NCBI RefSeq assembly: GCF_017349355.1
Contig: NZ_JAFMPM010000006.1
Span: 744,001-808,000, forward strand
From: Thiothrix fructosivorans
GTDB lineage: Bacteria; Pseudomonadota; Gammaproteobacteria; Thiotrichales; Thiotrichaceae
Direction of reading: 5' to 3'
DNA: 64,000 nt
The notes below the pieces were generated by a model that did not search any database, had not been told where the DNA came from, and saw only the letters and a program-made list of their open reading frames with translations. Both the position numbers and the translations under genes were made by a program. Shown here piece after piece: positions 1 to 64,000 of the stretch (the first letter of the stretch is position 1; each line of letters begins with the position of its first letter).

Positions 1-245
1 TAAGTGGGTTGGTTAACAATAGCGTAAGTGAGTTTTTTCTTTTCTAGATCTTTGCCTTTTAGAGTAATGCTGGTCTTCGTATCCTCTTTTCCTATAATCG
101 TAGCAGAGGTTGCAGTCGGAGGATTATTGATAACGGCTGCTTGAGCACATAAGTTAAGCGATAGCAGCAATACCGCACTGACAAGCCCCGTGTTTATGTG
201 ATAGAAACACGGCAATAACTTACCCCTGTTGAATCGTGACATCAT
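1..245 (-). CDS. N-terminus of a secreted protein with cadherin/Ig-like repeats (partial)
   Basis: The minus strand is open from an ATG at 245 to the window edge, so only the first 81 or so codons are present. The start reads MMSRFNRGKLLPCFYH, followed by a hydrophobic stretch ending in LCAQAAVI, which is a signal peptide with a likely cut after AQA. Immediately after comes a segment with NNPPTATS, KEDTKTSITLKGKD and LTYAIVNQPT. This is the pattern of the tandem cadherin-like/Big_9 repeats found in large bacterial surface proteins. The rest lies outside the window, so size and role are unknown. An adhesin or matrix protein is the usual context for these repeats. A second in-frame ATG lies at 242. 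Confidence 0.6.
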   Translation of the reverse strand, partial: MMSRFNRGKLLPCFYHINTGLVSAVLLLSLNLCAQAAVINNPPTATSATIIGKEDTKTSITLKGKDLEKKKLTYAIVNQPT

Positions 246-410
246 AATGCCCCCAAATATACAAAACTAATAGAAATAAAGCCCATCACCGATGGTGATG
301 ACTCATTCATACTCTCAAATTATTGTAACTTACTCATAAAATAAACAAATAACCAAATAGTCTAACGTTTGTCTATGACTTCCAACTCAACGGCTAAGGC
401 TTATATCGGG

Positions 411-1058
411 TTAAATTTCTCCCATGCGAGCAACAAGCCGCACTGCCTCCGTCCGGTTATGCACCTGTAACGCCCGCAAAATAGCACTGACATGCAGCTT
501 GACCGTACCACCTGAGCAATTCAGCCGGTTAGCGATGGATTTGTTGGGCAGCCCTTGGGTCATAAGATGCAAAATTTCCGTTTGGCGCGGTGTCAGAGAG
601 AAATGTACCCCCATTGCCGGGGTTGTCACCACGGTATTGCAGACAGTCGCTGTTGTTTCCCCCCTCAGAAGCGATGGTGAGATATAGATCTCGTCCGCCA
701 GAATCAGGTGCATGGCATTCCGCACTTCTCCCGCCCCGGCAGACTTGGCTATGTAACCATTTGCTCCTTGCCCGATAAGGGCTTTTGCTCTCGCGGTATC
801 ATCCCAACAGGACATCACGACAAATTTGCTGTCCGGTGACACCTCACGTAAAGCGTGTAGCCAAGCCACACCTTCTGTTTTAGATACAGGAATATCCAAC
901 ACGATCAGATCGAAATGGACGTACATATCCAGCATCCCCAGTGCTTCAGCTACGTTGTCAGCCTCAAACACCGCAACTCCCGGATACATCGCTTCAAGGT
1001 GCATTGCTAGTGCCTCCCGAAACAATGGCTGTTCATCCACAATCAACATACGCATCAT
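411..1058 (-). CDS. NarL/FixJ-type response regulator, orphan
   Basis: This is a 215-residue two-component response regulator. An N-terminal receiver domain (about 4-120) carries the acidic pair D8/E9, the phospho-acceptor D55 in FDLIVLDIP and the conserved K105 in GYIAKSAG. A LuxR-type helix-turn-helix (about 153-212) begins SLTPRQTEILHLMTQGLPNKSIA. The second acidic residue is Glu rather than the Asp seen in its paralogue. It is close in sequence to the regulator ending at 9629 (shared REALxxxLE, GYIAKSAG, EIYISPS and NRTEAV), which sits next to a kinase; this copy has no kinase beside it. Two adjacent ATGs (1058 and 1055) are possible starts; the second is better spaced from AAGG. It may be driven by the kinase at 8.6-9.6 kb, which is inference. 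Confidence 0.88.
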   Translation of the reverse strand: MMRMLIVDEQPLFREALAMHLEAMYPGVAVFEADNVAEALGMLDMYVHFDLIVLDIPVSKTEGVAWLHALREVSPDSKFVVMSCWDDTARAKALIGQGANGYIAKSAGAGEVRNAMHLILADEIYISPSLLRGETTATVCNTVVTTPAMGVHFSLTPRQTEILHLMTQGLPNKSIANRLNCSGGTVKLHVSAILRALQVHNRTEAVRLVARMGEI

Positions 1059-1375
1059 AACCTTGCCTCGCTCAAAGTAATTTAACCCTCTTATCGAAGT
1101 ATAAGATGATGGGAATATACCTAGACAAAGGGAATAGACAACTTATGCGGAATTTTTATGATTTTTTGATATAAAGCATCATTTATCATGATAATAAGCG
1201 GGTGAAGATGGGGGGAAACCACGCGGGATTGGGGTAGGCACTAACCTTTTTTTGAAACAGGCTTAAGGTATTGTCCTAATTTACTTGACCATTACAACAC
1301 GCTATCCGTAATGACCGCTTATGCAAGAGGCGGATTTTCCGCCTCTTGCCGCTGTGCTGCCTGATGCCAGCGAGC
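1059..1375. other. Gene-free spacer between two minus-strand genes
   Basis: I see no coding frame here. The stretch is AT-rich near 1130-1200, should hold the promoter of the response regulator at 1058, and contains one perfect inverted repeat at 1323-1349, listed separately. Confidence 0.5.
1323..1349 (-). terminator. Perfect 11-bp hairpin after the large exported gene
   Basis: GCAAGAGGCGG and its complement flank a 5-nt loop, 27 bp beyond the stop codon of the gene ending at 1376. There is no clear T-run, so it could be a weak terminator, a 3' stabilising stem or a small palindromic repeat. GGCGG-loop-CCGCC cores recur at 22.65 and 56.5 kb. Confidence 0.4.
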
Positions 1376-3934
1376 CTATTCGGTGACTACAAGAATGCTT
1401 GATCCATAAGACTTCGGACATCCGCGTGGGCCTCGGCTGCAATAAATCGGCATGTACCCGATGTCATTGGTCAATAAACTGGACTTGAGTGCCAAATCTG
1501 GGCGGCTTTGTGCTTGATAACCAATCTTAATGCCAGGTGTCTTATAAAGGGGGTAGCGGTACTCTATTGTCTTGATTTTCTCCTCTGGCACCTCTAGCTT
1601 TTTGGGGACAAGCTTGTTCCACAGATTTACCACTGGTTTGACCACCAGTTTTGTGACCACTTCATTGACCTTGGCATAGGCACCGACCTCACCCGCCAGC
1701 ATCACCGCTTGCCAGTCCAATTCCAGTTTAGGGGGTAGCCCTGACAGCAGTTCACTGGCCGTCACGCTAGCCCGTAAAGGCATGTCAACATGCATGTAAT
1801 TGAGCACCCCGTACCCACCCATTTCAGCCAGACCTGGCATTTCGGCACCTGCCCTGGCGTTCAGGTTCAGGGCGTAAGAGGTGTTGAGTTTGCCCTGCAA
1901 TTTTGCATCTGCCGTCACACCCGTGGACTTGACACTCAGTTGGTCGGTCAAGGAACCCTCCGTATTGACGTTCATCTCCCCGCCTACACCGGCACTAAAG
2001 CTGATGCTGACTGCCCCAACAGGAATGGTGATGGGCGGGGTTTCCAGAGTCTGCGCAAGGTTGGCTAACGGTTTGTTCCAGCTTAAGTTGGAACCGGCAG
2101 GGCTAAGCTCCTTTTCTTGTTTCCTGACAATGTTGGCCAGCAAGCCCAGTTCACTCTTGAAAGCAGAGCCTTTGACCGCGCTCTGCATTGCTGTGAGTTG
2201 GGAATTGATGTTGTCCACTTCCTGGTTGAGTTTGGCGGCTGTCTCTGCCGCACTGTGCTTGACAACAGAGAAATACTTTTTGTCAACCTGTTCAGGGATT
2301 GTCCATACCTTGGATTGCTGGCTGAGGTTGACAATATTGAAAGGGTTGCCCAGGATATACGAGGAAACTGTCAACTGCGCTAACGATTCTCCTGACATGC
2401 GCAACATACCCATCGCCTCAGTATTCAGCGAAAACATGCTGCGGTCACCAAACTGCCTGTCCCAAGTGAAGCAGACACCTTTGTTCCAGCCTTGGCCAGC
2501 GTCAATGGTAGGACACACGCCGATCGTGGTGTTGGGGTCTTGGTAATGTAGCCCCCGTTCTGCTTCGCTTAAGTATTGCTCAAATTGCCGACGTTGTTTT
2601 TCAAGGTTATGTTGCAAGCTGATGGGCGGTGGCAGATTGATGATGAGATGGCCTTGCGTGTCTGGTCCCTCAAAGCTTGGCTGCAATGGGGTAAAGCCTT
2701 GAAGTTTCTCTGGGTCGTTCAGGTACTTGTTGTACTCGTCCTGATAATAGGAGAGTTTATCCTCAAACTCATTCATCAGTTTATCTGCGTATTGTGGGGC
2801 TGTCATCTGTGCCACGCACAGCGGGTCAGAGACTTTGTAAACCACTCTTCCCCCAGCGCCCTTGATCACCTGGTCTATAGCTTGGTAGCCCGTTGGGCAA
2901 GTCTTGGTTACCTTGTCATAAGTTGGTTCTTTCTTGTGGCAGTAAGCTGTGCCTAATGTCTCCAGTTCCTGAGGGGTGGTGGCAGAGTACAATTTGATGC
3001 TGCTAGGTTCTAGGATGGGCGAATGGAAATCCCCCCAGATCTGGCAACTGCCTGTGCTGCTCAGCTTTTCCATATTGGCGCTGCAATAAGTCAGGCCATT
3101 CTTTTGGGAACGCCCCGCACAGAAACTGACTCTATCCCAAACTTTGACTTCAATGCTAAACGGACCTATCTCGTCAGTTTTCCCTCTCCGAATACCCTTA
3201 ATCTTCACGTTAGGGTAAAAGCCTAAATCTTCCGTACTGGGTACTCCTGACAAGGTTCCGTCAACTTCACTAAACTTTGCCCATTTTGGCTTTTCTTCAA
3301 TAGAAAAGGTAATGTTACTTGCTTCACCATTGATAATTGGTTTGAATTTATATTCAACGCCCATCTCGGCAGTTGAATTAATAAGCCCTGAATGAACAAA
3401 TGCAAAGTTATCCGGCACTCCATCCAGACTAAAAAACTCGTTAGGATCAGCGTTTTTCTCCACCGTAATAAGAACGCCATCCTTAGCAGTATTCCCCTCA
3501 TTATCTGTAACTGTTAATTTAAACAGCAACTGAGTCGATTGAAGACCTATAAGTTTTGGGGCAATGAAAGTAGGTGTTGCAGTTGTCGCTCCTGATAATA
3601 ACACCGCTATTCCCAACGGATGTTTCTCTTGAACCCATTGGTAACTGGAAATATTGCCTTTACTTGCCCGTGCATCCAGTGTAACCAAGACATCTTCTTT
3701 TACTATCTGAGCAGAACCTGCACTAGCTATTGGTAAAGTGTTATTCTCGGGAGAAGCATTAACAACATCCATCGTCGCAACAACAATATTATCCCGTAGC
3801 GGTGTATTGACCGCCACATCACTATTGCATTCCCCTCCCACCATCAATGCCGCACAAATAACCATCAAGCCATATCGAACATAATGATGGAAAAAGCCTA
3901 CCAAGCGTTTTTTGTCGCATTGAAATAAAATCAT
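1376..3934 (-). CDS. Large exported protein with PKD-like and Ig-like domains
   Basis: This 852-residue protein is not a family I can name. Residues about 17-37 form a hydrophobic export signal (LMVICAALMVGGEC); the Cys does not sit in a good lipobox. After it comes a PKD-like domain (about 68-160: PIASAGSAQIVKEDVLVTLDARAS, then TPTFIAP and FKLTVTDNEGN). Next is a putative Ig/He-PIG-like domain (about 170-265) with KPKWAKFSEVDGTLSGVPSTEDLG. The remaining 580 residues contain many Cys and a coiled-coil-like part (EQYLSEAERG, AAKLNQEVDNINSQLTAMQSAVKG). The start follows AGGAAGG by about 6 nt. The next gene upstream (3992-4972) is also an exported protein on the same strand 57 bp away, so the two probably form an operon. 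A cell-surface or periplasmic role is likely; catalysis is not evident. Confidence 0.7.
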   Translation of the reverse strand: MILFQCDKKRLVGFFHHYVRYGLMVICAALMVGGECNSDVAVNTPLRDNIVVATMDVVNASPENNTLPIASAGSAQIVKEDVLVTLDARASKGNISSYQWVQEKHPLGIAVLLSGATTATPTFIAPKLIGLQSTQLLFKLTVTDNEGNTAKDGVLITVEKNADPNEFFSLDGVPDNFAFVHSGLINSTAEMGVEYKFKPIINGEASNITFSIEEKPKWAKFSEVDGTLSGVPSTEDLGFYPNVKIKGIRRGKTDEIGPFSIEVKVWDRVSFCAGRSQKNGLTYCSANMEKLSSTGSCQIWGDFHSPILEPSSIKLYSATTPQELETLGTAYCHKKEPTYDKVTKTCPTGYQAIDQVIKGAGGRVVYKVSDPLCVAQMTAPQYADKLMNEFEDKLSYYQDEYNKYLNDPEKLQGFTPLQPSFEGPDTQGHLIINLPPPISLQHNLEKQRRQFEQYLSEAERGLHYQDPNTTIGVCPTIDAGQGWNKGVCFTWDRQFGDRSMFSLNTEAMGMLRMSGESLAQLTVSSYILGNPFNIVNLSQQSKVWTIPEQVDKKYFSVVKHSAAETAAKLNQEVDNINSQLTAMQSAVKGSAFKSELGLLANIVRKQEKELSPAGSNLSWNKPLANLAQTLETPPITIPVGAVSISFSAGVGGEMNVNTEGSLTDQLSVKSTGVTADAKLQGKLNTSYALNLNARAGAEMPGLAEMGGYGVLNYMHVDMPLRASVTASELLSGLPPKLELDWQAVMLAGEVGAYAKVNEVVTKLVVKPVVNLWNKLVPKKLEVPEEKIKTIEYRYPLYKTPGIKIGYQAQSRPDLALKSSLLTNDIGYMPIYCSRGPRGCPKSYGSSILVVTE

Positions 3935-3991
3935 ACAATACCTTCCTATAGGTTAAAATGACAACCATCGAATCATTAAGAACCATCAGCT

Positions 3992-4972
3992 TTACAAATC
4001 AGCCCAGTTGACAATGCGAGTCTTTTCATACGCACCATCACCATTTTCATCTGTATTCAGCACAAAGGTTGTCGATGATGTTGGTAACACTTGGGCTTTG
4101 GTATTATTAGCGCCGTTCATGATTAATTCCCCCGCGTGAATACTACCAATAGTAAAATAAAGTGGCTGTAAGACTTTTGGTGTGATATATCCATAATTAC
4201 CGATATATATTCGCCCATCCATTTCTGTAATTGAACCTTGTTCCCTATTTCCTGCGCCAAGCTGCTGTAGATTAACCTTAAGGATTTCTACATTTTTTTC
4301 CTTAACATAGGTGTTCTGATTTTTGGATAGTTTGACTCCTGTTATGTTAAGAGAGGCAGAACCGTTATATACGTCGATTATTTTATCAATCGGATTAACC
4401 ACAGTAACGTCGATATTATCCGTTTCAGTTAACGTTTTGGGCGGACCATAAGTTTCGACACGAGTAAAACCACTGCTGCCATTGATTATTGCGCTTTCAC
4501 TTTGGCATTGGTCATAAGTGTATTGGGATAGATAGGTCGTAGCTAAACCATCGTCTGATACACTTTCTTTGGCAGTCCGACTAATTTTTCCGCTTATCTG
4601 ACAATTTGCAGTGTCGGAAAACATCAATGGCGTATTCATCAATAATACTATAGGCGTTACTTCAAGTGCGTTAGACGACATAACTCTTCCTAACTTCAAG
4701 AAATCAAGTGCCGCCGCTTCGGTCAACGTAGCTAGTTCACGCTTCCCTGTATAAAGGGGATTCAATGGTGTGGTGTCAGTATTTACCACCACGGTTGGTT
4801 CGGGTGTAACGGTGGACGTGGTATTGCCACTGGGATCTATCGGGTCTGAAACGTTACTACCGCCACCGCCACATCCGGTAATAACCACCATGCTCATAGC
4901 TAACAACGTGTAACCACCATGCCGACGACATACTGTAACAAGCGGTTGTTTTGTTCCTTGAAATGAAAACAT
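3992..4972 (-). CDS. Lipoprotein of unknown function
   Basis: The 326-residue product has a positively charged start, a hydrophobic core and a good lipobox (MVVITGC, Cys34), followed by a Gly-rich and Ser/Thr-rich tether (GGGGSNVSDP, then TSTVTPEPTVVVNTDTTPLN). It is therefore predicted to be a lipid-anchored envelope protein. The mature part (about 75-326) looks like beta-rich repeats with YIGNYGYITP and FVLNTDENGDGAYEKTRIVNW, and has two Cys (QCQS and NCQIS regions) that may pair. A strong AGGAG precedes the ATG. It lies 57 bp upstream of the large exported protein, suggesting co-expression. I recognise no family. Confidence 0.7.
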   Translation of the reverse strand: MFSFQGTKQPLVTVCRRHGGYTLLAMSMVVITGCGGGGSNVSDPIDPSGNTTSTVTPEPTVVVNTDTTPLNPLYTGKRELATLTEAAALDFLKLGRVMSSNALEVTPIVLLMNTPLMFSDTANCQISGKISRTAKESVSDDGLATTYLSQYTYDQCQSESAIINGSSGFTRVETYGPPKTLTETDNIDVTVVNPIDKIIDVYNGSASLNITGVKLSKNQNTYVKEKNVEILKVNLQQLGAGNREQGSITEMDGRIYIGNYGYITPKVLQPLYFTIGSIHAGELIMNGANNTKAQVLPTSSTTFVLNTDENGDGAYEKTRIVNWADL

Positions 4973-5007
4973 GATACTTACTCCTTAGTTATCCACTACC
5001 GATTCAC

Positions 5008-5504
5008 TTAAGCCGACTTGGCGATATCAATACTATCAATCGTCATTTTCAATTGATCATCACCCTCCCGTGTTGCGAATATACTCAATGCAAAAGAATA
5101 CTCTCTGTTGCCCTGTGCCTGAGGAATTGGAATCTTTATTTCATCTTCAATTAACATTTGGTACACTCCTTCTTCGCTCTTTGTCTTTATGGCAATAATC
5201 TCTTGAGTAAAACATTCAATCTTGCTAAGGAAAGTCACGAATGCTTTTGCCGTTTCTGAGGTTTTATCTAAATAATATTTAATGATGATAGAAATCTCAT
5301 TCGATGGATTATCTATGGTAAAGCTGTAGGTTGTCGTCTTGAAAGCAGAGTGCAGCTTATTTTGTTGTTCAGTTCAATACTGAAATCGCCGAATAACAAG
5401 CTAATCGCCATACTATTTGGCGATATAGTTGCTACTGGAGGGTGAAAAGACGCACTCATTATCGGCGATAGAACCGGAAATAATGACTTGACCTCTTGAC
5501 TCAT
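5008..5504 (-). pseudogene. Unknown gene of about 165 codons, split by a one-base frameshift
   Basis: Two overlapping minus-strand frames make one coherent protein. The first starts at the ATG at 5504, behind AGGAG, and reads MSQEVKSLFPVLSP to FGDFSIELNNK. The second frame is open from about 5373 to 5008 and continues NKLHSAFKTTTYSFTIDNP to the C-terminus DSIDIAKSA. Adding one base to the short A-run (TTTT on the plus strand, 5360-5363) joins them without a stop. Taken alone, the first frame ends after 63 residues, and the second would need a GTG start at 5238 with no ribosome site. The gene is either truly frameshifted or has a homopolymer base missed in the assembly. I do not recognise the family. 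The protein has no signal peptide. Confidence 0.6.
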
Positions 5505-5604
5505 ACTATTACTCCTAATATTTTACTGTTTGACAATAATTAAAATTATCACTTAAGAATGCATCTAGTAGACATTATTCCAAACACCCAGATTGTTGAT
5601 AAAT

Positions 5605-6246
5605 TTAATAGTTTCCAGGTATAATGAATGGCATTTGATCATTGTTAGTTATTTGATCGATTTTTAATTTATTACCTGTAAAAGCTTCAAAAATTGCATG
5701 AGCAGCGACGCTAGCAAGCCAATATAAGTGTTCATTGTCATTTCGACCTTGCATAAATCCTAGTTCTAATAAATGGGCGACTGGTTTTGTTTCTCGTATC
5801 CAGCCAAGTTTTCCATCCTCGGATTCTGTATCTGGGCGACACCAAGAGTGTTTATGAGCGTCATGAGAAATAAAAGACTGGCGAATGAATTCACCTACTT
5901 TTTTACTTTCATTCGAGACTCCATAATAAATACCACAACGTTTAGAAGCATCATCCATATCAAGACCAGTAGCAGAATCCCTATGTATTTCTAATATCCA
6001 AGCATCCCCATAGTTAAATCGTTTGTTAACCCAATTTATAGAATCTCCAAGATCCTGAGAATGAGGAGATACTCTCACGTCAATATTAGATTTTTTAAGA
6101 ATGCTAGCAATTTCATTAGTGATGCTTATCGTTTGTGGTGCTTGTGCATGACTACCATCGACTGCACCCGGATCTCCATCTCCATGACCAGCAGTTAGTA
6201 CAATAATGTTTGGCTTTTGCAAAATTGGTAATATTGATGTTTTCAT
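5605..6246 (-). CDS. N-acetylmuramoyl-L-alanine amidase (Amidase_3 type)
   Basis: The 213-residue protein fits the zinc amidases that cut the bond between MurNAc and the peptide stem of peptidoglycan. Visible family marks are VLTAGHGDGDPGAV near residue 20 (first zinc His), LEIHRDSATG near 95 (second His), and HLLELGFMQGRNDNEHL near 170 (catalytic Glu), in the correct order and spacing. There is no signal peptide, no cell-wall-binding repeat and no membrane segment: the catalytic domain stands alone, so export would need another route. The start has a good AGGAG. Its neighbours are a small lipoprotein (6455-6706), an unknown protein and a beta-helix protein, all in the same direction and all AT-rich. 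An effector paired with a lipoprotein immunity factor is one possibility; a prophage-like lysis amidase is another. Confidence 0.8.
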   Translation of the reverse strand: MKTSILPILQKPNIIVLTAGHGDGDPGAVDGSHAQAPQTISITNEIASILKKSNIDVRVSPHSQDLGDSINWVNKRFNYGDAWILEIHRDSATGLDMDDASKRCGIYYGVSNESKKVGEFIRQSFISHDAHKHSWCRPDTESEDGKLGWIRETKPVAHLLELGFMQGRNDNEHLYWLASVAAHAIFEAFTGNKLKIDQITNNDQMPFIIPGNY

Positions 6247-6454
6247 TTTAAATACTCCTTGATTTTTTCTATCTTAAGAAAAAAGTAATAATCATATAAA
6301 AATACTCAATTTTATATGGAGGTACTATCTAAAAACTGTTTGTGATCTACAAAATTTTCTGGATACTATTTACTTATTATCAAAGAAAACATTAAATCAC
6401 TCATATCTATCACCTTTATTAAAAATAACGAGAAAATAATTTTTCCTTAGGCAC

Positions 6455-6706
6455 TTAATTACAATCTTTGACAGGATTTATTTTACCGCTACCGCAAGAA
6501 GTATCTTCATAATTTTTAAGATCGGATAGACAGCCTGTCCAGTATGCTTTTTCCCAGAACCATGCTTTTATCTCGCAGGGTCCTCGCCCCTCAATCATTG
6601 TCGGTGGGATAGACATGTCTTCTATCCCAACTGTTGTACATCCATTAAATAGAGAAGATGATATAACTATTAATAGTATAATCCTTTGATTGGAAAAACG
6701 TTTCAT
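6455..6706 (-). CDS. Small cysteine-rich lipoprotein
   Basis: The product has 83 residues. I chose the ATG at 6706 because GGAG sits 6 nt before it; two in-frame starts lie up to 18 bp upstream. The N-terminus MKRFSNQRIILLIVISSSLFNGC is a lipoprotein signal with lipobox LFNGC. The mature part has four further Cys (PCEIK, TGCLSD, TSCGS, KDCN), consistent with two disulfides in the periplasm. It is the gene just upstream of the amidase, 208 bp away and on the same strand. No family is recognised. A periplasmic immunity protein for the amidase would fit size and location but is inference only. Confidence 0.6.
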   Translation of the reverse strand: MKRFSNQRIILLIVISSSLFNGCTTVGIEDMSIPPTMIEGRGPCEIKAWFWEKAYWTGCLSDLKNYEDTSCGSGKINPVKDCN

Positions 6707-6770
6707 TAAAAACTCCATTTTCACACCTCATTACATTTTAGAACAATGTTTTGAAAAACATACCAAGTAA

Positions 6771-7559
6771 TTATAACCGAACTTTATCTCCAAATTTTTT
6801 TGCTAAATTTTGCAATGCAATGGCATTATCATTCGTGCTTTTATGCTTGTTTTCAATCAACAGTTTTCGAGCTGCAATACGAAACTCTTTTATATCGAAG
6901 TTATATAAATACTCATCGCCTTTTAATTTAGAAAAGATTTTCTGTCGATTGTCAATAGTGAAAGGTAGCGACTCCTTATTAACGATATATTCAACAGGCA
7001 AGTAGCGATAAGTACTGTCTGAAAAAGATAATATCCAAAGATTTCCATCCCCTGGATTTCCACCAATACGTAGCGGTTTAAGATGAATATCACAAGGCTG
7101 ACCATTTTCCCTGACGTTACCATAGATTTTTCCAGAAATAAGTCCTGTCAGTGATATGAAGTGTTGGCTTCTTGTTTGTATTATATTATTACTAATCTCT
7201 ATATTACATATAAGTCCATCACTACAGAATATCCCTTGCAGATAACCATTAGAACGAATATGGTTACCAGTAATTTTTATGTCGCTTATTTCAGCGGCAG
7301 CGTACTGAATATTTTGAATATGCGGATCACTAGGAATTATTTGAACTCCATCTCTATGACCTACATTTACCCATCCATCTAAATTATCAATGATAGTACA
7401 GTTTGATACGTTACAACCATTCGCTTTTACAACAATACCATCATTTTGGTAATGACTCACCCATAAGTGATTCATCATTTCTCCGCTTGATTTTAGTTCA
7501 TATGCTGGATCAGGAGGTGGAATATACTCTTTAGAAAATACTCTGCTAATTGTCGTCAT
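6771..7559 (-). CDS. Right-handed beta-helix protein without signal peptide
   Basis: The product has 262 residues. The start at 7559 is favoured because AGGAAG lies just upstream; the open frame extends 19 codons further. Residues about 30-150 show short repeated turns such as GIVVKANGCNVSNCTIIDN, EISDIKITGNHIRSNG, GIFCSDGLICNIEISNNIIQT and KIYGNVRENG. This is the N-rich pattern of right-handed parallel beta-helices (pectate-lyase-like and phage tailspike folds). The C-terminal 90 residues are mixed and charged. No catalytic set typical of pectinases is apparent. No signal peptide is visible. It lies in the AT-rich run together with the amidase. Function is unknown; binding or cutting of a polysaccharide is the usual role of such folds. 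Confidence 0.6.
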   Translation of the reverse strand: MTTISRVFSKEYIPPPDPAYELKSSGEMMNHLWVSHYQNDGIVVKANGCNVSNCTIIDNLDGWVNVGHRDGVQIIPSDPHIQNIQYAAAEISDIKITGNHIRSNGYLQGIFCSDGLICNIEISNNIIQTRSQHFISLTGLISGKIYGNVRENGQPCDIHLKPLRIGGNPGDGNLWILSFSDSTYRYLPVEYIVNKESLPFTIDNRQKIFSKLKGDEYLYNFDIKEFRIAARKLLIENKHKSTNDNAIALQNLAKKFGDKVRL

Positions 7560-7630
7560 TTTTAACACTTCCTTTACTTTAAAATGAGAAACATCTGTAA
7601 AAACCGATTTGCTCATGTTTTTCTAAATTT

Positions 7631-8286
7631 TTATTTTGAAAATGCTGCAATGCAACTATCGAGTTCGGCGATTTTTTCTTTTTCGCTAGGCTCACTAGGT
7701 GTACTTCTTCTAGCAGATGTATCTCTGATATTCTGCGCATCCCTTTCTTTTTTTATTTCAGATAAAGCACTTTCAATAACTTTTAGATCAGGCTCTGCTA
7801 ATTGAACATCGTTTTGAAGTATATTTAGTTTTCTATGTACCTGATAAATTTTTGCATTTAAGAGCTTATAGGAGAGTGACCGAGTCTGCTCTTGTGACTC
7901 TAAGTAATCATACATACAGGCCATAGCATCGGACGCTTTAGCATAATTTACAGATTGAACTTCAAAATTATAGCGTGTGTTAGGTATATCAATCAAATTC
8001 CCAATAAGACTACCCGCTGCTGCACCTTTCGCTTCTCCAGAAAACCCGGCTAATAGACCTGCAAGCGCTAAACTCAAACGTGCATCATTAATTTTGAACT
8101 GATTTTTTTTATTTCACTTGATTTAAATAGGTATAAATCGGAATACTTCTTCATGTTTTTAATAGCTCCCGCTTCATCAATAGCTTCTTGTAATTCCTCA
8201 TCATCAATAATAGTTGGATAATAACTGGCGCAGCCTGATACAATTAAAATCACAAAAAACATAAAAATCCTTTTTACGTAAAACAT
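7631..8286 (-). pseudogene. Glycine-zipper lipoprotein, split by a one-base frameshift
   Basis: The first frame (8286 to 8074) is a lipoprotein start, MFYVKRIFMFFVILIVSGC, with lipobox IVSGC. It runs through EELQEAIDEAGAIKNMKKYSDLYLFKSSEIKK and then stops soon after an eight-base A-run (T-run 8103-8110 on the plus strand). The second frame is open from 8113 to 7631 and reads NQFKINDARLSLALAGLLAG, then GEAKGAAAGSLIGN (a glycine zipper) and a charged helical C-terminus. One extra A in the run fuses them into a protein of about 218 residues with no stop. Without it, the second frame has only a TTG start. The parts make better sense as one envelope lipoprotein; the slip may be biological or an assembly error. 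Confidence 0.55.
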
Positions 8287-8573
8287 TGGACTTTCCTTTT
8301 AATCTCATGAATAACTGAAGCTAAGATATCAAGTTTAAAATAAGAAAAAATAAAACACCCTATATAGTCATAATATGGATCCTTTCTAAAAAATATCTAA
8401 CCCTGCTATCACCTAAATAATCAGGCTAAGGTTTTCACTCATTTTCTGAGCGTAACTCATTAAATTTTCAAGATTGAAATTCACGAAAATTTAGATTCAT
8501 ATATTTAGCTTCAATAATAGTTATGTAATAAAATATTTTGAATATCACAAAGGTCTAATGGATTATATATGTC
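8287..8573. other. AT-rich gene-free spacer
   Basis: I find no coding frame here. The stretch is very AT-rich. It separates the AT-rich minus-strand gene set from the heptamer repeat that follows the histidine kinase, and it probably contains the promoter of the lipoprotein at 8286. No clear promoter boxes or hairpins stand out. Confidence 0.4.
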
Positions 8574-8663
8574 TTATTAGTTATTAGTTATTAGTTATTA
8601 GTTATTAGTTATTAGTTATTAGTTATTAGTTATTAGTTATTAGTTATTAGTTATTAGTTATTA
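8574..8663. repeat. TTATTAG heptamer tandem repeat, 12 perfect copies
   Basis: Twelve uninterrupted copies of TTATTAG run from 8574 to 8657, followed by a partial copy. The array overlaps the last codons of the histidine kinase, so its final residues (ITNN) and its stop are written by the repeat. Read on the kinase strand, the unit CTAATAA gives TAA in every frame within a few codons, so copy-number change cannot lengthen the protein much. Confidence 0.95.
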
Positions 8664-9609
8664 TAAAAATTTGAAATCCAGTACTGTTACTTTCACTCCT
8701 CTCCACCTCAAACCCAAACCCATTCCTCTCACACTCCCCCAACACAAACCCTAGCCCCAACCCATGCCCATTCACCTTAAAACTCTGCCCACTCCCCCGC
8801 ATCACCGCTTCAATCTGCTCCGCCGTCATTCCCACCCCATTATCTTTCACCGCAATAACTATCTGATTACCCAAGATTTCAGCCGTAACCCTAACCTCGC
8901 CCCCCGACTGATCCCCGAACCGCTCTTCCACCGCCTCCAACGCATTCTTCACCAAGTTATGAATAATCAGATAAGTCGCCCCGGTGCGTTCTTCAAAACG
9001 GTACTGTGCCGCCTCCGCCGGGAACATCACCGACAACGCCACTTGCGGGTAGGATTGCCCATGCCCTATTAATAAACGCACGTCGTCTTGCAATTCCGCC
9101 AGCGAAAGCGTGCGGGTAGTCGCTAGCTTGTTGCCTATCCCATCCAATATCAAATGGGTCACTTGGGTCATATACCCCAAGGCTTTTTCCAAGCGGTCTA
9201 TGTCTTTAGGCATAGCCACCGGGGAATAGCGCAAGTTATCCACCGACATGTTGGCAATGCCAATCAGGTTATTCATTTCATGGGTAACAACGCGGACAGA
9301 ATGTCCAACAGCAGCATCGCGCTGCAAAGACTGTGCTTCGCGTTCAATCAAAGTGCAGTGCAATTGCGCCGTAAACAATTCCTGCAATTCAGCGTGTAAC
9401 GCGTGACCAAACCTAAAAAATAATGCCGCCAACCCCACATAGCCCAGCAACCAATACCCGGAGGGAATAGCGCTGCAAAAGACCCCACCCAGTAAAAATA
9501 CCACCGTTATCAGGATCATGGGCAAGATCACTTGCACCAACAAACGGTAATAATGCCGCCGTAAATAAGCATTCCACGCCTCATCCTGAATCGGTGGTTG
9601 TACCTGCAT
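8647..9609 (-). CDS. Membrane-bound sensor histidine kinase
   Basis: The 320-residue kinase should phosphorylate the response regulator encoded 19 bp upstream. Two hydrophobic segments (about 25-48 and 50-68) form a membrane hairpin with almost no external loop. There is no separate sensor domain, so sensing is probably within or near the membrane. The phospho-accepting His is H110 in VVTHEMNNLIG. The ATPase domain has an N-box (NLVKNALEA, N222), G1 (DNGVG, 257-261) and G2 (GHGLGLGF, 281-288). Its stop codon lies in the TTATTAG array. The kinase follows the regulator in the same direction, so the two form an operon. The signal sensed is unknown. Confidence 0.88.
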   Translation of the reverse strand: MQVQPPIQDEAWNAYLRRHYYRLLVQVILPMILITVVFLLGGVFCSAIPSGYWLLGYVGLAALFFRFGHALHAELQELFTAQLHCTLIEREAQSLQRDAAVGHSVRVVTHEMNNLIGIANMSVDNLRYSPVAMPKDIDRLEKALGYMTQVTHLILDGIGNKLATTRTLSLAELQDDVRLLIGHGQSYPQVALSVMFPAEAAQYRFEERTGATYLIIHNLVKNALEAVEERFGDQSGGEVRVTAEILGNQIVIAVKDNGVGMTAEQIEAVMRGSGQSFKVNGHGLGLGFVLGECERNGFGFEVERSESNSTGFQIFIITNN

Positions 9610-9628
9610 GAATCCTCACTGGGTCAAG

Positions 9629-10261
9629 TTACAACACCCCTAAACGTGTCGCGGCCTGCACCGCTTCTGTCCGATTACGCGCATGGAGGGTGCGTAAAAT
9701 CGCACTCACGTGCAATTTTACCGTGCCATCCGAACAATGCAGACGGCTAGCAATGGTTTTATTGGGCAACCCTTCCGCCATCAAGCGCATGACTTCGCGT
9801 TGACGCGGGGTCAAACCGCTGTTATCGGTCGGTGGGGCTTTCGTTTCAGCACGTTGGCGCACCTCGGCTAACATCGACGGCGAAATATAAATTTCACCCG
9901 CCAAAATCAAATGCAAAGCGTTTTTGACATCGCCTACGCCCGCTGATTTAGCGATATAACCCCGCGCACCCTTGGCAAGGGCTTGATTCATCATCTCTGA
10001 ATTGTCCGAACCGGACATAATGACAATCGGTGTCTCCACCGCAACGCTGGCGTGCAACGTCTCTAAGCCCGCCACACCGCTTTGTCCCGGTAAAAAAACA
10101 TCCAACATAATCAAATCGAACGGCGCATATTGACGCACCACACCTTCGGCTTCTTCCACCGAACCAACTTCAAATACCGCAGCACTGGGGTAAAAGCGTT
10201 CGAGCAGACTGCCTAACGCTTCACGAAATAACGGGTGATCATCCACAATCAAAATACGCAT
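9629..10261 (-). CDS. NarL/FixJ-type response regulator
   Basis: The product has 210 residues, with the start taken at MRILIVDDHPLFREAL (10261); the frame extends 12 codons upstream but receiver homology begins here. The receiver has the acidic pair D7/D8, phospho-acceptor D54 (FDLIMLDVFLPGQSG) and K105. The C-terminal LuxR helix-turn-helix starts GLTPRQREVMRLMAEGLPNKTIA. It lies 19 bp upstream of the histidine kinase and is evidently its partner. A close paralogue without a kinase lies at 411-1058; the DNA-recognition helices (NRTEAV, DGTVKLHVSAILR versus GGTVKLHVSAILR) are nearly identical, so the two may share target sites. Confidence 0.9.
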   Translation of the reverse strand: MRILIVDDHPLFREALGSLLERFYPSAAVFEVGSVEEAEGVVRQYAPFDLIMLDVFLPGQSGVAGLETLHASVAVETPIVIMSGSDNSEMMNQALAKGARGYIAKSAGVGDVKNALHLILAGEIYISPSMLAEVRQRAETKAPPTDNSGLTPRQREVMRLMAEGLPNKTIASRLHCSDGTVKLHVSAILRTLHARNRTEAVQAATRLGVL

Positions 10262-10396
10262 GATTAAGCCCCTTGACACACTTCTCACAACACTCAAAAG
10301 GTATGCCTAATAGTATAGATATTTAGGGGTAAAATTCGACAACAGATGTAACCTTTAATAGATTTTTTGATGACAATTTGACTTATCGCAGCATTT

Positions 10397-11278
10397 TTAG
10401 GCGTTTGCTATACTATTCCGCAACACCCCAACCCCCGCCACCTCACATTCCACCACATCCCCCGGCAACAAATACTCCGGCGGTTCACGCACAAACCCCA
10501 CGCCACTCGGCGTACCCGTCGCAATCACATCGCCCGCCTCCAACGTCATCCCCCGCGACAACCATTCAATAATCGTTGCCACATCAAAAATCATATTACG
10601 CGTACTCGAAGCCTGTTTCGTCACCCCATTCACCCGACAGGCAATTGCCAACGCCTGCGGATCAGCAATCTCATCCGCCGTCACAATCCACGGCCCCATC
10701 GGGCAACCGCCGTCGATGCTTTTGCCCAGAAAATACTGTTTGTGGTTCAACTGAATATCCCGCGCACTCACGTCATTAATCACCGTGTAACCAAACACAT
10801 GCGCCAACGCATTCTCACGGCTGATCTTTTTACCGCCCTTGCCCAACACCACCCCCAGTTCCGCCTCCCAATCCAATTGCGAGCACGTATCAGGGTCAAA
10901 CGGAATCATCGCCTCATGCCCAATCACACTGGTCGGGCATTTAGTAAACACAATCGGGTATTGCGGCGCTTTGCCGGTGCGCCCGATTTGGTTTGCGGTT
11001 TCTTGCGCATGTTCCAGATAATTCAGCCCCAAACACATCACGTTTTTACGCGGACGCGGAATCGGTGCAAGCAAGGTCACGTCCGCCAATGGCACACGCA
11101 TTGCCGCCGTCAAAGTGTTACGCACCGCCGGTAAGTCGATCCCGCTGTCGATCAACGCCAGCATATCGCGCCACACGGGTTGATCAAACGCCGCATCCAA
11201 CGCCGGAAGCAGGGCAATTTCCGCCTCGACAATGCCGACAAAACGCTGGTTCTGATACTGACAACTGATTAATTTCAT
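10397..11278 (-). CDS. Fumarylacetoacetate hydrolase-family protein
   Basis: The product has 293 residues from the ATG at 11278 (MKLISCQYQNQRFVG). It has the FAH fold pattern: CLGLNYLEHAQE, KCPTSVIGHEAMIPF, then the metal-binding Glu pair in LDWEAELGVVLGK and the Asp in YTVINDVSARDIQ, and finally GDVIATGTPSGVGF near the C-terminus. Members cleave or decarboxylate beta-diketo acids; the subgroup resembles acylpyruvate hydrolase and 2-hydroxyhepta-2,4-diene-1,7-dioate isomerase. The substrate cannot be told from sequence. It stands alone, divergent from the CorC-type gene at 11377, with about 100 bp of shared promoter space. Confidence 0.87.
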   Translation of the reverse strand: MKLISCQYQNQRFVGIVEAEIALLPALDAAFDQPVWRDMLALIDSGIDLPAVRNTLTAAMRVPLADVTLLAPIPRPRKNVMCLGLNYLEHAQETANQIGRTGKAPQYPIVFTKCPTSVIGHEAMIPFDPDTCSQLDWEAELGVVLGKGGKKISRENALAHVFGYTVINDVSARDIQLNHKQYFLGKSIDGGCPMGPWIVTADEIADPQALAIACRVNGVTKQASSTRNMIFDVATIIEWLSRGMTLEAGDVIATGTPSGVGFVREPPEYLLPGDVVECEVAGVGVLRNSIANA

Positions 11279-11376
11279 GGATTTAGACCAAAAGTGTGGG
11301 TGAAGTAGCGGAAATAATAACAATCGCAGGTACAATGCCGCCATCCTTTTTATAACAGCACGGAACACACAGTCTC

Positions 11377-12684
11377 ATGGACATTGCCATTTTATTTGGC
11401 TTGATCTTATTAAACGGCTTTTTTGCCATGTCAGAAATGGCACTGGTCGCCGCCCGCAAAGCCCGCCTCCAAAACCTTGCTCAGCAAGGTGACAAAGCCG
11501 CCGCTACCGCCCTGCGTTTGGGCGAAGACCCCACCTATTTTATGTCAGCGGTACAAATCGGCATTACTTCCATCGGCGTATTAAACGGTATCGTCGGGGA
11601 AGCCGCCCTCAGCCCACCCTTCAGCACTTGGCTGCAAAGCTGGGGCATGACCGCAGAGATTGCCACTCCACTAGCCACTGTACTGGTCGTGGTCAGCATC
11701 ACTTATTTCTCTATCGTATTTGGTGAACTCGCCCCCAAGCGCATCGGGCAAATCAGCCCCGAAGCGATTGCGCGTTTCGTGGCTCGCCCCATGTTCATGC
11801 TCGCCATTATTGCCAAACCGTTTGTATTGCTGCTATCCGGTTCGACCCGTTTACTCCTGAAACTCTTGGGCATCAAAGATGACGGCAATGGCGGTGTCAC
11901 CGAAGAAGACATCCACCTATTACTCAGCGAAGGCTCGGACGCAGGCGTGATCGAACACCAAGAACACCAAATGGTACGCAATGTCTTCCGCTTGGATGAT
12001 CGTCAAATCGCCTCGTTCATGATTCCACGCAACGACGTCGTGTTTCTGGATGCCAACAAATCGCTGGAAGACAACCTCAGCCAAGTGGAAGCGCACCGTT
12101 ACACACGTTTTCCCGTGGTGCGTGGCAACTGGGAAGAAGTGCTCGGCATCGTCAGCACCAGCCACTTACTGAATCAGATGTTGCGCGGCGAACAGCCCAG
12201 CCTCACCGAAAACCTCAAACCTGCCGTGTTCGTGCCCGAATCGCTTACCGGCATGGAATTGCTGGAAAACTTCAAAGATTCCGGCGGACAAATGGTGTTC
12301 ATTATCGACGAATACGGTGAAGTGCAAGGCATTGTCACCCTGCACGACATGATGGAAGCGATTACCGGCGAATTCAAACCGCAGCATCAGGACGATGCGT
12401 GGGCAGTACAACGTGACGATGGCAGTTGGTTGCTGGATGGTTTGATTCCTGTACCCGAACTCAAAGACCGCTTAGGCTTACGCACTGTCCCCGAAGAAGA
12501 CAAAGGGCGTTACCACACCCTCAGCGGCATGTTGATGCTGATTTTAGGGCGCTTACCGCAAACCGCCGACCATTGCGACTGGGAAGGCTGGCGGCTGGAA
12601 GTGGTGGATATGGACGGCACACGCATCGACAAAGTGCTTGCCTATGCGGTAGTGCCGGAGATAAATGCTCTGTCAGGCGATTAA
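11377..12684 (+). CDS. HlyC/CorC (CNNM-type) membrane transporter protein
   Basis: The 435-residue inner-membrane protein has three parts. An N-terminal DUF21 region (1-180) carries several hydrophobic helices and starts MDIAILFGLILLNGFFAMSEMALVAARKARLQ, the family hallmark. A CBS pair (about 205-335) contains MIPRNDVVFLD, RYTRFPVVRG and VFIIDEYGEVQGIVTLHDMMEAITGE. A C-terminal CorC_HlyC domain (about 345-430) contains DGSWLLDGLIPVPEL. Relatives are linked to magnesium or cobalt efflux or to divalent-cation homeostasis; the old name hemolysin is misleading. The end overlaps the convergent TauE gene by 12 bp. Confidence 0.9.
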   Translation: MDIAILFGLILLNGFFAMSEMALVAARKARLQNLAQQGDKAAATALRLGEDPTYFMSAVQIGITSIGVLNGIVGEAALSPPFSTWLQSWGMTAEIATPLATVLVVVSITYFSIVFGELAPKRIGQISPEAIARFVARPMFMLAIIAKPFVLLLSGSTRLLLKLLGIKDDGNGGVTEEDIHLLLSEGSDAGVIEHQEHQMVRNVFRLDDRQIASFMIPRNDVVFLDANKSLEDNLSQVEAHRYTRFPVVRGNWEEVLGIVSTSHLLNQMLRGEQPSLTENLKPAVFVPESLTGMELLENFKDSGGQMVFIIDEYGEVQGIVTLHDMMEAITGEFKPQHQDDAWAVQRDDGSWLLDGLIPVPELKDRLGLRTVPEEDKGRYHTLSGMLMLILGRLPQTADHCDWEGWRLEVVDMDGTRIDKVLAYAVVPEINALSGD

Positions 12685-13473
12685 ACCGCTAATGCCGTCA
12701 ACCATCAGCTTGCAACCCGTGATGAACAGAAACACGTAAGCCACTTGGAAAAACTGCTTTTCCGGCACACGGTGATGCAGTTTGTAACCCAACCAAATGC
12801 CAAACGCCGCAATCGGCAGCAACAATACGGACGTACCCACATTCGCGCTGTTGAACTGCCCCAAGGCGGCGTAAGGAATCAGCTTCACGTAATTCACGAT
12901 AGTAAAAAACAGCACCGTGGTCGCCTGATACACCGTTTTATCTAACTTTTGCGGCAATAGGTAAATATTCACCGGGGGGCCGCCCGCATGAGCCACAAAA
13001 CTGGTGAACCCCGCAATGCTGCCCCAAACTAGCCCCGATTTTGCCCCCGGCTTGCCTATCGCAAAGCGTTGGAACGGCTTAAACCAATAATTCAGCGCAA
13101 ACCCGACCGCAATCAGCCCCACCAACAAGCGCACATCGCTGGCACGAAAATACTTGAAGGTGAACGCACCGATCACAATACCAAGAATGGCAGCAGGCAA
13201 CAATTGCTGAAGGTGCGCCCACGACCAGCGCCGCCAGAAGGCTTTCAGCGCCATCAAATCCATCACGCACAGAATCGGCAATAAAATCGCCGCCGCTTGC
13301 GCGGGTGGCATGGAGAGCGCCATTAATGGCACGCCCAACACACCCAAACCGCCGCCCATGCCACCTTTGGAGATGCCCACAATCAACAAGGCAAGCACCG
13401 CCATCGCCAAGGCGAAACCGTCAAACAGGAACGTGATTAACGACACGGCTGATACGCTCCATTCGGCCAACAC
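12673..13473 (-). CDS. TauE/SafE-family sulfite/organosulfonate exporter
   Basis: The 266-residue multi-pass membrane protein has the family start LLIVGISKGGMGGGLGVLGVPLM, a central AGFTSFVAHAGGPPVNIYLLPQKL segment and the closing helix VAYVFLFITGCKLMVDGI. TauE/SafE proteins move sulfite, sulfoacetate or similar anions across the inner membrane. The GTG start at 13473 puts 37 bp inside the next gene (13437-14618); a start nearer 13404 is possible, since family members often begin close to that segment. Overlap with the upstream gene on the same strand suggests joint expression. Confidence 0.85.
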   Translation of the reverse strand: MLAEWSVSAVSLITFLFDGFALAMAVLALLIVGISKGGMGGGLGVLGVPLMALSMPPAQAAAILLPILCVMDLMALKAFWRRWSWAHLQQLLPAAILGIVIGAFTFKYFRASDVRLLVGLIAVGFALNYWFKPFQRFAIGKPGAKSGLVWGSIAGFTSFVAHAGGPPVNIYLLPQKLDKTVYQATTVLFFTIVNYVKLIPYAALGQFNSANVGTSVLLLPIAAFGIWLGYKLHHRVPEKQFFQVAYVFLFITGCKLMVDGISGLIA

Positions 13474-14618
13474 GGCGATGACAACGATTCGCCCAAATTC
13501 GCCGCCTGCAAGCGTTCCCGCACTTCCAACAAACGGCTCACCAAACCTTCTTCCACCGCTGCGTAAGCTGCCGAATCCACTTGGCGTTTCACCACAATCC
13601 CCAACAATTCGGTGATCGCATTGCCGACCGAATTCTGCGAAATCGTCACCACCAAGCGCCCCTTGTCGTCACGGAACATGATTTGTTTGTACGCCGGTCG
13701 CCAGCGAATATCGTTAGCAAACTGCGGATCTTGAATCACTTTTTCACGCAAATCCCGTGCAACGCGCACAAAACGCTGGTTACCCAGCAGTACGTCGTCA
13801 ATTTGATTGGCGAAATTGGCATTATCCGGCACACGCACTTCGCCCGTTGCCACCATCGAGAAAAAGGTGCGGTAAAAATCCAAAAAGCCGCGTAACACTT
13901 GCTCGTATTCGTACCAGAAATACTGATCTTGCAAGCGTTCTGCGCCGCCAATGACTTCCCAGCATGGCAAGCCTTGCGGATAGCCCGTCAATTGCAGCGA
14001 TGCAGCTTCGGTGGGGAGCAGCTTAAGGATTTGCAAATCCAATACTTCCAAAAACTTGCCGTAAGCCTCGCTCAATTGGCGCAAAAACAGGGTGTTATGT
14101 CCACTGTCGGTGAGGTTGGGGTTATTCGCATCCGCTTCCTTGGCGTCGCGCAATTGCGCCATCGGGAATACCATAAAGTGGTTGTGAATCATGCGGATGC
14201 TGGGGACACCCGGCTTGTTCAAAGGCCAAGTCGAATCGAGACTCGCCTCCCCGCACAAAATCAGGTGTTCAGCGGGGTCGGGGTATTTCTCAAACATGTA
14301 ATCGCAGATGATTTGCGTCATCTTCGACCAGACCTTTTTTTCTTGACGCTTCATCTGGTCACGGCGCACCGGGCGACCGAGCGGATCAAGAATACGGCGG
14401 GAGGAATCCAAAATAATCGAGGTGTCGAATTCCACGCTATGCCCGACCAGCTTACGGTACAACAGCAAGTCTTCGGGGGTGCGGAATAGCCCATTTTCCT
14501 CTGCCAGATTTTTCAGGTTGGCGGGGCTATTGAAGAATTCCACCTGCGTCATGCCATCAGGCACTTTCAGGGACATTTGCGGGCAAGGTGTGGCGATTTC
14601 ACGAGGCGTTGTTTTCAT
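13437..14618 (-). CDS. Conserved-looking protein of unknown function
   Basis: The 393-residue soluble protein has no signal peptide and no membrane helix. I do not recognise the family. Features to note are a compact first half with EFDTSIILDSSRRILDPLGRPVRR, a His-Asn-His motif in RMIHNHFMVFP near residue 145, and a helix-rich second half (YEYEQVLRGFLDFYRTFFSMVATGEV). The last codons are Cys-rich and overlap the start of the TauE gene. The ATG at 14618 is the first in the frame and opens a Thr/Pro-rich start before VPDGMTQVEFF. The HNHF motif recalls metal or nucleotide enzymes such as HIT-fold transferases, but that is not established. Confidence 0.6.
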   Translation of the reverse strand: MKTTPREIATPCPQMSLKVPDGMTQVEFFNSPANLKNLAEENGLFRTPEDLLLYRKLVGHSVEFDTSIILDSSRRILDPLGRPVRRDQMKRQEKKVWSKMTQIICDYMFEKYPDPAEHLILCGEASLDSTWPLNKPGVPSIRMIHNHFMVFPMAQLRDAKEADANNPNLTDSGHNTLFLRQLSEAYGKFLEVLDLQILKLLPTEAASLQLTGYPQGLPCWEVIGGAERLQDQYFWYEYEQVLRGFLDFYRTFFSMVATGEVRVPDNANFANQIDDVLLGNQRFVRVARDLREKVIQDPQFANDIRWRPAYKQIMFRDDKGRLVVTISQNSVGNAITELLGIVVKRQVDSAAYAAVEEGLVSRLLEVRERLQAANLGESLSSPCWPNGAYQPCR

Positions 14619-14660
14619 GGGTGCTGCATCACTGTCGTTATAGGAAAAGTCGGGTATGTT

Positions 14661-15050
14661 TTAACCCGAACGGAACAGGTATACAAGCAGCAAAGCAAAC
14701 ACCGCAATCAAAAACCAACCGCCTAATTCTTCCCAAAGCATCTTGAGAAAACTGGGTTTGGGTGCAGCTTTTTTCTGCTCTGTTTTGGTATTAATAGCTT
14801 TGAGCAATTCATCTTTGACCTGTTGGTGCAAATCTTCGTGCATACCGGGTACAGGTCGCGCATCGACCAACGTCGTGACCATGTGTTCTTTGATCCCCTC
14901 TTTAAGACCCGCGTACATGCCTTCCTCACGCCCCTGTTTCAAACCTGTACCGAAACCTGTTTTAAAACCTTCTGCGCGACCACGCTCTAAGCCTAGCCGG
15001 TAAGCAAACCATGCGACTACCAGCGCAACTGCTGCAAATACAACACTCAT
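14661..15050 (-). CDS. Small membrane protein with Gx3G heptad-like repeat
   Basis: The product has about 129 residues from the ATG at 15050, with GGAAG 9 nt upstream; the frame extends six codons further. One helix at the N-terminus (VVFAAVALVVAWFAYRLGLERG) and one at the C-terminus (GGWFLIAVFALLLVYLFRSG) should span the membrane. Between them lies a repeat with Gly every fourth residue (GLERGRAEG, GFGTGLKQGREEG, GLKEG), the deca-GX3 pattern known from Yae1-type proteins, then a charged helix. Function is unknown. Confidence 0.55.
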   Translation of the reverse strand: MSVVFAAVALVVAWFAYRLGLERGRAEGFKTGFGTGLKQGREEGMYAGLKEGIKEHMVTTLVDARPVPGMHEDLHQQVKDELLKAINTKTEQKKAAPKPSFLKMLWEELGGWFLIAVFALLLVYLFRSG

Positions 15051-15237
15051 GGAACACGACTTCCTCATCAGACATAGGACACAACGCAGGGGTATTCTGC
15101 CACCTCAGAATAGTAGCAAAGTCTCAGCGGATGCCAGATTCTTTTGCTGACGTGCGTGCATTCCCGATGATTGGCTCTACGCTGACTTGTGCTAAACTGA
15201 CACGCACTTTTTTTGAGACTGAAAACGAGAGTTCGAC

Positions 15238-15987
15238 ATGGCCGGTCATAGTAAATGGGCAAACATCAAGCATCAAAAAGCCTCCGCTGATAAGAAGCGC
15301 GGCAAAATCTGGACGAAAATCATCCGCGAAATCACCGTCGCCGCACGCGAAGGCAAAACCTCCGACCCCAACGCCAATCCGCGCTTGCGCCTCGCCGTGG
15401 ATAAAGGTTTGAGTGCCAATATGACACGCGACACCATCGAAAAAGCCTGCAAACGCGGCGCGGGCGAAACGAATACGGACAACTACGTGGAAGTGCGCTA
15501 CGAAGGTTATGGCCCCGGTGGTATTGCAGTGATCGTCGAAACCATGACCGATAACGTCAACCGTACCGTGGGCGAAGTGCGCCACGCGCTCACCAAACAC
15601 GGCGGCAACCTCGGCACCAACGGCTCAGTAGCGTTCCAATTCAAGAAAATCGGCGTGATGAATTTCGCTCCCGGTCTGGATGAAGAAAAGCTCATGGAAG
15701 CCGCCCTCGAAGCCGGTGCAGACGACATTCAGATGGACGACGATGGTTCGGCTGAAATCGTGACTACGCCCGAAGATTTTGCGGCGGTCAAAACAGCCCT
15801 GATTGCAGCAGGTTTCACGCCGGATCACGATGAAGTCACCATGCGTGCTGACAACCTCACCGCCGTCGAAGGTGATACGGCATCTAAGCTATTGAAAATG
15901 ATCGACATGCTCGAAGACTTGGACGACGTGCAAGAAGTCTTCACCAATGCCGACTTCAACGATACCGATTTAGCGGCGCATGGTTAA
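15238..15987 (+). CDS. yebC: YebC/PmpR (TACO1)-family protein
   Basis: The product has 249 residues and is typical in length. The start [28 protein letters not shown] is the family signature, followed by [19 protein letters not shown] in the middle and [12 protein letters not shown] near the end. Family members are described as DNA-binding regulators (PmpR) and, more recently, as ribosome-associated factors helping translation through difficult sequences. It is the first gene of yebC-ruvC-ruvA: the ruvC start follows its stop with no gap. This order is common in gammaproteobacteria. Confidence 0.95.
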
Positions 15988-16491
15988 GTGACCACACGCC
16001 GTATTCTAGGCATTGACCCCGGTTCACGGATCACGGGAATCGGGATTATCGATACGGATGGGCGACGCAATCAGCACGTTTTCAGCACATGCTTGCGCTT
16101 AGGCGATGCATCTTTTCCCGAACGGCTAGGGACAATTTTCAGCGAACTCAGCCGCATTATTCGCGAATACCAACCGCTGGAAATGGCGATTGAAAGCGTA
16201 TTCGTCTCCAACAACCCCGCATCGGCACTCAAATTGGGGCAAGCGCGGGGTGCGGCGATTTGCGCGGGGGTGATAGCCGGATTGCCCGTTGCCGAATACA
16301 GCCCCAAAGAAGTCAAACAAGCCACTGTAGGCAAGGGCGGCGCAGATAAAGCCCAAGTGCAACACATGGTCAAGCTGCTGCTCAGTTTGCAAGGACGTTT
16401 ACAGGTCGATACAGCGGATGCGCTGGCGGTGGCATTGTGCCATGCTCATGCGAGCCATTTGCAACATCGTCTGAGGAGTACCGTAGCATGA
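15988..16491 (+). CDS. ruvC: Crossover junction endodeoxyribonuclease RuvC
   Basis: The product has 167 residues. RuvC cuts Holliday junctions symmetrically at the end of recombinational repair. The catalytic acid residues are in [15 protein letters not shown] (Asp in the first strand), [14 protein letters not shown] (Glu), and [13 protein letters not shown] (paired Asp region). The GTG start directly follows the yebC stop and the TGA stop overlaps the ruvA ATG, so the three genes are translationally coupled. Confidence 0.95.
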
Positions 16492-17090
16492 TCGGATTAT
16501 TACGCGGCAAACTGCTAATCAAACAACCACCGGATTTAATGCTGGACGTAAACGGCGTGGGCTACGAAGTCCAAGCCTCGATGACCACCTTTTACGACCT
16601 GCCAGAATTACACGCGGAAGTCACCCTCTACACCCATTTCGTGGTGCGCGAAGATGCGCAATTGCTGTACGGCTTTAGCTCACAAACCGAACGTGAACTC
16701 TTCCGTCACTTGCTCAAAGTGAATGGTGTGGGGCCGAAGATGGCGCTGGCGATTGTGTCAGGGATGAACCCACTTGAATTCAACCAAGTGATTCACGCCG
16801 CTGACATTGCCCGCTTGAGCCGCATCCCCGGTGTTGGCAAGAAAACCGCTGAACGCTTGGTGATTGAGTTGCGCGATCGTTTACCCAAATCGGATGGGTA
16901 CGAAGCGGGGACAAGCACTCACGCCGCCCCTGCCTTGCCGAGCGTATCTGCTAGCGATGAAGCGATAAATGCACTGCTGGCATTGGGTTACAAACCCGCG
17001 CAAGCCAGTCAAATGATTGCCGCTTACGAAGATCAGGGCTTGAGTGTCGAAGACATGATCCGCCAAGCGCTTCGCGCCAGTCTGAAATAA
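16488..17090 (+). CDS. ruvA: Holliday junction DNA helicase subunit RuvA
   Basis: The product has 200 residues from the ATG at 16488, overlapping the ruvC stop (ATGA). It starts [28 protein letters not shown], has the helix-hairpin-helix pair [15 protein letters not shown] and [21 protein letters not shown], and ends with the domain III helix ([20 protein letters not shown]) that contacts RuvB. RuvA holds the junction in square form for branch migration. ruvB does not follow: the next 470 bp contain no gene and the next gene is on the other strand, so ruvB must be elsewhere. Confidence 0.96.
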
Positions 17091-17106
17091 TCCCGCGATT
17101 GTCACC

Positions 17107-17155
17107 TGACACCCGCGTGTCATGCGTAAAGTGTCAAACCTGTCACATTTTGACA
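17107..17155 (+). promoter_or_regulatory. Two TGTCA/TGACA dyads, possible enhancer sites for the sigma-54 promoter
   Basis: Dyad 1 is TGACAC-CCGC-GTGTCA (17107-17122). Dyad 2 is TGTCA-CATTT-TGACA (17141-17155), the core of a longer perfect repeat from 17136 to 17160. They share half-sites and lie roughly 115-165 bp before the predicted RNA start, where bacterial enhancer-binding proteins usually bind. Dyad 2 could instead, or also, fold as the end of the ruvA transcript, though no T-run follows. Confidence 0.5.
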
Positions 17156-17242
17156 GGTTTAGCGCCTGCCACAACTTGCCATTTATCCCGCAAATCCACC
17201 TTATAATCAGTAAAATGAATGACTTGCGTTTTTAAACGTGGG

Positions 17243-17259
17243 TTGGCACGCACGTTGCA
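17243..17259 (+). promoter_or_regulatory. Sigma-54 (RpoN) promoter, near-consensus
   Basis: TTGGCACGCACGTTGCA matches the consensus YTGGCACGrNNNTTGCW at all but the weak r position, with exactly 10 bp between the GG (17245-17246) and GC (17257-17258) elements. The predicted start of transcription is about 17270. No protein gene lies downstream on this strand before the terminator at 17525. Confidence 0.85.
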
Positions 17260-17269
17260 ATATCACTTA

Positions 17270-17552
17270 CACAGACTGAGACGGCAAAGACTAGAAGGTC
17301 TGGAAAGGGACGACAACAATAATAAGAAAGGGTTAAGGAAAGCATTTACCAGCAAGCCCCAAGAGACAGTGAGCAGGCATAAACATGAATAACAATAAAG
17401 CGCCTGCCATGTTTCGACTTCTCTAACCCTCTACCGATAAGGCGGGGGGTATTTATTAGAAGTTCGGTGTTTTGAACAACAATAATAATAAGCTAATAAT
17501 AATAACATTTGCCCGTGTTGACTGCCCCCGCTCGTCGGGGGTTTCGTTTTTT
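17270..17552 (+). ncRNA. Candidate sigma-54-dependent small RNA, Hfq-binding, CrcZ-like
   Basis: This stretch of about 283 nt runs from the sigma-54 promoter to an intrinsic terminator and holds no convincing gene. Within it are four uninterrupted AAN-triplet tracts: 17315-17326, 17388-17399, 17475-17492 and 17495-17506. AAN/ARN repeats are the sequences bound by the distal face of Hfq. In Pseudomonas, CrcZ and CrcY have this same design: sigma-54 promoter, several AAnAAnAA motifs, and a terminator; they soak up Hfq/Crc to relieve carbon catabolite repression. Function here is inference from architecture; I claim no sequence homology. A 13-codon frame (17385-17426) behind no clear ribosome site crosses the second tract and is probably incidental. 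Confidence 0.65.
17525..17552 (+). terminator. Rho-independent terminator of the candidate small RNA
   Basis: CCCCCG and CGGGGG pair around a 5-nt loop (CTCGT) and are followed by TTTCGTTTTTT. The T-run is on the plus strand, so it ends a plus-strand transcript although the nearest plus-strand gene (ruvA) stops 434 bp earlier. Confidence 0.9.
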
Positions 17553-17560
17553 AGGCGCTT

Positions 17561-18385
17561 TTAGCTACCGTCCGTCGTTTTCTCTTCTTGCTTGGCGCTA
17601 TTCCACGCCGCATCCATCTGCGCCATTGTCGCTTCCTCTAAAGTAATCCCCACGGCTGTCAACATTGCCTCGACGCGCTGGAAACGCCGTTCAAACTTTT
17701 TATTCGATAAACGTAAGGCATTTTCGGCATTCACGCCCAGCAAACGCGCTAAATTGGTGACGCTCATCAACACATCACCCACTTCTTCCTCAATCCGACT
17801 GTGGGATTCGCCTTTCGCAACCGCCTCCACCACTTCGTCCAACTCTTCCTGAATTTTGGGAAGCACTTGCTGCCAATGTTCCCAATCAAACCCGACCCCA
17901 GCTGCACGGCGTTGCAGTTTTTGGCTGCGCCGTAGGGCTGGCATTGCTACCGGAATTCCGGCAAAGAAGCCGATTTCGGTGGATTTAGTGCCGCGCTCAG
18001 TCTGCTTAATCGCATCCCACGCCTGTTTTTGCGCACGCTCATCGGTATAGACGGTATCACCGAAAACGTGCGGATGCCGTCGGATCATTTTGCGGGAAAT
18101 ACCTGCTGCGACCGTATCAAAGTCGAATAAACCTTGCTCACTGGCAATTTGTGCCATGAAAACAATCTGGAACAGTAAGTCGCCCAGCTCGTCACACAGT
18201 GCCGCCGCATCGTGCTTGTCTACTGCGTCAGCCACTTCGTACACCTCTTCCAAGGTGTAGGGCAAAATCGTTTGCCAAGTCTGCTGAATATCCCATGAAC
18301 AACCGTGCGCTGGATCACGCAAGCGCATCATAATATTAAGCAATTCCGTTATCGGTAGGTGACTTGATCCGTTTTTGCCTTGCAT
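17561..18385 (-). CDS. mazG: Nucleoside triphosphate pyrophosphohydrolase MazG
   Basis: The product has 274 residues from the ATG at 18385 (MQGKNGSSHLPITELLNIM); the frame is open further upstream but family similarity starts here. MazG hydrolyses (d)NTPs to monophosphates and pyrophosphate, clearing damaged or excess nucleotides. The first of two MazG domains has DPAHGCSWDIQQTW, LEEVYEVADAV and CDELGDLLFQIVF with the metal-binding acids; the second has ELDEVVEAVAKGE and EEEVGDVLMSVTNLAR. It is the E. coli-like long form. It is convergent with the candidate small RNA. Confidence 0.93.
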   Translation of the reverse strand: MQGKNGSSHLPITELLNIMMRLRDPAHGCSWDIQQTWQTILPYTLEEVYEVADAVDKHDAAALCDELGDLLFQIVFMAQIASEQGLFDFDTVAAGISRKMIRRHPHVFGDTVYTDERAQKQAWDAIKQTERGTKSTEIGFFAGIPVAMPALRRSQKLQRRAAGVGFDWEHWQQVLPKIQEELDEVVEAVAKGESHSRIEEEVGDVLMSVTNLARLLGVNAENALRLSNKKFERRFQRVEAMLTAVGITLEEATMAQMDAAWNSAKQEEKTTDGS

Positions 18386-18511
18386 AGCATTTCCCTGTGG
18401 CGTATTGTGCGTTCGTCGTGCAATATACACACTTGTGGTATGAATGCTACGCTCAAACATAAAGCAAAATTGAATTTTCAATCTCAAAACCTAGACTTGA
18501 AGGAGATCACT

Positions 18512-18853
18512 ATGACTCTGAAACAAATCGCAGGCATTACCTTTGCCGCTCTGATGATCACCGCTGCGGGTGTTCACGCCGAAGACATGAAAATCGTCAA
18601 AAATGGCGATGGCGTTGCTGTCAAAAATAGCTTTGGCGAATGTGTCAAAGCTGTATACGGCTTCGAGCCAGAAGGCTGTGAAGCAGCACCAGAAGCAAAA
18701 CCAGAAGCCAAACCAGCGCCAACACCGCGTGCCGCGCCACGCGTAGCACCGCGTGCTCCCGTCGTACCTAAAGTGAAAGCAAAAGGTAACTACAAAGGCG
18801 CAGTGAATATGGATCCAGCTTCACGTAACGCAATGCAACGTTACAAAAAATAA
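18512..18853 (+). CDS. Small exported protein with Pro/Ala-rich tail
   Basis: The 113-residue protein starts 6 nt after AGGAGA. A signal peptide (MTLKQIAGITFAALMITAAGVHA) is followed by a short module, KIVKNGDGVAVKNSFGECVKAVYGFEPEGCEAAPE, with two Cys that may form a disulfide. Then come a Pro/Ala/Lys-rich linker and a basic end. The signal and the Cys module are shared with the OmpA-family protein at 19039, so the two genes are tandem duplicates of which this one lacks the OmpA domain. The rich positive charge of the tail could bind peptidoglycan or nucleic acid, but this is open. Confidence 0.75.
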   Translation: MTLKQIAGITFAALMITAAGVHAEDMKIVKNGDGVAVKNSFGECVKAVYGFEPEGCEAAPEAKPEAKPAPTPRAAPRVAPRAPVVPKVKAKGNYKGAVNMDPASRNAMQRYKK

Positions 18854-18899
18854 ACCCAACCAACTAGCCAGCCACTTGCTGGATTGTTGTGGGTTAAGC

Positions 18900-18937
18900 A
18901 AGCCCTTCTGCCGTTGGTAGGAGGGCTTTCATTTTTT
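18900..18937 (+). terminator. Rho-independent terminator
   Basis: AAGCCCTT pairs with GAGGGCTT around a 13-nt loop, followed by TCATTTTTT. It lies 46 bp after the stop of the small exported protein and separates it from its OmpA paralogue. Confidence 0.8.
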
Positions 18938-18964
18938 CAGCAAAAGAAAAATTCTTCTTAGAGA

Positions 18965-18994
18965 TAGGCACTTAACACGAAAATAACCTATAAT
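18965..18994 (+). promoter_or_regulatory. Likely sigma-70 promoter of the OmpA-family gene
   Basis: A perfect TATAAT (18989-18994) follows TAGGCA (18965-18970) with an 18-bp spacer, 45 bp before the start codon at 19039. The -35 box matches four of six consensus positions. Confidence 0.45.
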
Positions 18995-19038
18995 CGTAGC
19001 CGTTGTTGTATTTTTAAGACACTATAAGGAGATCACTC

Positions 19039-19647
19039 ATGACTCTAAAGAAAATGACAAGCATTGGTGTAACGGCTCTGATGGCAGCACTGATGACTAC
19101 CGCTACGTATGCAGAAGATGGCAAGTACGTCCAAAACAGTGAAGGCAAAGCCGTTAAAAACAGTGCTGACGAGTGTGTAAAAGCACAATTCGGCAGTATG
19201 CCAGAAGGCTGTGAAGCAGCGCCTGAACCAGCACCTGCTCCCGCACCAGCACCTCCACCGCCAAAACCAGCGCCAGCGCCTAAGCCGATTCAGCAAATGA
19301 CCCTGAATTCTGACGCTAACTTTGACTTCGACAAAGCCGTTCTGAAACCAGCAGGCAAAGCCAATCTGGATCAGTTCTTAGCAGGCTTAGCCGGTGCAAA
19401 AGTCACGGGCATTAACGTTGTTGGTCACACGGATAGCATCGGTTCTGATGCTTACAACCAAACGTTGTCTGAAAAGCGTGCAGCAGCCGTTGCCGACTAT
19501 CTGGTCAGCAAAGGTGTTCCAGCCGCCGCTATTAAAGCAGCCGGTAAAGGCGAAGCTCAACCCATCGCTGACAATGGTAGCAAAGCAGGTCGTGCGACTA
19601 ACCGTCGTACTGAAGTAGTAGCGCACGGTTCACGCAGCGCTCGCTAA
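19039..19647 (+). CDS. OmpA-family outer-membrane/peptidoglycan-binding protein
   Basis: The product has 202 residues. A signal peptide (MTLKKMTSIGVTALMAALMTTATYA) is followed by the Cys module shared with the preceding gene (KAVKNSADECVKAQFGSMPEGCEAAPE), a Pro/Ala linker, and a C-terminal OmpA domain (about 92-195). The domain has NFDFDKAVLKPAGKANLDQFL, VVGHTDSIGSDAYNQTLSEKRA and NRRTEVVAHG, with the Asp and Arg that bind diaminopimelate in peptidoglycan. There is no beta-barrel domain, so it is a periplasmic wall-binding protein, possibly tethered by the Cys module. AAGGAG precedes the ATG. Confidence 0.88.
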   Translation: MTLKKMTSIGVTALMAALMTTATYAEDGKYVQNSEGKAVKNSADECVKAQFGSMPEGCEAAPEPAPAPAPAPPPPKPAPAPKPIQQMTLNSDANFDFDKAVLKPAGKANLDQFLAGLAGAKVTGINVVGHTDSIGSDAYNQTLSEKRAAAVADYLVSKGVPAAAIKAAGKGEAQPIADNGSKAGRATNRRTEVVAHGSRSAR

Positions 19648-19671
19648 GCCATGCCGCAGCAAGGATGCTAG

Positions 19672-19701
19672 AAAAAAGCTGGGTTCGCCCGGCTTTTTTT
19701 T
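19672..19701 (+). terminator. Rho-independent terminator
   Basis: AAAAAAGCTGGG, a TTCG tetraloop, then CCCGGCTTTTTTTT: a classical terminator 25 bp after the OmpA-family gene. Confidence 0.92.
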
Positions 19702-19792
19702 GGGGGTTTCTATCCACATATGGAGTATTTCATTCACTGCTAATATTCAGCTAAGATTGCAGCCTTTATTTTGGTCGTGGAGACAGATAGTT

Positions 19793-20920
19793 ATGTCAAT
19801 CAAAGTGGCTGTACCCAAGGAAACCGCCGAGGGCGAGCGCCGGGTTGCCATCGAATCCAGCGTCATTGCCAAACTCAGTAAATTAGGCGCTGAAGTCCTC
19901 GTTGAAACGGGCGCAGGCGATGCGGCGCACATTCCAGATGCTGCCTTTACTGGCGCAACCATTGTGTCATCGACCCGCGATCTTTATCAGCAAGCCGACA
20001 TCGTGTTGAAAGTGCAACCACCTTCCGCCGCTGAAATTGCCCAATTAAAAGAGGGCAGCGTGCTAATCGGCATGTTGCAACCTTACCAATCCCCGGAACG
20101 GATTGCGGCACTCAATGCCAAAAACATCACCAGCTTTGCGATGGAACTCATCCCACGGATTTCGCGGGCGCAGTCAATGGACGTGCTGTCTTCGCAAGCC
20201 GCTATCGCTGGTTACAAAGCTGCGATCATGGGTGCTGACCTTGCACCACGCTTTTTCCCCATGCTGACCACAGCGGCAGGCACAATTCGCCCCTCCAAAG
20301 TCATTATCATTGGCGTGGGCGTGGCGGGTTTGCAAGCGATTGCTACTGCACGCCGTTTAGGAGCGGTGGTTGAAGCGTATGACGTGCGTTCTGCCACCAA
20401 GGAACAAGTGCAATCACTCGGCGCAAAATTCATCGAACTAGGCATTACCGCAGAAGGGACGGGGGGCTATGCTCGCGAACTCACGGCAGAAGAAAAACAG
20501 CAACAGCAAGAAGCCTTGGCAAAACACATTGCTACCGCTGACGTGTTGATTACCACTGCGGCTGTACCGGGTCGCCCCTCCCCGAAAATCATTCCCGAAT
20601 CCACGGTTGACGGCATGAAATCCGGCGCGGTGATTATCGACTTGGCAGCGGAAGGCGGCGGTAACTGCACCCTGACGCAACCGGGCAAAACCATCGTGCA
20701 TAACGGTGTGACCATTCACGCGCCACTCAATGTACCCAGCCAAGTGCCAGTACACGCCTCCGAAATGTACGCCAAAAACCTGCTCAATTTCCTCACCCCG
20801 ATGTTGAAAGGCGGCACTTATGCCCCCGATTTCAGTGACGAAGTGATTGCAGGCGCGTTACTCACGCACGAGGGCAAGATCATGAACGCAGCCATTCGCC
20901 AACTGGTTGAAGGAGCATAA
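19793..20920 (+). CDS. pntAA: NAD(P) transhydrogenase alpha subunit, part 1
   Basis: The product has 375 residues from MSIKVAVPKETAEGERRVA (ATG at 19793); the open frame begins earlier but the family starts here. This is the NAD(H)-binding domain I of the proton-pumping transhydrogenase, which moves hydride from NADH to NADP+ using the proton gradient. It has the Rossmann motif VIIIGVGVAGLQAIATARRLGAVVEAYDVR and the mobile-loop region TAAVPGRPSPKIIPESTV. It is the split form found in many bacteria, without the membrane part, which the next gene supplies 2 bp later. Confidence 0.93.
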   Translation: MSIKVAVPKETAEGERRVAIESSVIAKLSKLGAEVLVETGAGDAAHIPDAAFTGATIVSSTRDLYQQADIVLKVQPPSAAEIAQLKEGSVLIGMLQPYQSPERIAALNAKNITSFAMELIPRISRAQSMDVLSSQAAIAGYKAAIMGADLAPRFFPMLTTAAGTIRPSKVIIIGVGVAGLQAIATARRLGAVVEAYDVRSATKEQVQSLGAKFIELGITAEGTGGYARELTAEEKQQQQEALAKHIATADVLITTAAVPGRPSPKIIPESTVDGMKSGAVIIDLAAEGGGNCTLTQPGKTIVHNGVTIHAPLNVPSQVPVHASEMYAKNLLNFLTPMLKGGTYAPDFSDEVIAGALLTHEGKIMNAAIRQLVEGA

Positions 20921-20922
20921 CA

Positions 20923-21210
20923 ATGGACGGTTTTATTGCAATTTACATCTTCATCCTCGCCGGATTCGTCGGCTATGAAGTGATTTCCAAAGTGCCAGTG
21001 ATTCTGCACACCCCGCTAATGTCAGGTTCAAACTTCGTTCACGGTATCGTTTTGGTCGGTGCAATGGTCGTGTTAGGTCAGGCGGAAGGCTTTATGGAAC
21101 AACTGGTCGGTTTCATCGCGGTGGTGCTGGCAGCGGGTAACGCGGTCGGCGGTTACGTTGTGACTGAGCGGATGCTGGAAATGTTTAAAAGCAGCAAAGG
21201 GGGCAAATAA
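20923..21210 (+). CDS. pntAB: NAD(P) transhydrogenase alpha subunit, part 2 (membrane)
   Basis: The product has 95 residues and supplies the membrane helices that in E. coli form the C-terminus of PntA. It has three to four helices: IAIYIFILAGFVGYEVISKVP, SGSNFVHGIVLVGAMVVLGQ and VGFIAVVLAAGNAVGGYVVTERML, the last being the conserved family end. It lies between pntAA and pntB with 2-bp gaps on either side, so the three are one operon. Confidence 0.93.
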   Translation: MDGFIAIYIFILAGFVGYEVISKVPVILHTPLMSGSNFVHGIVLVGAMVVLGQAEGFMEQLVGFIAVVLAAGNAVGGYVVTERMLEMFKSSKGGK

Positions 21211-21212
21211 TC

Positions 21213-22589
21213 ATGAACCTGTTTGTTGAAATCTTTTATCTGGCAGCCGCTGTGCTGTTCATTCTCGGTTTGAAGCAAATGGCTTCGCCTGTCACTGCGC
21301 GGCGCGGGATCGTGTGGGCGGGCATCGGCATGGTGCTGGCAACGCTCATCACCTTTGTCCACCCACACGTTAACAGCAACTATTTGCTGATTATTATCGG
21401 TATCGCGGTCGGCGGTGGCATTGCGTGGAAAACCGGCAAAGAAGTCGCGATGACTGACATGCCGCAAATGATTGCGCTCTACAACGGCATGGGCGGCGGT
21501 GCAGCGGCAGCGATTGCAGCAGTCGAATTGATCAAGCACGAGCCGATGGATGGCACGGTGCAATTGCTAGCGGTATTTGGCGCGTTGATTGGGGCGGTGG
21601 CGTTCTCTGGTTCGTTGATTGCGTTTGGCAAGTTGCAAGGTATCAAGCAATTGCGCGGTGCGTTCCGTTTCCACAATCAGCAACGCATTAACGCCGGTTT
21701 GTTTATCGTGGTGGCGTGGATGGGGCTGGGCATTGCAACCAGCGGCATGGATTACGGCATGTTTACGCTGTTCTTGTTCTTCGCGCTGGCGTTGGCGTTT
21801 GGCGTGATGATGACCTTGCCGATTGGTGGCGCGGATATGCCGGTGGTGATTTCGCTCTACAACGCCTTCACTGGGCTTGCGGTTGGTTTTGAAGGTTATG
21901 TGCTGGACAACCCTGCAATGATGATTGCGGGCATTGTGGTGGGTTCTGCGGGTACGTTGCTGACGCAATTGATGGCAAAAGCGATGAACCGCCCAATTAC
22001 CAACGTGCTGTTTAGCAATTTCGGCGAAACCACGGGTGAAGCGCAAGAAGTGACAGGTTCGATGAAGGCGATTGAATCTCCTGACGCTGCCATCATGATG
22101 GCGTTCGCGGAAAAGGTCATTATTATCCCCGGTTACGGCATGGCGGTGGCGCAAGCGCAGCACAAGATCTGGGAAATGACCAAGCAATTGCAAGAGCGCG
22201 GCGTGACTGTGAAATTTGCGATTCACCCTGTGGCAGGACGGATGCCGGGACACATGAACGTGTTGTTGGCGGAAGCTGGCGTGCCGTATGACATCATCTA
22301 CGATCTGGACGAGATCAACGAAGAGTTCAAAACGGCGGATGTAGCACTGGTCATTGGTGCGAACGACGTGGTGAATCCGATTGCGCGGACTGACCCGAAC
22401 AGCCCGATTTATGGAATGCCGATTTTGAATGCAGATTACGCTAAGAACGTAATCGTGGTGAAACGTGGTCAAGGTGCGGGTTTCTCTGGGATCGAGAACC
22501 ACCTGTTCTTCGCTGACAACTGCCGGATGCTGTATGGCGATGGGCAAGTAGTGGCGAGTGAATTGATTGCGAATATGAAAGAACTCTGA
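21213..22589 (+). CDS. pntB: NAD(P) transhydrogenase beta subunit
   Basis: The product has 458 residues. The N-terminal half is about eight membrane helices (domain II, proton path). The C-terminal 180 residues are the NADP(H)-binding domain III, with IIIPGYGMAVAQAQHKIWEM, IHPVAGRMPGHMNVLLAEAGVPYD, ALVIGANDVVNPIARTDPNSPIYGMPIL and VVKRGQGAGFSGIENHLFF, all family signatures. With the two genes upstream it forms a complete enzyme that makes NADPH. A TnpB relic begins about 30 bp after its stop. Confidence 0.96.
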   Translation: MNLFVEIFYLAAAVLFILGLKQMASPVTARRGIVWAGIGMVLATLITFVHPHVNSNYLLIIIGIAVGGGIAWKTGKEVAMTDMPQMIALYNGMGGGAAAAIAAVELIKHEPMDGTVQLLAVFGALIGAVAFSGSLIAFGKLQGIKQLRGAFRFHNQQRINAGLFIVVAWMGLGIATSGMDYGMFTLFLFFALALAFGVMMTLPIGGADMPVVISLYNAFTGLAVGFEGYVLDNPAMMIAGIVVGSAGTLLTQLMAKAMNRPITNVLFSNFGETTGEAQEVTGSMKAIESPDAAIMMAFAEKVIIIPGYGMAVAQAQHKIWEMTKQLQERGVTVKFAIHPVAGRMPGHMNVLLAEAGVPYDIIYDLDEINEEFKTADVALVIGANDVVNPIARTDPNSPIYGMPILNADYAKNVIVVKRGQGAGFSGIENHLFFADNCRMLYGDGQVVASELIANMKEL

Positions 22590-22616
22590 GGGAGAGCCCC
22601 TTTATCCTTCTTTCGC

Positions 22617-23385
22617 GTAAAACCTCGTCCTTCAGGGCGAGGATGCAGAGCGAGGGCGGCATTGCCGCCCCTCTCTTAGCCGTATTTTCCTGCCCAAACT
22701 GGGTTGGATTCGCTACCGCAACAGCCGCGAGGTGTTGGGTGAGTTGCAAACCCAACAAGCGAAACTCGCCAAGTATCAACGGCGTATGGCGCACAAACAG
22801 AAGTTCAGCAACAACTGGAAAAAGGCGAAAGCCAAGGTTAAAAAACCCCACACCCAAATCGCCAATGCCCGCCGCGATTTCCTGCACAAAGCAACGACCA
22901 CGATCAGCCAAAACCACGCGCTCGTATTCGTCGAAGATTTGCAGGTAAGCAATATGTGCCGATCAGCGGCAGGTGCAGGAGAAAATCCCGGCAAGAACGT
23001 GGCGGCAAAGTCTGGCTTAAACAAAGCGATTCTCGACCAAGGCTGGGGTGAATTCCGGCGGCAACTCGACTACAAACTGGCATGGAATGGCGGTATGTTA
23101 TTCGCCGTTCCACCGCATTACACCAGCCAAGAATGCCCCAAATGTCACCACACATCAGCGGATAACCGCCAAACACAAGCGCGATTTGTGTGCGTGAAGT
23201 GTCACTATGAAAATCACGCCGATCATGTCGGCGCGATCAATGTTAAAGAGCGGGGACACCGCTTGTTAGCCTGTGGAGATGCGGTATTAAGCCGCTCGAT
23301 GAAGCAGGAACTCGCCGAAGTAAGTCAGCTATTTAGCTGAATGCAGTAGGAATCCCCTTCCTTTAGGGAGGGGAGGATGTCAACA
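22617..23385 (+). mobile_element. Relic of an IS200/IS605-type element (tnpB only)
   Basis: The element carries a truncated tnpB and no tnpA transposase. At each end lies a hairpin of the kind found at the right end of these elements and in the TnpB guide-RNA scaffold: CCTCGTCC-TTCAGGGCGAGG (22623-22642) and CCCCTTCC-TTTAGGGAGGGG (23354-23373), each followed by ATG-containing sequence (GGATG). A further strong palindrome, GGCGGCATTGCCGCC, lies at 22656-22670. Boundaries are approximate. It sits between pntB and asd without disrupting either. Confidence 0.7.
22684..23340 (+). pseudogene. tnpB: TnpB RNA-guided nuclease, internally deleted
   Basis: Similarity begins with FLPKLGWIRYRNSREV, which belongs to the N-terminal third of TnpB, and jumps after LGEL directly into AKYQRRMAHKQKFSNNWKKAK, which belongs after the first RuvC segment. 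The missing part would include the first catalytic Asp (the IGIDxG strand). The rest is intact: the helix DFLHKATTTISQN, the second catalytic acid in ALVFVEDLQV, the zinc ribbon CPKC...CVKC, and the third acid region NHADHVGAINV. About 200 residues remain of a usual 380-400. It should be dead as a nuclease, though it might still bind RNA or DNA. Confidence 0.8.
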
Positions 23386-23401
23386 TGACCTTGGTTAGGA
23401 G

Positions 23402-23422
23402 ATTGTAAGTCTGACTTACAAT
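23402..23422. promoter_or_regulatory. Perfect 9-bp dyad upstream of asd, operator-like
   Basis: ATTGTAAGT-CTG-ACTTACAAT lies 78 bp before the asd start and just beyond the TnpB relic. Such a short symmetric site suits a repressor or activator dimer. No regulator can be named. Confidence 0.4.
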
Positions 23423-23499
23423 TTGCATCAGTGTTTGTCTCCACCCACGACAGTGCTACAATCTCACGCCTTAATTAGCGGGTTTAGACGGAGTTTGTG

Positions 23500-24618
23500 A
23501 TGTTAAAGGTAGGTTTTGTCGGTTGGCGCGGCATGGTCGGATCAGTTCTGATGGAGCGGATGCGTGCTGAAAACGACTTCCAAGGCTTTGAGCCAGTGTT
23601 TTTCACCACCTCGCAGTCCGGCAAGCCCGGCCCTGACGTAGGCATGGGTGCAAAGCCGCTCGAAGATGCCATGAATATCGACAAGCTGGCGGAAATGGAC
23701 ATTATCCTCTCGTGCCAAGGCGGCGATTACACCAACGCAGTGTACGCACCACTTCGCGCTCGCTGGAACGGCTACTGGATTGACGCAGCCTCCACCCTGC
23801 GCATGGCAGACGACGCGATCATCGTGCTCGACCCCGTAAACCGCAACGTCATCGACGCAGGCTTGCAAAGCGGCATTAAAAACTACATCGGCGGCAACTG
23901 CACCGTTTCTCTGATGCTGATGGCCTTGGGCGGTTTGTTTGAAAAGGGCTTGGTCGAATGGATTACATCCATGACTTACCAAGCCGCTTCCGGTGCAGGC
24001 GCGAAAAACATGCGCGAACTGCTGACTCAAATGGGCGAACTCAACGGTGAAGTCGGTGATTTGCTGGCAGACCCCGCTTCTGCAATTCTCGACATTGACA
24101 CTAAAGTTACCGCGAAACTCAACGATGGCACACTCTCCACCGCGAACTTCGGCGCACCACTGGCGGGTAGCCTGATCCCGTGGATCGACAAGTTGTGGGA
24201 AAACGGTCAAACCAAGGAAGAGTGGAAAGGCATTGCCGAAACCAACAAAATCCTCGGCAAAACCGCTGCGAACCTCATCCCCGTGGATGGGCAGTGCGTG
24301 CGGATCGGCGCAATGCGTTGCCATTCGCAAGGCTTCACCATCAAGCTCAAGCAAGATTTGCCGCTGGCGGAAATCGAAAGCATCATTGCTAGCCACAACG
24401 AGTGGGTCAAAGTCATTCCGAATGACAAAGAATCCACCTTGCGCGGTCTGACCCCTGTCCAAGCGTCTGGCACGTTAACCGTCCCCGTCGGACGGATTCG
24501 TAAGATGAATCTGGGCCCAGAATACCTCACTGCGTTCACGGTCGGTGACCAATTGCTGTGGGGTGCGGCAGAACCTGTGCGTCGTATGTTGAAAATTACA
24601 TTGGCGCATTTAAACTAA
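23500..24618 (+). CDS. asd: Aspartate-semialdehyde dehydrogenase
   Basis: The product has 372 residues from the ATG at 23500 ([21 protein letters not shown]), one codon inside the open frame. Asd reduces aspartyl phosphate to aspartate semialdehyde with NADPH, the branch point to lysine, diaminopimelate, methionine and threonine. It has the nucleotide-binding GWRGMVGS, the catalytic Cys in [10 protein letters not shown], the substrate Arg/Glu region and the closing His/Arg set ([15 protein letters not shown]). Length and motifs match the gammaproteobacterial form. It is monocistronic here. Confidence 0.95.
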
Positions 24619-24632
24619 GCTAGACTGTGCTG

Positions 24633-24670
24633 ACTAGGGGAGGTTAGGTTAGGAGCCAGCTTCCCCTAGT
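24633..24670 (+). terminator. Hairpin after asd, terminator-like
   Basis: ACTAGGGGA and TCCCCTAGT pair across a 20-nt loop starting 15 bp after the asd stop. There is no T-run, so termination is uncertain. Confidence 0.4.
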
Positions 24671-24815
24671 GTTCGCTTGTTCCGCAACCTAGTGCAAACC
24701 CTGTGCCATCAATCGGTTGCTCCATGCGAAATATCAAGTAATTGGGTAATAATATCCCCTAGAATTCAAAAGCATACTAAACGCTAGAACGCCGCTATCA
24801 CAGGAGGACACCCCC

Positions 24816-25262
24816 ATGATTTCATACATGGAATTACACGAACAAAACCACAAAATTACCGAACTCTCGAATGTGTTGAGTTACCTGATTAACGAACGCT
24901 CGATGTGCGACACTGAAGTGTCGTGCGAACTGTTTTTCCGCTACGTCAGCATGGTGAAAGACCATTTGGAAACCGAAGAGCGCGAGCTGTATCAATTGCT
25001 ACTCATGGATGATGATAACGATGTGCGCAATACCGGACGCAAATTCCTGTCCGGTTCGGGCGAAATCAAGCGTGTGTTTGGGCAATACTTGAAACGCTGG
25101 TGCAAGGGCAAGGAACTGCGCATCCGCGACCATGACGCGTTTGTGCGCGATACCCGCGAGATTTTCGGCTTGGTGATTCGCCGCATTGACGACGAAACCG
25201 TGCATTTATACCCAACACTGCTGGAGTGTGGGCATATTCCGCGAACAGCTCTCGCTGCTTAA
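24816..25262 (+). CDS. Hemerythrin-like (HHE) domain protein
   Basis: The product has 148 residues and is preceded by AGGAGG. The helical sequence contains spaced His and Glu residues suited to a di-iron site: HEQNHKITEL, MVKDHLETEERELY, RIRDHDAFVRDTREIF and DDETVHLYPTLLE. Such proteins bind oxygen or nitric oxide or store iron. Assignment of each ligand is uncertain. The stop codon overlaps the end of the convergent ABC permease by 4 bp. Confidence 0.7.
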   Translation: MISYMELHEQNHKITELSNVLSYLINERSMCDTEVSCELFFRYVSMVKDHLETEERELYQLLLMDDDNDVRNTGRKFLSGSGEIKRVFGQYLKRWCKGKELRIRDHDAFVRDTREIFGLVIRRIDDETVHLYPTLLECGHIPRTALAA

Positions 25263-26296
25263 TCGCTTGTCCACTTAAACGACAGTGCGCCAATCACCAA
25301 AAACACTGCCGACATCAGCACCAGCACCCCTAAATGCCCGCTAATGTCGGCAAGGTTTGCCCCATCCAACATAATCGCGCGTGCTGCCGTTAGCATGTGC
25401 GTCAGCGGTGACAACTGACTCACCCATTGCATCACAGGATTCGTGCCTTCCATCGAAAACCACACGCCTGACAATACCATCATCGGCCACGTCAACAGGT
25501 TGAGCAAACCACCCGCCAATTCCTCACTGCTCACGCGTGCCGCGACTAACAAGCTCAAGGTAATCAGGGTGAACGCGCCCACCATCAACACCAGCAACAA
25601 ATGCCAATAACTGCCTTCCACCGTGAAGTGCATGAATAAATTCGTGCCAGTAAACACAATCGTGGTCGCAAGTGTAATCAGCGATAAGCGCGATAAGACT
25701 TGCGCCAGCAAGAACTCGGTGGCGCTCAACGGGGTGGCATTCAAGCGTTTCAAATAGCCACTTTTGCGGTAACGCACGATCACAAACCCCACCCCGAACA
25801 AGCAGCTAAACATCACGTTCATCCCCAAAATGCCAGGGACGACCCAATCGACGTAGCGGATTTCTTCACCTTGTACGCTTTGTTTTGCCAAGGTTGTGCC
25901 GCCGCTGCCTTGCAACAGTTTTTCCAGCACATAGCCGTTTTGTGAATCGCTATTGATCCAGTAATGCTGTTGCCCTGCTCGCAAATCCAGCAGCATGTCG
26001 GTTTGATGCCGCCCGACTTTGCGCACGCTGGCTTCGACGGTTGTGGCTGGCACGCTGTAAAAGTCGATGTGTTGGGTTTGCAGGAAGGGGTGTAAGGCGG
26101 CGTTTGGCGCAACGGTGGCACTGACGTTATCGGCGATTACGCCCACTTTGAACAGCGGTTTGCCTTCGCCCGAAAACACGAAAGCTAACCCAAACACCAA
26201 CGCCACGGGCAGGATGAAATTCCAACCGAGGGCGGAACGGTCACGCACATATTCTAAACAGCGGGCGTAAAACGTAGCCCAGATACGTTGCATCAT
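25259..26296 (-). CDS. ABC-2 type transporter permease
   Basis: The product has 345 residues. One helix near the N-terminus (LGWNFILPVALVFGLAFVFSG) is followed by a periplasmic domain of about 130 residues and then five helices including IVRYRKSGYLKRLNATPLSATEFLLAQVLSRL, the ABC-2 signature. This is the DrrB/YhhJ-like export class. Its start overlaps the stop of the ATPase gene upstream (26293), so the two are translated together and form one exporter. The substrate is unknown. Confidence 0.87.
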   Translation of the reverse strand: MMQRIWATFYARCLEYVRDRSALGWNFILPVALVFGLAFVFSGEGKPLFKVGVIADNVSATVAPNAALHPFLQTQHIDFYSVPATTVEASVRKVGRHQTDMLLDLRAGQQHYWINSDSQNGYVLEKLLQGSGGTTLAKQSVQGEEIRYVDWVVPGILGMNVMFSCLFGVGFVIVRYRKSGYLKRLNATPLSATEFLLAQVLSRLSLITLATTIVFTGTNLFMHFTVEGSYWHLLLVLMVGAFTLITLSLLVAARVSSEELAGGLLNLLTWPMMVLSGVWFSMEGTNPVMQWVSQLSPLTHMLTAARAIMLDGANLADISGHLGVLVLMSAVFLVIGALSFKWTSD

Positions 26297-27183
26297 GCGC
26301 GTAACTCCTTGCCGGTGAGTTCGATAAACAAGTCTTCGAGGGTGCGAGGGCGGACTTGCAAACCCGCCAGTGATGCGCCGTGTTGGATGAGTTGCGCCAG
26401 TGTGCCGTTCACGTCGGGGGTAATGATTTCGATTGTACCGGTGACTTTATCCAGATAACGGTGCGGGATGGTTTTGGCAGCATCTGGGAAATCGCGTTCC
26501 GGCAATTCAATGATCACGTCTTGGAAATGCGTGGCAAGCAGTGCGTCGGGCGAGCCGTGGGCGATGATTTTGCCGTGATCCATAATGGCGATTTCGTCGC
26601 AGAGGTTGTATGCCTCTTCCATGTAATGCGTGGTAAGCAACACGGTTTTGTGGCGGGCTTTGATGCTGTTGACCAGTTCCCAGAAATTCAGGCGGGCTTG
26701 CGGGTCGAGTCCAGTGGTGGGTTCGTCGAGGAATACCACGTCGGGGTCATTCACCAAGGCGAGGGCGAGCAACATGCGTTGGCGTTGCCCGCCGGAGAGT
26801 TTGCTGGCATCGCGGTCGAGGTATTCCTGCAAGCGGCAAATCTCAATCAGCTCTTCCAGCGGCAAGCCTTTGGGGTAAAGGCTGCTGAAAAACTTCAGGT
26901 TTTCGCGTACCGTGAGGAAATCTTGCAGGGCGGTGGATTGGAATTGGATGCCTGCTTCTTGGCGGAAACGTGCGCCTTGCAGCTCGCCTTTGTAGCGAAT
27001 TTCGCCAGAAGTAGGCTTGGTAATGCCTTCGAGCATTTCGATGGTGGTGGTCTTGCCCGCGCCATTAGGCCCTAGCAGCCCAAAGCAAATGCCTTGTGGC
27101 ACGGTAAAGTCGATGCCATTGACGGCATTCACGCCGGGGTAGTGTTTGTGCAAGTTGCGCACGTCGAGAATAGGTTGTGCCAT
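26293..27183 (-). CDS. ABC transporter ATP-binding protein
   Basis: The product has 296 residues from MAQPILDVRNLHKHYPGVNAV (ATG at 27183). It has Walker A GPNGAGKTT, signature LSGGQRQRM, Walker B VVFLDEPTTGLD and the switch His in LLTTHYMEEA. The C-terminal 80 residues are the extra domain found in CcmA/DrrA-type ATPases. It powers the permease encoded next, overlapping by 4 bp. The MFS gene lies 20 bp upstream in the same direction, so all three may be transcribed together. Confidence 0.93.
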   Translation of the reverse strand: MAQPILDVRNLHKHYPGVNAVNGIDFTVPQGICFGLLGPNGAGKTTTIEMLEGITKPTSGEIRYKGELQGARFRQEAGIQFQSTALQDFLTVRENLKFFSSLYPKGLPLEELIEICRLQEYLDRDASKLSGGQRQRMLLALALVNDPDVVFLDEPTTGLDPQARLNFWELVNSIKARHKTVLLTTHYMEEAYNLCDEIAIMDHGKIIAHGSPDALLATHFQDVIIELPERDFPDAAKTIPHRYLDKVTGTIEIITPDVNGTLAQLIQHGASLAGLQVRPRTLEDLFIELTGKELRA

Positions 27184-27203
27184 GATTGCCTGTTCCTTGG
27201 GGA

Positions 27204-28364
27204 TTAATGAGTGGCAGTATGCTGTAATTTCCACAGCAAACCCATTCCCACCACCATGACTACTGCTGCCATCAACAAGCCGCCTTGGTAACTGCCGGTG
27301 GCTTCTGCGATATAACCCGTGGCGGCGGGGGCGATGATTTGCGCCACGCCGTAACTCAAGGTCAAGCGTGCCATTGCTTTGGCAGGGTTAGCGGGGTAAT
27401 GCCGCCCGATGATCGTCAGGGTGAGGCTGACAATACCGATAAAGGTTGCGCCATACAATGCCGAGCTGAACACCGCCGCCGCTGCATTGCTGGAGAGGGC
27501 AGGCAATACAATCGCGACGATTTGCCCCGCAAACGCGAGTTGCAAGGCTGGCATATCGCCGATGCGCCGCGACACCCGATCCCATACGAAACACGCGGGT
27601 GTTGCGGCGATACCGACCAATACCCACACCCAACTGCCCCAACCCGCCAATGCCGGAATCTTTTCCACCATTGCCACGGTGAAGGTGGCACTGACCACAA
27701 AGCCAACGCCAGCGCAGAAGTACATGGCAATCATCAAGGTTAACCATTGGCGCGAAGGGGGTGCATGTGAGGTGGTTTGCTGGTTAGTGGTTGCTGCGGG
27801 TTCAGGCAACCATAACCACGCGGGAATGAACAATAACGCCGCCAATGCACTCAAGGTTAGCCATTGTTGCGCCCAATCGAGCGCCACGGCTGTCATGGCG
27901 ACTGCGACTAAGCCCGATACCAGAATGCCACCGCCTAAGCCACCGAAGTGAATGCCTAGCTCTGGGCGATGCCCGTTACGCATTAACCAGTTCAGCATTA
28001 AGCCCGAACCGATCAGCAAACCTGCCGCACTGCTCAAGCCTGCGATGTAACGCAATAGCGACCACACCACCATGTCTTGCGTGAATGCCATGCCTGCAAT
28101 GCTCAATACACCGATGATTAAGCCAGCGCGGTAGAGTTGGTATTTGGTGTGCAAGCTGCTGATGGAGGCGGCGAGCAATGCACCGCTCATGTAGCCCATG
28201 TAGTTGAAGGTGGCGAGCCAGCCGCCTGCGACTTCGGTGAGCCATGTTTCTGAGCGCATCACGGGCAGTAGCGGCGTGTAGGCAAACCGCGCCAGCCCTA
28301 CTGTGAGAATCAGGCTGCAAATGCCTGCCAGCAATACTTTTCTTGTGTCCATCGAACGCAGCAT
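27204..28364 (-). CDS. MFS transporter, YbfB/YjiJ family
   Basis: The product has 386 residues with about 12 membrane helices. The start MDTRKVLLAGICSLILTVGLARFAYTPLLPVM is typical of the YbfB/YjiJ branch (conserved GLxRFAYTPLLP), as is WLATFNYMGYMSGALLA. The ATG at 28364 is preceded by AGGTG at good spacing. The substrate is unknown; family members are mostly uncharacterised. A 20-bp gap to the ABC ATPase suggests an operon. Confidence 0.87.
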   Translation of the reverse strand: MLRSMDTRKVLLAGICSLILTVGLARFAYTPLLPVMRSETWLTEVAGGWLATFNYMGYMSGALLAASISSLHTKYQLYRAGLIIGVLSIAGMAFTQDMVVWSLLRYIAGLSSAAGLLIGSGLMLNWLMRNGHRPELGIHFGGLGGGILVSGLVAVAMTAVALDWAQQWLTLSALAALLFIPAWLWLPEPAATTNQQTTSHAPPSRQWLTLMIAMYFCAGVGFVVSATFTVAMVEKIPALAGWGSWVWVLVGIAATPACFVWDRVSRRIGDMPALQLAFAGQIVAIVLPALSSNAAAAVFSSALYGATFIGIVSLTLTIIGRHYPANPAKAMARLTLSYGVAQIIAPAATGYIAEATGSYQGGLLMAAVVMVVGMGLLWKLQHTATH

Positions 28365-28397
28365 ACCCGCACCTTAGTCGTTATCGGCGAGCGGGGA

Positions 28398-29906
28398 TTA
28401 TAGCGCTGCTAAACGATCCAATGCCCGATAACTGAGGGCTTCGGTTAAATGCGCGGTGCGAATGTCAGCGCTTTCGGCTAAATCGGCAATGGTTCGCGCC
28501 ACTTTTAGAATGCGGTGATACGCGCGGGCGGATAATTTAAACCGTTCCATCGCCGCATTTAGCAATTTCTGGTCTTTTTCCACCAATATGCAATGGTGTT
28601 CGACATCGCGTCCACTTAACGCATTGTTGATTTTGCCTTGGCGGGCGTGTTGACGGGCGCGGGCAGCTTCGACACGTTGGCGCACGGTCGCGCTGGTTTC
28701 GCCGTGTTTGAGGGATTGCAAATCGTCCTGCCGCACGCGTGGGACTTCGATTTGCAGGTCGATGCGGTCGAGAAACGGCGCGGAAATGCGGCTGCGGTGT
28801 TTGCGCTGGCGTTCGGGCGTGCATTCACAATTGTCACGCAAATCGCAGGCACGTCCTTGCGGACAAGGGTTCATCGCCGCGACGAGTTGGAATTTGGCAG
28901 GGTAGGTGGCTTGGCGAGCGGCACGGGACAGGGTGATCTTGCCGGTTTCCAACGGTTCGCGCAGCACATCCAGTACGGTGCGGTCGAATTCGGTGAGTTC
29001 GTCGAGGAATAGAATGCCGTGGTGTGCGAGGGAAATTTCCCCCGGTTTGACTTGTGAGCCACCGCCGACCAATGCCACGCCGGACGAGGTGTGGTGCGGT
29101 TCGCGTACTTGGCGTTGCCCCCAGCGGCTGGCTTCAAAACCGTGGTGACTGATCGAGGCAATGGCGGCAGATTCTAACGCTTCGTCTTCGGAGAGTGGCG
29201 GCAAAATCGTGGCAAGGCGATTGGCGAGCATGGTTTTGCCTGTTCCCGGCGGCCCCACCATCAGCAAATTGTGACCGCCCGCAGCGGCAATTTCCAGCGC
29301 ACGGCGTGCCATGAATTGCCCTTTGACATCGCTGAGATCGAACGGATAGGTGGTTTCAGCGGTTTCGACGGCTTGTTCCCAACGCACCAGCGGGGCGCTG
29401 CCGTGCAAGTGTTCGACCACTTCGCTGAGGGTATTGGCGGCGAAGACCTTTAAGCCTTTGATCAAGCTGGCTTCGGCGGCATTGTCTTGCGGCACGATCA
29501 GCGCACGTCCGGCTTGCAGCGCAGCGAAAGCGGTGGGTAACACGCCGCGCACCGGGCGCAATTGCCCGCCTAACGATAATTCACCGATGAATTCGTAGCC
29601 TTGCAACACGTCGTGGGGCAATTGCTCACTCGCCGCCAACATGCCAATCGCAATCGGCAAATCAAAGCGCCCGCCATCTTTGGGAATATCCGCAGGTGCT
29701 AGGTTGATGGTGACGCGCCGCAGCGGAAAGTTGAATTCGGAATTGGTCATGGCGGCTTTGACGCGATCACGGCTTTCTTTCACCGCTGTTTCGGGCAAAC
29801 CGACGATGGAAACACCGGGAAGACCATTGGCGAGATGCACTTCGACGCTGACCAGTGGTGCATCCAACCCGTTGTTGGTACGGCTGTAAACGATGGCTAG
29901 GCTCAT
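28398..29906 (-). CDS. comM: YifB/ComM-type AAA+ ATPase
   Basis: The product has 502 residues from MSLAIVYSRTNNGLDAPLVSVEVHLANGLPG (ATG at 29906). ComM is a hexameric helicase that drives branch migration during natural transformation. It has an N-terminal LonC-like fold, Walker A GPPGTGKTMLANRLA, Walker B ILFLDELTEF, and the magnesium-chelatase-like zinc region AAMNPCPQGRACDLRDNCECTPERQRKHRSRIS. It ends with the helix LTEALSYRALDRL. Length and order match the family. Confidence 0.93.
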   Translation of the reverse strand: MSLAIVYSRTNNGLDAPLVSVEVHLANGLPGVSIVGLPETAVKESRDRVKAAMTNSEFNFPLRRVTINLAPADIPKDGGRFDLPIAIGMLAASEQLPHDVLQGYEFIGELSLGGQLRPVRGVLPTAFAALQAGRALIVPQDNAAEASLIKGLKVFAANTLSEVVEHLHGSAPLVRWEQAVETAETTYPFDLSDVKGQFMARRALEIAAAGGHNLLMVGPPGTGKTMLANRLATILPPLSEDEALESAAIASISHHGFEASRWGQRQVREPHHTSSGVALVGGGSQVKPGEISLAHHGILFLDELTEFDRTVLDVLREPLETGKITLSRAARQATYPAKFQLVAAMNPCPQGRACDLRDNCECTPERQRKHRSRISAPFLDRIDLQIEVPRVRQDDLQSLKHGETSATVRQRVEAARARQHARQGKINNALSGRDVEHHCILVEKDQKLLNAAMERFKLSARAYHRILKVARTIADLAESADIRTAHLTEALSYRALDRLAAL

Positions 29907-30100
29907 ATTATTTTTCTGATGGTGGGGCTTGAAGGGCTTAATTCTGCGTTTTTTGTCCGATGCGCTCAAACAAACACGACAAAAGGCGAAGGGGTTGCAG
30001 TTGTCCGCCGAAAGCCTCCGTTGAGAGCGTTGCGCCTAGGGTTGTTGGCAGACTGCCCTTACCATTAGCAGCATTTAATCATGCAAATAACGGGTGGCGT

Positions 30101-30727
30101 ATGGACGGGATCACACTGGCTTCGTGGGAAGATAATTGGGATGCGTGGGTACAGAAATACATTGCAGCGGGGACGCGCAGCAAGGAAATTGATTTGGTGG
30201 TGGAGCAGTTATCAGCCGATATTTTTCACTTCCCGCTGTTCACCAACGCGTTTTGCGAGGAAATCATTCAGAGCGCGGATCAGCAAGGCAAATGGTCAAC
30301 GGATCGCCATAATTTCTACCCGACCACCGATGTGTTGCTGCGCGATTTGGGGCTGGATGCGATGTATCACAAAGTGTTGGAAGAATTCTGCCATCCTGTG
30401 GCTCGGCAACGCTGGCGTTTAGAAGGCAAACGTTGGCTGGAAACGATGGCGGAAGAGAGTTTCATGGCACGTTATCGGGCGGAAGATCAGCAATTGCTCT
30501 CGATTCATCAAGATTTTGGCGATTATACGTTCACTGTGGGCTTGAATACCGATTTTGAGGGGGGTGGAACGTGGTTTCCACGTCAGCAAGTGTTGGGCAA
30601 TCCGAAGAACGGCTATTGCACGTTGTTCCCCTGCATTACCCATCCGCACGGTGGTCGCCCGACCACGAAGGGTACGCGTTACATCTTGGTATCGTTCTGT
30701 CGGCGGCGGAATTTGTATGTGGAGTGA
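30101..30727 (+). CDS. 2-oxoglutarate/Fe(II) oxygenase, lysyl-hydroxylase-like
   Basis: The product has 208 residues from the ATG at 30101 (MDGITLASWEDNWDAWVQKY), chosen because the open frame upstream is basic and overlaps the comM start with no family-like sequence. The double-stranded beta-helix core contains the iron triad: HQD in LLSIHQDFGDYTFTVGLN, the distal His in FPCITHPHGGRPTTKGTRYILVSF, and the 2-oxoglutarate-binding Arg after it. The layout (GGGTWFPRQ between) recalls the catalytic domain of procollagen-lysine hydroxylases. It hydroxylates a protein or small molecule; the substrate is unknown. Confidence 0.75.
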   Translation: MDGITLASWEDNWDAWVQKYIAAGTRSKEIDLVVEQLSADIFHFPLFTNAFCEEIIQSADQQGKWSTDRHNFYPTTDVLLRDLGLDAMYHKVLEEFCHPVARQRWRLEGKRWLETMAEESFMARYRAEDQQLLSIHQDFGDYTFTVGLNTDFEGGGTWFPRQQVLGNPKNGYCTLFPCITHPHGGRPTTKGTRYILVSFCRRRNLYVE

Positions 30728-30800
30728 GAAAACGGTAAGTCTATTGAAAATAGAAAATTGAATGAATGCAGTGATTAGAGGGATATTGTTGTATAGTTAT

Positions 30801-30814
30801 ATTGTGCATACAAT
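30801..30814. promoter_or_regulatory. Perfect palindrome upstream of brnT, likely autoregulatory operator
   Basis: ATTGT-GCAT-ACAAT lies 11 bp before the brnT start codon. BrnA antitoxins are ribbon-helix-helix proteins that repress their own operon, so this is the natural operator candidate. Confidence 0.5.
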
Positions 30815-30825
30815 TAGGATGTAAG

Positions 30826-31104
30826 ATGAAGATTGACTATGACCCGAAAAAGAACGCTTGGAACATTGCACACAGGGATTTACCGTTTGATTTGGTTGAG
30901 CATGTTGACTGGGATACGGCGCTAATCAGGGAAGATACCCGCCACGATTACCCCGAACAGCGTTACATCATGCTGGCTTGCTTGAATGGTAGCCTGCATG
31001 TTGTGTGTTTCACCCCGATTGAAGACGGTATACGAGTAATCAGTTTCAGGAAGGCAGACAAACCAGAGAGGCGCAATTATGAACGACAATACCACCCGTG
31101 TTGA
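30826..31104 (+). CDS. brnT: BrnT-type ribonuclease toxin
   Basis: The product has 92 residues from MKIDYDPKKNAWNIAHRDLPFDLVEHVDWD. It matches BrnT in length and core: the start xDxKKNxxNxxKH-like segment, EDTRHDYPEQRYIMLACLNG, HVVCFTPIEDGIRVISFRKADKPERRNY. BrnT is a RelE-fold RNase that slows growth. The toxin precedes the antitoxin, as usual for this family, and the coding ends overlap by 26 bp. Confidence 0.88.
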   Translation: MKIDYDPKKNAWNIAHRDLPFDLVEHVDWDTALIREDTRHDYPEQRYIMLACLNGSLHVVCFTPIEDGIRVISFRKADKPERRNYERQYHPC

Positions 31105-31366
31105 ACACCTGACAGATGACAGCGGCGAAGTACGCGAACTGACGGCGGCGGATATAGCGGGATTCCGTCCCATTGGCGATGTGTTGCCAGCACTGGCTCA
31201 CATCATCCAGAAACGTGGTAAGCAAAAAGCACCAACTAAAGAGCGGATTACTATCCGGTTATCCTCTGAAGTGGTGGAGTATTTCAGGGAAAGCGGCGAC
31301 GGTTGGCAGTCAAGGCTAGATGAAGCGCTGAAAGGCTATATTGCTGGCCATCGAAAAGCGGCATGA
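31079..31366 (+). CDS. brnA: BrnA-type antitoxin
   Basis: The product has 95 residues. The C-terminal part KERITIRLSSEVVEYFRESGDGWQSRLDEALKGYI is the BrnA ribbon-helix-helix and toxin-binding region. The N-terminal 45 residues (TDDSGEVRELTAADIAGFRP) are the usual flexible lead. It neutralises BrnT and represses the operon with it. The start codon lies inside brnT. Confidence 0.88.
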   Translation: MNDNTTRVEHLTDDSGEVRELTAADIAGFRPIGDVLPALAHIIQKRGKQKAPTKERITIRLSSEVVEYFRESGDGWQSRLDEALKGYIAGHRKAA

Positions 31367-31395
31367 TTACCAGCATCAAAAGTGTCTGAATTTAT

Positions 31396-31471
31396 TGGCG
31401 CACCCGGCTGGAATCGAACCAGCGACCCTCGGCTTCGGAGGCCGATACTCTATCCCCTGAGCTACGGGTGC
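31396..31471 (-). tRNA. tRNA-Arg (anticodon CCG)
   Basis: A 76-nt cloverleaf on the minus strand has acceptor arms GCACCCG and CGGGTGC, D-arm GCTCAGGGGATAGAGT, anticodon stem TCGGC/GCCGA with loop CTCCGAA (anticodon CCG), T-arm GCTGGTTCGATTCCAGC, and an encoded CCA end. It reads CGG codons. Confidence 0.95.
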
Positions 31472-31685
31472 ATTGTGAAAGCGCATCATACCCAACCCTT
31501 GCCCCTGAGTCTATCGTCGCTTTAGTGTCATGCAGCGTGTTTTTTAGTATGATTCAAGTCAACTTTTCGTAAGCGACACATAGCGAATATTAGTATTTGT
31601 GAATATAATCTGTCGGTTTACGATTTTCTAATGCTTAGATTCACAGATTGTCGGGCAGCTACCGCCCAATCTACAGGAGGATAAA

Positions 31686-32660
31686 GTGGCTCACTCTACA
31701 CACAAAGACCCCATGGCCAAGCCAGTATTGATTGGCGGGCTTGCACTAGTCGGCACTGCGGTTGCAGTGTTGGTTATGAATTTATTCAGCACGATTGAGA
31801 AAAACTCTATCAAAGGTGTTGAAGACACAACGATGCGAGCAGCGGCGACCGAGGTCAACTTGAAACCGATTGGTTCTGTCAATGCTGTTGACAAATCTAT
31901 CGTCAAAGAAGCGCGTTCTGGCGAAGCGGTGTATACCGCTGTTTGTACGTCTTGCCACGCGGCTGGTGTATTGGGTGCACCGAAAATTGATGATAAAGCC
32001 GCATGGGCACCGCGTATCGCACAAGGCTTAGATGGCTTGATGAAGAACGCGACTAACGGTATTCGTTCCATGCCTGCGCGTGGCGGTGATCCAACTATCA
32101 CTGACGAAGAGCTGACTAACGCGATTGTGTACATGACAGGCAAAGCCGGTCACGACCTATCCAGTCAAGCAAAAGGTGGCGCTGCCCCAGCGGGTGATGC
32201 TGCGAAAGCTGCGCCTGCTGCTGCTCCAGCCGCCGATGCTGCGAAAGCTGCGCCTGCTGCTGATCCAGCCGCCGATGCTGCGAAAGCTGCGCCTGCTGCT
32301 GCTCCAGTAGCCGATGCTGCAAAAGCCGCCCCTGCTGCTCCAGTAGCCGATGCTGCAAAAGCCGCCCCTGCTGCTGCTCCAGTAGCCGATGCTGCAAAAG
32401 CTGCTGCACCCACCGCTGCGGTTGACGGTGAAAAAGTTTACAAAGGCATTTGCTTCTCTTGCCACGACGTGGGTGTTGCAGGTTCACCGAAACTGGGTGA
32501 TAAGGCCGTATGGGCACCGCGTATTGCAACAGGCAATGACGCGTTGTACAACAGTGCGCTGAACGGCAAAAATGTCATGCCAGCAAAAGGCGGCAATTCT
32601 GCGTTGTCTGAAGCGGAAGTGAAAGCCGCCGTTGACTATATCGTTGGCAAATCCAAGTAA
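31686..32660 (+). CDS. Di-haem cytochrome c with Ala/Pro repeat linker
   Basis: The product has 324 residues. The GTG start is set by AGGAGG five bases upstream. One N-terminal membrane anchor (VLIGGLALVGTAVAVLVMNLF) is followed by two cytochrome c5-like domains: CTSCH near 95 with distal Met in RSMPARGG, and CFSCH near 257 with Met in NVMPAKGG. The two domains are alike along their length (AAWAPRIAQG and AVWAPRIATG), a sign of internal duplication. They are joined by about 70 residues of repeats of the form ADAAKAAPAAAPV. It is an anchored periplasmic electron carrier. A TATAAT box lies at 31604-31609. Confidence 0.9.
   Translation: MAHSTHKDPMAKPVLIGGLALVGTAVAVLVMNLFSTIEKNSIKGVEDTTMRAAATEVNLKPIGSVNAVDKSIVKEARSGEAVYTAVCTSCHAAGVLGAPKIDDKAAWAPRIAQGLDGLMKNATNGIRSMPARGGDPTITDEELTNAIVYMTGKAGHDLSSQAKGGAAPAGDAAKAAPAAAPAADAAKAAPAADPAADAAKAAPAAAPVADAAKAAPAAPVADAAKAAPAAAPVADAAKAAAPTAAVDGEKVYKGICFSCHDVGVAGSPKLGDKAVWAPRIATGNDALYNSALNGKNVMPAKGGNSALSEAEVKAAVDYIVGKSK
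32193..32405 (+). repeat. 39-bp tandem repeat encoding the cytochrome linker
   Basis: About five and a half copies of a 39-bp unit encode ADAAKAAPAAAPV-type residues; one copy is three bases short. Near-identical bases between copies point to recent expansion. The number of units probably varies between strains. Confidence 0.85.
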
Positions 32661-32683
32661 TACAGTTGGCTCAATGATGTAAA

Positions 32684-32712
32684 GGAAGGCGCATAGTGCG
32701 CCTTTCTTTTTT
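32684..32712 (+). terminator. Rho-independent terminator after the cytochrome gene
   Basis: AAGGCGCA and TGCGCCTT pair around TAG and run into TCTTTTTT, 24 bp after the stop codon. Confidence 0.9.
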
Positions 32713-32744
32713 GCGACACACTCGATAGCGGGTAAGATGCTCGC

Positions 32745-34529
32745 ATGAAAATACCTAGCACCCCATCCGTTTACACATGGCAAGAATTGTTTCAGCAAAT
32801 GCTGCGGCATCGCAAGGAGCTGGTGATTGCCAACCTCGTCGCTATTTTTGCGGTACTGATTAGCGTACCCATCCCGCTCTTGATTCCGCTACTCGTCGAT
32901 GAAGTTTTGCTCGATAAACCGGGCTGGTTAGTCGCGTGGATGAATGATGTGTTTCCCACGGCTTGGCATGGCGCGGTGTTATACATCGCCTTCATCACCG
33001 TGTTAACGGTCTTCATGCGGCTCGTGGGGTTGGTGGCGGGTGTTTGGCAAAACCGCGAATTCACCCTGATCAGCAAGGAACTCACCTATAGCATCCGTCG
33101 CCGTTTGCTGGGTCACATCGAAACGGTGACAATGACCGAATACGAAACCCTCGGCAGCGGTACGGTCAGTTCGCGCTTAGTGGTTGATGTGGAAACCATT
33201 GACAGTTTTCTCGGCATTAGCATCAGCAAATTCATCGTGGCGATTCTTACCTTGATCGGGGTGACGGTGGTATTGCTGTGGTTACACTGGCAATTGGCAT
33301 TATTCATTTTGCTGCTGAATCCCTTGGTGATTATGCTGACCACCAAGCTCGGCAGTTACGTCAAGGACTTGAAGAAACAGGAAAACAGCGCGTTTGAATT
33401 ATTTCAGCAAGCGTTGACGGAAACCTTGGATACGATTCAACAAATCCGTGCGAGCAATCGTGCCAGTAGTTTTTTCGGACGCGTCACCGAACACGCGCAA
33501 GCGGTCAAACGCCACGCAGGGCAATTTTCTTGGCGCAGCGATGCGGCGAATCGGCTGTCGTTCACCGTATTTATTGCTGGATTCGATCTGTTCCGTGCCG
33601 TCAGTATGTTGATGGTGGTGTTTTCGGATTTGAGCATCGGTGAAATGTTCGCGGTGTTCAGTTACCTGTGGTTCATGATGGGGCCAGTGCAGGAAGTGTT
33701 GGCGATTCAATACGGTTGGTACGGGGCGCGGGCGGCATTGCAGCGTATCAATATCTTGCTGGCAATGCAGCCAGAGCCGCACTATCCGCACACACACAAC
33801 CCGTTTGCAGGCAAAACCACGGTGAGCGTGTGGGCGGAAAACATTACGTTTGCTTACGGCGATAAGCCCCCCGTGCTGTGCAATGTGAATCTGACGATTA
33901 AAGCGGGGCAGAAGATTGCGTTGGTTGGGGCAAGCGGTGGCGGTAAATCCACCTTCGTGCAAGTGTTATTAGGGCTTTACCAACCGCAGCAAGGGCAGCT
34001 CTATTTCGACGACGTGCCTGTTACAGAAATCGGCTTGGATGTGGTGCGCGAACACGTCGCCACGGTGTTGCAACAACCCGCGCTGTTCAACGATACGGTA
34101 CGCGCTAACCTAACGCTGGGGCGCGAAGCGTCGGATGTGCAATTGTGGGAAGCGTTACGCATTGCGCAATTGGACGACACCATCCGTGAGCAAGCACAGG
34201 GTTTGGAAACGATTGTTGGGCGGGCTGGAATGCGTTTATCCGGTGGGCAACGCCAACGCTTGGCGATTGCGCGGATGATTTTATCCAACCCCAGTGTGGT
34301 GATTTTGGATGAAGCAACCTCGGCGCTGGATACCGCCACGGAGCAAAAGCTACACGCGGCAATGAGCGAATTCTTGGCGGGGCGTACTACCCTGATCGTG
34401 GCACACCGCTTGAGTGCGGTGCGCCAAGCTGATCACATTTTCGTGTTCGAGGACGGTGGCATCAGCGAACAGGGGAGTCATCAGGAATTGCTGGAACAGG
34501 ATGGTCTGTATCGGAAGCTATACGGCTAG
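32745..34529 (+). CDS. ABC exporter with fused membrane and ATPase domains
   Basis: The product has 594 residues. The N-terminal 330 residues have six membrane helices (type IV exporter fold, with YSIRRRLLGHIETVTMTEYE as the coupling region). The C-terminal ATPase has Walker A GASGGGKST, signature RLSGGQRQRLAIAR, Walker B VVILDEATSALD and the switch His in LIVAHRLSAV. It works as a homodimer or half-transporter exporting lipid, peptide or drug; the substrate is not evident. Its last 68 bp overlap the end of creD on the other strand. Confidence 0.92.
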   Translation: MKIPSTPSVYTWQELFQQMLRHRKELVIANLVAIFAVLISVPIPLLIPLLVDEVLLDKPGWLVAWMNDVFPTAWHGAVLYIAFITVLTVFMRLVGLVAGVWQNREFTLISKELTYSIRRRLLGHIETVTMTEYETLGSGTVSSRLVVDVETIDSFLGISISKFIVAILTLIGVTVVLLWLHWQLALFILLLNPLVIMLTTKLGSYVKDLKKQENSAFELFQQALTETLDTIQQIRASNRASSFFGRVTEHAQAVKRHAGQFSWRSDAANRLSFTVFIAGFDLFRAVSMLMVVFSDLSIGEMFAVFSYLWFMMGPVQEVLAIQYGWYGARAALQRINILLAMQPEPHYPHTHNPFAGKTTVSVWAENITFAYGDKPPVLCNVNLTIKAGQKIALVGASGGGKSTFVQVLLGLYQPQQGQLYFDDVPVTEIGLDVVREHVATVLQQPALFNDTVRANLTLGREASDVQLWEALRIAQLDDTIREQAQGLETIVGRAGMRLSGGQRQRLAIARMILSNPSVVILDEATSALDTATEQKLHAAMSEFLAGRTTLIVAHRLSAVRQADHIFVFEDGGISEQGSHQELLEQDGLYRKLYG

Positions 34530-35883
34530 GGGGACTGCCAGCGGTCAGTGCATACCAGTCGAAGTGGCGCGTGGCTAACATCAGCAACGCGAGTACCACG
34601 AAGATCAGCACACTGCCCATCAGTAGCGCGTTTTCCTCTGCCTGCAAGATGACATACAGCAGCGTGTATAACCCCGCCAAGCCTGCGCCCAGCATTAGCC
34701 CCAATTGACGGCTGTGTAATATTGCTCCGAAGTACAGCGTCAGCAAACTGGTGCTGGCGAGTGCTGCCACCGTATACGCTTTCAGAAAATCGACGTGTTC
34801 CGACAACGAAATCAGCAGCAGGTAGAACACCAGCAACGCAAAGCCGACCAGCGTGTATTGCACCGGATGTACCCGCAGCTTTTTCAGCAATTCAAACAAA
34901 ATCAGCACCACAAAGGTCAGCACAATGAACAGTGCAGCGTATTTAATGCTGCGTTCGGATTGCTGATACACATCCACCGGCTGGATTAGCTCGAAACCGA
35001 CGGCGCGATCCAGCAAGCCCGCACATTCGCCTTTGCGGCATTGCTCCAGTGCGCCGCTGACGTTGTAGGAAAACGAGGACGCTTTCCAGTGGGCATTGAA
35101 GCCGGTAGCGCTGACTTCGCGGGTTTCGGGGAGTAATTCGCCGCTGAAGCTGGGGTGCGGCCAGTTGGCGGCGAGTTGTACCGCGCTGTTTTCGGCGAGT
35201 AGGGCGAAATTCATCGAGCGCATTCCGCGTAATTCTAGATCAAAAGCAAACGCCAGTTGGCTGGCTTGGGTGGTGTCGATGTCGGGGAGGAGGGCGTGCA
35301 TCCCCGCACTGGCGCTACCGGGAAGGTTGTTGCCCGGTTTGAAAGCGAGGCTGGCACCGTTCCATTGCAGGGTCGGTGGAGTGGCAATGCCGCGCTGGTC
35401 GCGTACCATGACGGAGAGTTGTGGTTTTTCCCAGCGGATTTTTTTGTCCTTGGTGGCGGCGATCAGGTCGAGCAGGGGGTGGGTGTTGAAGTTGCCTTTG
35501 ACTTGCAAGCCGCTGCTGTACACCGGCACGTCGTAAATGCCCCGGTAGCGCAAGGAAGATTGCAGCTTGCTGGCAATGTCGAGTTGGTTGGGGATCAGGT
35601 AGAGCGCGTCGGTTTCGGTGACTTCGCGCAGGACTTCGCGTTCCTTGCCGTTGGGGTCTTTGACCTGCTCGGTGACGTTGTAGCTGAGTTGATAGGGGAT
35701 GGTAAGCAAGGGGCCTGCGAGGGTTTGCATCCCCGGCCAGCTTTGTTCGATGCTGCTGTAGGCTTGTTGCCGCCAACTGGTGCGTTCGCCGACCAGCCCG
35801 AGCATGAAGGCTTGCGGGATGAGCAACAATAAGATCAGGAAGGCGATGAGGGCGAGCTTGAGGTAAAAGCGCTGGTTCGGCAT
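34462..35883 (-). CDS. creD: Inner-membrane protein CreD
   Basis: The product has 473 residues. An N-terminal helix (LALIAFLILLLLIPQAFMLGLVGERTSWRQQA) is followed by a periplasmic domain of about 270 residues with SWPGMQTLAGPLLTIPY and AFDLELRGMRSMNFA, then five or six helices (LFIVLTFVVLILFELL, VHPVQYTLVGFALLVFYLLLISLSEH). These are CreD signatures. In enterics it belongs to the CreBC regulon and affects envelope integrity and beta-lactam response; creBC is not in this window. The 3' end overlaps the ABC exporter by 68 bp. Confidence 0.88.
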   Translation of the reverse strand: MPNQRFYLKLALIAFLILLLLIPQAFMLGLVGERTSWRQQAYSSIEQSWPGMQTLAGPLLTIPYQLSYNVTEQVKDPNGKEREVLREVTETDALYLIPNQLDIASKLQSSLRYRGIYDVPVYSSGLQVKGNFNTHPLLDLIAATKDKKIRWEKPQLSVMVRDQRGIATPPTLQWNGASLAFKPGNNLPGSASAGMHALLPDIDTTQASQLAFAFDLELRGMRSMNFALLAENSAVQLAANWPHPSFSGELLPETREVSATGFNAHWKASSFSYNVSGALEQCRKGECAGLLDRAVGFELIQPVDVYQQSERSIKYAALFIVLTFVVLILFELLKKLRVHPVQYTLVGFALLVFYLLLISLSEHVDFLKAYTVAALASTSLLTLYFGAILHSRQLGLMLGAGLAGLYTLLYVILQAEENALLMGSVLIFVVLALLMLATRHFDWYALTAGSPPSRIASDTDHPVPAIPDDSPVR

Positions 35884-36106
35884 AAACAGTTCCTTATTCT
35901 AGTGACGGATTGCTTGCCATGATAAAGAACGGTAATGGAGGATTGATGGGGGCGGTGTGGAAAAGCGGTGGAGGTGGGTGCAGGTTTGGTGCAGAGGCTT
36001 CCCTAATCCTCACCCATGCAAGTGGGATATGGAACTCTACACCGCTTGTCGGTAATCTCTGCCCCAAAACCACCCACAGTTAGCACACCAAAGAGAGCCG
36101 CCCCAC

Positions 36107-39100
36107 ATGAACATGGAACAATCCTTGGGTTTGGGTAAGTTACGCCCAGACACTGATGCCGAACGCCGCCGCTTACAGCTTTACATCAACCTCAAGCTTT
36201 CCTCCACCGGGCAACCCGCCTCCCATGCCGGAGACAACGAATTCCTTTCCATCGCTGACGATTTGCTCGCCAGTTACCGCGAAAAAAACCGTCTATTAGC
36301 AGGCTACCTTTGCCCCGCCGACCAGCGTATTCAAGATTTCCTCGACAGCTACCTCGCGGATTGTGGTGCGGAAAAAGTACGCCTGCCCGGTAATAGCATT
36401 GTCCTCGACCGCTACGGGGTGGCGCGGGAACTCTCGCTGCCTTCTGACGGCGATGCATTCAAATCCGACATCGTATCGAGCTACCGCATTAAGCAAGGCA
36501 TTTTGCACAACCCCGCGAATGACCGCCGCACCACCAAAGGCTCGTTCCACATTGCCGAAGGTGGCTTGCCGATTCCCGGTGATAAAAAGGCCGTGCCGAA
36601 AATAGCGTATGCGCGGATGTTGCAACACGCTCTCAATCCGCCGGACGACTTGCTGGCACTACCTTTTACCGCCAATGAAGAACACAAAGCACGTCTGTTC
36701 GTATCGCTATTATTGCGCCCCGTAGTCTGCCCGGAAATTCCCGGTAGCGAAGCCGAAAAAAGCATGGAAATCCGCTTTTTTGCCCCCGGCAATCTGGTCA
36801 GCAACCTCGATTTCGTCGAAAGCATTTTCGGCAATGCAGGCAACCCCTACCTACCCAAACACGATGCCGCGCTTGACGTAGAACATTGGACAGGGCATAC
36901 CGGCTGCGTGATTCTTGCCCCGCACTTGACCCGCTTGACCAAGCAAGAACTCGGTTTGCCGCACTACGATCAAGCCACGGAACGCCAGCGCAAAGACGGT
37001 ATGTGCTGGAAAGAGGAAGGTGAGCGTTACAACGACGGCAGTGCTTTCAAAATTGTGGCACGCGACAAACGCGGCGTGATTGTCACCATCCTCGCCGACA
37101 ACTATTACGGCTATTGCAAGAAAGAAGTCAAAACCCAGATCAGCTATTCCGCCAACCTGTTCGGGCTGGCTGAAGAAGAACACGCAGGCGGTGCACTCGC
37201 CTTCCAACGCCGCAACCACGGTGAAGAATACGGCACGGATAGCCGCACCCGCAAACGCCCCGACGTTTACAATTTCGACAGCATGGTGGCGCAATTTGGC
37301 GCGGTAATGGACGTGCAGCCCGAAGGCTACGCCATCGACAAAGCCCACCCCGACGTGATCTATTTGCCGCTCGACATCCGCATGGATTTGCGCACCCAAA
37401 GCATCCGCTGGAAAAATGCTACGGGCGAACACAGCCTCAAATTGCGCCCCAATAAAGTCTATATGCAGCCCAACGGCTACAAGACCGAAATGCAGAAACA
37501 CCCCTCGGCTCCAAGCTGGCGGATTATCGGCACGGATGCGGAAGGCACGTTCTGCCACAAGCCTTGCACCGTATCCGGCGGCGGCAAGTCAGAAATTTCC
37601 AAATCGTTGAATGATGCGGTGATTTACGGCCCGGTATTCGTGCAAGATTTCGAGACGGATATGGATCAAGTCGCGGCGATTTTCGACTACGATTACAGCA
37701 CCCGCTTCAAGCCCGAATGTGCAGACGAAGACCGTGACCCTTCCCGTCAACCGCTCAGCGAAGAACGCAGCCTTGGCTCGGTGATTAAGCTGTTTACCCC
37801 ATCACCCAGCCATACCGATGCCTACAATGCGTGGCTGTCGGCAATTCCGGCGCGGATTTTGTCGCAAGCTTTCATCATCAAGCGCATGTATAAACCGGAA
37901 TGGGGCAAGGATTGGCGCAAGCATTTCTCGGTGGACGTGATCAACGGAATGCCGGGGAACGCGCTTAAACACAACGGACGCGACTTGGTGGCGTCGTATT
38001 TGCGGGTCGGTTTGGGCAAAGGCGGCAACTGGCGCACCTACAAAGTCCGCCAAGATTTCATCGCCACCGAAAAAGTGCAGATGGAAGACGACATTAGCGC
38101 GTCGGTAGTGGTGAGCGCGGACAAGTTGCCCAACCGTTCGCCGAAATCCTCCAACCCTAGCGTCAAATTGGTGAAAAACTGCGAATATCGCCTGTTCCAA
38201 CGCCCTGATGAAGCGATTCATCGCGGTTTCGACAAGCAAACTGAGTTCGACATGGCACAACCGGGCAACTTCATTGCCAATTTCGAGCCGCTCAAGGGCG
38301 ATAACCTCACCGAAATCGTTGAGGATGTGGTCGAGTTCCAGAAATACACCGCGCCAATGGCGAATTTGCTGCAAGCCGCACATGAATCCGGCGAATACGT
38401 AGTGTCCTCCGCCAACCCGCGTTTGGTGAATGGCAAGCCCAGCGAGAACCCGCGTTACCTGCAAATTCGCCCTGACTTGCAGCAGCCGATGCGCAAATAC
38501 ATCGCGGAAATGGGGGCGCGTTTCCTGCGGCGCGTGCCGTTGGATCAGCCGTTGATGACACCGGTGGATGCGGTGCTGACCGGGCGGCGCAACAATCCGC
38601 CGGGCAAAGGCATCCGTCCGTTGGCGGTGTTCAACCCGATCCATTATCAGGAATTGCCGGAACTGTTTATGGATTTCATCTGTAGCGTGACCGGCAAATC
38701 GCCCTCTACCACAGGGGCGGGCAGTGAAGGTGCGTTGACCAAAGCACCGTTCAACGCTTTGCGCACCACGGCGGATCTGAATAATGCGCTGGTGTCGTTC
38801 ATGATCAGCGGCTATGCAGGTTTTTCCAGCGCGGCAGGCTATATCGGCGCGAATTTGCGCGTTGACCACGACATCAGTTTGCTGATTCCCGAAATTTGGT
38901 CACGGCTGCGCGAAAACGAGCGCGATCCGGCGTATTTGATCGAACACGGTTATCTGGAAGCCTTGAGTGATTTCGAGCATCACGGGCAATGGGTGCAGGC
39001 CAGCCGCTTGGGGTATCGGATTACTGACCGCTTTGTTGCCACCTTCATGGGCAAAATCTTCGACAATCCGGCGGTGGTATTCGGCGAAGACATCCTCAAA

Positions 39101-39550
39101 CCCGAAACGCAAGGCATGGATGTGTTTGTGGATGGGGTGAATAATATTGTCGAAGCGCAGCAACAAGTGGCGCAGGCGTATTTGGATGATGGCAGTATTG
39201 AGGATGCTTGCCCGCCGCTGAAAGCCTTGCTGCATATCATGGCAACGGGACAGTACGAGGGTAGGGATGCGCATCATCCCGACATTCGCGCATTGTTTAC
39301 CCGCGAGGCGTTGCTGGCATCCGACTGGTATCAGCAACGGTTGGAAACCAAGCAACAGCGCGATGCGGCATTGTGGGAACGCCATTGCGCGTATCTGCAA
39401 GCGTTCCTTGCCAAGGAAACCCATCAGGATGTGGCGGAACGGCTGGATATTGCCGGACGGTTGCAACAGGCGCAGGACAAGTTGGCGCGGATTCGCACGG
39501 CGGGGTATCTGGAGAGCTTGCGCGGCACGATTGGGGCGGATTTGTTGTAG
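36107..39550 (+). CDS. Large protein, possible diphosphate-type PEP carboxykinase
   Basis: The 1147-residue soluble protein has no signal. Length and several segments suggest the PPi-dependent PEP carboxykinase family (oxaloacetate + PPi to PEP + phosphate + CO2), known from Entamoeba and some bacteria and about this size. Visible landmarks are a Gly/Lys-rich loop in CTVSGGGKSEISKS near residue 490, followed by acidic VQDFETDMDQVAAIFDYDYSTRF, and later FMDFICSVTGKSPSTTGAGSEGALTKAPFNALRTT near 860. The Gly-Lys loop followed by an acid-rich strand is reminiscent of PEPCK kinase motifs. My assignment rests on memory of family length and style, not on an alignment. An alternative is another uncharacterised large family. 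It is monocistronic. Confidence 0.5.
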   Translation: MNMEQSLGLGKLRPDTDAERRRLQLYINLKLSSTGQPASHAGDNEFLSIADDLLASYREKNRLLAGYLCPADQRIQDFLDSYLADCGAEKVRLPGNSIVLDRYGVARELSLPSDGDAFKSDIVSSYRIKQGILHNPANDRRTTKGSFHIAEGGLPIPGDKKAVPKIAYARMLQHALNPPDDLLALPFTANEEHKARLFVSLLLRPVVCPEIPGSEAEKSMEIRFFAPGNLVSNLDFVESIFGNAGNPYLPKHDAALDVEHWTGHTGCVILAPHLTRLTKQELGLPHYDQATERQRKDGMCWKEEGERYNDGSAFKIVARDKRGVIVTILADNYYGYCKKEVKTQISYSANLFGLAEEEHAGGALAFQRRNHGEEYGTDSRTRKRPDVYNFDSMVAQFGAVMDVQPEGYAIDKAHPDVIYLPLDIRMDLRTQSIRWKNATGEHSLKLRPNKVYMQPNGYKTEMQKHPSAPSWRIIGTDAEGTFCHKPCTVSGGGKSEISKSLNDAVIYGPVFVQDFETDMDQVAAIFDYDYSTRFKPECADEDRDPSRQPLSEERSLGSVIKLFTPSPSHTDAYNAWLSAIPARILSQAFIIKRMYKPEWGKDWRKHFSVDVINGMPGNALKHNGRDLVASYLRVGLGKGGNWRTYKVRQDFIATEKVQMEDDISASVVVSADKLPNRSPKSSNPSVKLVKNCEYRLFQRPDEAIHRGFDKQTEFDMAQPGNFIANFEPLKGDNLTEIVEDVVEFQKYTAPMANLLQAAHESGEYVVSSANPRLVNGKPSENPRYLQIRPDLQQPMRKYIAEMGARFLRRVPLDQPLMTPVDAVLTGRRNNPPGKGIRPLAVFNPIHYQELPELFMDFICSVTGKSPSTTGAGSEGALTKAPFNALRTTADLNNALVSFMISGYAGFSSAAGYIGANLRVDHDISLLIPEIWSRLRENERDPAYLIEHGYLEALSDFEHHGQWVQASRLGYRITDRFVATFMGKIFDNPAVVFGEDILKPETQGMDVFVDGVNNIVEAQQQVAQAYLDDGSIEDACPPLKALLHIMATGQYEGRDAHHPDIRALFTREALLASDWYQQRLETKQQRDAALWERHCAYLQAFLAKETHQDVAERLDIAGRLQQAQDKLARIRTAGYLESLRGTIGADLL

Positions 39551-39554
39551 CCGC

Positions 39555-39908
39555 TCACACCAATACTTGGCGGGTTTCCTTGAAAAAACGCATGATTTGC
39601 CGTTCTAGTTTGGGGCCAATCATCACGGCGGGGCGTTGCCCATTCGGGCAAGCCAAACGTGGGGTTGTACCAAACAGGCGGCAAATCAGCGGGCGTTCTG
39701 CGTACACTTGGCAACCGTTTGTGCCAAGGTGTGGGCAACGCCACTCAGCGAGCGCGGCATCGTGTTCTGCCTCGCTTTTTTCCGGCAAGCGTGCCATTTC
39801 TTCGCTGGACGTGGTGGTGGGGCCGCAGCAATCGTGACAGCCGGGGACGCACGCAAAGGTCGGAATGTGTTGGCGGAAATAGCGGATTTTTTGGTCGTTA
39901 TCGGTCAC
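39555..39908 (-). CDS. YkgJ-type cysteine-cluster protein
   Basis: The product has about 117 residues from a GTG at 39908 that overlaps the stop of the preceding gene (GTGA); an ATG seven codons upstream is also possible. Eight Cys sit in the family pattern: CVPGCHDCCG, CPHLGTNGCQVYAERPLICRLFG and ACPNG. These probably bind zinc or an iron-sulfur cluster. Function of the family is not established. It lies downstream of the AAA/nuclease gene on the same strand and is likely co-translated with it. Confidence 0.8.
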   Translation of the reverse strand: MTDNDQKIRYFRQHIPTFACVPGCHDCCGPTTTSSEEMARLPEKSEAEHDAALAEWRCPHLGTNGCQVYAERPLICRLFGTTPRLACPNGQRPAVMIGPKLERQIMRFFKETRQVLV

Positions 39909-41449
39909 GGTGCTACTTCCATCACCCAATCATCCACACTTTTCAACTCGCTGCTGAAATTAATGCCGACCAGCACTTTCGGGCGCGGGTCGTCGCGGAA
40001 TGCACCTGCATAATCGCGTCCTTTAATTTGTGCCATTGCCACTTGTGCCGTTTTATCTAGCTTGAATTCGAGAATGTAAATATGCGTGGGAGTCTTTACC
40101 ACGCAATCCACCCGCCCGTTATTCTCGTTCACTTCTGCCTGGGCGAATTGCCCCAAATAAAAGAAGGTCAGGTAAATCAAGCTGTGGTAATACGCCTCGC
40201 GATCTTTAATGAAAATCTGATAGGGGATTTTCTTGAACACCGTTTTCATGACCTCAATCACTGCCGGTACGTCATTATCATCAAACGCATCATTGAGTTG
40301 TGCCACCATTGGCGTGGCATAGGCTGGCTCGACATGCGCCCATTCCGACATCAGGAAAATCAGCATGGAACGGCGGACTTCACGGTTGGGGTAGTCCAGC
40401 CAGTACATGCCGTGCTTGTCTTGGCTTTGCAGGGTCAGATAGCCCGTTTGGAACATCACCGGAATCAATTGCAAGGTTTCCAGATCGTAATTACCCAGCA
40501 TTAATTCATCGACTTTGAATTTATCCAGCCGATAGACCTTATCGCGGTGCATTAGCTTGGGCAAAAACGTGGGCGTGCCCGATTCAAACCAGAAATTGCG
40601 GAAGGCTTGCGCTTGGAAAAAGCTCAAAATCGAATACGGGTTGTAAACCGAGGATTCTAAATCCCACCGATAGCCGTTATACCAATAACGTAATTGACCG
40701 AGTAATGTTTCACGATCAACCTTCAAACGCTTTTGCACGGCGGGCATGTAGGGTTCAAAATACTGCTCTAATTCGGTTTGTGTGTAGCCCAACAAGGTGG
40801 CCGCACTGTAGTCCATCGTCAGGTCGAACAGGTTATTTAAATCGGAAAAAATCGACACGCGGCTGAATTTCGATACACCCGTGATCAGCAAAAACTCCAG
40901 ATGCGGGTCACTGTCTTTGAGTACCGAGTAAAAGGTTTTCATCACCTGTTGGTTGGCTTTGGCTTGCGGAATATCGTCGAGGTAGTCGATCAGCGGTTTG
41001 TCGTATTCGTCGATGAGCAGTACGACGTTGCCGTGTTGTTTGGCGAGTTTTTCCAGCAATTCGGCGAAGATGCGGGCAATGCTACCGCTGTTATCCGAGT
41101 GGATACCGTAATCGTTGGCAAGGCTTTGTAATTGCAAGCGAATAGCCGCATCCAATCCCAAGTCGCGGTAGCCCATACTGGCAAATGATAGATGAATGAC
41201 TGGATGTACCTTGCCCCAATCCCACTGATCCGCAATCCACAAGCCGTCGAACAAGGCACGATTACCTTGGTAAATTTCCTTGATGGTGGAAAGCAGCAAC
41301 GATTTGCCAAAGCGGCGCGGACGCGACAGGAAAAAGTATTTCCCCAGCGTGATTAAGTGGTGGATCGCTTCGGTTTTATCCACATACAAGCAGTCACGGC
41401 TGCGAAGTTCGGAAAAGGTTTGGATACCAACAGGTAGGCGTTGCAACAT
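39905..41449 (-). CDS. AAA-ATPase-like / PD-(D/E)XK nuclease-like protein
   Basis: The product has 514 residues. The N-terminal AAA-ATPase-like domain starts LPVGIQTFSELRSRDCLYVDKT and has a degenerate Walker A SRPRRFGKSLLL and Walker B VVLLIDEYDKPL. The C-terminal part (DUF1703 type) has a nuclease-fold pattern, GRVDCVVKTPTHIYILEFKLDKT, with the D...ExK acids in place. Families of this build are common, often in many copies per genome, and lack a proven role; links with mobile or defence DNA have been suggested. It overlaps the YkgJ gene by 4 bp. Confidence 0.88.
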   Translation of the reverse strand: MLQRLPVGIQTFSELRSRDCLYVDKTEAIHHLITLGKYFFLSRPRRFGKSLLLSTIKEIYQGNRALFDGLWIADQWDWGKVHPVIHLSFASMGYRDLGLDAAIRLQLQSLANDYGIHSDNSGSIARIFAELLEKLAKQHGNVVLLIDEYDKPLIDYLDDIPQAKANQQVMKTFYSVLKDSDPHLEFLLITGVSKFSRVSIFSDLNNLFDLTMDYSAATLLGYTQTELEQYFEPYMPAVQKRLKVDRETLLGQLRYWYNGYRWDLESSVYNPYSILSFFQAQAFRNFWFESGTPTFLPKLMHRDKVYRLDKFKVDELMLGNYDLETLQLIPVMFQTGYLTLQSQDKHGMYWLDYPNREVRRSMLIFLMSEWAHVEPAYATPMVAQLNDAFDDNDVPAVIEVMKTVFKKIPYQIFIKDREAYYHSLIYLTFFYLGQFAQAEVNENNGRVDCVVKTPTHIYILEFKLDKTAQVAMAQIKGRDYAGAFRDDPRPKVLVGINFSSELKSVDDWVMEVAP

Positions 41450-41567
41450 GGCGATGCTCTATTTTCAGTGGTGATAGGTTTAGGATAGCACGGTAGCATT
41501 TGGTTAAGTTCCCATGATACACCTTGGACTATAATGCTCACCTTCCTATCATGGAGCTTTTATTCTG

Positions 41568-42398
41568 ATGGCGCGTAAGATGAGTTTCAAAGACCTGTTG
41601 AAAAAGCCGCTGATTTTGTTCAGTGGGTCTTATGGTGTCGATAGCTTTGTGATGTTTGAAGGCGATATTCTCGTGCATCAGCAATACGATACGTGGGGTA
41701 AAGTCTTGGTGGTGGATCACGACGGACAACGAGTGTTGTCGTTTGATTCTCTCTACGAACAAAGCCGCATGGATTTGCATCACCCCAATAGATTGGTACA
41801 CGATTACACACGGGCGATGTTGTTAGGACTGGCGTTGGGTGAGCCTGCGCATGTCACGGTGTTTGGTTTAGGCGGTGGATGTTTAGTGCGGGCGGCGCAC
41901 AGTATTAACCCCGAATTGCACATCCAAGCGGTGGAGTTACGCGCTGCCGTGGCGGGAATCGCGCAAGATTATTTTGGTATCCCCACCTCGGAACGCATTG
42001 CTATCGCCGTCGCTGACGGGCGCGATTACATTGTGGAGCAACCCAGCGCGTCCACCGACCTGATTTTCGCGGATATGTACCACGCGATTCGTGCCGACCC
42101 GTTTCAGATGCAACAGAAATTTTTCCACGAAAGCCGCCGCGTGCTCTCGCCTGATGGCTGGCTGGTGATCAATTGTCACGAATTACCGCCTGCCGACAGT
42201 TTCTTTTTTCGCAGCCTTAAACAGTATTTCAAGGTGCTGCTGGTGTGTACCGTACCGGGCGGTAACTACGTGTTTTATGCCGGAAAGTCAGGGCTGAATC
42301 GCCCGCAGGCACTGTTTGAGGCAGACATCGCCGCCTTTGAATTGAAAACACGTACCCAGTTGGCTTTTCTGTTGGAAAATTTTGCACCTGTCCCCTGA
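41568..42398 (+). CDS. Spermidine-synthase-like methyltransferase-fold protein
   Basis: The product has 276 residues. A Rossmann-type fold contains VTVFGLGGGCLVRAAHSINPELHIQAVELRAAVAGIAQDYFG (cofactor loop and acidic residue) and RIAIAVADGRDYIVEQPSASTDLIFADMYHA. The order matches spermidine synthase relatives, but the polyamine-site residues cannot be confirmed, so it may be a general aminopropyl- or methyltransferase. It stands 74 bp before a DEAD-box helicase in the same direction. Confidence 0.78.
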   Translation: MARKMSFKDLLKKPLILFSGSYGVDSFVMFEGDILVHQQYDTWGKVLVVDHDGQRVLSFDSLYEQSRMDLHHPNRLVHDYTRAMLLGLALGEPAHVTVFGLGGGCLVRAAHSINPELHIQAVELRAAVAGIAQDYFGIPTSERIAIAVADGRDYIVEQPSASTDLIFADMYHAIRADPFQMQQKFFHESRRVLSPDGWLVINCHELPPADSFFFRSLKQYFKVLLVCTVPGGNYVFYAGKSGLNRPQALFEADIAAFELKTRTQLAFLLENFAPVP

Positions 42399-42472
42399 TG
42401 CGCGTGAAATGCCGTACAATCGGGGGCAACATCGTCACGACATCCCGTCATGGCAGCAAGGAATCACGATAC

Positions 42473-43762
42473 ATGGAACAAGCACTCGCGCCGGAACAGG
42501 CTTCCCCCACTTTTGCTGACTTCGCGCTCGCCGCACCGCTGTTGCAAGCCGCGCAAAAAATGGGCTTCGTGCAACCCCGCCCCGTGCAGTTAGCGGCGAT
42601 TCCTCGCGCCATGACGCGTCGCGATTTGCTGGTCAGTGCCGAAACGGGCAGTGGCAAAACCGCCGCGTTTTTGCTGCCGACTCTGCACCATTTACTGGCA
42701 AATCCGTCTGAGTATTTTGGTACGCGGGCATTGGTACTTGTGCCGACCCGCGAATTGGCGAAGCAAATTCACCAGCAATGCCTGCAATTGGCGGAATTCA
42801 CGTCGCTAAAAGTAGGGCTGATTACGGGCGGGGCAGATTTTCGCGTGCAGCAAAACATGCTGCTCAACAATGCCGAAATCGTGATTGCCACGCCGGGGCG
42901 TGTGCTGGAATTGATGGCAGCGCAAACCCCGGAGTTTTCGCGTCTGGAAGTGCTGATCCTCGACGAAGCTGACCGGATGCTGGAAATGGGCTTCAGCCAA
43001 GAGTTGGAAACCATTGCGGCGGCGTGTAATCCAGAGCGTCAAACGTTGTTATTTTCTGCCACGCTTCAGCAATATGGCATGATCAAAATCGCCGAGAAGC
43101 TGCTGCGTGAACCGGAAATGTTGCGCCTGAATACGCTGCAAGACGAGCATGAAAACCTTGAGCAACAGGTGATTATTGCCGACGATGCTGTGCACAAACA
43201 ACGCTTGCTGGCGTGGTTGCTGCTGAATGAAACGTTTGAGAAAGCGGTGGTTTTCACCAATAGTCGGGCGCGTGCGGATAGTTTGGTCGGTGGTTTGCAA
43301 GCCAAAGGCGTGCGTTGCGGCGTATTGCACGGCGATATGGATCAGAAAGAGCGCAACCGTATTATGGCGTTTTTCCGTGATGGCACGATTAAAGCCTTGA
43401 TTGCGACTGACCTTGCGGCGCGAGGTTTGGATATTGCGGGCGTGGAGTTGGTGATCAATGTGGATGTGCCGCGCACGGGCGTGCATTACATCCATCGTAT
43501 TGGGCGTACCGGGCGTGGCGATGCGAAGGGCACGGCAATTACCCTCGTGCAAAGTTCCGAATGGAATTTAATGGTGAATATTGAGCGGTTTTTGAAACAG
43601 CGTTTCAATCGGCGTACCATCGAAGGCTTGGTAGGCACGTACACCGGCCCTCAAAAACTCAAAGCCTCCGGCAAAGCGGCAGGCAGTAAAAAGAAAAAAC
43701 TTGCCAAGAAAGCTGCGGCAGCTAAGAAAAGCACCAATGGCAACAAAGGTAAAAAGCGTTAA
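42473..43762 (+). CDS. DEAD-box RNA helicase, SrmB-like
   Basis: The product has 429 residues from the ATG at 42473. All core motifs are present: Q motif FVQPRPVQLAAIP, I AETGSGKT, Ia PTRELA, Ib TPGRVLE, II DEAD, III SAT, V ATDLAARGLDI, VI HRIGRTGRG. The C-terminal 45 residues are Lys-rich (SKKKKLAKKAAAAKKS), typical of ribosome-assembly helicases such as SrmB. The AIPR gene follows 3 bp later, so its expression may depend on this promoter. Confidence 0.93.
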   Translation: MEQALAPEQASPTFADFALAAPLLQAAQKMGFVQPRPVQLAAIPRAMTRRDLLVSAETGSGKTAAFLLPTLHHLLANPSEYFGTRALVLVPTRELAKQIHQQCLQLAEFTSLKVGLITGGADFRVQQNMLLNNAEIVIATPGRVLELMAAQTPEFSRLEVLILDEADRMLEMGFSQELETIAAACNPERQTLLFSATLQQYGMIKIAEKLLREPEMLRLNTLQDEHENLEQQVIIADDAVHKQRLLAWLLLNETFEKAVVFTNSRARADSLVGGLQAKGVRCGVLHGDMDQKERNRIMAFFRDGTIKALIATDLAARGLDIAGVELVINVDVPRTGVHYIHRIGRTGRGDAKGTAITLVQSSEWNLMVNIERFLKQRFNRRTIEGLVGTYTGPQKLKASGKAAGSKKKKLAKKAAAAKKSTNGNKGKKR

Positions 43763-43765
43763 GTT

Positions 43766-45451
43766 ATGAATATCAATGCCAGCATTGTTGATCAACGCCT
43801 TACGGGTATCCTCAAGGAGCATGTTGGCTTGCTTGAGCCTATCGTCGGTAAAGATGAGAGCAAGCAACGTTCGCTGGCGTTTGTCTTATTGTGCGTGAGT
43901 ACTGCGTTGGAGCTGCCACTGGATGCGGCGGCGGAATTACTGACGGAGGGCGGTAACGATGTCGGGGTCGATGCGTTGCACTTTAGTGATGTGGACGATG
44001 GCGAGTTTACCGTCACTCTGTTTCAAGGCAAGTACAAACACAAAGATTTGCAAGGCACAGCCAACTTTCCTGAAAACGGTGTGAAACATGCGCTTCAAAC
44101 CGTGGCGACCTTGTTTGATCCCGATAAACAGGTATTGATGAATCCGCGTATTAAGCCGCGTATTGAAGAAATTCGTTCATTGATTCGGGATGGTTATATT
44201 CCGAATGTGCGGGTGGTGTTGTGCAATAACGGTGCACGTTGGACGCAGGCTGCGGACAATTGGATAACACAATCTGGCTATACGGCTGATCAAGTGCAAT
44301 GGGTACATATCAATCACGATGAGATTATCGCGGTATTGCAGCGTAAGAAATCGGTGGATGACAGTATTCAATTGCATGGCAAAGCGATTATTGAAGATTT
44401 TAACTTTCGACGGGTGTTAATTAGCAAAGTACCGATTACTGAAATTGCGGCACTGTTTGAACGGCATCATGATTTATTGCTGGAACGCAATATTCGCCGT
44501 TATTTGGGGATGCGAAATAATCGGGTGAATGCTGCGATTCACGAAACCTTGCAAGATGCGAGTAAGCGTGAAAATTTCTATTTTTTCAATAATGGCATTA
44601 CCATGATTTGCCGTAAGTTTCGGCATAATGCCTTGCAAGGTGAAAACTTTCAGGTGCGGGTTGAGGGGATTCAGGTCATCAATGGTGGGCAGACGTGCAA
44701 AACCATCCAACAGACTTTGAAGGGTTTACCGCATGAAGAGTTTAGCAATATCTATGTGTTATTGCGGCTGTATGAGCTGGCGGAAGACGATCACGAGTTG
44801 GTGAACGATATTACCTATGCGACCAATAGCCAGAATCCGGTGGATTTGCGGGATTTACGTTCCAACGATGCTATCCAGAAGCAATTGGAAATAGGCATGG
44901 CGGAGTTGGGCTATACTTATAAACGCCAGCGCGATGATACGGGTTCAGGTGCGAACATTATCACTAGCAGTATGGTGGCTGAGGCGGTGTTAGCGATTTG
45001 GCGGCAGAAACCGCATCAGGCGAAGTTCTTGCGTGGTGAACACTTCGGGAAGTTGTATCACACCATCTTTGATGATTTGAATGCTGCCGAAGCGATTTTG
45101 GCGGTATTGATATTTCGCTTTGTGGAAGCTGAACGCAAAAAGCGTGCAGGTCAAGCAGGTGCTCCTAAATTCTTACCTTATGCATCACATTATATTGCAA
45201 TGATTATAGGTGCAGTGATAATGAGGGCATGTCTAAATATAGATCATCGAAACTTAGCTGAAGTTATTAATGCCCTCAACAATCAGCAGAAGGATATTTG
45301 GTTTGAAGCTATCACTTCAATAAAAATTTCGCTTGAAATGTTATACGGTGTGCGCGTAATTTCATTGCAACAACTTTCGGCTACATTTCGCCGTGGTGAT
45401 CTTTTGGATGGTATTTTCAAAGAAATTTCAAAAAAAGAAGGAGAGCGTTAA
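43766..45451 (+). CDS. AIPR-family (abortive infection phage resistance) protein
   Basis: The product has 561 residues. The AIPR core covers about 40-450, with GGNDVGVDALHFSDVDDGEFTVTLFQGKY at the start, ENFYFFNNGITMICRKF, QVINGGQTCKTIQQTL and YATNSQNPVDLRDLRSNDAIQKQLE in the middle. AIPR proteins are named from a plasmid abortive-infection protein and occur beside restriction-modification genes; the mechanism is not known. Here a restriction-enzyme remnant and a C5 DNA methylase follow with overlapping codons. From about 45,170 onward the coding becomes markedly more AT-rich than the first two thirds, which suggests a recombination or transfer boundary inside the gene. Confidence 0.87.
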   Translation: MNINASIVDQRLTGILKEHVGLLEPIVGKDESKQRSLAFVLLCVSTALELPLDAAAELLTEGGNDVGVDALHFSDVDDGEFTVTLFQGKYKHKDLQGTANFPENGVKHALQTVATLFDPDKQVLMNPRIKPRIEEIRSLIRDGYIPNVRVVLCNNGARWTQAADNWITQSGYTADQVQWVHINHDEIIAVLQRKKSVDDSIQLHGKAIIEDFNFRRVLISKVPITEIAALFERHHDLLLERNIRRYLGMRNNRVNAAIHETLQDASKRENFYFFNNGITMICRKFRHNALQGENFQVRVEGIQVINGGQTCKTIQQTLKGLPHEEFSNIYVLLRLYELAEDDHELVNDITYATNSQNPVDLRDLRSNDAIQKQLEIGMAELGYTYKRQRDDTGSGANIITSSMVAEAVLAIWRQKPHQAKFLRGEHFGKLYHTIFDDLNAAEAILAVLIFRFVEAERKKRAGQAGAPKFLPYASHYIAMIIGAVIMRACLNIDHRNLAEVINALNNQQKDIWFEAITSIKISLEMLYGVRVISLQQLSATFRRGDLLDGIFKEISKKEGER

Positions 45452-45567
45452 TGCAACAGTATCATCTAGGTTCTATTAGTGACAACGATATATTTCAGCA
45501 TGTTAAACACACGGTGCTAAAATATCGCTTCCAGATTGACCTTGCTGACTTTAACAGCAACTTATGA
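45451..45567 (+). pseudogene. 38-codon remnant of an Eco47II/Sau96I-type restriction enzyme
   Basis: The frame MQQYHLGSISDNDIFQHVK, ending [12 protein letters not shown], starts on the last base of the AIPR stop (TAATG) and ends on the start of the methylase (ATGA). The pattern LGxISDxDxxxHVKxTVxKYRFxIDLxDFN looks like the N-terminus of Eco47II-family endonucleases (GGNCC/GGWCC cutters), which normally run on for about 200 residues and lie beside a C5 methylase. Only this start is left, so the nuclease body was probably deleted. The assignment is from memory of the family start. A genuine small protein that couples translation is the alternative. Confidence 0.5.
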
Positions 45568-46811
45568 TTTCACCTTGTAATCAAAGTATTGACGCTAATC
45601 TATTGGCTGATATTGCATCGGTGTCAAAGTCGACGCTAGCGTCATGGGAAAAAAATGGAAAAATAACGCCCATTTACAATGCCTTGGGCGATAAAAAATA
45701 TTTACTTGAGCAATTGAGAGATTTTGCGCCTATCCAAGCTATGTTAAATTCTACGTGGGACGCAGAAGCACAAGTGAAACCTCTACGGGATTTTTCTTCG
45801 ATTGAACTGTTTGCCGGAGCAGGTGGTTTGGCGATTGGCTTGGAGCAAGCAGGTTTTAAAGCATTGGCGTTGAATGAACTAGACAAACATGCTTGTGACA
45901 CGTTAAGAAAGAATCGTCCACATTGGAATGTAGTGCAAGGCGATGTATGTGGTATCGACTTCACAGCCTTTAAGGGTGTTGATTTTTTATCAGGCGGTTT
46001 TCCCTGTCAGGCTTTTTCGTATGCGGGCAATCAATTGGGATTTGAAGATACGCGCGGTACATTGTTTTTTGAATTTGCACGCGCTATCAAGGAGTGCCAG
46101 CCCCGCGTATTTTTGGGTGAGAATGTTAGAGGATTGTTGGAACACGATAATGGTAAGACTATTGCGGCTATTAAATCGGTGATTGCGGATTTAGGTTATA
46201 CGTTAATTGAACCGCACGTGTTAAAAGCTATCTTTTATAAAGTGCCTCAGAAACGTGAGCGTTTAATGCTGGTCGGAATTCGTAATGATTTACTGCCTAA
46301 TGCGGCATTTAAATGGCCTTCTCCCTATAAGCGCATTTTTACATTGAAAGATGCGTTGCAAGCAGGTGAGTTGTATCCCGATGATGTGCCTGTTTCTGAA
46401 GGGCAAAAATACCCAAAACGTAAGGCGGAAATTCTTAAATTAGTGCCACAGGGTGGGTATTGGCGTGATTTACCTGATGAGTTACAGCGTGAATATATGC
46501 AGGGTAGTTACTTTCTCGGTGGTGGTAAAATGGGTATGGCGCGGCGTTTAGCGTGGAATGCGCCGAGCCTCACCTTGACATGCAGCCCTGCACAAAAACA
46601 AACAGAACGCTGTCATCCTGAAGAGCATCGTCCGTTGACGGTGAGAGAATATGCACGCATTCAGACATTTCCCGATGCTTGGCATTTTTCTGGTCCAGTC
46701 ACCAGTCAATATAAGCAAATTGGTAATGCTGTACCTGTTAATTTAGCATGGGCGATAGGCAGAAGCCTGATTGCATTATTAAATAGTATTGAAGCTGAGA
46801 ATCTCGTATGA
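45564..46811 (+). CDS. DNA (cytosine-5) methyltransferase, probably orphan
   Basis: The product has 415 residues. Residues about 10-55 look like a helix-turn-helix ([23 protein letters not shown]), a feature of methylases that also control their own operon. Catalytic motifs follow in order: [27 protein letters not shown] (catalytic Cys148), [23 protein letters not shown], and [17 protein letters not shown]. The target domain lies about 230-370. The likely target is of the GGNCC/GGWCC type if the remnant upstream is its former partner. With the nuclease gone, it would act as a solitary methylase. The gene is AT-rich compared with nadA, which overlaps its stop by 4 bp. Confidence 0.93.
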
Positions 46812-47860
46812 CCAAACCCCTCAATATCCCCATCATCAAAGTTCCGCCCACCGCGTTGATCGAGTCCATGAACCCGCATTACACGCCCGAACAAAAAGCG
46901 GTGGTCAAAGACAAAATCAAACGCCTGCTCAAAGAGCAAGACGCTGTGTTGGTTGCCCACTATTACGTCGAGCGCGATTTGCAGGAATTGGCGGAAGAAA
47001 CCGGCGGTTACGTCTCCGACTCGTTGGATATGGCGAAATTCGGCAATGAACACCCCGCGAAAACCTTGATCGTGGCGGGCGTGCGTTTCATGGGCGAAAC
47101 CGCGAAGATTCTGAACCCCGAAAAGCGCGTGCTAATGCCAACGTTGGAAGCGGAATGTTCGCTGGATTTGGAATGCCCTGCCGACCAATTTATCCCCTTC
47201 TGTGACGAACATCCCGACCGTACCGTGGTGGTGTATTCCAACACCAGCGCGGAAGTGAAAGCGCGTGCCGATTACGTTGTCACCTCCAGCATTGCGGTGG
47301 ATTTGGTGACGTGGCTGGATGAGCAGGGCAAGAAAATCCTTTGGGCACCCGATAAGCATTTAGGGCGTTATATCCAGCGCCTCACGGGTGCGGATATGTT
47401 GCTGTGGCAAGCGGCTTGCGTGGTGCATGACGAATTCAAATCCCGCGCTCTGGGTGAGCTGATCGAGAAATACCCCGATGCGGGCATTCTGGTTCACCCC
47501 GAATCGCCGGAAGAAATCATTAAGTTGGCGGATGCGGTCGGCTCGACGTCGCAACTGATCAAGGCGGCACAAACCTTGCCGCAGCAGCGTTTTATCGTGG
47601 CAACCGACAGCGGTATTTTCTACAAGATGCAGCAAGCCGCACCGGGCAAGGAGTTCATTGCTGCGCCGACAATGGGCGAAGGCGCAACCTGTCGTAGTTG
47701 TGCGCATTGCCCGTGGATGGCGATGAACGGTTTGCACAATTTGCTGCAAGTGTTGGAAACCGGCAATAACGAGATTTTTGTCGATGAGGAAATCCGCGTG
47801 AAGGCATTAACGTCGACGCAGCGGATGTTGGATTTCGCAAAAATGCGCAAAGGAGGCTGA
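46808..47860 (+). CDS. nadA: Quinolinate synthase NadA
   Basis: The product has 350 residues. NadA condenses iminoaspartate and dihydroxyacetone phosphate to quinolinate in NAD synthesis, using a 4Fe-4S cluster. Marks include [62 protein letters not shown], and the cluster Cys region [17 protein letters not shown] near 295. The start overlaps the methylase stop (ATGA), although composition returns to the chromosomal norm at this boundary. Confidence 0.95.
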
Positions 47861-47862
47861 TT

Positions 47863-48846
47863 ATGTTCAAAGCATTATTACTGAGCCAAGTCGAAGGTAA
47901 AACCCACGCGGAAGTACGCCGCCTTGACGTTGCTGACTTGCCGGAAGGTGAGGTGTTGGTCGACGTTGCCTATTCCTCGCTCAACTACAAAGACGGTTTG
48001 GCAGTCACAGGTACGGGCAAAATTATCCGCAAATTTCCGATGATTCCGGGGATTGATTTTGCGGGAACAGTGGCGGAATCGGCTTCTGAGCGTTTCAAAC
48101 CGGGTGATCAGGTGATCCTCACGGGCTGGGGTGTAGGCGAACGTTACTGGGGTGGCTTTGCGCAGAAAGCTCGCGTGAAAGCGGATTGGCTGGTGCCGAT
48201 GCCTACGGGATTGGATGCGAAGCAAGCGATGATTATTGGCACGGCGGGCTTTACCGCGATGTTGTGCGTGATGGCGTTGGAAGAGGCGGGCGTGACACCC
48301 GCTTCCGGCAAAGTGGTGGTGACAGGTGCTGCGGGTGGTGTGGGCAGCGTGTCCGTATTGCTATTGTCGCAACTCGGCTATCACGTTGTGGCGGTGTCGG
48401 GTCGTCCTGAGACGCAAGATTTTCTGACGGGTTTGGGTGCAAAAGAATTCATTTCGCGTGAAGAAATGAGCCGCCCCGCTAATCCGTTGGAAAGCCAGAA
48501 CTGGGCAGGTGCAGTGGATGTGGTGGGCGGCAGTACCTTGGCGCGGGTGCTGGCAGAAATGCAGTACGGTGGTGCGGTGGCAGCGTGCGGTTTGGCAGGT
48601 GGTTTCGAGTTGAATACCACGGTGATGCCGTTTATTTTGCGTAATGTGAGTTTGCGCGGGGTGGATTCGGTGAGTTGCCCGCAGGAACGGCGCGTGAAGG
48701 TGTGGGAACGTCTTGCTGCTGCGATGCCACCGAGTGCGTATGCCGAGCTGGGTTGCGCGATTGCGTTGGAGGAAGTGCCGCAAGCGGCTAAAGATATTCT
48801 GGCAGGGCGGATTCAGGGGCGGTTGTTGGTTAATTTGAATTTGTAA
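47863..48846 (+). CDS. acuI: Acrylyl-CoA reductase AcuI / YhdH-type oxidoreductase
   Basis: The product has 327 residues and lies 2 bp after nadA. It belongs to the zinc-free medium-chain dehydrogenases: SSLNYKDGLAVTGTGKIIRKFPMIPGIDFAGTV is the AcuI/YhdH signature, followed by the NADPH fold VVVTGAAGGVGSVSVLLLSQLGYHVVAVSGR. AcuI reduces acrylyl-CoA to propionyl-CoA, detoxifying acrylate from DMSP or 3-hydroxypropionate metabolism. The true substrate here is not proven by context. Confidence 0.88.
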   Translation: MFKALLLSQVEGKTHAEVRRLDVADLPEGEVLVDVAYSSLNYKDGLAVTGTGKIIRKFPMIPGIDFAGTVAESASERFKPGDQVILTGWGVGERYWGGFAQKARVKADWLVPMPTGLDAKQAMIIGTAGFTAMLCVMALEEAGVTPASGKVVVTGAAGGVGSVSVLLLSQLGYHVVAVSGRPETQDFLTGLGAKEFISREEMSRPANPLESQNWAGAVDVVGGSTLARVLAEMQYGGAVAACGLAGGFELNTTVMPFILRNVSLRGVDSVSCPQERRVKVWERLAAAMPPSAYAELGCAIALEEVPQAAKDILAGRIQGRLLVNLNL

Positions 48847-48864
48847 GGTAACGGAAAAATCTGC

Positions 48865-49932
48865 ATGAAAGCTGTCCACTTCACCTTCGCCCCGTCCGCG
48901 CTGGAATGCCGCGACGCGCTGTCTGCCATTGTGCAAATCGGCGACACGTTGTGGGTTGCCAACGACGAAAGCATTCATCTGGAACGCCTCAGCTACCAAG
49001 GCTCGGAGGCGGATGGTAATCCGCTGTACGCCGCGCATACCCGCTTTGCTTTGCACGATTATTTGTCATTGCCGGTCGCGGCGGATGCAGACGATAACGA
49101 AGTCGATGTGGAAGGCTTGGCGTACCACGACGGTTATTTGTGGGTGGTGGGTTCGCACAGCCTCAAGCGCAAGAAGCCGCAGTCGGACAAATCCACCGAA
49201 AAAGGTATTGAACGGCTGGTGAGGATTGTGCCTGACCCGAACCGTTACCTGATTGCCCGCATTCCGCTGAACGCGGTTGATGGCGTTCCAACACTGCAAG
49301 CATCCGGCGCACAGTTGCCGCTGCACACCAACGGCAATGCGCTGATGGAAGCTTTGCACGATGACCCACACTTGAAGCCTTTCCTGAAAATCCCCGGCAA
49401 AGATAACGGCTTTGATGTGGAAGGTCTGGCGGTGATTGGCAAGCGACTGTTCCTCGGTTTGCGCGGGCCAGTATTACGCGGCTGGGCGGTGTTGTTGGAA
49501 ATCGAGTGTGTGGAAGATGACGGCGATCCCACCGTGCTAAAACTGGCGCGTATCGGCGAGGAGGATCGTCCCTACCGCAAGCATTTCCTGCAACTGGATG
49601 GTTTGGGAATCCGCGATTTGTGCGTGCAAGGTGAGGATTTGCTGATCTTGGCAGGGCCGACCATGAGTCTGGATGGCCCGGTACGGGTTTACCGTTGGCA
49701 GGGCGGGGCTAAGCCGGATGCGGAAAGCCTGATTCCCCGTGTTGTGCTGGAGGTGGTGGCGGACATTCCGCACGGTCATGGGAATGATCACGCTGAGGGG
49801 TTGTGTTTATTCACGCAAGGTAACGACGCAACCGCGTTGTTGGTGGTATATGACAATGCAGCAGCAGGGCGTAAGCGTGGGGAGGATGGGGTGTTGGGGG
49901 ATGTGTTTACGATTTTGAGGCATGGTATATGA
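48865..49932 (+). CDS. DUF3616-domain protein
   Basis: The product has 355 residues without a signal peptide. Repeated blade-like segments, such as IGDTLWVANDESIHLERLSY, VEGLAYHDGYLWVVGSHSLKRKKP, FDVEGLAVIGKRLFLGLRGPVLRGWAVLLEIE, and GLGIRDLCVQGEDLLILAGPTMSLDGPVRVYRW, fit the beta-propeller-like DUF3616 family. No function is known. The stop overlaps the start of the next gene by 4 bp. Confidence 0.8.
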   Translation: MKAVHFTFAPSALECRDALSAIVQIGDTLWVANDESIHLERLSYQGSEADGNPLYAAHTRFALHDYLSLPVAADADDNEVDVEGLAYHDGYLWVVGSHSLKRKKPQSDKSTEKGIERLVRIVPDPNRYLIARIPLNAVDGVPTLQASGAQLPLHTNGNALMEALHDDPHLKPFLKIPGKDNGFDVEGLAVIGKRLFLGLRGPVLRGWAVLLEIECVEDDGDPTVLKLARIGEEDRPYRKHFLQLDGLGIRDLCVQGEDLLILAGPTMSLDGPVRVYRWQGGAKPDAESLIPRVVLEVVADIPHGHGNDHAEGLCLFTQGNDATALLVVYDNAAAGRKRGEDGVLGDVFTILRHGI

Positions 49933-50570
49933 AAGCACAACACCTTTTAGCATGGATGGTGACGACCCTGTTGAGCAGTTTCACTTGGGCAAATGACTCG
50001 TTTCAGAACCAGCACCCGCCCATTACCTCCAATATTCAGCTACAGTCGCAGGCCGTGCAGGTCTACACCTTATCGGATGGGCGTTTCCACGCGGAAATCA
50101 ATTATCAGGATCAGGCCAACGCTACCCGCACGTTCACTTTTGAAGGCAGCAAGGAAGAAATCCGTCAGCAACTGGCGCAAGTGGACTTGCCGGAAGAGCG
50201 CAAGCAGGCCGTGTTGCAGGCACTGGAAATGAGGCCGGATGCCTTGTTTGGTAATGTTTTTGGCAACGGTTTTCCGTTTGGTCATTCACCGTTCGGTGGT
50301 AAAGATCCGTTCGATGATCCGTTTTTCAAAAACAGCCCGTTGAATGATGAATTCTTCCAGCAGTTTTTTCAGGATTTACCGTCATTTGGCGCTATACCAG
50401 ACCTGAAACCCGATGGACAACAAGCTGCACCACCTGAGATTACGTTGCCCGCTCCTGAAAAACCGGTAGAACCTGATGCGACCCAGAATAGGGAAAGATT
50501 GGGAAGCGAGATGGATGGTTTTCTGCAAAGTTCTGTGTATAAACATGGGGTTGACCAATCTGGAATATAA
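49929..50570 (+). CDS. Exported protein of unknown function
   Basis: The product has 213 residues, translationally coupled to the DUF3616 gene (ATGA). A signal peptide (MKAQHLLAWMVTTLLSSFTWA) is followed by a short beta-like part (VYTLSDGRFHAEINYQDQANATRTFTFEGSKEEIRQQL), then a Gly/Phe/Pro-rich region with repeats of the form FGNGFPFGHSPFGGKDPFDDPFF, and a Pro/Glu-rich end. The Phe/Gly/Asp-rich part is likely unstructured. No family is recognised. Confidence 0.65.
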   Translation: MKAQHLLAWMVTTLLSSFTWANDSFQNQHPPITSNIQLQSQAVQVYTLSDGRFHAEINYQDQANATRTFTFEGSKEEIRQQLAQVDLPEERKQAVLQALEMRPDALFGNVFGNGFPFGHSPFGGKDPFDDPFFKNSPLNDEFFQQFFQDLPSFGAIPDLKPDGQQAAPPEITLPAPEKPVEPDATQNRERLGSEMDGFLQSSVYKHGVDQSGI

Positions 50571-50935
50571 TTCCAGTTTGGTCGAGTTTGCGGGAGTTGA
50601 GCAAGGATAACGCAACCTGTTTTCTACCTTGCCCGTAATTCCTTGAATTGTTCCAGCAGCAAATGGTATTCCTCAGGGATGTCATCCAGCTCCAGCAAGC
50701 CGATAAGCTGACCGTCTTTTGTCACCGGGAGATGGTGGAAACCGCCCGTTTGCATGACTTCCAGCGCGTTTGCCAGACTGCTGCCAGCGTCAATGGTGAT
50801 GGGGGTTTTGGTCATGACCATCGCAACAGCGGTCTCGTCCACATGGAGGTCGATACCCAGACAGCGGCGGATCACGTCCCGCTCACTTAAAATGCCTACC
50901 AGTTGTTGCTGATCAAAGACCACCAGTGCCCCAAC

Positions 50936-52521
50936 GTAAGCGTTCACGCCCTCTATTAGGCATTCCAGCGAACTTGTAGTAAATTCACCCCATCCCAACA
51001 GCGAGTCATTTACCCCTTGTTAGCCGCCGTTCCTACCTTACCCACGACACTGGATGAAGCGCATCAGGTGATCGTGCGCCAACAGGAACGGATAACTGAG
51101 TTGGAGAAGCAAGTGGCACGGGTGGCGGTGCTGGAGCAACAAGTCGAAATGCTGCAAAAACAACTGGAAGAACTGGTTGCCAAATTCGGCAGCAGTTCGC
51201 GTAACAGTTCCAAAGCGCCGTCCTCCGACAGCCCGGAACAACGGGCGTTGCGTCCCAAACGCAAGGGGAGTAGCCGCCCACACGGTGGGCAACCGGGGCA
51301 TCCGCGTCACGAACGGGCGTTATATCCTCCCGAACAAGTGACCCGTACCGAACAGTATTTCCCTGAAAGCACCTGTTCCTGTGGTGGGGCAGTGGCGATT
51401 GATTGGGGAAACCCTTACCGCCATCAGGTCACGGATATTGCTCCACCGCCGCCACCGGACGTGACGGAACACCAGTTTTATCAGGGTGTTTGCCAATCCT
51501 GCGGCATCAAGCACCACAGCCAGTGGCCGGATTGGGTGCCGAGCGGTCAAATGGGTGCAGGCGTGATCGCCTGGGTGGTGATTTTGAGTGGTCAGTTCCG
51601 CCTATCCATGCGCCAGATCCAGGTTCTGTTGTGGGAAATGTGCCACGTGCGTTTTAGCACTGGGGCTATCAGCAAGGCGCAAGGCAAAGCCATTCCGTGG
51701 ATGGGGCCGCTATACCGTCAAGTAGGTCAGTATGTACGCGGACAAGCGGTATGCCACGCCGATGAAACCCGCCATTATCGCGGTACGAACACTTACTGGT
51801 TATGGGCATTGGCTGACCATAGCGTGAGTTACTTCATGACCCATTACTCACGCGGCAAGGCCGCCGCCGATGCCTTGTTGGGCAGCTTTACTGGCTATCT
51901 GGTCACCGACCACTTCAGTGGTTACGGCAACGTCCCACCCGAACGGCGGCAACTGTGTTGGGCGCATTTGATCCGCCACTTCCGCAAAATGGCGGGGCGT
52001 TGCGGCGAAGGGGGAAGCGTGGGCAAACGCCTGTTGTTACTCGCCTATACCACCGTCCGCACCCATCACCGCTGGCAACAACAACCCGATGAAGCCGCTC
52101 GCTACCAACGGCGGATACTCCGCTTGCGCCGCAGCTTCCAAGCCACGCTCAACAAAGGCTTGGCATTGGAGAATTGCAAACGCACCACCAACCAATGCAA
52201 GCATTTGCTCAAGGATGAGGCGATGTGTTGGACTTTCCTCAAGGATAGTCGCATTCCCCTCACCAATAACCGTGCCGAGCGGGTGATCAGGCCGTATGTG
52301 CAATGGCGGAAAACCAGCTTTGCCAGCCAGTCGGCACAAGGTGACAGATTCCGTCCAACGGTGATGACCGTGCTGGGGACGGCACGTCAATTGGGGATGA
52401 ATATGGCGATATTGATGCGGGACATTTGCTCACAAGGCTTGGCTCATAAGTCTGTCTCGGTGCGCTTCCCTTTGGCTCAACCGTTAGCTTCTAACCCGCT
52501 ACAGACGGCGTGAACGCTTAC
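50936..52521 (+). mobile_element. IS66-family insertion sequence, 1586 bp, with target duplication
   Basis: The ends are perfect 15-bp inverted repeats: GTAAGCGTTCACGCC (50936-50950) and its complement (52507-52521). The GTAA start is typical of IS66. A direct repeat, TGCCCCAAC, lies on both sides (50927-50935 and 52522-52530); IS66 usually makes 8-bp duplications, so one of these bases may be chance. A single transposase gene fills the element, with no tnpA/tnpB accessory genes, as in the one-gene branch of the family. Confidence 0.93.
51017..52513 (+). CDS. IS66-family DDE transposase
   Basis: The product has 498 residues. An N-terminal coiled coil (ITELEKQVARVAVLEQQVEML) precedes a disordered Ser/Pro stretch, a zinc-finger-like CSCGG...CQSC pair, and the catalytic domain: VCHADETRHYRG (first Asp), LVTDHFSGY (second Asp) and LTNNRAERVIRPYVQWRKTSF (Glu). 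The proposed start is TTG with no strong ribosome site, so the true start is uncertain. The stop lies inside the right inverted repeat. The reading frame is intact, so the element may still move. Confidence 0.92.
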   Translation: MLAAVPTLPTTLDEAHQVIVRQQERITELEKQVARVAVLEQQVEMLQKQLEELVAKFGSSSRNSSKAPSSDSPEQRALRPKRKGSSRPHGGQPGHPRHERALYPPEQVTRTEQYFPESTCSCGGAVAIDWGNPYRHQVTDIAPPPPPDVTEHQFYQGVCQSCGIKHHSQWPDWVPSGQMGAGVIAWVVILSGQFRLSMRQIQVLLWEMCHVRFSTGAISKAQGKAIPWMGPLYRQVGQYVRGQAVCHADETRHYRGTNTYWLWALADHSVSYFMTHYSRGKAAADALLGSFTGYLVTDHFSGYGNVPPERRQLCWAHLIRHFRKMAGRCGEGGSVGKRLLLLAYTTVRTHHRWQQQPDEAARYQRRILRLRRSFQATLNKGLALENCKRTTNQCKHLLKDEAMCWTFLKDSRIPLTNNRAERVIRPYVQWRKTSFASQSAQGDRFRPTVMTVLGTARQLGMNMAILMRDICSQGLAHKSVSVRFPLAQPLASNPLQTA

Positions 52522-52787
52522 TGCCCCAACATTCAGTTCACACATGCGTTTGCACGCTTCACGGATAGTTGCGTTGAACTGCACGTGCCCCGGCAGTTTT
52601 CCATCAATAAGTTTCTCTACGCTGGAAATGATCATATAAGCCTTTGAATTGATGACTGTTTCACGAAATTGAAACAATATTTTAGCATAAAGTAAGGGTT
52701 ATTTTTGCCAGTTTCAGACGCAAAGTAATGGATAAATCAGCTCACTTTCGACACAAAGTAAACCATAACGGGGGGATAGTAACGGAT

Positions 52788-52822
52788 AAAAAAACGCCCG
52801 CCGATGAGGAGACCGGCAGGCG
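52788..52822 (-). terminator. Rho-independent terminator of the stress-protein transcript
   Basis: On the minus strand CGCCTGCCGG pairs with the GCGGGCG region and is followed by seven T. It lies 29 bp beyond the stop of the universal stress protein gene and would end the dctPQM-usp transcript. Confidence 0.85.
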
Positions 52823-52851
52823 TAAACACATGGCTCAATGAAAGCGAAACA

Positions 52852-53346
52852 CTATTCGCCATTCGGAATCATCAACACCGGCACTTTGCTATGCTGCGTC
52901 ACCGTCCGCGCCGTTGACCCCAGCATGGTATGCCCACCCGCATGGCGGGTATGTGTGCCAATCACGATCAAATCCACCCCGTGCGTTTCCGCATAATGGT
53001 TGATCACATCCGCCGGATTGCCCGCGCTGACGGCAATTTTGTCGATCAGTGCATCCTTATCCTTGCAGATGTCATCCTCTTCAGAGCAGTAGTTTTTCAG
53101 GCGTTCGCGCATGGTTTCGATCACCTGATTCATGCTGTCCTGCTCAATGTCATGCACTTCCTTGTCGGGCAAGTACATTGACAAAATCGCCTGCCCGGTC
53201 ATGCCAATTGGCGCAACCGCGTGCAACATGATGATCTTCGCCTGATGGATACGCGCCAAATTGACTGCTTGCCGAAATACGGGGCGCATGTGCGTGCCCA
53301 AGTTGGTGGCATACAAAATGGTTTTAAACGGTTTTACTTCAGTCAT
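52852..53346 (-). CDS. Universal stress protein (UspA family)
   Basis: The product has 164 residues. It has the Usp fold: FKTILYATNLGTHMRPVFRQAVNLARIHQAKIIMLHAV at the start, and the ATP-binding signature GVDLIVIGTHTRHAGGHTMLGSTARTVTQHSKVPVLMI at the end. It follows dctM by 12 bp on the same strand. Usp proteins are common beside TRAP transporters and have been suggested to control transport by binding ATP. Confidence 0.93.
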   Translation of the reverse strand: MTEVKPFKTILYATNLGTHMRPVFRQAVNLARIHQAKIIMLHAVAPIGMTGQAILSMYLPDKEVHDIEQDSMNQVIETMRERLKNYCSEEDDICKDKDALIDKIAVSAGNPADVINHYAETHGVDLIVIGTHTRHAGGHTMLGSTARTVTQHSKVPVLMIPNGE

Positions 53347-53358
53347 TGTTCCTACTCC

Positions 53359-54642
53359 CTACAACATGCCCATCATGCGCGGCAACCACAGGCTGAGCGC
53401 CGGTACATACGTCACCAATGCCAAGAAGCCCAGCATGGTCAGTAACCAAGGCCAAACCGCAATGGTCAGCTCGGTAATGCCCATTTTGGTAATCCCCGAC
53501 GCGACATAGAGGTTCAAGCCCACGGGCGGATGACACATCCCCACCTCCATATTCACTACCATCAAGATGCCAAAATGGATCGGATCAATGCCCAGCTTGA
53601 TTGCCATGGGGAACAGGATCGGTGCAAAAATCAAGGTGATACTGGACGGTTCCATGAAGTTACCCGCCATCAGCAACAGTACGTTCACCGCCAATAGGAA
53701 GATAATCGGCCCCAAGCCTTGCGCCAACATCCACTCCGCCAAGGTTTGCGGGATTTGCTCATTGGTCATAATGAACGAGAACATGACCGCGTTGGTGATG
53801 ATGTACAGCAACATTGCCGACATGCTGGCAGAGTTCAGCAATACTTTCGGCACATCCTTCAAGCCCATGTCCTTGTATACGAACACCGCCACGACGAAGG
53901 CATACACCGCACTCATGGCCGCCGCTTCAGTCGGGGTAAAGATACCGGAGTAAATCCCGCCCATGACTACCACGATCAGCAACAAGCCCCACATCGAATC
54001 GCGGAAAGCCTTAATCCGTACTGCCACAGTCGCTTTGGGTTGACGCGGGTAATTGTTTTTCCGCGCCCGATACCACGTCGTTAACCCCAAAAACATTGCC
54101 AGCAAGAAACCGGGGACGACACCCGCCATGAACAACGCACCCACCGAGGTATTGGTTGCCACCGCATACATCACCATCACGATGGAGGGCGGAATCAAAA
54201 TCCCCAACGCCCCAGAGGTGGTAATAACACCAGCGCCAAATTGCTTGGGGAAACCCGCTTTCACCATCGCAGGCAATAAAATCGAGCCAATCGCTACCAC
54301 GGTTGCAGGGCTAGAACCCGATACTGCCGCAAACAAGGCGCAAGCCAAGACACCTGCCAAGCCCAAGCCGCCGTACCAATGTCCCACCATCGACGAGGCA
54401 AAGAAAATCATGCGTTTCGCCACCCCGCCATGCGTGAGGAAGTTACCCGCCAAGATAAAAAACGGAATTGCCATGATCTCGAACTTCTCAATGCCCGTGA
54501 ACAGCTTTAACGCCACCGCCTCAATCGGCACAGAGGTCATGGTAAACAAAAAGGTCAATACCGTCAGACCGAGCGCGATGGAAATCGGCATCCCTGTCAG
54601 CATCAGCATCATTAACAAGCCAAAAATGATTAGTGCGCTCAT
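53359..54642 (-). CDS. dctM: TRAP transporter large permease DctM
   Basis: The product has 427 residues with about 12 membrane helices. Family marks are the start IIFGLLMMLMLTGMPISIALGL, the repeat of GSSPATVVAIGSILLPAMVKAGFPKQFGAGVITTSGALGILIPPSIVMVMYA, and MEVGMCHPPVGLNLYVASGI near the end. It moves C4-dicarboxylates or similar acids with sodium. Its start overlaps the dctQ stop by 4 bp. Confidence 0.95.
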   Translation of the reverse strand: MSALIIFGLLMMLMLTGMPISIALGLTVLTFLFTMTSVPIEAVALKLFTGIEKFEIMAIPFFILAGNFLTHGGVAKRMIFFASSMVGHWYGGLGLAGVLACALFAAVSGSSPATVVAIGSILLPAMVKAGFPKQFGAGVITTSGALGILIPPSIVMVMYAVATNTSVGALFMAGVVPGFLLAMFLGLTTWYRARKNNYPRQPKATVAVRIKAFRDSMWGLLLIVVVMGGIYSGIFTPTEAAAMSAVYAFVVAVFVYKDMGLKDVPKVLLNSASMSAMLLYIITNAVMFSFIMTNEQIPQTLAEWMLAQGLGPIIFLLAVNVLLLMAGNFMEPSSITLIFAPILFPMAIKLGIDPIHFGILMVVNMEVGMCHPPVGLNLYVASGITKMGITELTIAVWPWLLTMLGFLALVTYVPALSLWLPRMMGML

Positions 54643-55259
54643 GGTTTTTGCTCCACGATAGGGAAGGGTTCAACGTCATCCAGCCCTTCGACATGACCGT
54701 GGTCATGGTGGGGCAAGTCGCCCGTGCGCCAGAAATTCGCCAGCACTTGCATAAACCGGAACGACATTAACGACGAACCCAGCGGCACTGCCAGATACAC
54801 GATCCACGTTGGCCATTCCAAATCAGGGGTAGTAGGGCCTTCGTAATGACTGCCCGCATCCATGCCCAACGCATTCAGGGCAACATACGCCAGCCCGTTT
54901 TCCCAGACCATGCGAGCGCCCAGAATAGCAACGATGCCGGTAAACAGAATGCCAGCGGATAATGCTACCGTGGTCATACGACGACGGTTGTCAGGGTTCA
55001 AGCGATTAACCAGCACATCCACCCCAACGTGAATGCCTTGACGCACGCCGTAAGCCGCGCCGAATTTCGCCATCCACACGAACAGGATGATGCACAACTC
55101 CTGCGCCCAGCTCATGTGAATACTGAGTAAAAAATCTTGGAAAGCACCCAGCGGTAAGCCGGAAGCGTAACGGTGAACCACCGCAATAAAAATGATCAGC
55201 GTCGCTACGCCAATCAACGCGGTAATGAAAATTTCTTCCAGATGATCGAGCCACTTCAT
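54639..55259 (-). CDS. dctQ: TRAP transporter small permease DctQ
   Basis: The product has 206 residues from MKWLDHLEEIFITALIG (ATG at 55259, after GGAGGA); the frame runs further up but contains the intergenic hairpin. Four helices include VAT-type LIIFIAVVHRYASG and the family segment SWAQELCIILFVWMAKFGAAYGVRQGIHVGVDVLV. A loop of about 60 residues between helices three and four is longer than usual. It pairs with DctM. Confidence 0.92.
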   Translation of the reverse strand: MKWLDHLEEIFITALIGVATLIIFIAVVHRYASGLPLGAFQDFLLSIHMSWAQELCIILFVWMAKFGAAYGVRQGIHVGVDVLVNRLNPDNRRRMTTVALSAGILFTGIVAILGARMVWENGLAYVALNALGMDAGSHYEGPTTPDLEWPTWIVYLAVPLGSSLMSFRFMQVLANFWRTGDLPHHDHGHVEGLDDVEPFPIVEQKP

Positions 55260-55284
55260 ACATTCCTCCTCCAAAATGTATTGG

Positions 55285-55309
55285 GGGGAGAGTGTTTGCT
55301 CCTCTCCCC
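55285..55309 (-). terminator. Intercistronic stem-loop between dctP and dctQ
   Basis: GGGGAGAG and CTCTCCCC form an 8-bp stem with a 9-nt loop in the gap between the two genes. It lacks a T-run. Such stems often protect the upstream message, giving more of the binding protein than of the permease. Confidence 0.6.
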
Positions 55310-55320
55310 GCGCCTTCCAC

Positions 55321-56328
55321 TTATTTAGAAGGATCAAACCCAGTGGCTTTGTAAATGGAGTCGATCAGGTCTTTGCCCATGCGATCTGCCATTTCCGCGT
55401 GAACGGGTGCAAGTGCTTTCTGCATTGCTTTCACTTCGTCTTCAGTCGGGGTATAGACTTCAGTTTTACCAGAGGCTTTCACGGCTTCCAGTGCCTTGTC
55501 ATTTTCTTCCTTGGCGATTTGGTTGGCGAAATCGGTGGATTCTTTCATTGCTTCATCCAAGCCTTTGCGCACGTCTTCCGGCAGTTTTTCCCAGAAATCT
55601 TTGTTCGCAATGACCGCGTAACCCAAGTAACCGTGGTTGGTGACGGTTGCGTTCTTCTGCACTTCGTGCATTTTTTGGGTGAACAGGTTGGATGGTGGGT
55701 TTTCAGTACCGTCAACAACGCCGGTTTGTAGGGCTTGGTAAGTTTCGGAGAATGGCATGACTTGTGGGTTTGCGCCCAAGGCACGCATTTCCGCTTCCAG
55801 TACTTTGGAAGATTGGATACGCATTTTCAAGCCTTTGTAATCATCCGGGGTTTTCAGTGGTTTGTTGGCGCTCATCACCTTGAAACCGTTATCCCAGTAC
55901 GCCAAGCCTTTTACGCCTTTGGCTTCCAGTTTGGTCAGCAAGCCAGCACCAATCTCGCCTTGGGTAACTTTGTGCAGGTCGTCGTAGTTGCGGAACAGGT
56001 AAGGCAGGTCGAATACTTCAAACTCTTTCACGCCCAATGGACCAAATTTTGCCAGTGACGGCGCGAGCATTTGTACAGCACCCATTTGCAGGGCTTCCAT
56101 TTCTTCTTTGTCTTTGTAGAGCGTGCTGTTGGGGTAAACTTCAACTTTGACTGCGCCTTTGGTTTTTTCTTCCGCCAGTGTTTTGAACTTGTCAGCCGCT
56201 TTGCCTTTAGGGGTATCGGGTGCAACTACGTGGCTGAACTTGATGACGATCGGGTCAGCAGCGTAGCTGTACATGCTGGACAGGCCGAGAACAACAGCGG
56301 TAGTCAGGGTCAGTAAGGTCTTTTTCAT
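55321..56328 (-). CDS. dctP: TRAP transporter substrate-binding protein DctP
   Basis: The product has 335 residues from MKKTLLTLTTAVVLGLSSMYSYA (ATG at 56328, after GAGAGA). The signal peptide is followed by IVIKFSHVVAPDTPKGKAADKFKTLAEEKTKGAVKVEVYPNSTLYKDKEEMEALQMGAVQM, the DctP signature, and MRIQSSKVLEAEMRALGANPQVMPFSETYQALQTGVVDGTENPPSN with the substrate Arg. This closely resembles C4-dicarboxylate binders (succinate, fumarate, malate). It is first in dctP-dctQ-dctM-usp. Confidence 0.95.
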   Translation of the reverse strand: MKKTLLTLTTAVVLGLSSMYSYAADPIVIKFSHVVAPDTPKGKAADKFKTLAEEKTKGAVKVEVYPNSTLYKDKEEMEALQMGAVQMLAPSLAKFGPLGVKEFEVFDLPYLFRNYDDLHKVTQGEIGAGLLTKLEAKGVKGLAYWDNGFKVMSANKPLKTPDDYKGLKMRIQSSKVLEAEMRALGANPQVMPFSETYQALQTGVVDGTENPPSNLFTQKMHEVQKNATVTNHGYLGYAVIANKDFWEKLPEDVRKGLDEAMKESTDFANQIAKEENDKALEAVKASGKTEVYTPTEDEVKAMQKALAPVHAEMADRMGKDLIDSIYKATGFDPSK

Positions 56329-56694
56329 CTCTCTCTCCAAAGAATTGCGGTTAAACACGGTTTCAGTATTGGAAGAAACGTGCCAACTCTCCCTATTTTG
56401 CCAATAAAGATTTAAACTTTTTTAAAAACAATGGCTTAATAAAAATTTTCGCATTGCACAAAAGTCAGGTAATATCAGATAGACGGCGGTATTCCGCCAG
56501 AATGCCATTGGTCGGGCGGCGGATTTCCGCCACCTAACGGCGTTTCTGACAAGACACCCCGTTTTTCCCAGAAATACAAAACACTTACGCATCATTCAGT
56601 TAGCAAGAAAATGACAAGTTAGCCCAATATCGGCACGATTCTTCCATAAGTGTCGGGGCTACGTTTCGATAATTGCTTTAGGATAACCACCGCT
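56329..56694. other. Divergent intergenic region between dctP and maeB
   Basis: The 366 bp hold no gene. They should contain the promoters of dctP (minus) and maeB (plus). Two small palindromes, GGCGG-TATT-CCGCC (56485-56498) and GGCGG-ATTT-CCGCC (56518-56531), lie in the middle, 20 bp apart, and may be part of one REP-like element. Shared control of C4-acid uptake and malate use from this spacer is plausible but not shown. Confidence 0.5.
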
Positions 56695-58968
56695 ATGAAA
56701 GACGAATTAGACCAAGCCGCACTCGACTACCACCGCTTCCCGCAACCGGGCAAACTCGAAGTCACCCCCACCAAAAACATGGCGAACCAGCGCGATTTAG
56801 CACTGGCGTATTCCCCCGGTGTGGCGGCAGCCAGCCTTGCGATTGCGGCTGACCCTGCTTGTGCGGCGGATTACACCAGCCGTGGCAATCTGGTAGCGGT
56901 CATTTCCAACGGCACGGCGGTGCTGGGCTTAGGTTCGATTGGCGCACTCGCTTCCAAACCCGTCATGGAAGGTAAGGCGGTATTGTTCAAGAAATTCGCA
57001 GGTGTAAATGCCTTCGACATTGAAATGGACACGCTCGACGTTGACCGTTTAGTGGATGCGATCAGCTTACTCGAACCGACCTTCGGCGGTATTAACCTCG
57101 AAGATATTAAAGCGCCGGAATGTTTTGAGGTGGAAAAACGCCTGAAAGCGATGATGAAAATTCCGGTGTTCCACGACGACCAGCATGGCACGGCGATTTG
57201 CGTGGCAGCAGCAATCCGTAACGGTTTGCGCGTCGCGGGTAAGAATATCGAAGACGTGAAGTTGGTGTGTTCTGGCGCGGGTGCGGCGGCGATTGCCTGC
57301 ATGAATTTGCTGGTCGAAATGGGTTTAAAGAAAGACAATATCATTGTTAACGACCGTTTCGGCATTATCTACAAAGGTCGGGTCGAAGAAATGAACCCGT
57401 ACAATGCTGCCTACGCCATCGACACCGATGCCCGCACGCTGGATGATGTGATGGACGGCGTGGATGTTTTCCTCGGTTTGTCCGCGCCACGTGTGCTGAA
57501 ACAGCACCACGTTAAGGTGATGGCGGAAAACCCCCTTATCCTTGCGCTCGCCAACCCTGAGCCAGAAATCCGCCCCGAACTGATTTACGAAGTGCGTTCT
57601 GACGCGATTGTTGCCACCGGACGCAGCGATTATCCGAATCAGGTGAACAACGTGCTGTGCTTCCCGTTCCTGTTCCGGGGTGCGTTGGATGTGGGTGCCA
57701 CCGAAATTAATGAGGCGATGAAAATCGCGGTGGTCGAAGCGATTGGCGACCTTGCCATGCGCGAAGCCTCTGACGTGGTGGTCTCGGCGTATGGTGGCGC
57801 GGAATTCCACTTCGGGCGCGACTACCTGATTCCCAAGCCATTCGACCCGCGCCTAATGACGATTATTCCGCCGCGTGTTGCCAGAGCCGCAATGGAAAGC
57901 GGGGTCGCCACTCGTCCGATTACCGATTTCGAGGCGTATGAACGCCAACTGGAAAGCTTCGTGTTCCGCTCCGGCATGACCATGAAGCCGGTGTTTGAAA
58001 AAGCCAAGCGCAACCCGCAACGCATCGTGTTTGCCGAAGGTGAATCGCAGCGTGTCATCAATGCCGTGCAGCAGTTGGTGGACGATGGCATTTGCAAACC
58101 GATCTTGCTGGGCAATCCTGAGCTGATCCAACGCAATATCGAAGCTTACGATCTGCGCCTGAAAATCGGTGAAAACATTACCGTGGTTGACCCGCGCAAT
58201 AATCCTGATTACGAACGTCATGTGGAAGAGCATTACGCCGCGATGTGCCGCAAGGGTGTAACGCCGACCTATAGCCGTCGCGTCATGACAGCACGTACCA
58301 CGCAAATTGCAGCGGTGATGGTGCGTTGTGGCGATGCTGACGCGATGATTTGCGGGGTGGAAGGCAATTTCATTTCGCACCTGCATTATGTGCGTGATTT
58401 GATTGGGGCGCGTCCCGGTTTGAGCGATGTCGCGGCGGTCACGATGCTGATTTTGAAGCAAGGTACGTATTTCCTCACCGATACGCATGTCGGGGATGAT
58501 CCAACGGCGGAGCAGCTTGCGGATAATACGGCGTTAGCGGCGGAATTGGTGGCAGGGTTTGGGTTTGAACCAAAAGCCGCGTTGCTGTCGCATTCCAATT
58601 TCGGCAGCCGCATGAATGTGCATTCCGCTAAAATGCGCCGCACGCTGGAAATCTTGCGTGAAAAGCACCCCGATTTGCTGGTGGAAGGTGAAATGCACGC
58701 GGATGCAGCGTTATCGCAAGAAGTCCGTGATCGCATGTTCAAAGGCGCGGCGTTTGAAGGCGAAGCGAATTTGTTGGTGTGCCCTGACCTGAATTCGGCG
58801 AATATCGCTTATAACATGACCAAAATGTTGGCGGATGGCTTACCCGTGGGGCCGATGTTGGTAGGGACAAATTACCCCGCGCATATCCTTACCGAAAGCA
58901 CCACGGTGCGCGGTATCGTGAACATGGCAGCGTTTGCGAGTGTTGAGGCAATGGCTCGCAAGGTGTAA
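56695..58968 (+). CDS. maeB: NADP-dependent malic enzyme with phosphotransacetylase-like domain
   Basis: The product has 757 residues from MKDELDQAALDYHRFPQPGKLEV (ATG at 56695). The N-terminal 430 residues are malic enzyme: LAYSPGVAAASLAI, KKFAGVNAFDIEMDT, the metal site VFHDDQHGTAICVAAAI, and the NADP fold LVCSGAGAAAIACMNLLVEMG. The C-terminal 320 residues resemble phosphate acetyltransferase (RIVFAEGESQRVINAV, YFLTDTHVGDDPTAEQLADNT) and have a regulatory role in E. coli MaeB. It decarboxylates malate to pyruvate, making NADPH. The substrate fits the TRAP transporter next to it. Confidence 0.95.
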   Translation: MKDELDQAALDYHRFPQPGKLEVTPTKNMANQRDLALAYSPGVAAASLAIAADPACAADYTSRGNLVAVISNGTAVLGLGSIGALASKPVMEGKAVLFKKFAGVNAFDIEMDTLDVDRLVDAISLLEPTFGGINLEDIKAPECFEVEKRLKAMMKIPVFHDDQHGTAICVAAAIRNGLRVAGKNIEDVKLVCSGAGAAAIACMNLLVEMGLKKDNIIVNDRFGIIYKGRVEEMNPYNAAYAIDTDARTLDDVMDGVDVFLGLSAPRVLKQHHVKVMAENPLILALANPEPEIRPELIYEVRSDAIVATGRSDYPNQVNNVLCFPFLFRGALDVGATEINEAMKIAVVEAIGDLAMREASDVVVSAYGGAEFHFGRDYLIPKPFDPRLMTIIPPRVARAAMESGVATRPITDFEAYERQLESFVFRSGMTMKPVFEKAKRNPQRIVFAEGESQRVINAVQQLVDDGICKPILLGNPELIQRNIEAYDLRLKIGENITVVDPRNNPDYERHVEEHYAAMCRKGVTPTYSRRVMTARTTQIAAVMVRCGDADAMICGVEGNFISHLHYVRDLIGARPGLSDVAAVTMLILKQGTYFLTDTHVGDDPTAEQLADNTALAAELVAGFGFEPKAALLSHSNFGSRMNVHSAKMRRTLEILREKHPDLLVEGEMHADAALSQEVRDRMFKGAAFEGEANLLVCPDLNSANIAYNMTKMLADGLPVGPMLVGTNYPAHILTESTTVRGIVNMAAFASVEAMARKV

Positions 58969-59001
58969 GGTTTGCTAACAAACTCAACCTAAGGAACGGC
59001 T

Positions 59002-59262
59002 ATGAAAATTCTCGGCACGTTGGCATTTTGCCTTGCTACTTTGTGTGCTTGCACGCCACCGACAGATAATACCGCGCTTACGCGTGCTACCGTGCGCGGT
59101 ACGACGGTGCAACCTGATCCGGTTGAAGCGAAAATCCGCAGCCTTGAAAAAGCGGGTCAATTGAAGGTGTTAAGCGTGCGCGAATCGTTCCCGCCGCAAT
59201 TCGATCTAGAAGGTGCAGCCCCAGCGATTGCGGAAGTGCAGGCATTGAGCGGCGCAAAATAG
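59002..59262 (+). CDS. Small lipoprotein
   Basis: The product has 86 residues with AAGGAA before the ATG. MKILGTLAFCLATLCAC ends in a lipobox-like LCAC (Cys17), followed by a Pro/Thr tether. The rest is short and charged, with RSLEKAGQLKVLSVRESFPPQFDLEG. It is probably anchored in the outer membrane. No family is recognised. It lies 33 bp after maeB and may be on its transcript. Confidence 0.6.
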   Translation: MKILGTLAFCLATLCACTPPTDNTALTRATVRGTTVQPDPVEAKIRSLEKAGQLKVLSVRESFPPQFDLEGAAPAIAEVQALSGAK

Positions 59263-59268
59263 GGAAGA

Positions 59269-59288
59269 GGGCGACCGGCTGGTCGCCC
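59269..59288. terminator. Hairpin between convergent genes
   Basis: GGGCGACC-GGCT-GGTCGCCC is a perfect 8-bp stem in the short gap between the lipoprotein and rtcR, touching the rtcR stop. It could end transcription from both sides. No T-run is present. Confidence 0.55.
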
Positions 59289-60880
59289 TAACTCAATTCC
59301 GCAAACGTTAGCCCGTATTTTTGCAAATACACCCGTAGTCGGTGCGAATCGTTCGCGCTGGCGCGTTGCGTGCGACTGATGTTGAATAGGGTGCGTCCTG
59401 CATCCGCCAAACTTTTAGCAGCGCGGCATACGCGGATGACTTCCGCCAATTGCACGCGGTCGAAATGATCAATGTTGGCAAGCACATCGTCCGCCACAAC
59501 TTCGCATAGCACGCTATCAGGATCGTTCCCGCTCGTCACGCTTTGGAAACTACCCCAATCGTAGCGCAAGCGGCGAATCTCTTCCGTCACGCTTTCTTCG
59601 GTAATGCGCCCGCCATTTGCCAACGTTGCCATGCGTGTGATGCTGGAATTGAGGTCGCGGAAATTCGCCCGCCACGTCGCTGCTGGAGTGTGCGCAAACG
59701 CGAGGTATTGTTCGCGTGCCGCTTTGTTGAAGCTGACTTTGTGCCCGACTTTGCGGGTGAATTGCTGCAATTCGTATTCGATATTCGCCTCCAAATCTTC
59801 GAGGCGGTGGCGCAAACCGGGGAGTTCATACGTCCACAAGTTGATGCGTGCCAGTAAGTCTTCGCGGAGTTTGCCATCACGTACCCGTTGGAACAGGTCG
59901 CGGTTGGTTCCGGCAATCAACTGGAAATCGCTGCTGGTTTCCTTGTCGCTGCCGAAGGGGGTGAATACTTTGTCTTCGATGGCGCGTAACAACATTGCTT
60001 GTTCGTCCAGCCCCAGTTCGCCGATTTCATCCAGAAACAGCAAACCTTTGTCGGCTTCACGCAGCAAGCCGCTGCGGGCGGTGAGTGCGCCGGTGAACGC
60101 GCCTTTCACATGCCCGAACAGTGCGGACATGGCATTGTCGCCGCGCAAGGTGGCGCAGTTGACTTCCACCAGTTTGCCGCTGACTTGCCCACGCTGCTTT
60201 TTCAGTTCGTAAATGCGTTTGGCGAGGCGTGATTTGCCCACACCGGTTGCTCCGGTGAGCAAGATCGGCGCGGCGGAGCGGATGGAGACTTGTTCGAGTT
60301 GCGCAATCAGCGCGTTGAAGGCGGGGTTGCGGGTGTCGATGCCGCCTTTCAGGTAGGCGATGCCTGCTTGGGCTTCGCGCTCGAAGCGGCTGGCGATTTG
60401 GTCGTAGCGTGATAGGTCGAGGTCGATGATTTGATACGTGCCTTGCACGCCTTCCGCACTCGGCGAGGTTTGTAGCAATTTGCCGGGGATGTAATTGGCT
60501 TCGGTGAGCAGGAACAGGCAGATTTGCGCAACGTGCGAACCCGTGGTGATGTGCACGTAGTAGCGTTGTTGCTCCGGGTCGAAACGTTGCTGGCGGGTGA
60601 ATTCGTGGAGCTGGTTATAGACTTGCTCGAAGTCCCACGGGTTGGCGTAGTCGACCACGTAGGGGGTGATGCGGGCGTGCGGCGCAAGATCGCGCATGTC
60701 ACGCAGGGTAACGGCAGCAAGCTCCACTTCGTCGAGGTGATGGATGAGGATGAATTCATCCACCGGAAATTCCGGGTGCATGAGGATGCTGACCGACGGT
60801 CGCCAGCGCGAGTGGCGGCGTTTGCCTAAGCCCTGCTGGTCAAGGCGCGAACCGAGGATGCTGATGACGGTGGTTTTCAT
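59288..60880 (-). CDS. rtcR: RtcR, sigma-54 activator of RNA repair genes
   Basis: The product has 530 residues. The N-terminal CARF domain (about 1-175) contains YYVHITTGSHVAQICLFLLTEA. The central AAA+ domain has Walker A GATGVGKS (210-217), the sigma-54 contact loop GAFTGA (260-265) and Walker B LLFLDEIGE. A C-terminal helix-turn-helix follows (VIRVCRAAKSLADAGRTLF). In enterics RtcR senses damaged RNA ends and switches on the divergent rtcBA operon. Here rtcA and rtcB are not beside it: the upstream neighbour is an AAA ATPase gene whose stop overlaps the rtcR start by 4 bp. Its target genes may therefore be elsewhere or different. Confidence 0.93.
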   Translation of the reverse strand: MKTTVISILGSRLDQQGLGKRRHSRWRPSVSILMHPEFPVDEFILIHHLDEVELAAVTLRDMRDLAPHARITPYVVDYANPWDFEQVYNQLHEFTRQQRFDPEQQRYYVHITTGSHVAQICLFLLTEANYIPGKLLQTSPSAEGVQGTYQIIDLDLSRYDQIASRFEREAQAGIAYLKGGIDTRNPAFNALIAQLEQVSIRSAAPILLTGATGVGKSRLAKRIYELKKQRGQVSGKLVEVNCATLRGDNAMSALFGHVKGAFTGALTARSGLLREADKGLLFLDEIGELGLDEQAMLLRAIEDKVFTPFGSDKETSSDFQLIAGTNRDLFQRVRDGKLREDLLARINLWTYELPGLRHRLEDLEANIEYELQQFTRKVGHKVSFNKAAREQYLAFAHTPAATWRANFRDLNSSITRMATLANGGRITEESVTEEIRRLRYDWGSFQSVTSGNDPDSVLCEVVADDVLANIDHFDRVQLAEVIRVCRAAKSLADAGRTLFNISRTQRASANDSHRLRVYLQKYGLTFAELS

Positions 60881-62280
60881 GGTGCGTTTCCTGCCTGTGA
60901 TCCAAGTAAAGCATCCAACCGATTCACCAGATAAAACGGAATATTCAACAATTGGAACGAGCGGCTTTGCCCATTGGACTTGGCTTCTAGCTTATCGATC
61001 GAGGGTTTGGCTGAACTGATGCGTACCGCACGTTCGGATTGCTTCTTGACCACAAATGATTGCAGCGATTTGATTGTACCGCTGCTGCCAGCCTTCACTT
61101 CCACCGGAATAATTTCGTTGCCGTGGGTGTAGAGGAAATCAACTTCTGCTTGACCTTCGGCTTTGGGCGGTTGCCAGTAATACAGTTCCGGGTTGATGTA
61201 GGCGGGTTTGGCATACAGCAATTGTTGCCCGACAAATTGTTCGGCCAGTGTGCCACGCCCTGCCATTTCCAGCGGAGCTTGCAGGATGTTTTGGGCTGGA
61301 ATGCCTTGTGCTGCCAGCAATAAGCCGATGTCGATAAACAGAAATTTGCTGATGCGAATTTTGGTTTCTGCACCTAATGGCACGGCATCCGCCTGGCTGT
61401 GCAGCACGCGGTAAAACAGGCGGGCAGCAATAAAATGTTCAATCGCGGTATTCAACTGGCGGTTGTCTCCGCTACTGGTGGCGGCGAGTTCATTGGCTTG
61501 TTTGTGGGAAAATTGTTGCCCGACTTGCCCCAGTATGCCGTTGAAAAAAGTGTTCAACGTCAGCGCGGTTTGCGAACCCCGGTATTTGGCAAAATCATCA
61601 CGGTAAGTTTGCAGCAATGCGCTCTGGTATTTGAGGATGTCGGCATGGCTGAAACCCGTATCCAGCCCCAACTGCACGCAATGCGGCATTCCGCCCGTGA
61701 GGGTGTAACGACGCACCAGCCCCAGCAATTTTTCGTGCAAGCTGTTGGGAATCAGGTGCATATTGCTGGCAGTGAGCATGTCTAGGGCACGTAATTTCTT
61801 GTCTGCACCGATGGCTTGCAGAAACTCATCGAAACGTAATGCGCCCATGAAATACGGCTCGATACGCCCTACCGGGCTGGGTAGCTGGTAGTCATTCAAC
61901 ACTTGATCGAGTAATGAGCCAGTGAGGATGACCGCGAGATTGGGCATGTCTTCCCAGAAATAGCGCAAGCAGGCGTAGGCGGCGGGGGTGGCTTGCGCTT
62001 CGTCCAGAAACAGGATCATGGGTTTGTCGGGGGTTATTTGTTCCCCGGTGATCAGGGCGACATTGAATAGCAGTTCATCGAGTTGGTAGCGCCGGAACAG
62101 GGTTTCGAGTTCGGCATGGCGTTCTAGGTTGATTTCAATGACGGGAATGCCTAGTTGTGCTCCCGCCAGACGCACGGCGGTGGTTTTCCCCACTTGGCGT
62201 GCACCACGGATCACCAGCGGCTTGCGTTGGGGTTGCTGATACCAGCGGATAATGTCGGTGACGGCTTGACGATGGAACAT
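60877..62280 (-). CDS. AAA ATPase with DUF4143-type C-terminus
   Basis: The product has 467 residues. The N-terminal AAA_14 domain has Walker A RGARQVGKTTAVRLAG (about 25-35) and Walker B MILFLDEAQATPAAYACLRYFWED. The C-terminal DUF4143 region ends in a PD-(D/E)XK nuclease-like core, QAEVDFLYTHGNEIIPVEVKAGSSGTIKSL. Many copies of this family occur per genome with unknown function. The ribosome site AAGGAG lies 9 nt before the ATG, inside a long inverted repeat. It is coupled to rtcR downstream. Confidence 0.87.
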   Translation of the reverse strand: MFHRQAVTDIIRWYQQPQRKPLVIRGARQVGKTTAVRLAGAQLGIPVIEINLERHAELETLFRRYQLDELLFNVALITGEQITPDKPMILFLDEAQATPAAYACLRYFWEDMPNLAVILTGSLLDQVLNDYQLPSPVGRIEPYFMGALRFDEFLQAIGADKKLRALDMLTASNMHLIPNSLHEKLLGLVRRYTLTGGMPHCVQLGLDTGFSHADILKYQSALLQTYRDDFAKYRGSQTALTLNTFFNGILGQVGQQFSHKQANELAATSSGDNRQLNTAIEHFIAARLFYRVLHSQADAVPLGAETKIRISKFLFIDIGLLLAAQGIPAQNILQAPLEMAGRGTLAEQFVGQQLLYAKPAYINPELYYWQPPKAEGQAEVDFLYTHGNEIIPVEVKAGSSGTIKSLQSFVVKKQSERAVRISSAKPSIDKLEAKSNGQSRSFQLLNIPFYLVNRLDALLGSQAGNAP

Positions 62281-62287
62281 GATAATG

Positions 62288-62328
62288 CACTCCTTGCATT
62301 AAAGTGTAACATCTTAATGCAAGGAGTG
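62288..62328 (-). promoter_or_regulatory. 15-bp perfect inverted repeat covering the ribosome site of the AAA ATPase gene
   Basis: CACTCCTTGCATTAA and TTAATGCAAGGAGTG flank 11 nt. On the minus-strand message one arm contains the AAGGAG of the gene starting at 62280, so folding would hide the ribosome site. A second signal overlaps it: ATTAAAGTGT at 62298-62307 recurs at 62330-62339. It may be an RNA switch or a protein operator. Confidence 0.6.
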
Positions 62329-62345
62329 TATTAAAGTGTGTGATT

Positions 62346-64000
62346 CTATGCGGTCACCGCCAGCACCGCTGCCGCGCTGAAATCTGCTGCCACTTGCCGC
62401 TGTTCCGTCAGCAAGGTTTCCAGCGTGTCGCACAACGCCATCAATTCATCGACTTGCGCTACGATGCGGTGTTGCTCTTCCAGTGGGGGGAGTAGAATCG
62501 TGTAATCTTTTAACGCTTTTCCAGTGAAATGTTTTATGGTTGCGCCCGTGTAATATTCCGCTAAACGTCCGCTCTCAACATCTGTTCTTAGGCATAAAAG
62601 TGCATATTGATTGAAAAGCTCATCATAGCAGCGGAAACGGTGCAGTGCTTTTTGAATCACGATTGGTTCACCGTTCCAAATAGCAGCGCGTCCAGCTTCG
62701 CCGCCTTCACAAATAACCAAATCACCGGGCAATAGGGTGATTTTTGGTAATTCATGCTCTTCTACTTTCATTTCTAACAAATCATCTAATTCAAACCGAT
62801 ACCATTGAACATTTGTATTGCGTAGGTATTTTACTGCTGTGCCAGAGTTTTTGGCTTGGTCTAGCATTTTTCCTAGCCGATTATCTCCGAGACTTGCAAA
62901 AGAATGCCATTGCCAGTGAGTAGCATCGCTATCGGTTAATTTGCCTTTAAGCCCTAATTCCCTGATGAGTTGGCGCAATTTCGCTATGTTTTCGAGTGCT
63001 ACGGTGCGGTCTTTCAGTTTGCCGCGCCGCATCTCGCTGGGTAGCGGTAGGTTTGTGCCGTACAGGGTGTTGAAATGGGTGGCGATGCGTTGCCACGCAT
63101 TTCCCCCCCTCCCTAACCCTCCCCCCGCAAGGGGGTGAGGGGACAAGAGTTCAGCGTTTTCCTGAGCATCTTCGCTCCCTTCACCCCTTGCGGGGGAAGG
63201 GCTGGGGATGGGGGTCTTCGTCACTGCCTGAACCGCCGCAGTATTCGCCTCCAGCAAATTACGCGCCTGATCATCCTGTTGCGCTTCGAGCTGATCACAC
63301 AACGCCATCAACTCATCGACCTTCGCCACAATCCGCTGCTGCTCTTCTAGTGGTGGTAATGCAACGACGATTGGGTATACTTTTCTTCCTGATATAACTG
63401 GTTGAGCTGTAGCACTATCGTTTTCGTTCAGATTCTTACTCTTCAGTAGCCAAGATAGAAAAACCAAATCAATATTTTCTTCTGAGAAATATGTAATAAA
63501 AGCATTATCCGTAATCCATGCTTTATCGGGTGTAATATGTATCGACCCACAATAAAATCCGACTCTACCAATCACCAATGTTGGTTTGAAAATATTTGAC
63601 TGATCATGGTATCCCGTTATTCCATTTCCACCAAAAACAGGAATTTCTCCTTTTGGATTCATCTGAGATGATGTAAGATTTTTTCCTGAGGAAATAGACA
63701 GAATACTTGCTAACCTTACCCACACCCATTTCTCCGGTAACTCAAATAGCTTTTCGTCATCAGCAATCATTGGTAATGGTTTTTCTTTTTTTATTTTTCC
63801 TGTTTTGATTAGCTGTTCTCTTTCGGCGGCGATTTTTTCAAGCGACGCTGATGCAGGTTCGTCGTTGGGATCTTGCGGGACGAGTTTGCCTTGTACTGCG
63901 AGTTGCAGGATGAGGGCGCGAAGGTTGGCGATGCCATTCGGCGCACGCGCAAACAGCGGAAACTGCGCCACAAAAGCCGCAAGATCAAAGGGAGCAAGCT
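62346..64000 (-). CDS. hsdS: Type I restriction enzyme specificity subunit HsdS (5' end outside window)
   Basis: More than 550 residues are present and the frame is open to the window edge: upstream of the GTG at 63971 the sequence reads LAPFDLAAFVAQFPLFARAPNG, so the true start lies beyond 64000. Two target-recognition domains follow the conserved regions: ELPEKWVWVRLASILSISSGKN to PPLEEQQRIVAKVDELMALCDQLEAQQ, and the second ending PPLEEQHRIVAQVDELMALCDTLETLL. HsdS gives DNA specificity to HsdM and HsdR, presumably encoded to the right. A palindromic insert (63103-63214) adds a Pro/Gly-rich segment between the two halves without breaking the frame. Confidence 0.93.
   Translation of the reverse strand, partial: LAPFDLAAFVAQFPLFARAPNGIANLRALILQLAVQGKLVPQDPNDEPASASLEKIAAEREQLIKTGKIKKEKPLPMIADDEKLFELPEKWVWVRLASILSISSGKNLTSSQMNPKGEIPVFGGNGITGYHDQSNIFKPTLVIGRVGFYCGSIHITPDKAWITDNAFITYFSEENIDLVFLSWLLKSKNLNENDSATAQPVISGRKVYPIVVALPPLEEQQRIVAKVDELMALCDQLEAQQDDQARNLLEANTAAVQAVTKTPIPSPSPARGEGSEDAQENAELLSPHPLAGGGLGRGGNAWQRIATHFNTLYGTNLPLPSEMRRGKLKDRTVALENIAKLRQLIRELGLKGKLTDSDATHWQWHSFASLGDNRLGKMLDQAKNSGTAVKYLRNTNVQWYRFELDDLLEMKVEEHELPKITLLPGDLVICEGGEAGRAAIWNGEPIVIQKALHRFRCYDELFNQYALLCLRTDVESGRLAEYYTGATIKHFTGKALKDYTILLPPLEEQHRIVAQVDELMALCDTLETLLTEQRQVAADFSAAAVLAVTA
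63103..63214. repeat. Palindromic element inserted in frame in hsdS
   Basis: The arms around CCCCCCGCAAGGGGGTGAGG (left) and CACCCCTTGCGGGGGAAGGG (right) are inverted repeats of about 38 bp around a 35-bp centre. Translated, they give SPSPARGEGS and SPHPLAGGGLGRGG, low-complexity residues unlike the rest of HsdS. This is the pattern of a MITE or REP-like palindrome that kept the reading frame. Confidence 0.75.

Follow-up and report, generated by a model that had tools for sequence, protein, structure and literature searches.

The intergenic stretch between ruvA and mazG in Thiothrix fructosivorans raises the question of whether it specifies an RNA that captures Hfq in the manner of the pseudomonad CrcZ, as a sequence-only reading of this DNA had proposed, and, if so, what might switch such an RNA on and to what end. 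Coordinates given here without further qualification refer to the window, i.e., the whole 64-kb stretch of DNA that was analyzed.

A conserved, multi-copy RNA family

The placement of the locus is borne out by the list of open reading frames, in which ruvA ends at 17090 and the mazG frame on the minus strand has its stop at 17561. Between them, on the plus strand, the near-consensus -24/-12 promoter that had been proposed, TTGGCACGCACGTTGCA, is found at 17243-17259, and similar sigma-54-type promoters occur 5' of the homologues and paralogues of the RNA. Its position places the start of a predicted small RNA of about 283 nt, a long form with one module, near 17270 (17270-17552, plus strand); the segment is 85-86% identical over almost its full length in five relatives. 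The description of this stretch as gene-free also holds, with two plus-strand ORFs of at least 40 aa overlapping it, neither of them gene-like: one of 57 aa (17219-17392) that begins before the promoter and one of 45 aa (17509-17646). An intrinsic terminator is present, as had been claimed, at 17524-17542 on the plus strand with a T tail to 17552, the only one found in 17090-17600, where 0.3 would be expected. Further along, the window encodes at 18512-19647 two adjacent small, apparently secreted proteins with a related N-terminal part (EDMKIVKNGDG and EDGKYVQNSEG).

All four AAN tracts of the sequence-only reading are present on the plus strand, the first being one triplet longer than claimed: tract 1 (AACAATAATAAGAAA) spans 15 nt at 17315-17329, tract 2 (AATAACAATAAA) lies in an apical loop at 17388-17399, tract 3 comprises six triplets at 17475-17492 and tract 4 lies at 17495-17506. 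Four (AAN)≥4 tracts within 283 nt are far beyond chance; when the segment was shuffled 5000 times under a first-order Markov model, no shuffle had at least three (mean 0.065), and the RNA segment holds four of the 11 such tracts across the entire window (seven on the plus and four on the minus strand). Immediately 5' of the terminator is an element of the long form, TTTGCCCGTGTTGACT (17508-17523, plus strand), and GCCCGTGTTGACT is found in 15 of 20 loci (L001-L020).

Covariance and motif searches in relatives, which the sequence-only reading had named as a check, revealed that the RNA, the promoter and the AAN tracts are kept across the bacterial family. In a DNA search of 57 genomes, all 16 of the same genus (own included) were matched, together with four of 20 other genomes of the same family and none of 21 other genomes of the class. 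A covariance model, run with stricter filters in the searches of both the order and the class, matched 54 of 63 genomes of the window's order, representing all eight genera, and three of the 369 genomes sampled in the class, each of which belongs to the same family. Likewise, a pattern scan of GTDB contigs recovered 17 stretches, 16 of them with Thiothrix or Thiotrichaceae in the title and one with Gammaproteobacteria. Both ruvA and mazG surround the RNA in 15 of 38 loci, one of the two genes does so in five and neither in 18 (about 3 kb covered per locus, 5 kb for one). Thiothrix genomes have two to three RNA genes each, with one or two modules per gene; the own genome has three, namely the window copy plus a pair of short copies separated by 2.9 kb, of which the second lies directly upstream of speA (biosynthetic arginine decarboxylase). 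Long forms contain one or two modules in Thiothrix and up to three elsewhere, plus extra AAN tracts, and short forms contain one. At gathering thresholds, Rfam returned no match to the RNA in the window or in eight further loci, and none of the literature on Thiothrix small RNAs and Hfq, on Hfq and pilA or on CrcZ, among the matches listed (titles and abstract starts), describes it. A plasmid or viral origin was discarded, the viral contig and plasmid collections having no match to the RNA. Judged by sequence, the window locus is the long form of a multi-copy, modular RNA family of its own.

A covarying module with a predicted Hfq signature

The modules share a layout of a CAGCAAGCCCC arm, a two-helix hairpin displaying an AAN tract in its loop and a G+C-rich hairpin. 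In the window copy the arm occupies 17350-17360 (plus strand), outside the stem with a mean unpaired probability of 0.72, and it is near-invariant across 51 modules and 30 held-out modules. The hairpin that follows (17363-17415, plus strand) pairs GAGACA (17363-17368) with TGTTTC (17410-17415) in helix 1 and CAGGC (17374-17378) with GCCTG (17402-17406) in helix 2, and these stems covary. In alignment A2, which has 46 modules (43 distinct) after exclusion of five variant modules of the 51, 95.7% of the stem cells pair and 39 are double-change cells, with a covariation score reached by none of 500 shuffles; two of the five measures were weaker, pairs with double changes being reached by 23 and further pair types by 406 of 500 shuffles. 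The 30 held-out modules (26 distinct) come from 18 stretches that we selected from the order-wide covariance matches, some of them from model-building genera. In these 95.7% of the cells again pair, 10 of 11 pairs are changed on both sides and the covariation score is reached by 0/500 shuffles; this alignment was fitted to the model, which biases the figures toward the structure. The predicted fold of the whole RNA exceeds shuffles in stability by a small margin only (z -1.61; 10 of 200 equally stable). In this single-sequence fold the mean unpaired probability of the four AAN tracts is 0.82 (over 17315-17326), 0.91, 0.60 and 0.46 as against 0.46 overall, such that tracts 3 and 4 seem only moderately open, the last being close to the RNA average. 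By eye, the loop of hairpin 2 is of a UUCCCC(C)G type in several modules of genera g4, g7 and g8 (L259-L276).

Within the AAN loop the A positions are conserved in 43-46 of the 46 modules and each third base is variable; among the held-out modules (AAN)≥3 is found in 29 of 30 and (AAN)≥4 in 24 of 30. PMC6422490 gives A-R-N as the code of the Hfq distal face. The period-3 pattern of the loop corresponds to this code and leads us to predict that the RNA binds Hfq. Hfq itself is encoded in seven of eight genomes tested, and the own protein is closely similar to solved Hfq chains, its residues 1-71 aligning without gaps to the Hfq chain also present in the Crc complex entry 8bvh. One genome (G019, L112) has a second, divergent Hfq-like protein besides the canonical one (72 vs 102 bits). 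The eighth genome, G018 of genus g4 (100% complete), showed no Hfq family match, and the 2.0 of its approximately 4.5 Mb that were scanned held neither hfq nor its two own-genome neighbors, which we take to be miaA and hflX. G018 retains the RNA (L259, L260), with its promoter, an activator-like site and AAN hairpins.

A putative activator site common to the RNA and type IV pilin genes

Upstream of the window promoter lies a putative PilR activator site, CTGTCACATTTTGACAG (17140-17156, plus strand), with additional TGTC/GACA half-sites at 17100-17136 on the same strand. Its position is conserved: allowing at most two substitutions, 41 of the 43 distinct RNA promoters have the site at -108 to -92 relative to the -24 box (1.4% in Markov controls), and 37 of 43 have the strict form TGTC-N7-GACA (0.07% in Markov controls), after exclusion of two false promoter matches of 46 and of one of 44 with under 130 nt of upstream sequence. 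In the own genome, the strict site combined with the promoter gave three matches, all at the three RNAs, and none in the control; with upstream DNA read for 30 of the 40 promoter-like sites, the strict site stands at the three RNAs and at none of the 27 others. The minus strand of the window also has a promoter-like TGGCACAGGGTTTGCA at 24693-24708 (L133), 103 nt upstream of which is a loose TGTC-type match.

When CTGTC-N7-GACAG, located some 102 nt upstream of the -24 box, was combined with a looser promoter, the 16 genomes of the genus yielded 47 matches and the control none. Of these, 38 precede RNA modules (38 of 43 RNA units, the strict pattern being absent from the other five). The remaining nine are all found 5' of type IV pilin genes; in the own genome, G005 and G013, one such match lies downstream of pilR at a distance of no more than 1.5 kb. 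The own genome has the order pilS, pilR, pilin, with PilS above the cut-off of Pfam 6TM_PilS and the pilin above that of Pfam Pilin, and TTGTCACTTTCGGACAG lies 102 nt 5' of the -24 box of this pilin; at other sigma-54-type pilins the site is found about 77 to 107 nt before the box. The RNA has the activator site and sigma-54 promoter found at the pilin beside pilR, and the two kinds of gene form a common predicted regulon. They agree in the site, in similar spacing, in the -24/-12 box and in the genomes that contain them, and differ in that the product of the RNA locus is a predicted non-coding RNA. At one locus (L161, 2886-4081) two pilin genes follow pilSR, with a sigma-54-type promoter and activator site at the first only.

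As the same site is found before pilin genes, of which three lie a short way downstream of pilR, the likely activator of the RNA family is PilR. The name rests on the adjoining pilS and pilin genes, as no library model supplies it; the own PilR candidate exceeds no NCBIfam cut-off among the models listed. For P. aeruginosa, PMC6058289 describes PilR sites as marked by TGT-N11-AGA and GTCT elements. A PilR relative at E 1e-120 is present in 55 of 63 genomes of the order; four genomes have the RNA and no PilR match at this threshold (G421, G424, G425 and G426, two of which are 96% complete), and five have PilR and no RNA match (G035, G407, G411, G420 and G427). G002, G003, G007, G009, G012 and G014 each encode a second protein resembling PilR, with 65-68% identity to that of the own genome. 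GlrR (QseF) was considered as the activator and rejected: the family resembles GlmY/GlmZ, of which GlmY is itself a decoy, in being a sigma-54 small RNA with TGTC/GACA activator half-sites, but the half-sites are spaced by N7 in the Thiothrix RNA as opposed to N10 in PMC8745638, and none of the eight main own-genome activators reaches the GlrR cut-off. The window also codes for the Sigma-54 domain of the RNA-repair activator RtcR (59834-60334, minus strand; protein 768 bits vs cut-off 650). Among the literature matches listed, none reports a PilR-activated small RNA.

The pilin leaders provide a candidate target. AAYAAYAAGG is found at the Shine-Dalgarno position in 11 of 15 distinct sigma-54-type pilin leaders with promoter and site, as against none of 11 other pilins and none of 79 other own-genome genes (37 loci examined, 19 of them without a pilin; identical leaders counted once). 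Hfq would, by analogy, repress pilA until the co-induced RNA freed it.

Competing readings and a proposed role

In pseudomonads, the CrcZ family is an established case of a dedicated RNA that titrates Hfq directly. The present family is like CrcZ, CrcY and CrcX of Pseudomonas and Azotobacter, to judge from its sequences, in having a sigma-54 promoter, a probable two-component enhancer-binding activator, redundant copies and multiple A-R-N patches, four in the window copy, suited to the Hfq distal face. That it is a CrcZ orthologue working with Crc in carbon catabolite repression is nevertheless highly improbable. Homology to CrcZ (RF01675) was rejected, the model giving a weak match over an AAN tract of the window segment (E 0.0078 in a 401-base search) whose 17.9 bits fall short of the gathering score of 95; a search of the own genome with it gave no match, although control genomes gave none either. 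PMC6296734 places CrcZ in Pseudomonas and Azotobacter and gives TGTTAC/GTAACA as the CbrB subsite, which is absent from the 200 nt 5' of the window promoter and occurs at three of 43 family promoters. The expectation that Crc would be missing agrees with what we found: the own genome has three Exo_endo_phos matches, and neither of the two of ExoIII size is a degenerate Crc (the third, L128, of 611 aa, being set aside). Crc as the Hfq partner was rejected in turn, the protein nearest to Crc being an intact ExoIII that retains the residues lost in Crc and scores 355 bits for ExoIII vs 242 for Crc; another of the three matches, L126, was judged by eye. The family further differs from CrcZ in its modular covarying hairpins with AGCAAGCCCC, in an activator site common to pilins and in the location of its long copy between ruvA and mazG. 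Of the proposed CrcZ-like Hfq sponge, a sigma-54-type promoter before a conserved RNA with A-R-N tracts stands, whereas kinship with CrcZ does not, and a second near-invariant element, AGCAAGCCCC, has to be added; with its CrcZ-like design, the RNA is best regarded as a new sponge-type family that is unrelated to CrcZ.

The AGCAAGCCCC arm lies outside the stem in all genera seen and is the strongest conserved sequence of the RNA; the sponge model does not account for it, which suggests a further or different ligand. In class II small RNAs an AAN-type element docks Hfq, and it is possible, if doubtful, that we are dealing with a set of base-pairing small RNAs whose AAN loops only dock Hfq and whose single-stranded AGCAAGCCCC is an mRNA seed, the copies being redundant, as they are among the Qrr RNAs of Vibrio. 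The near-invariant, exposed arm and the two to three copies per genome fit such a set, as does the exact anti-seed GGGGCTTGCTG, which occurs 46 times in four genomes as against 0 for the backward control; by our count from the coordinates, 14 of these are the RNA itself and 32 lie elsewhere, and the own genome has 15 outside the RNA vs about two expected from base composition. However, of 30 anti-seed loci read, seven are the RNA itself and most of the other 23 fall within ORFs or on the strand opposite to them; at L243, L245 and L252 an ORF starts 28-40 nt downstream, two inside a longer ORF. No convincing leader emerged from these 23 of the 32 non-self sites, and a seed-target model was rejected in so far as it concerns the exact 11-mer. 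Moreover, the repetition of whole modules, up to three per RNA, better suits multivalent protein binding. The family shares with Qrr what appears to be sigma-54 dependence and several redundant copies, but lacks an Rfam match at gathering, and none of the eight main own-genome activators (five weaker PF00158 matches aside) exceeds the LuxO cut-off. We regard it as unlikely that the RNA sponges an RNA-binding protein other than Hfq, or Hfq along with a further protein recognizing AGCAAGCCCC and the C-rich hairpin 2 loop. Such a protein would suit the near-invariant arm, the UUCCCC-type loop seen by eye in several g4, g7 and g8 loci and the retention of the RNA in a genome with no Hfq match; against it, the period-3 AAN pattern fits the distal-face code given in PMC6422490 and Hfq is present in seven of the eight genomes tested.

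The best explanation, to which we assign a probability of about 0.5, is a modular Hfq sponge induced by PilR and sigma-54 and co-expressed with pilA in a feed-forward arrangement. PilR, also the activator of the pilin gene, would switch on the RNA via CTGTC-N7-GACAG about 102 nt 5' of the -24 box; each module would display an (AAN)n loop atop its conserved stem, and the several AAN tracts of an RNA would bind the distal face of Hfq hexamers, titrating Hfq off mRNAs that bear AAN tracts at the ribosome-binding site. Under the same regulator and with AAYAAYAAGG at its Shine-Dalgarno position, pilA would be a likely beneficiary, closing a coherent feed-forward loop. The promoter and site common to the RNA and the pilin gene suggest a connection between pilus sensing and the global control of RNA. 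A bolder form of this proposal, which we offer tentatively, is that across the entire family PilS-PilR drives the pilin together with a dedicated modular sponge that arose independently of CrcZ and acts without Crc, such that pilus or surface sensing lifts Hfq repression of pilA and other AAN mRNAs.

If the sponge proposal is true, a second, unrelated, multi-copy design in another bacterial family would make Hfq sponging a convergent strategy. It predicts specific targets in the AAYAAYAAGG pilin leaders, and an RNA driven by the pilin regulator would couple type IV pilus sensing to the global control of translation.
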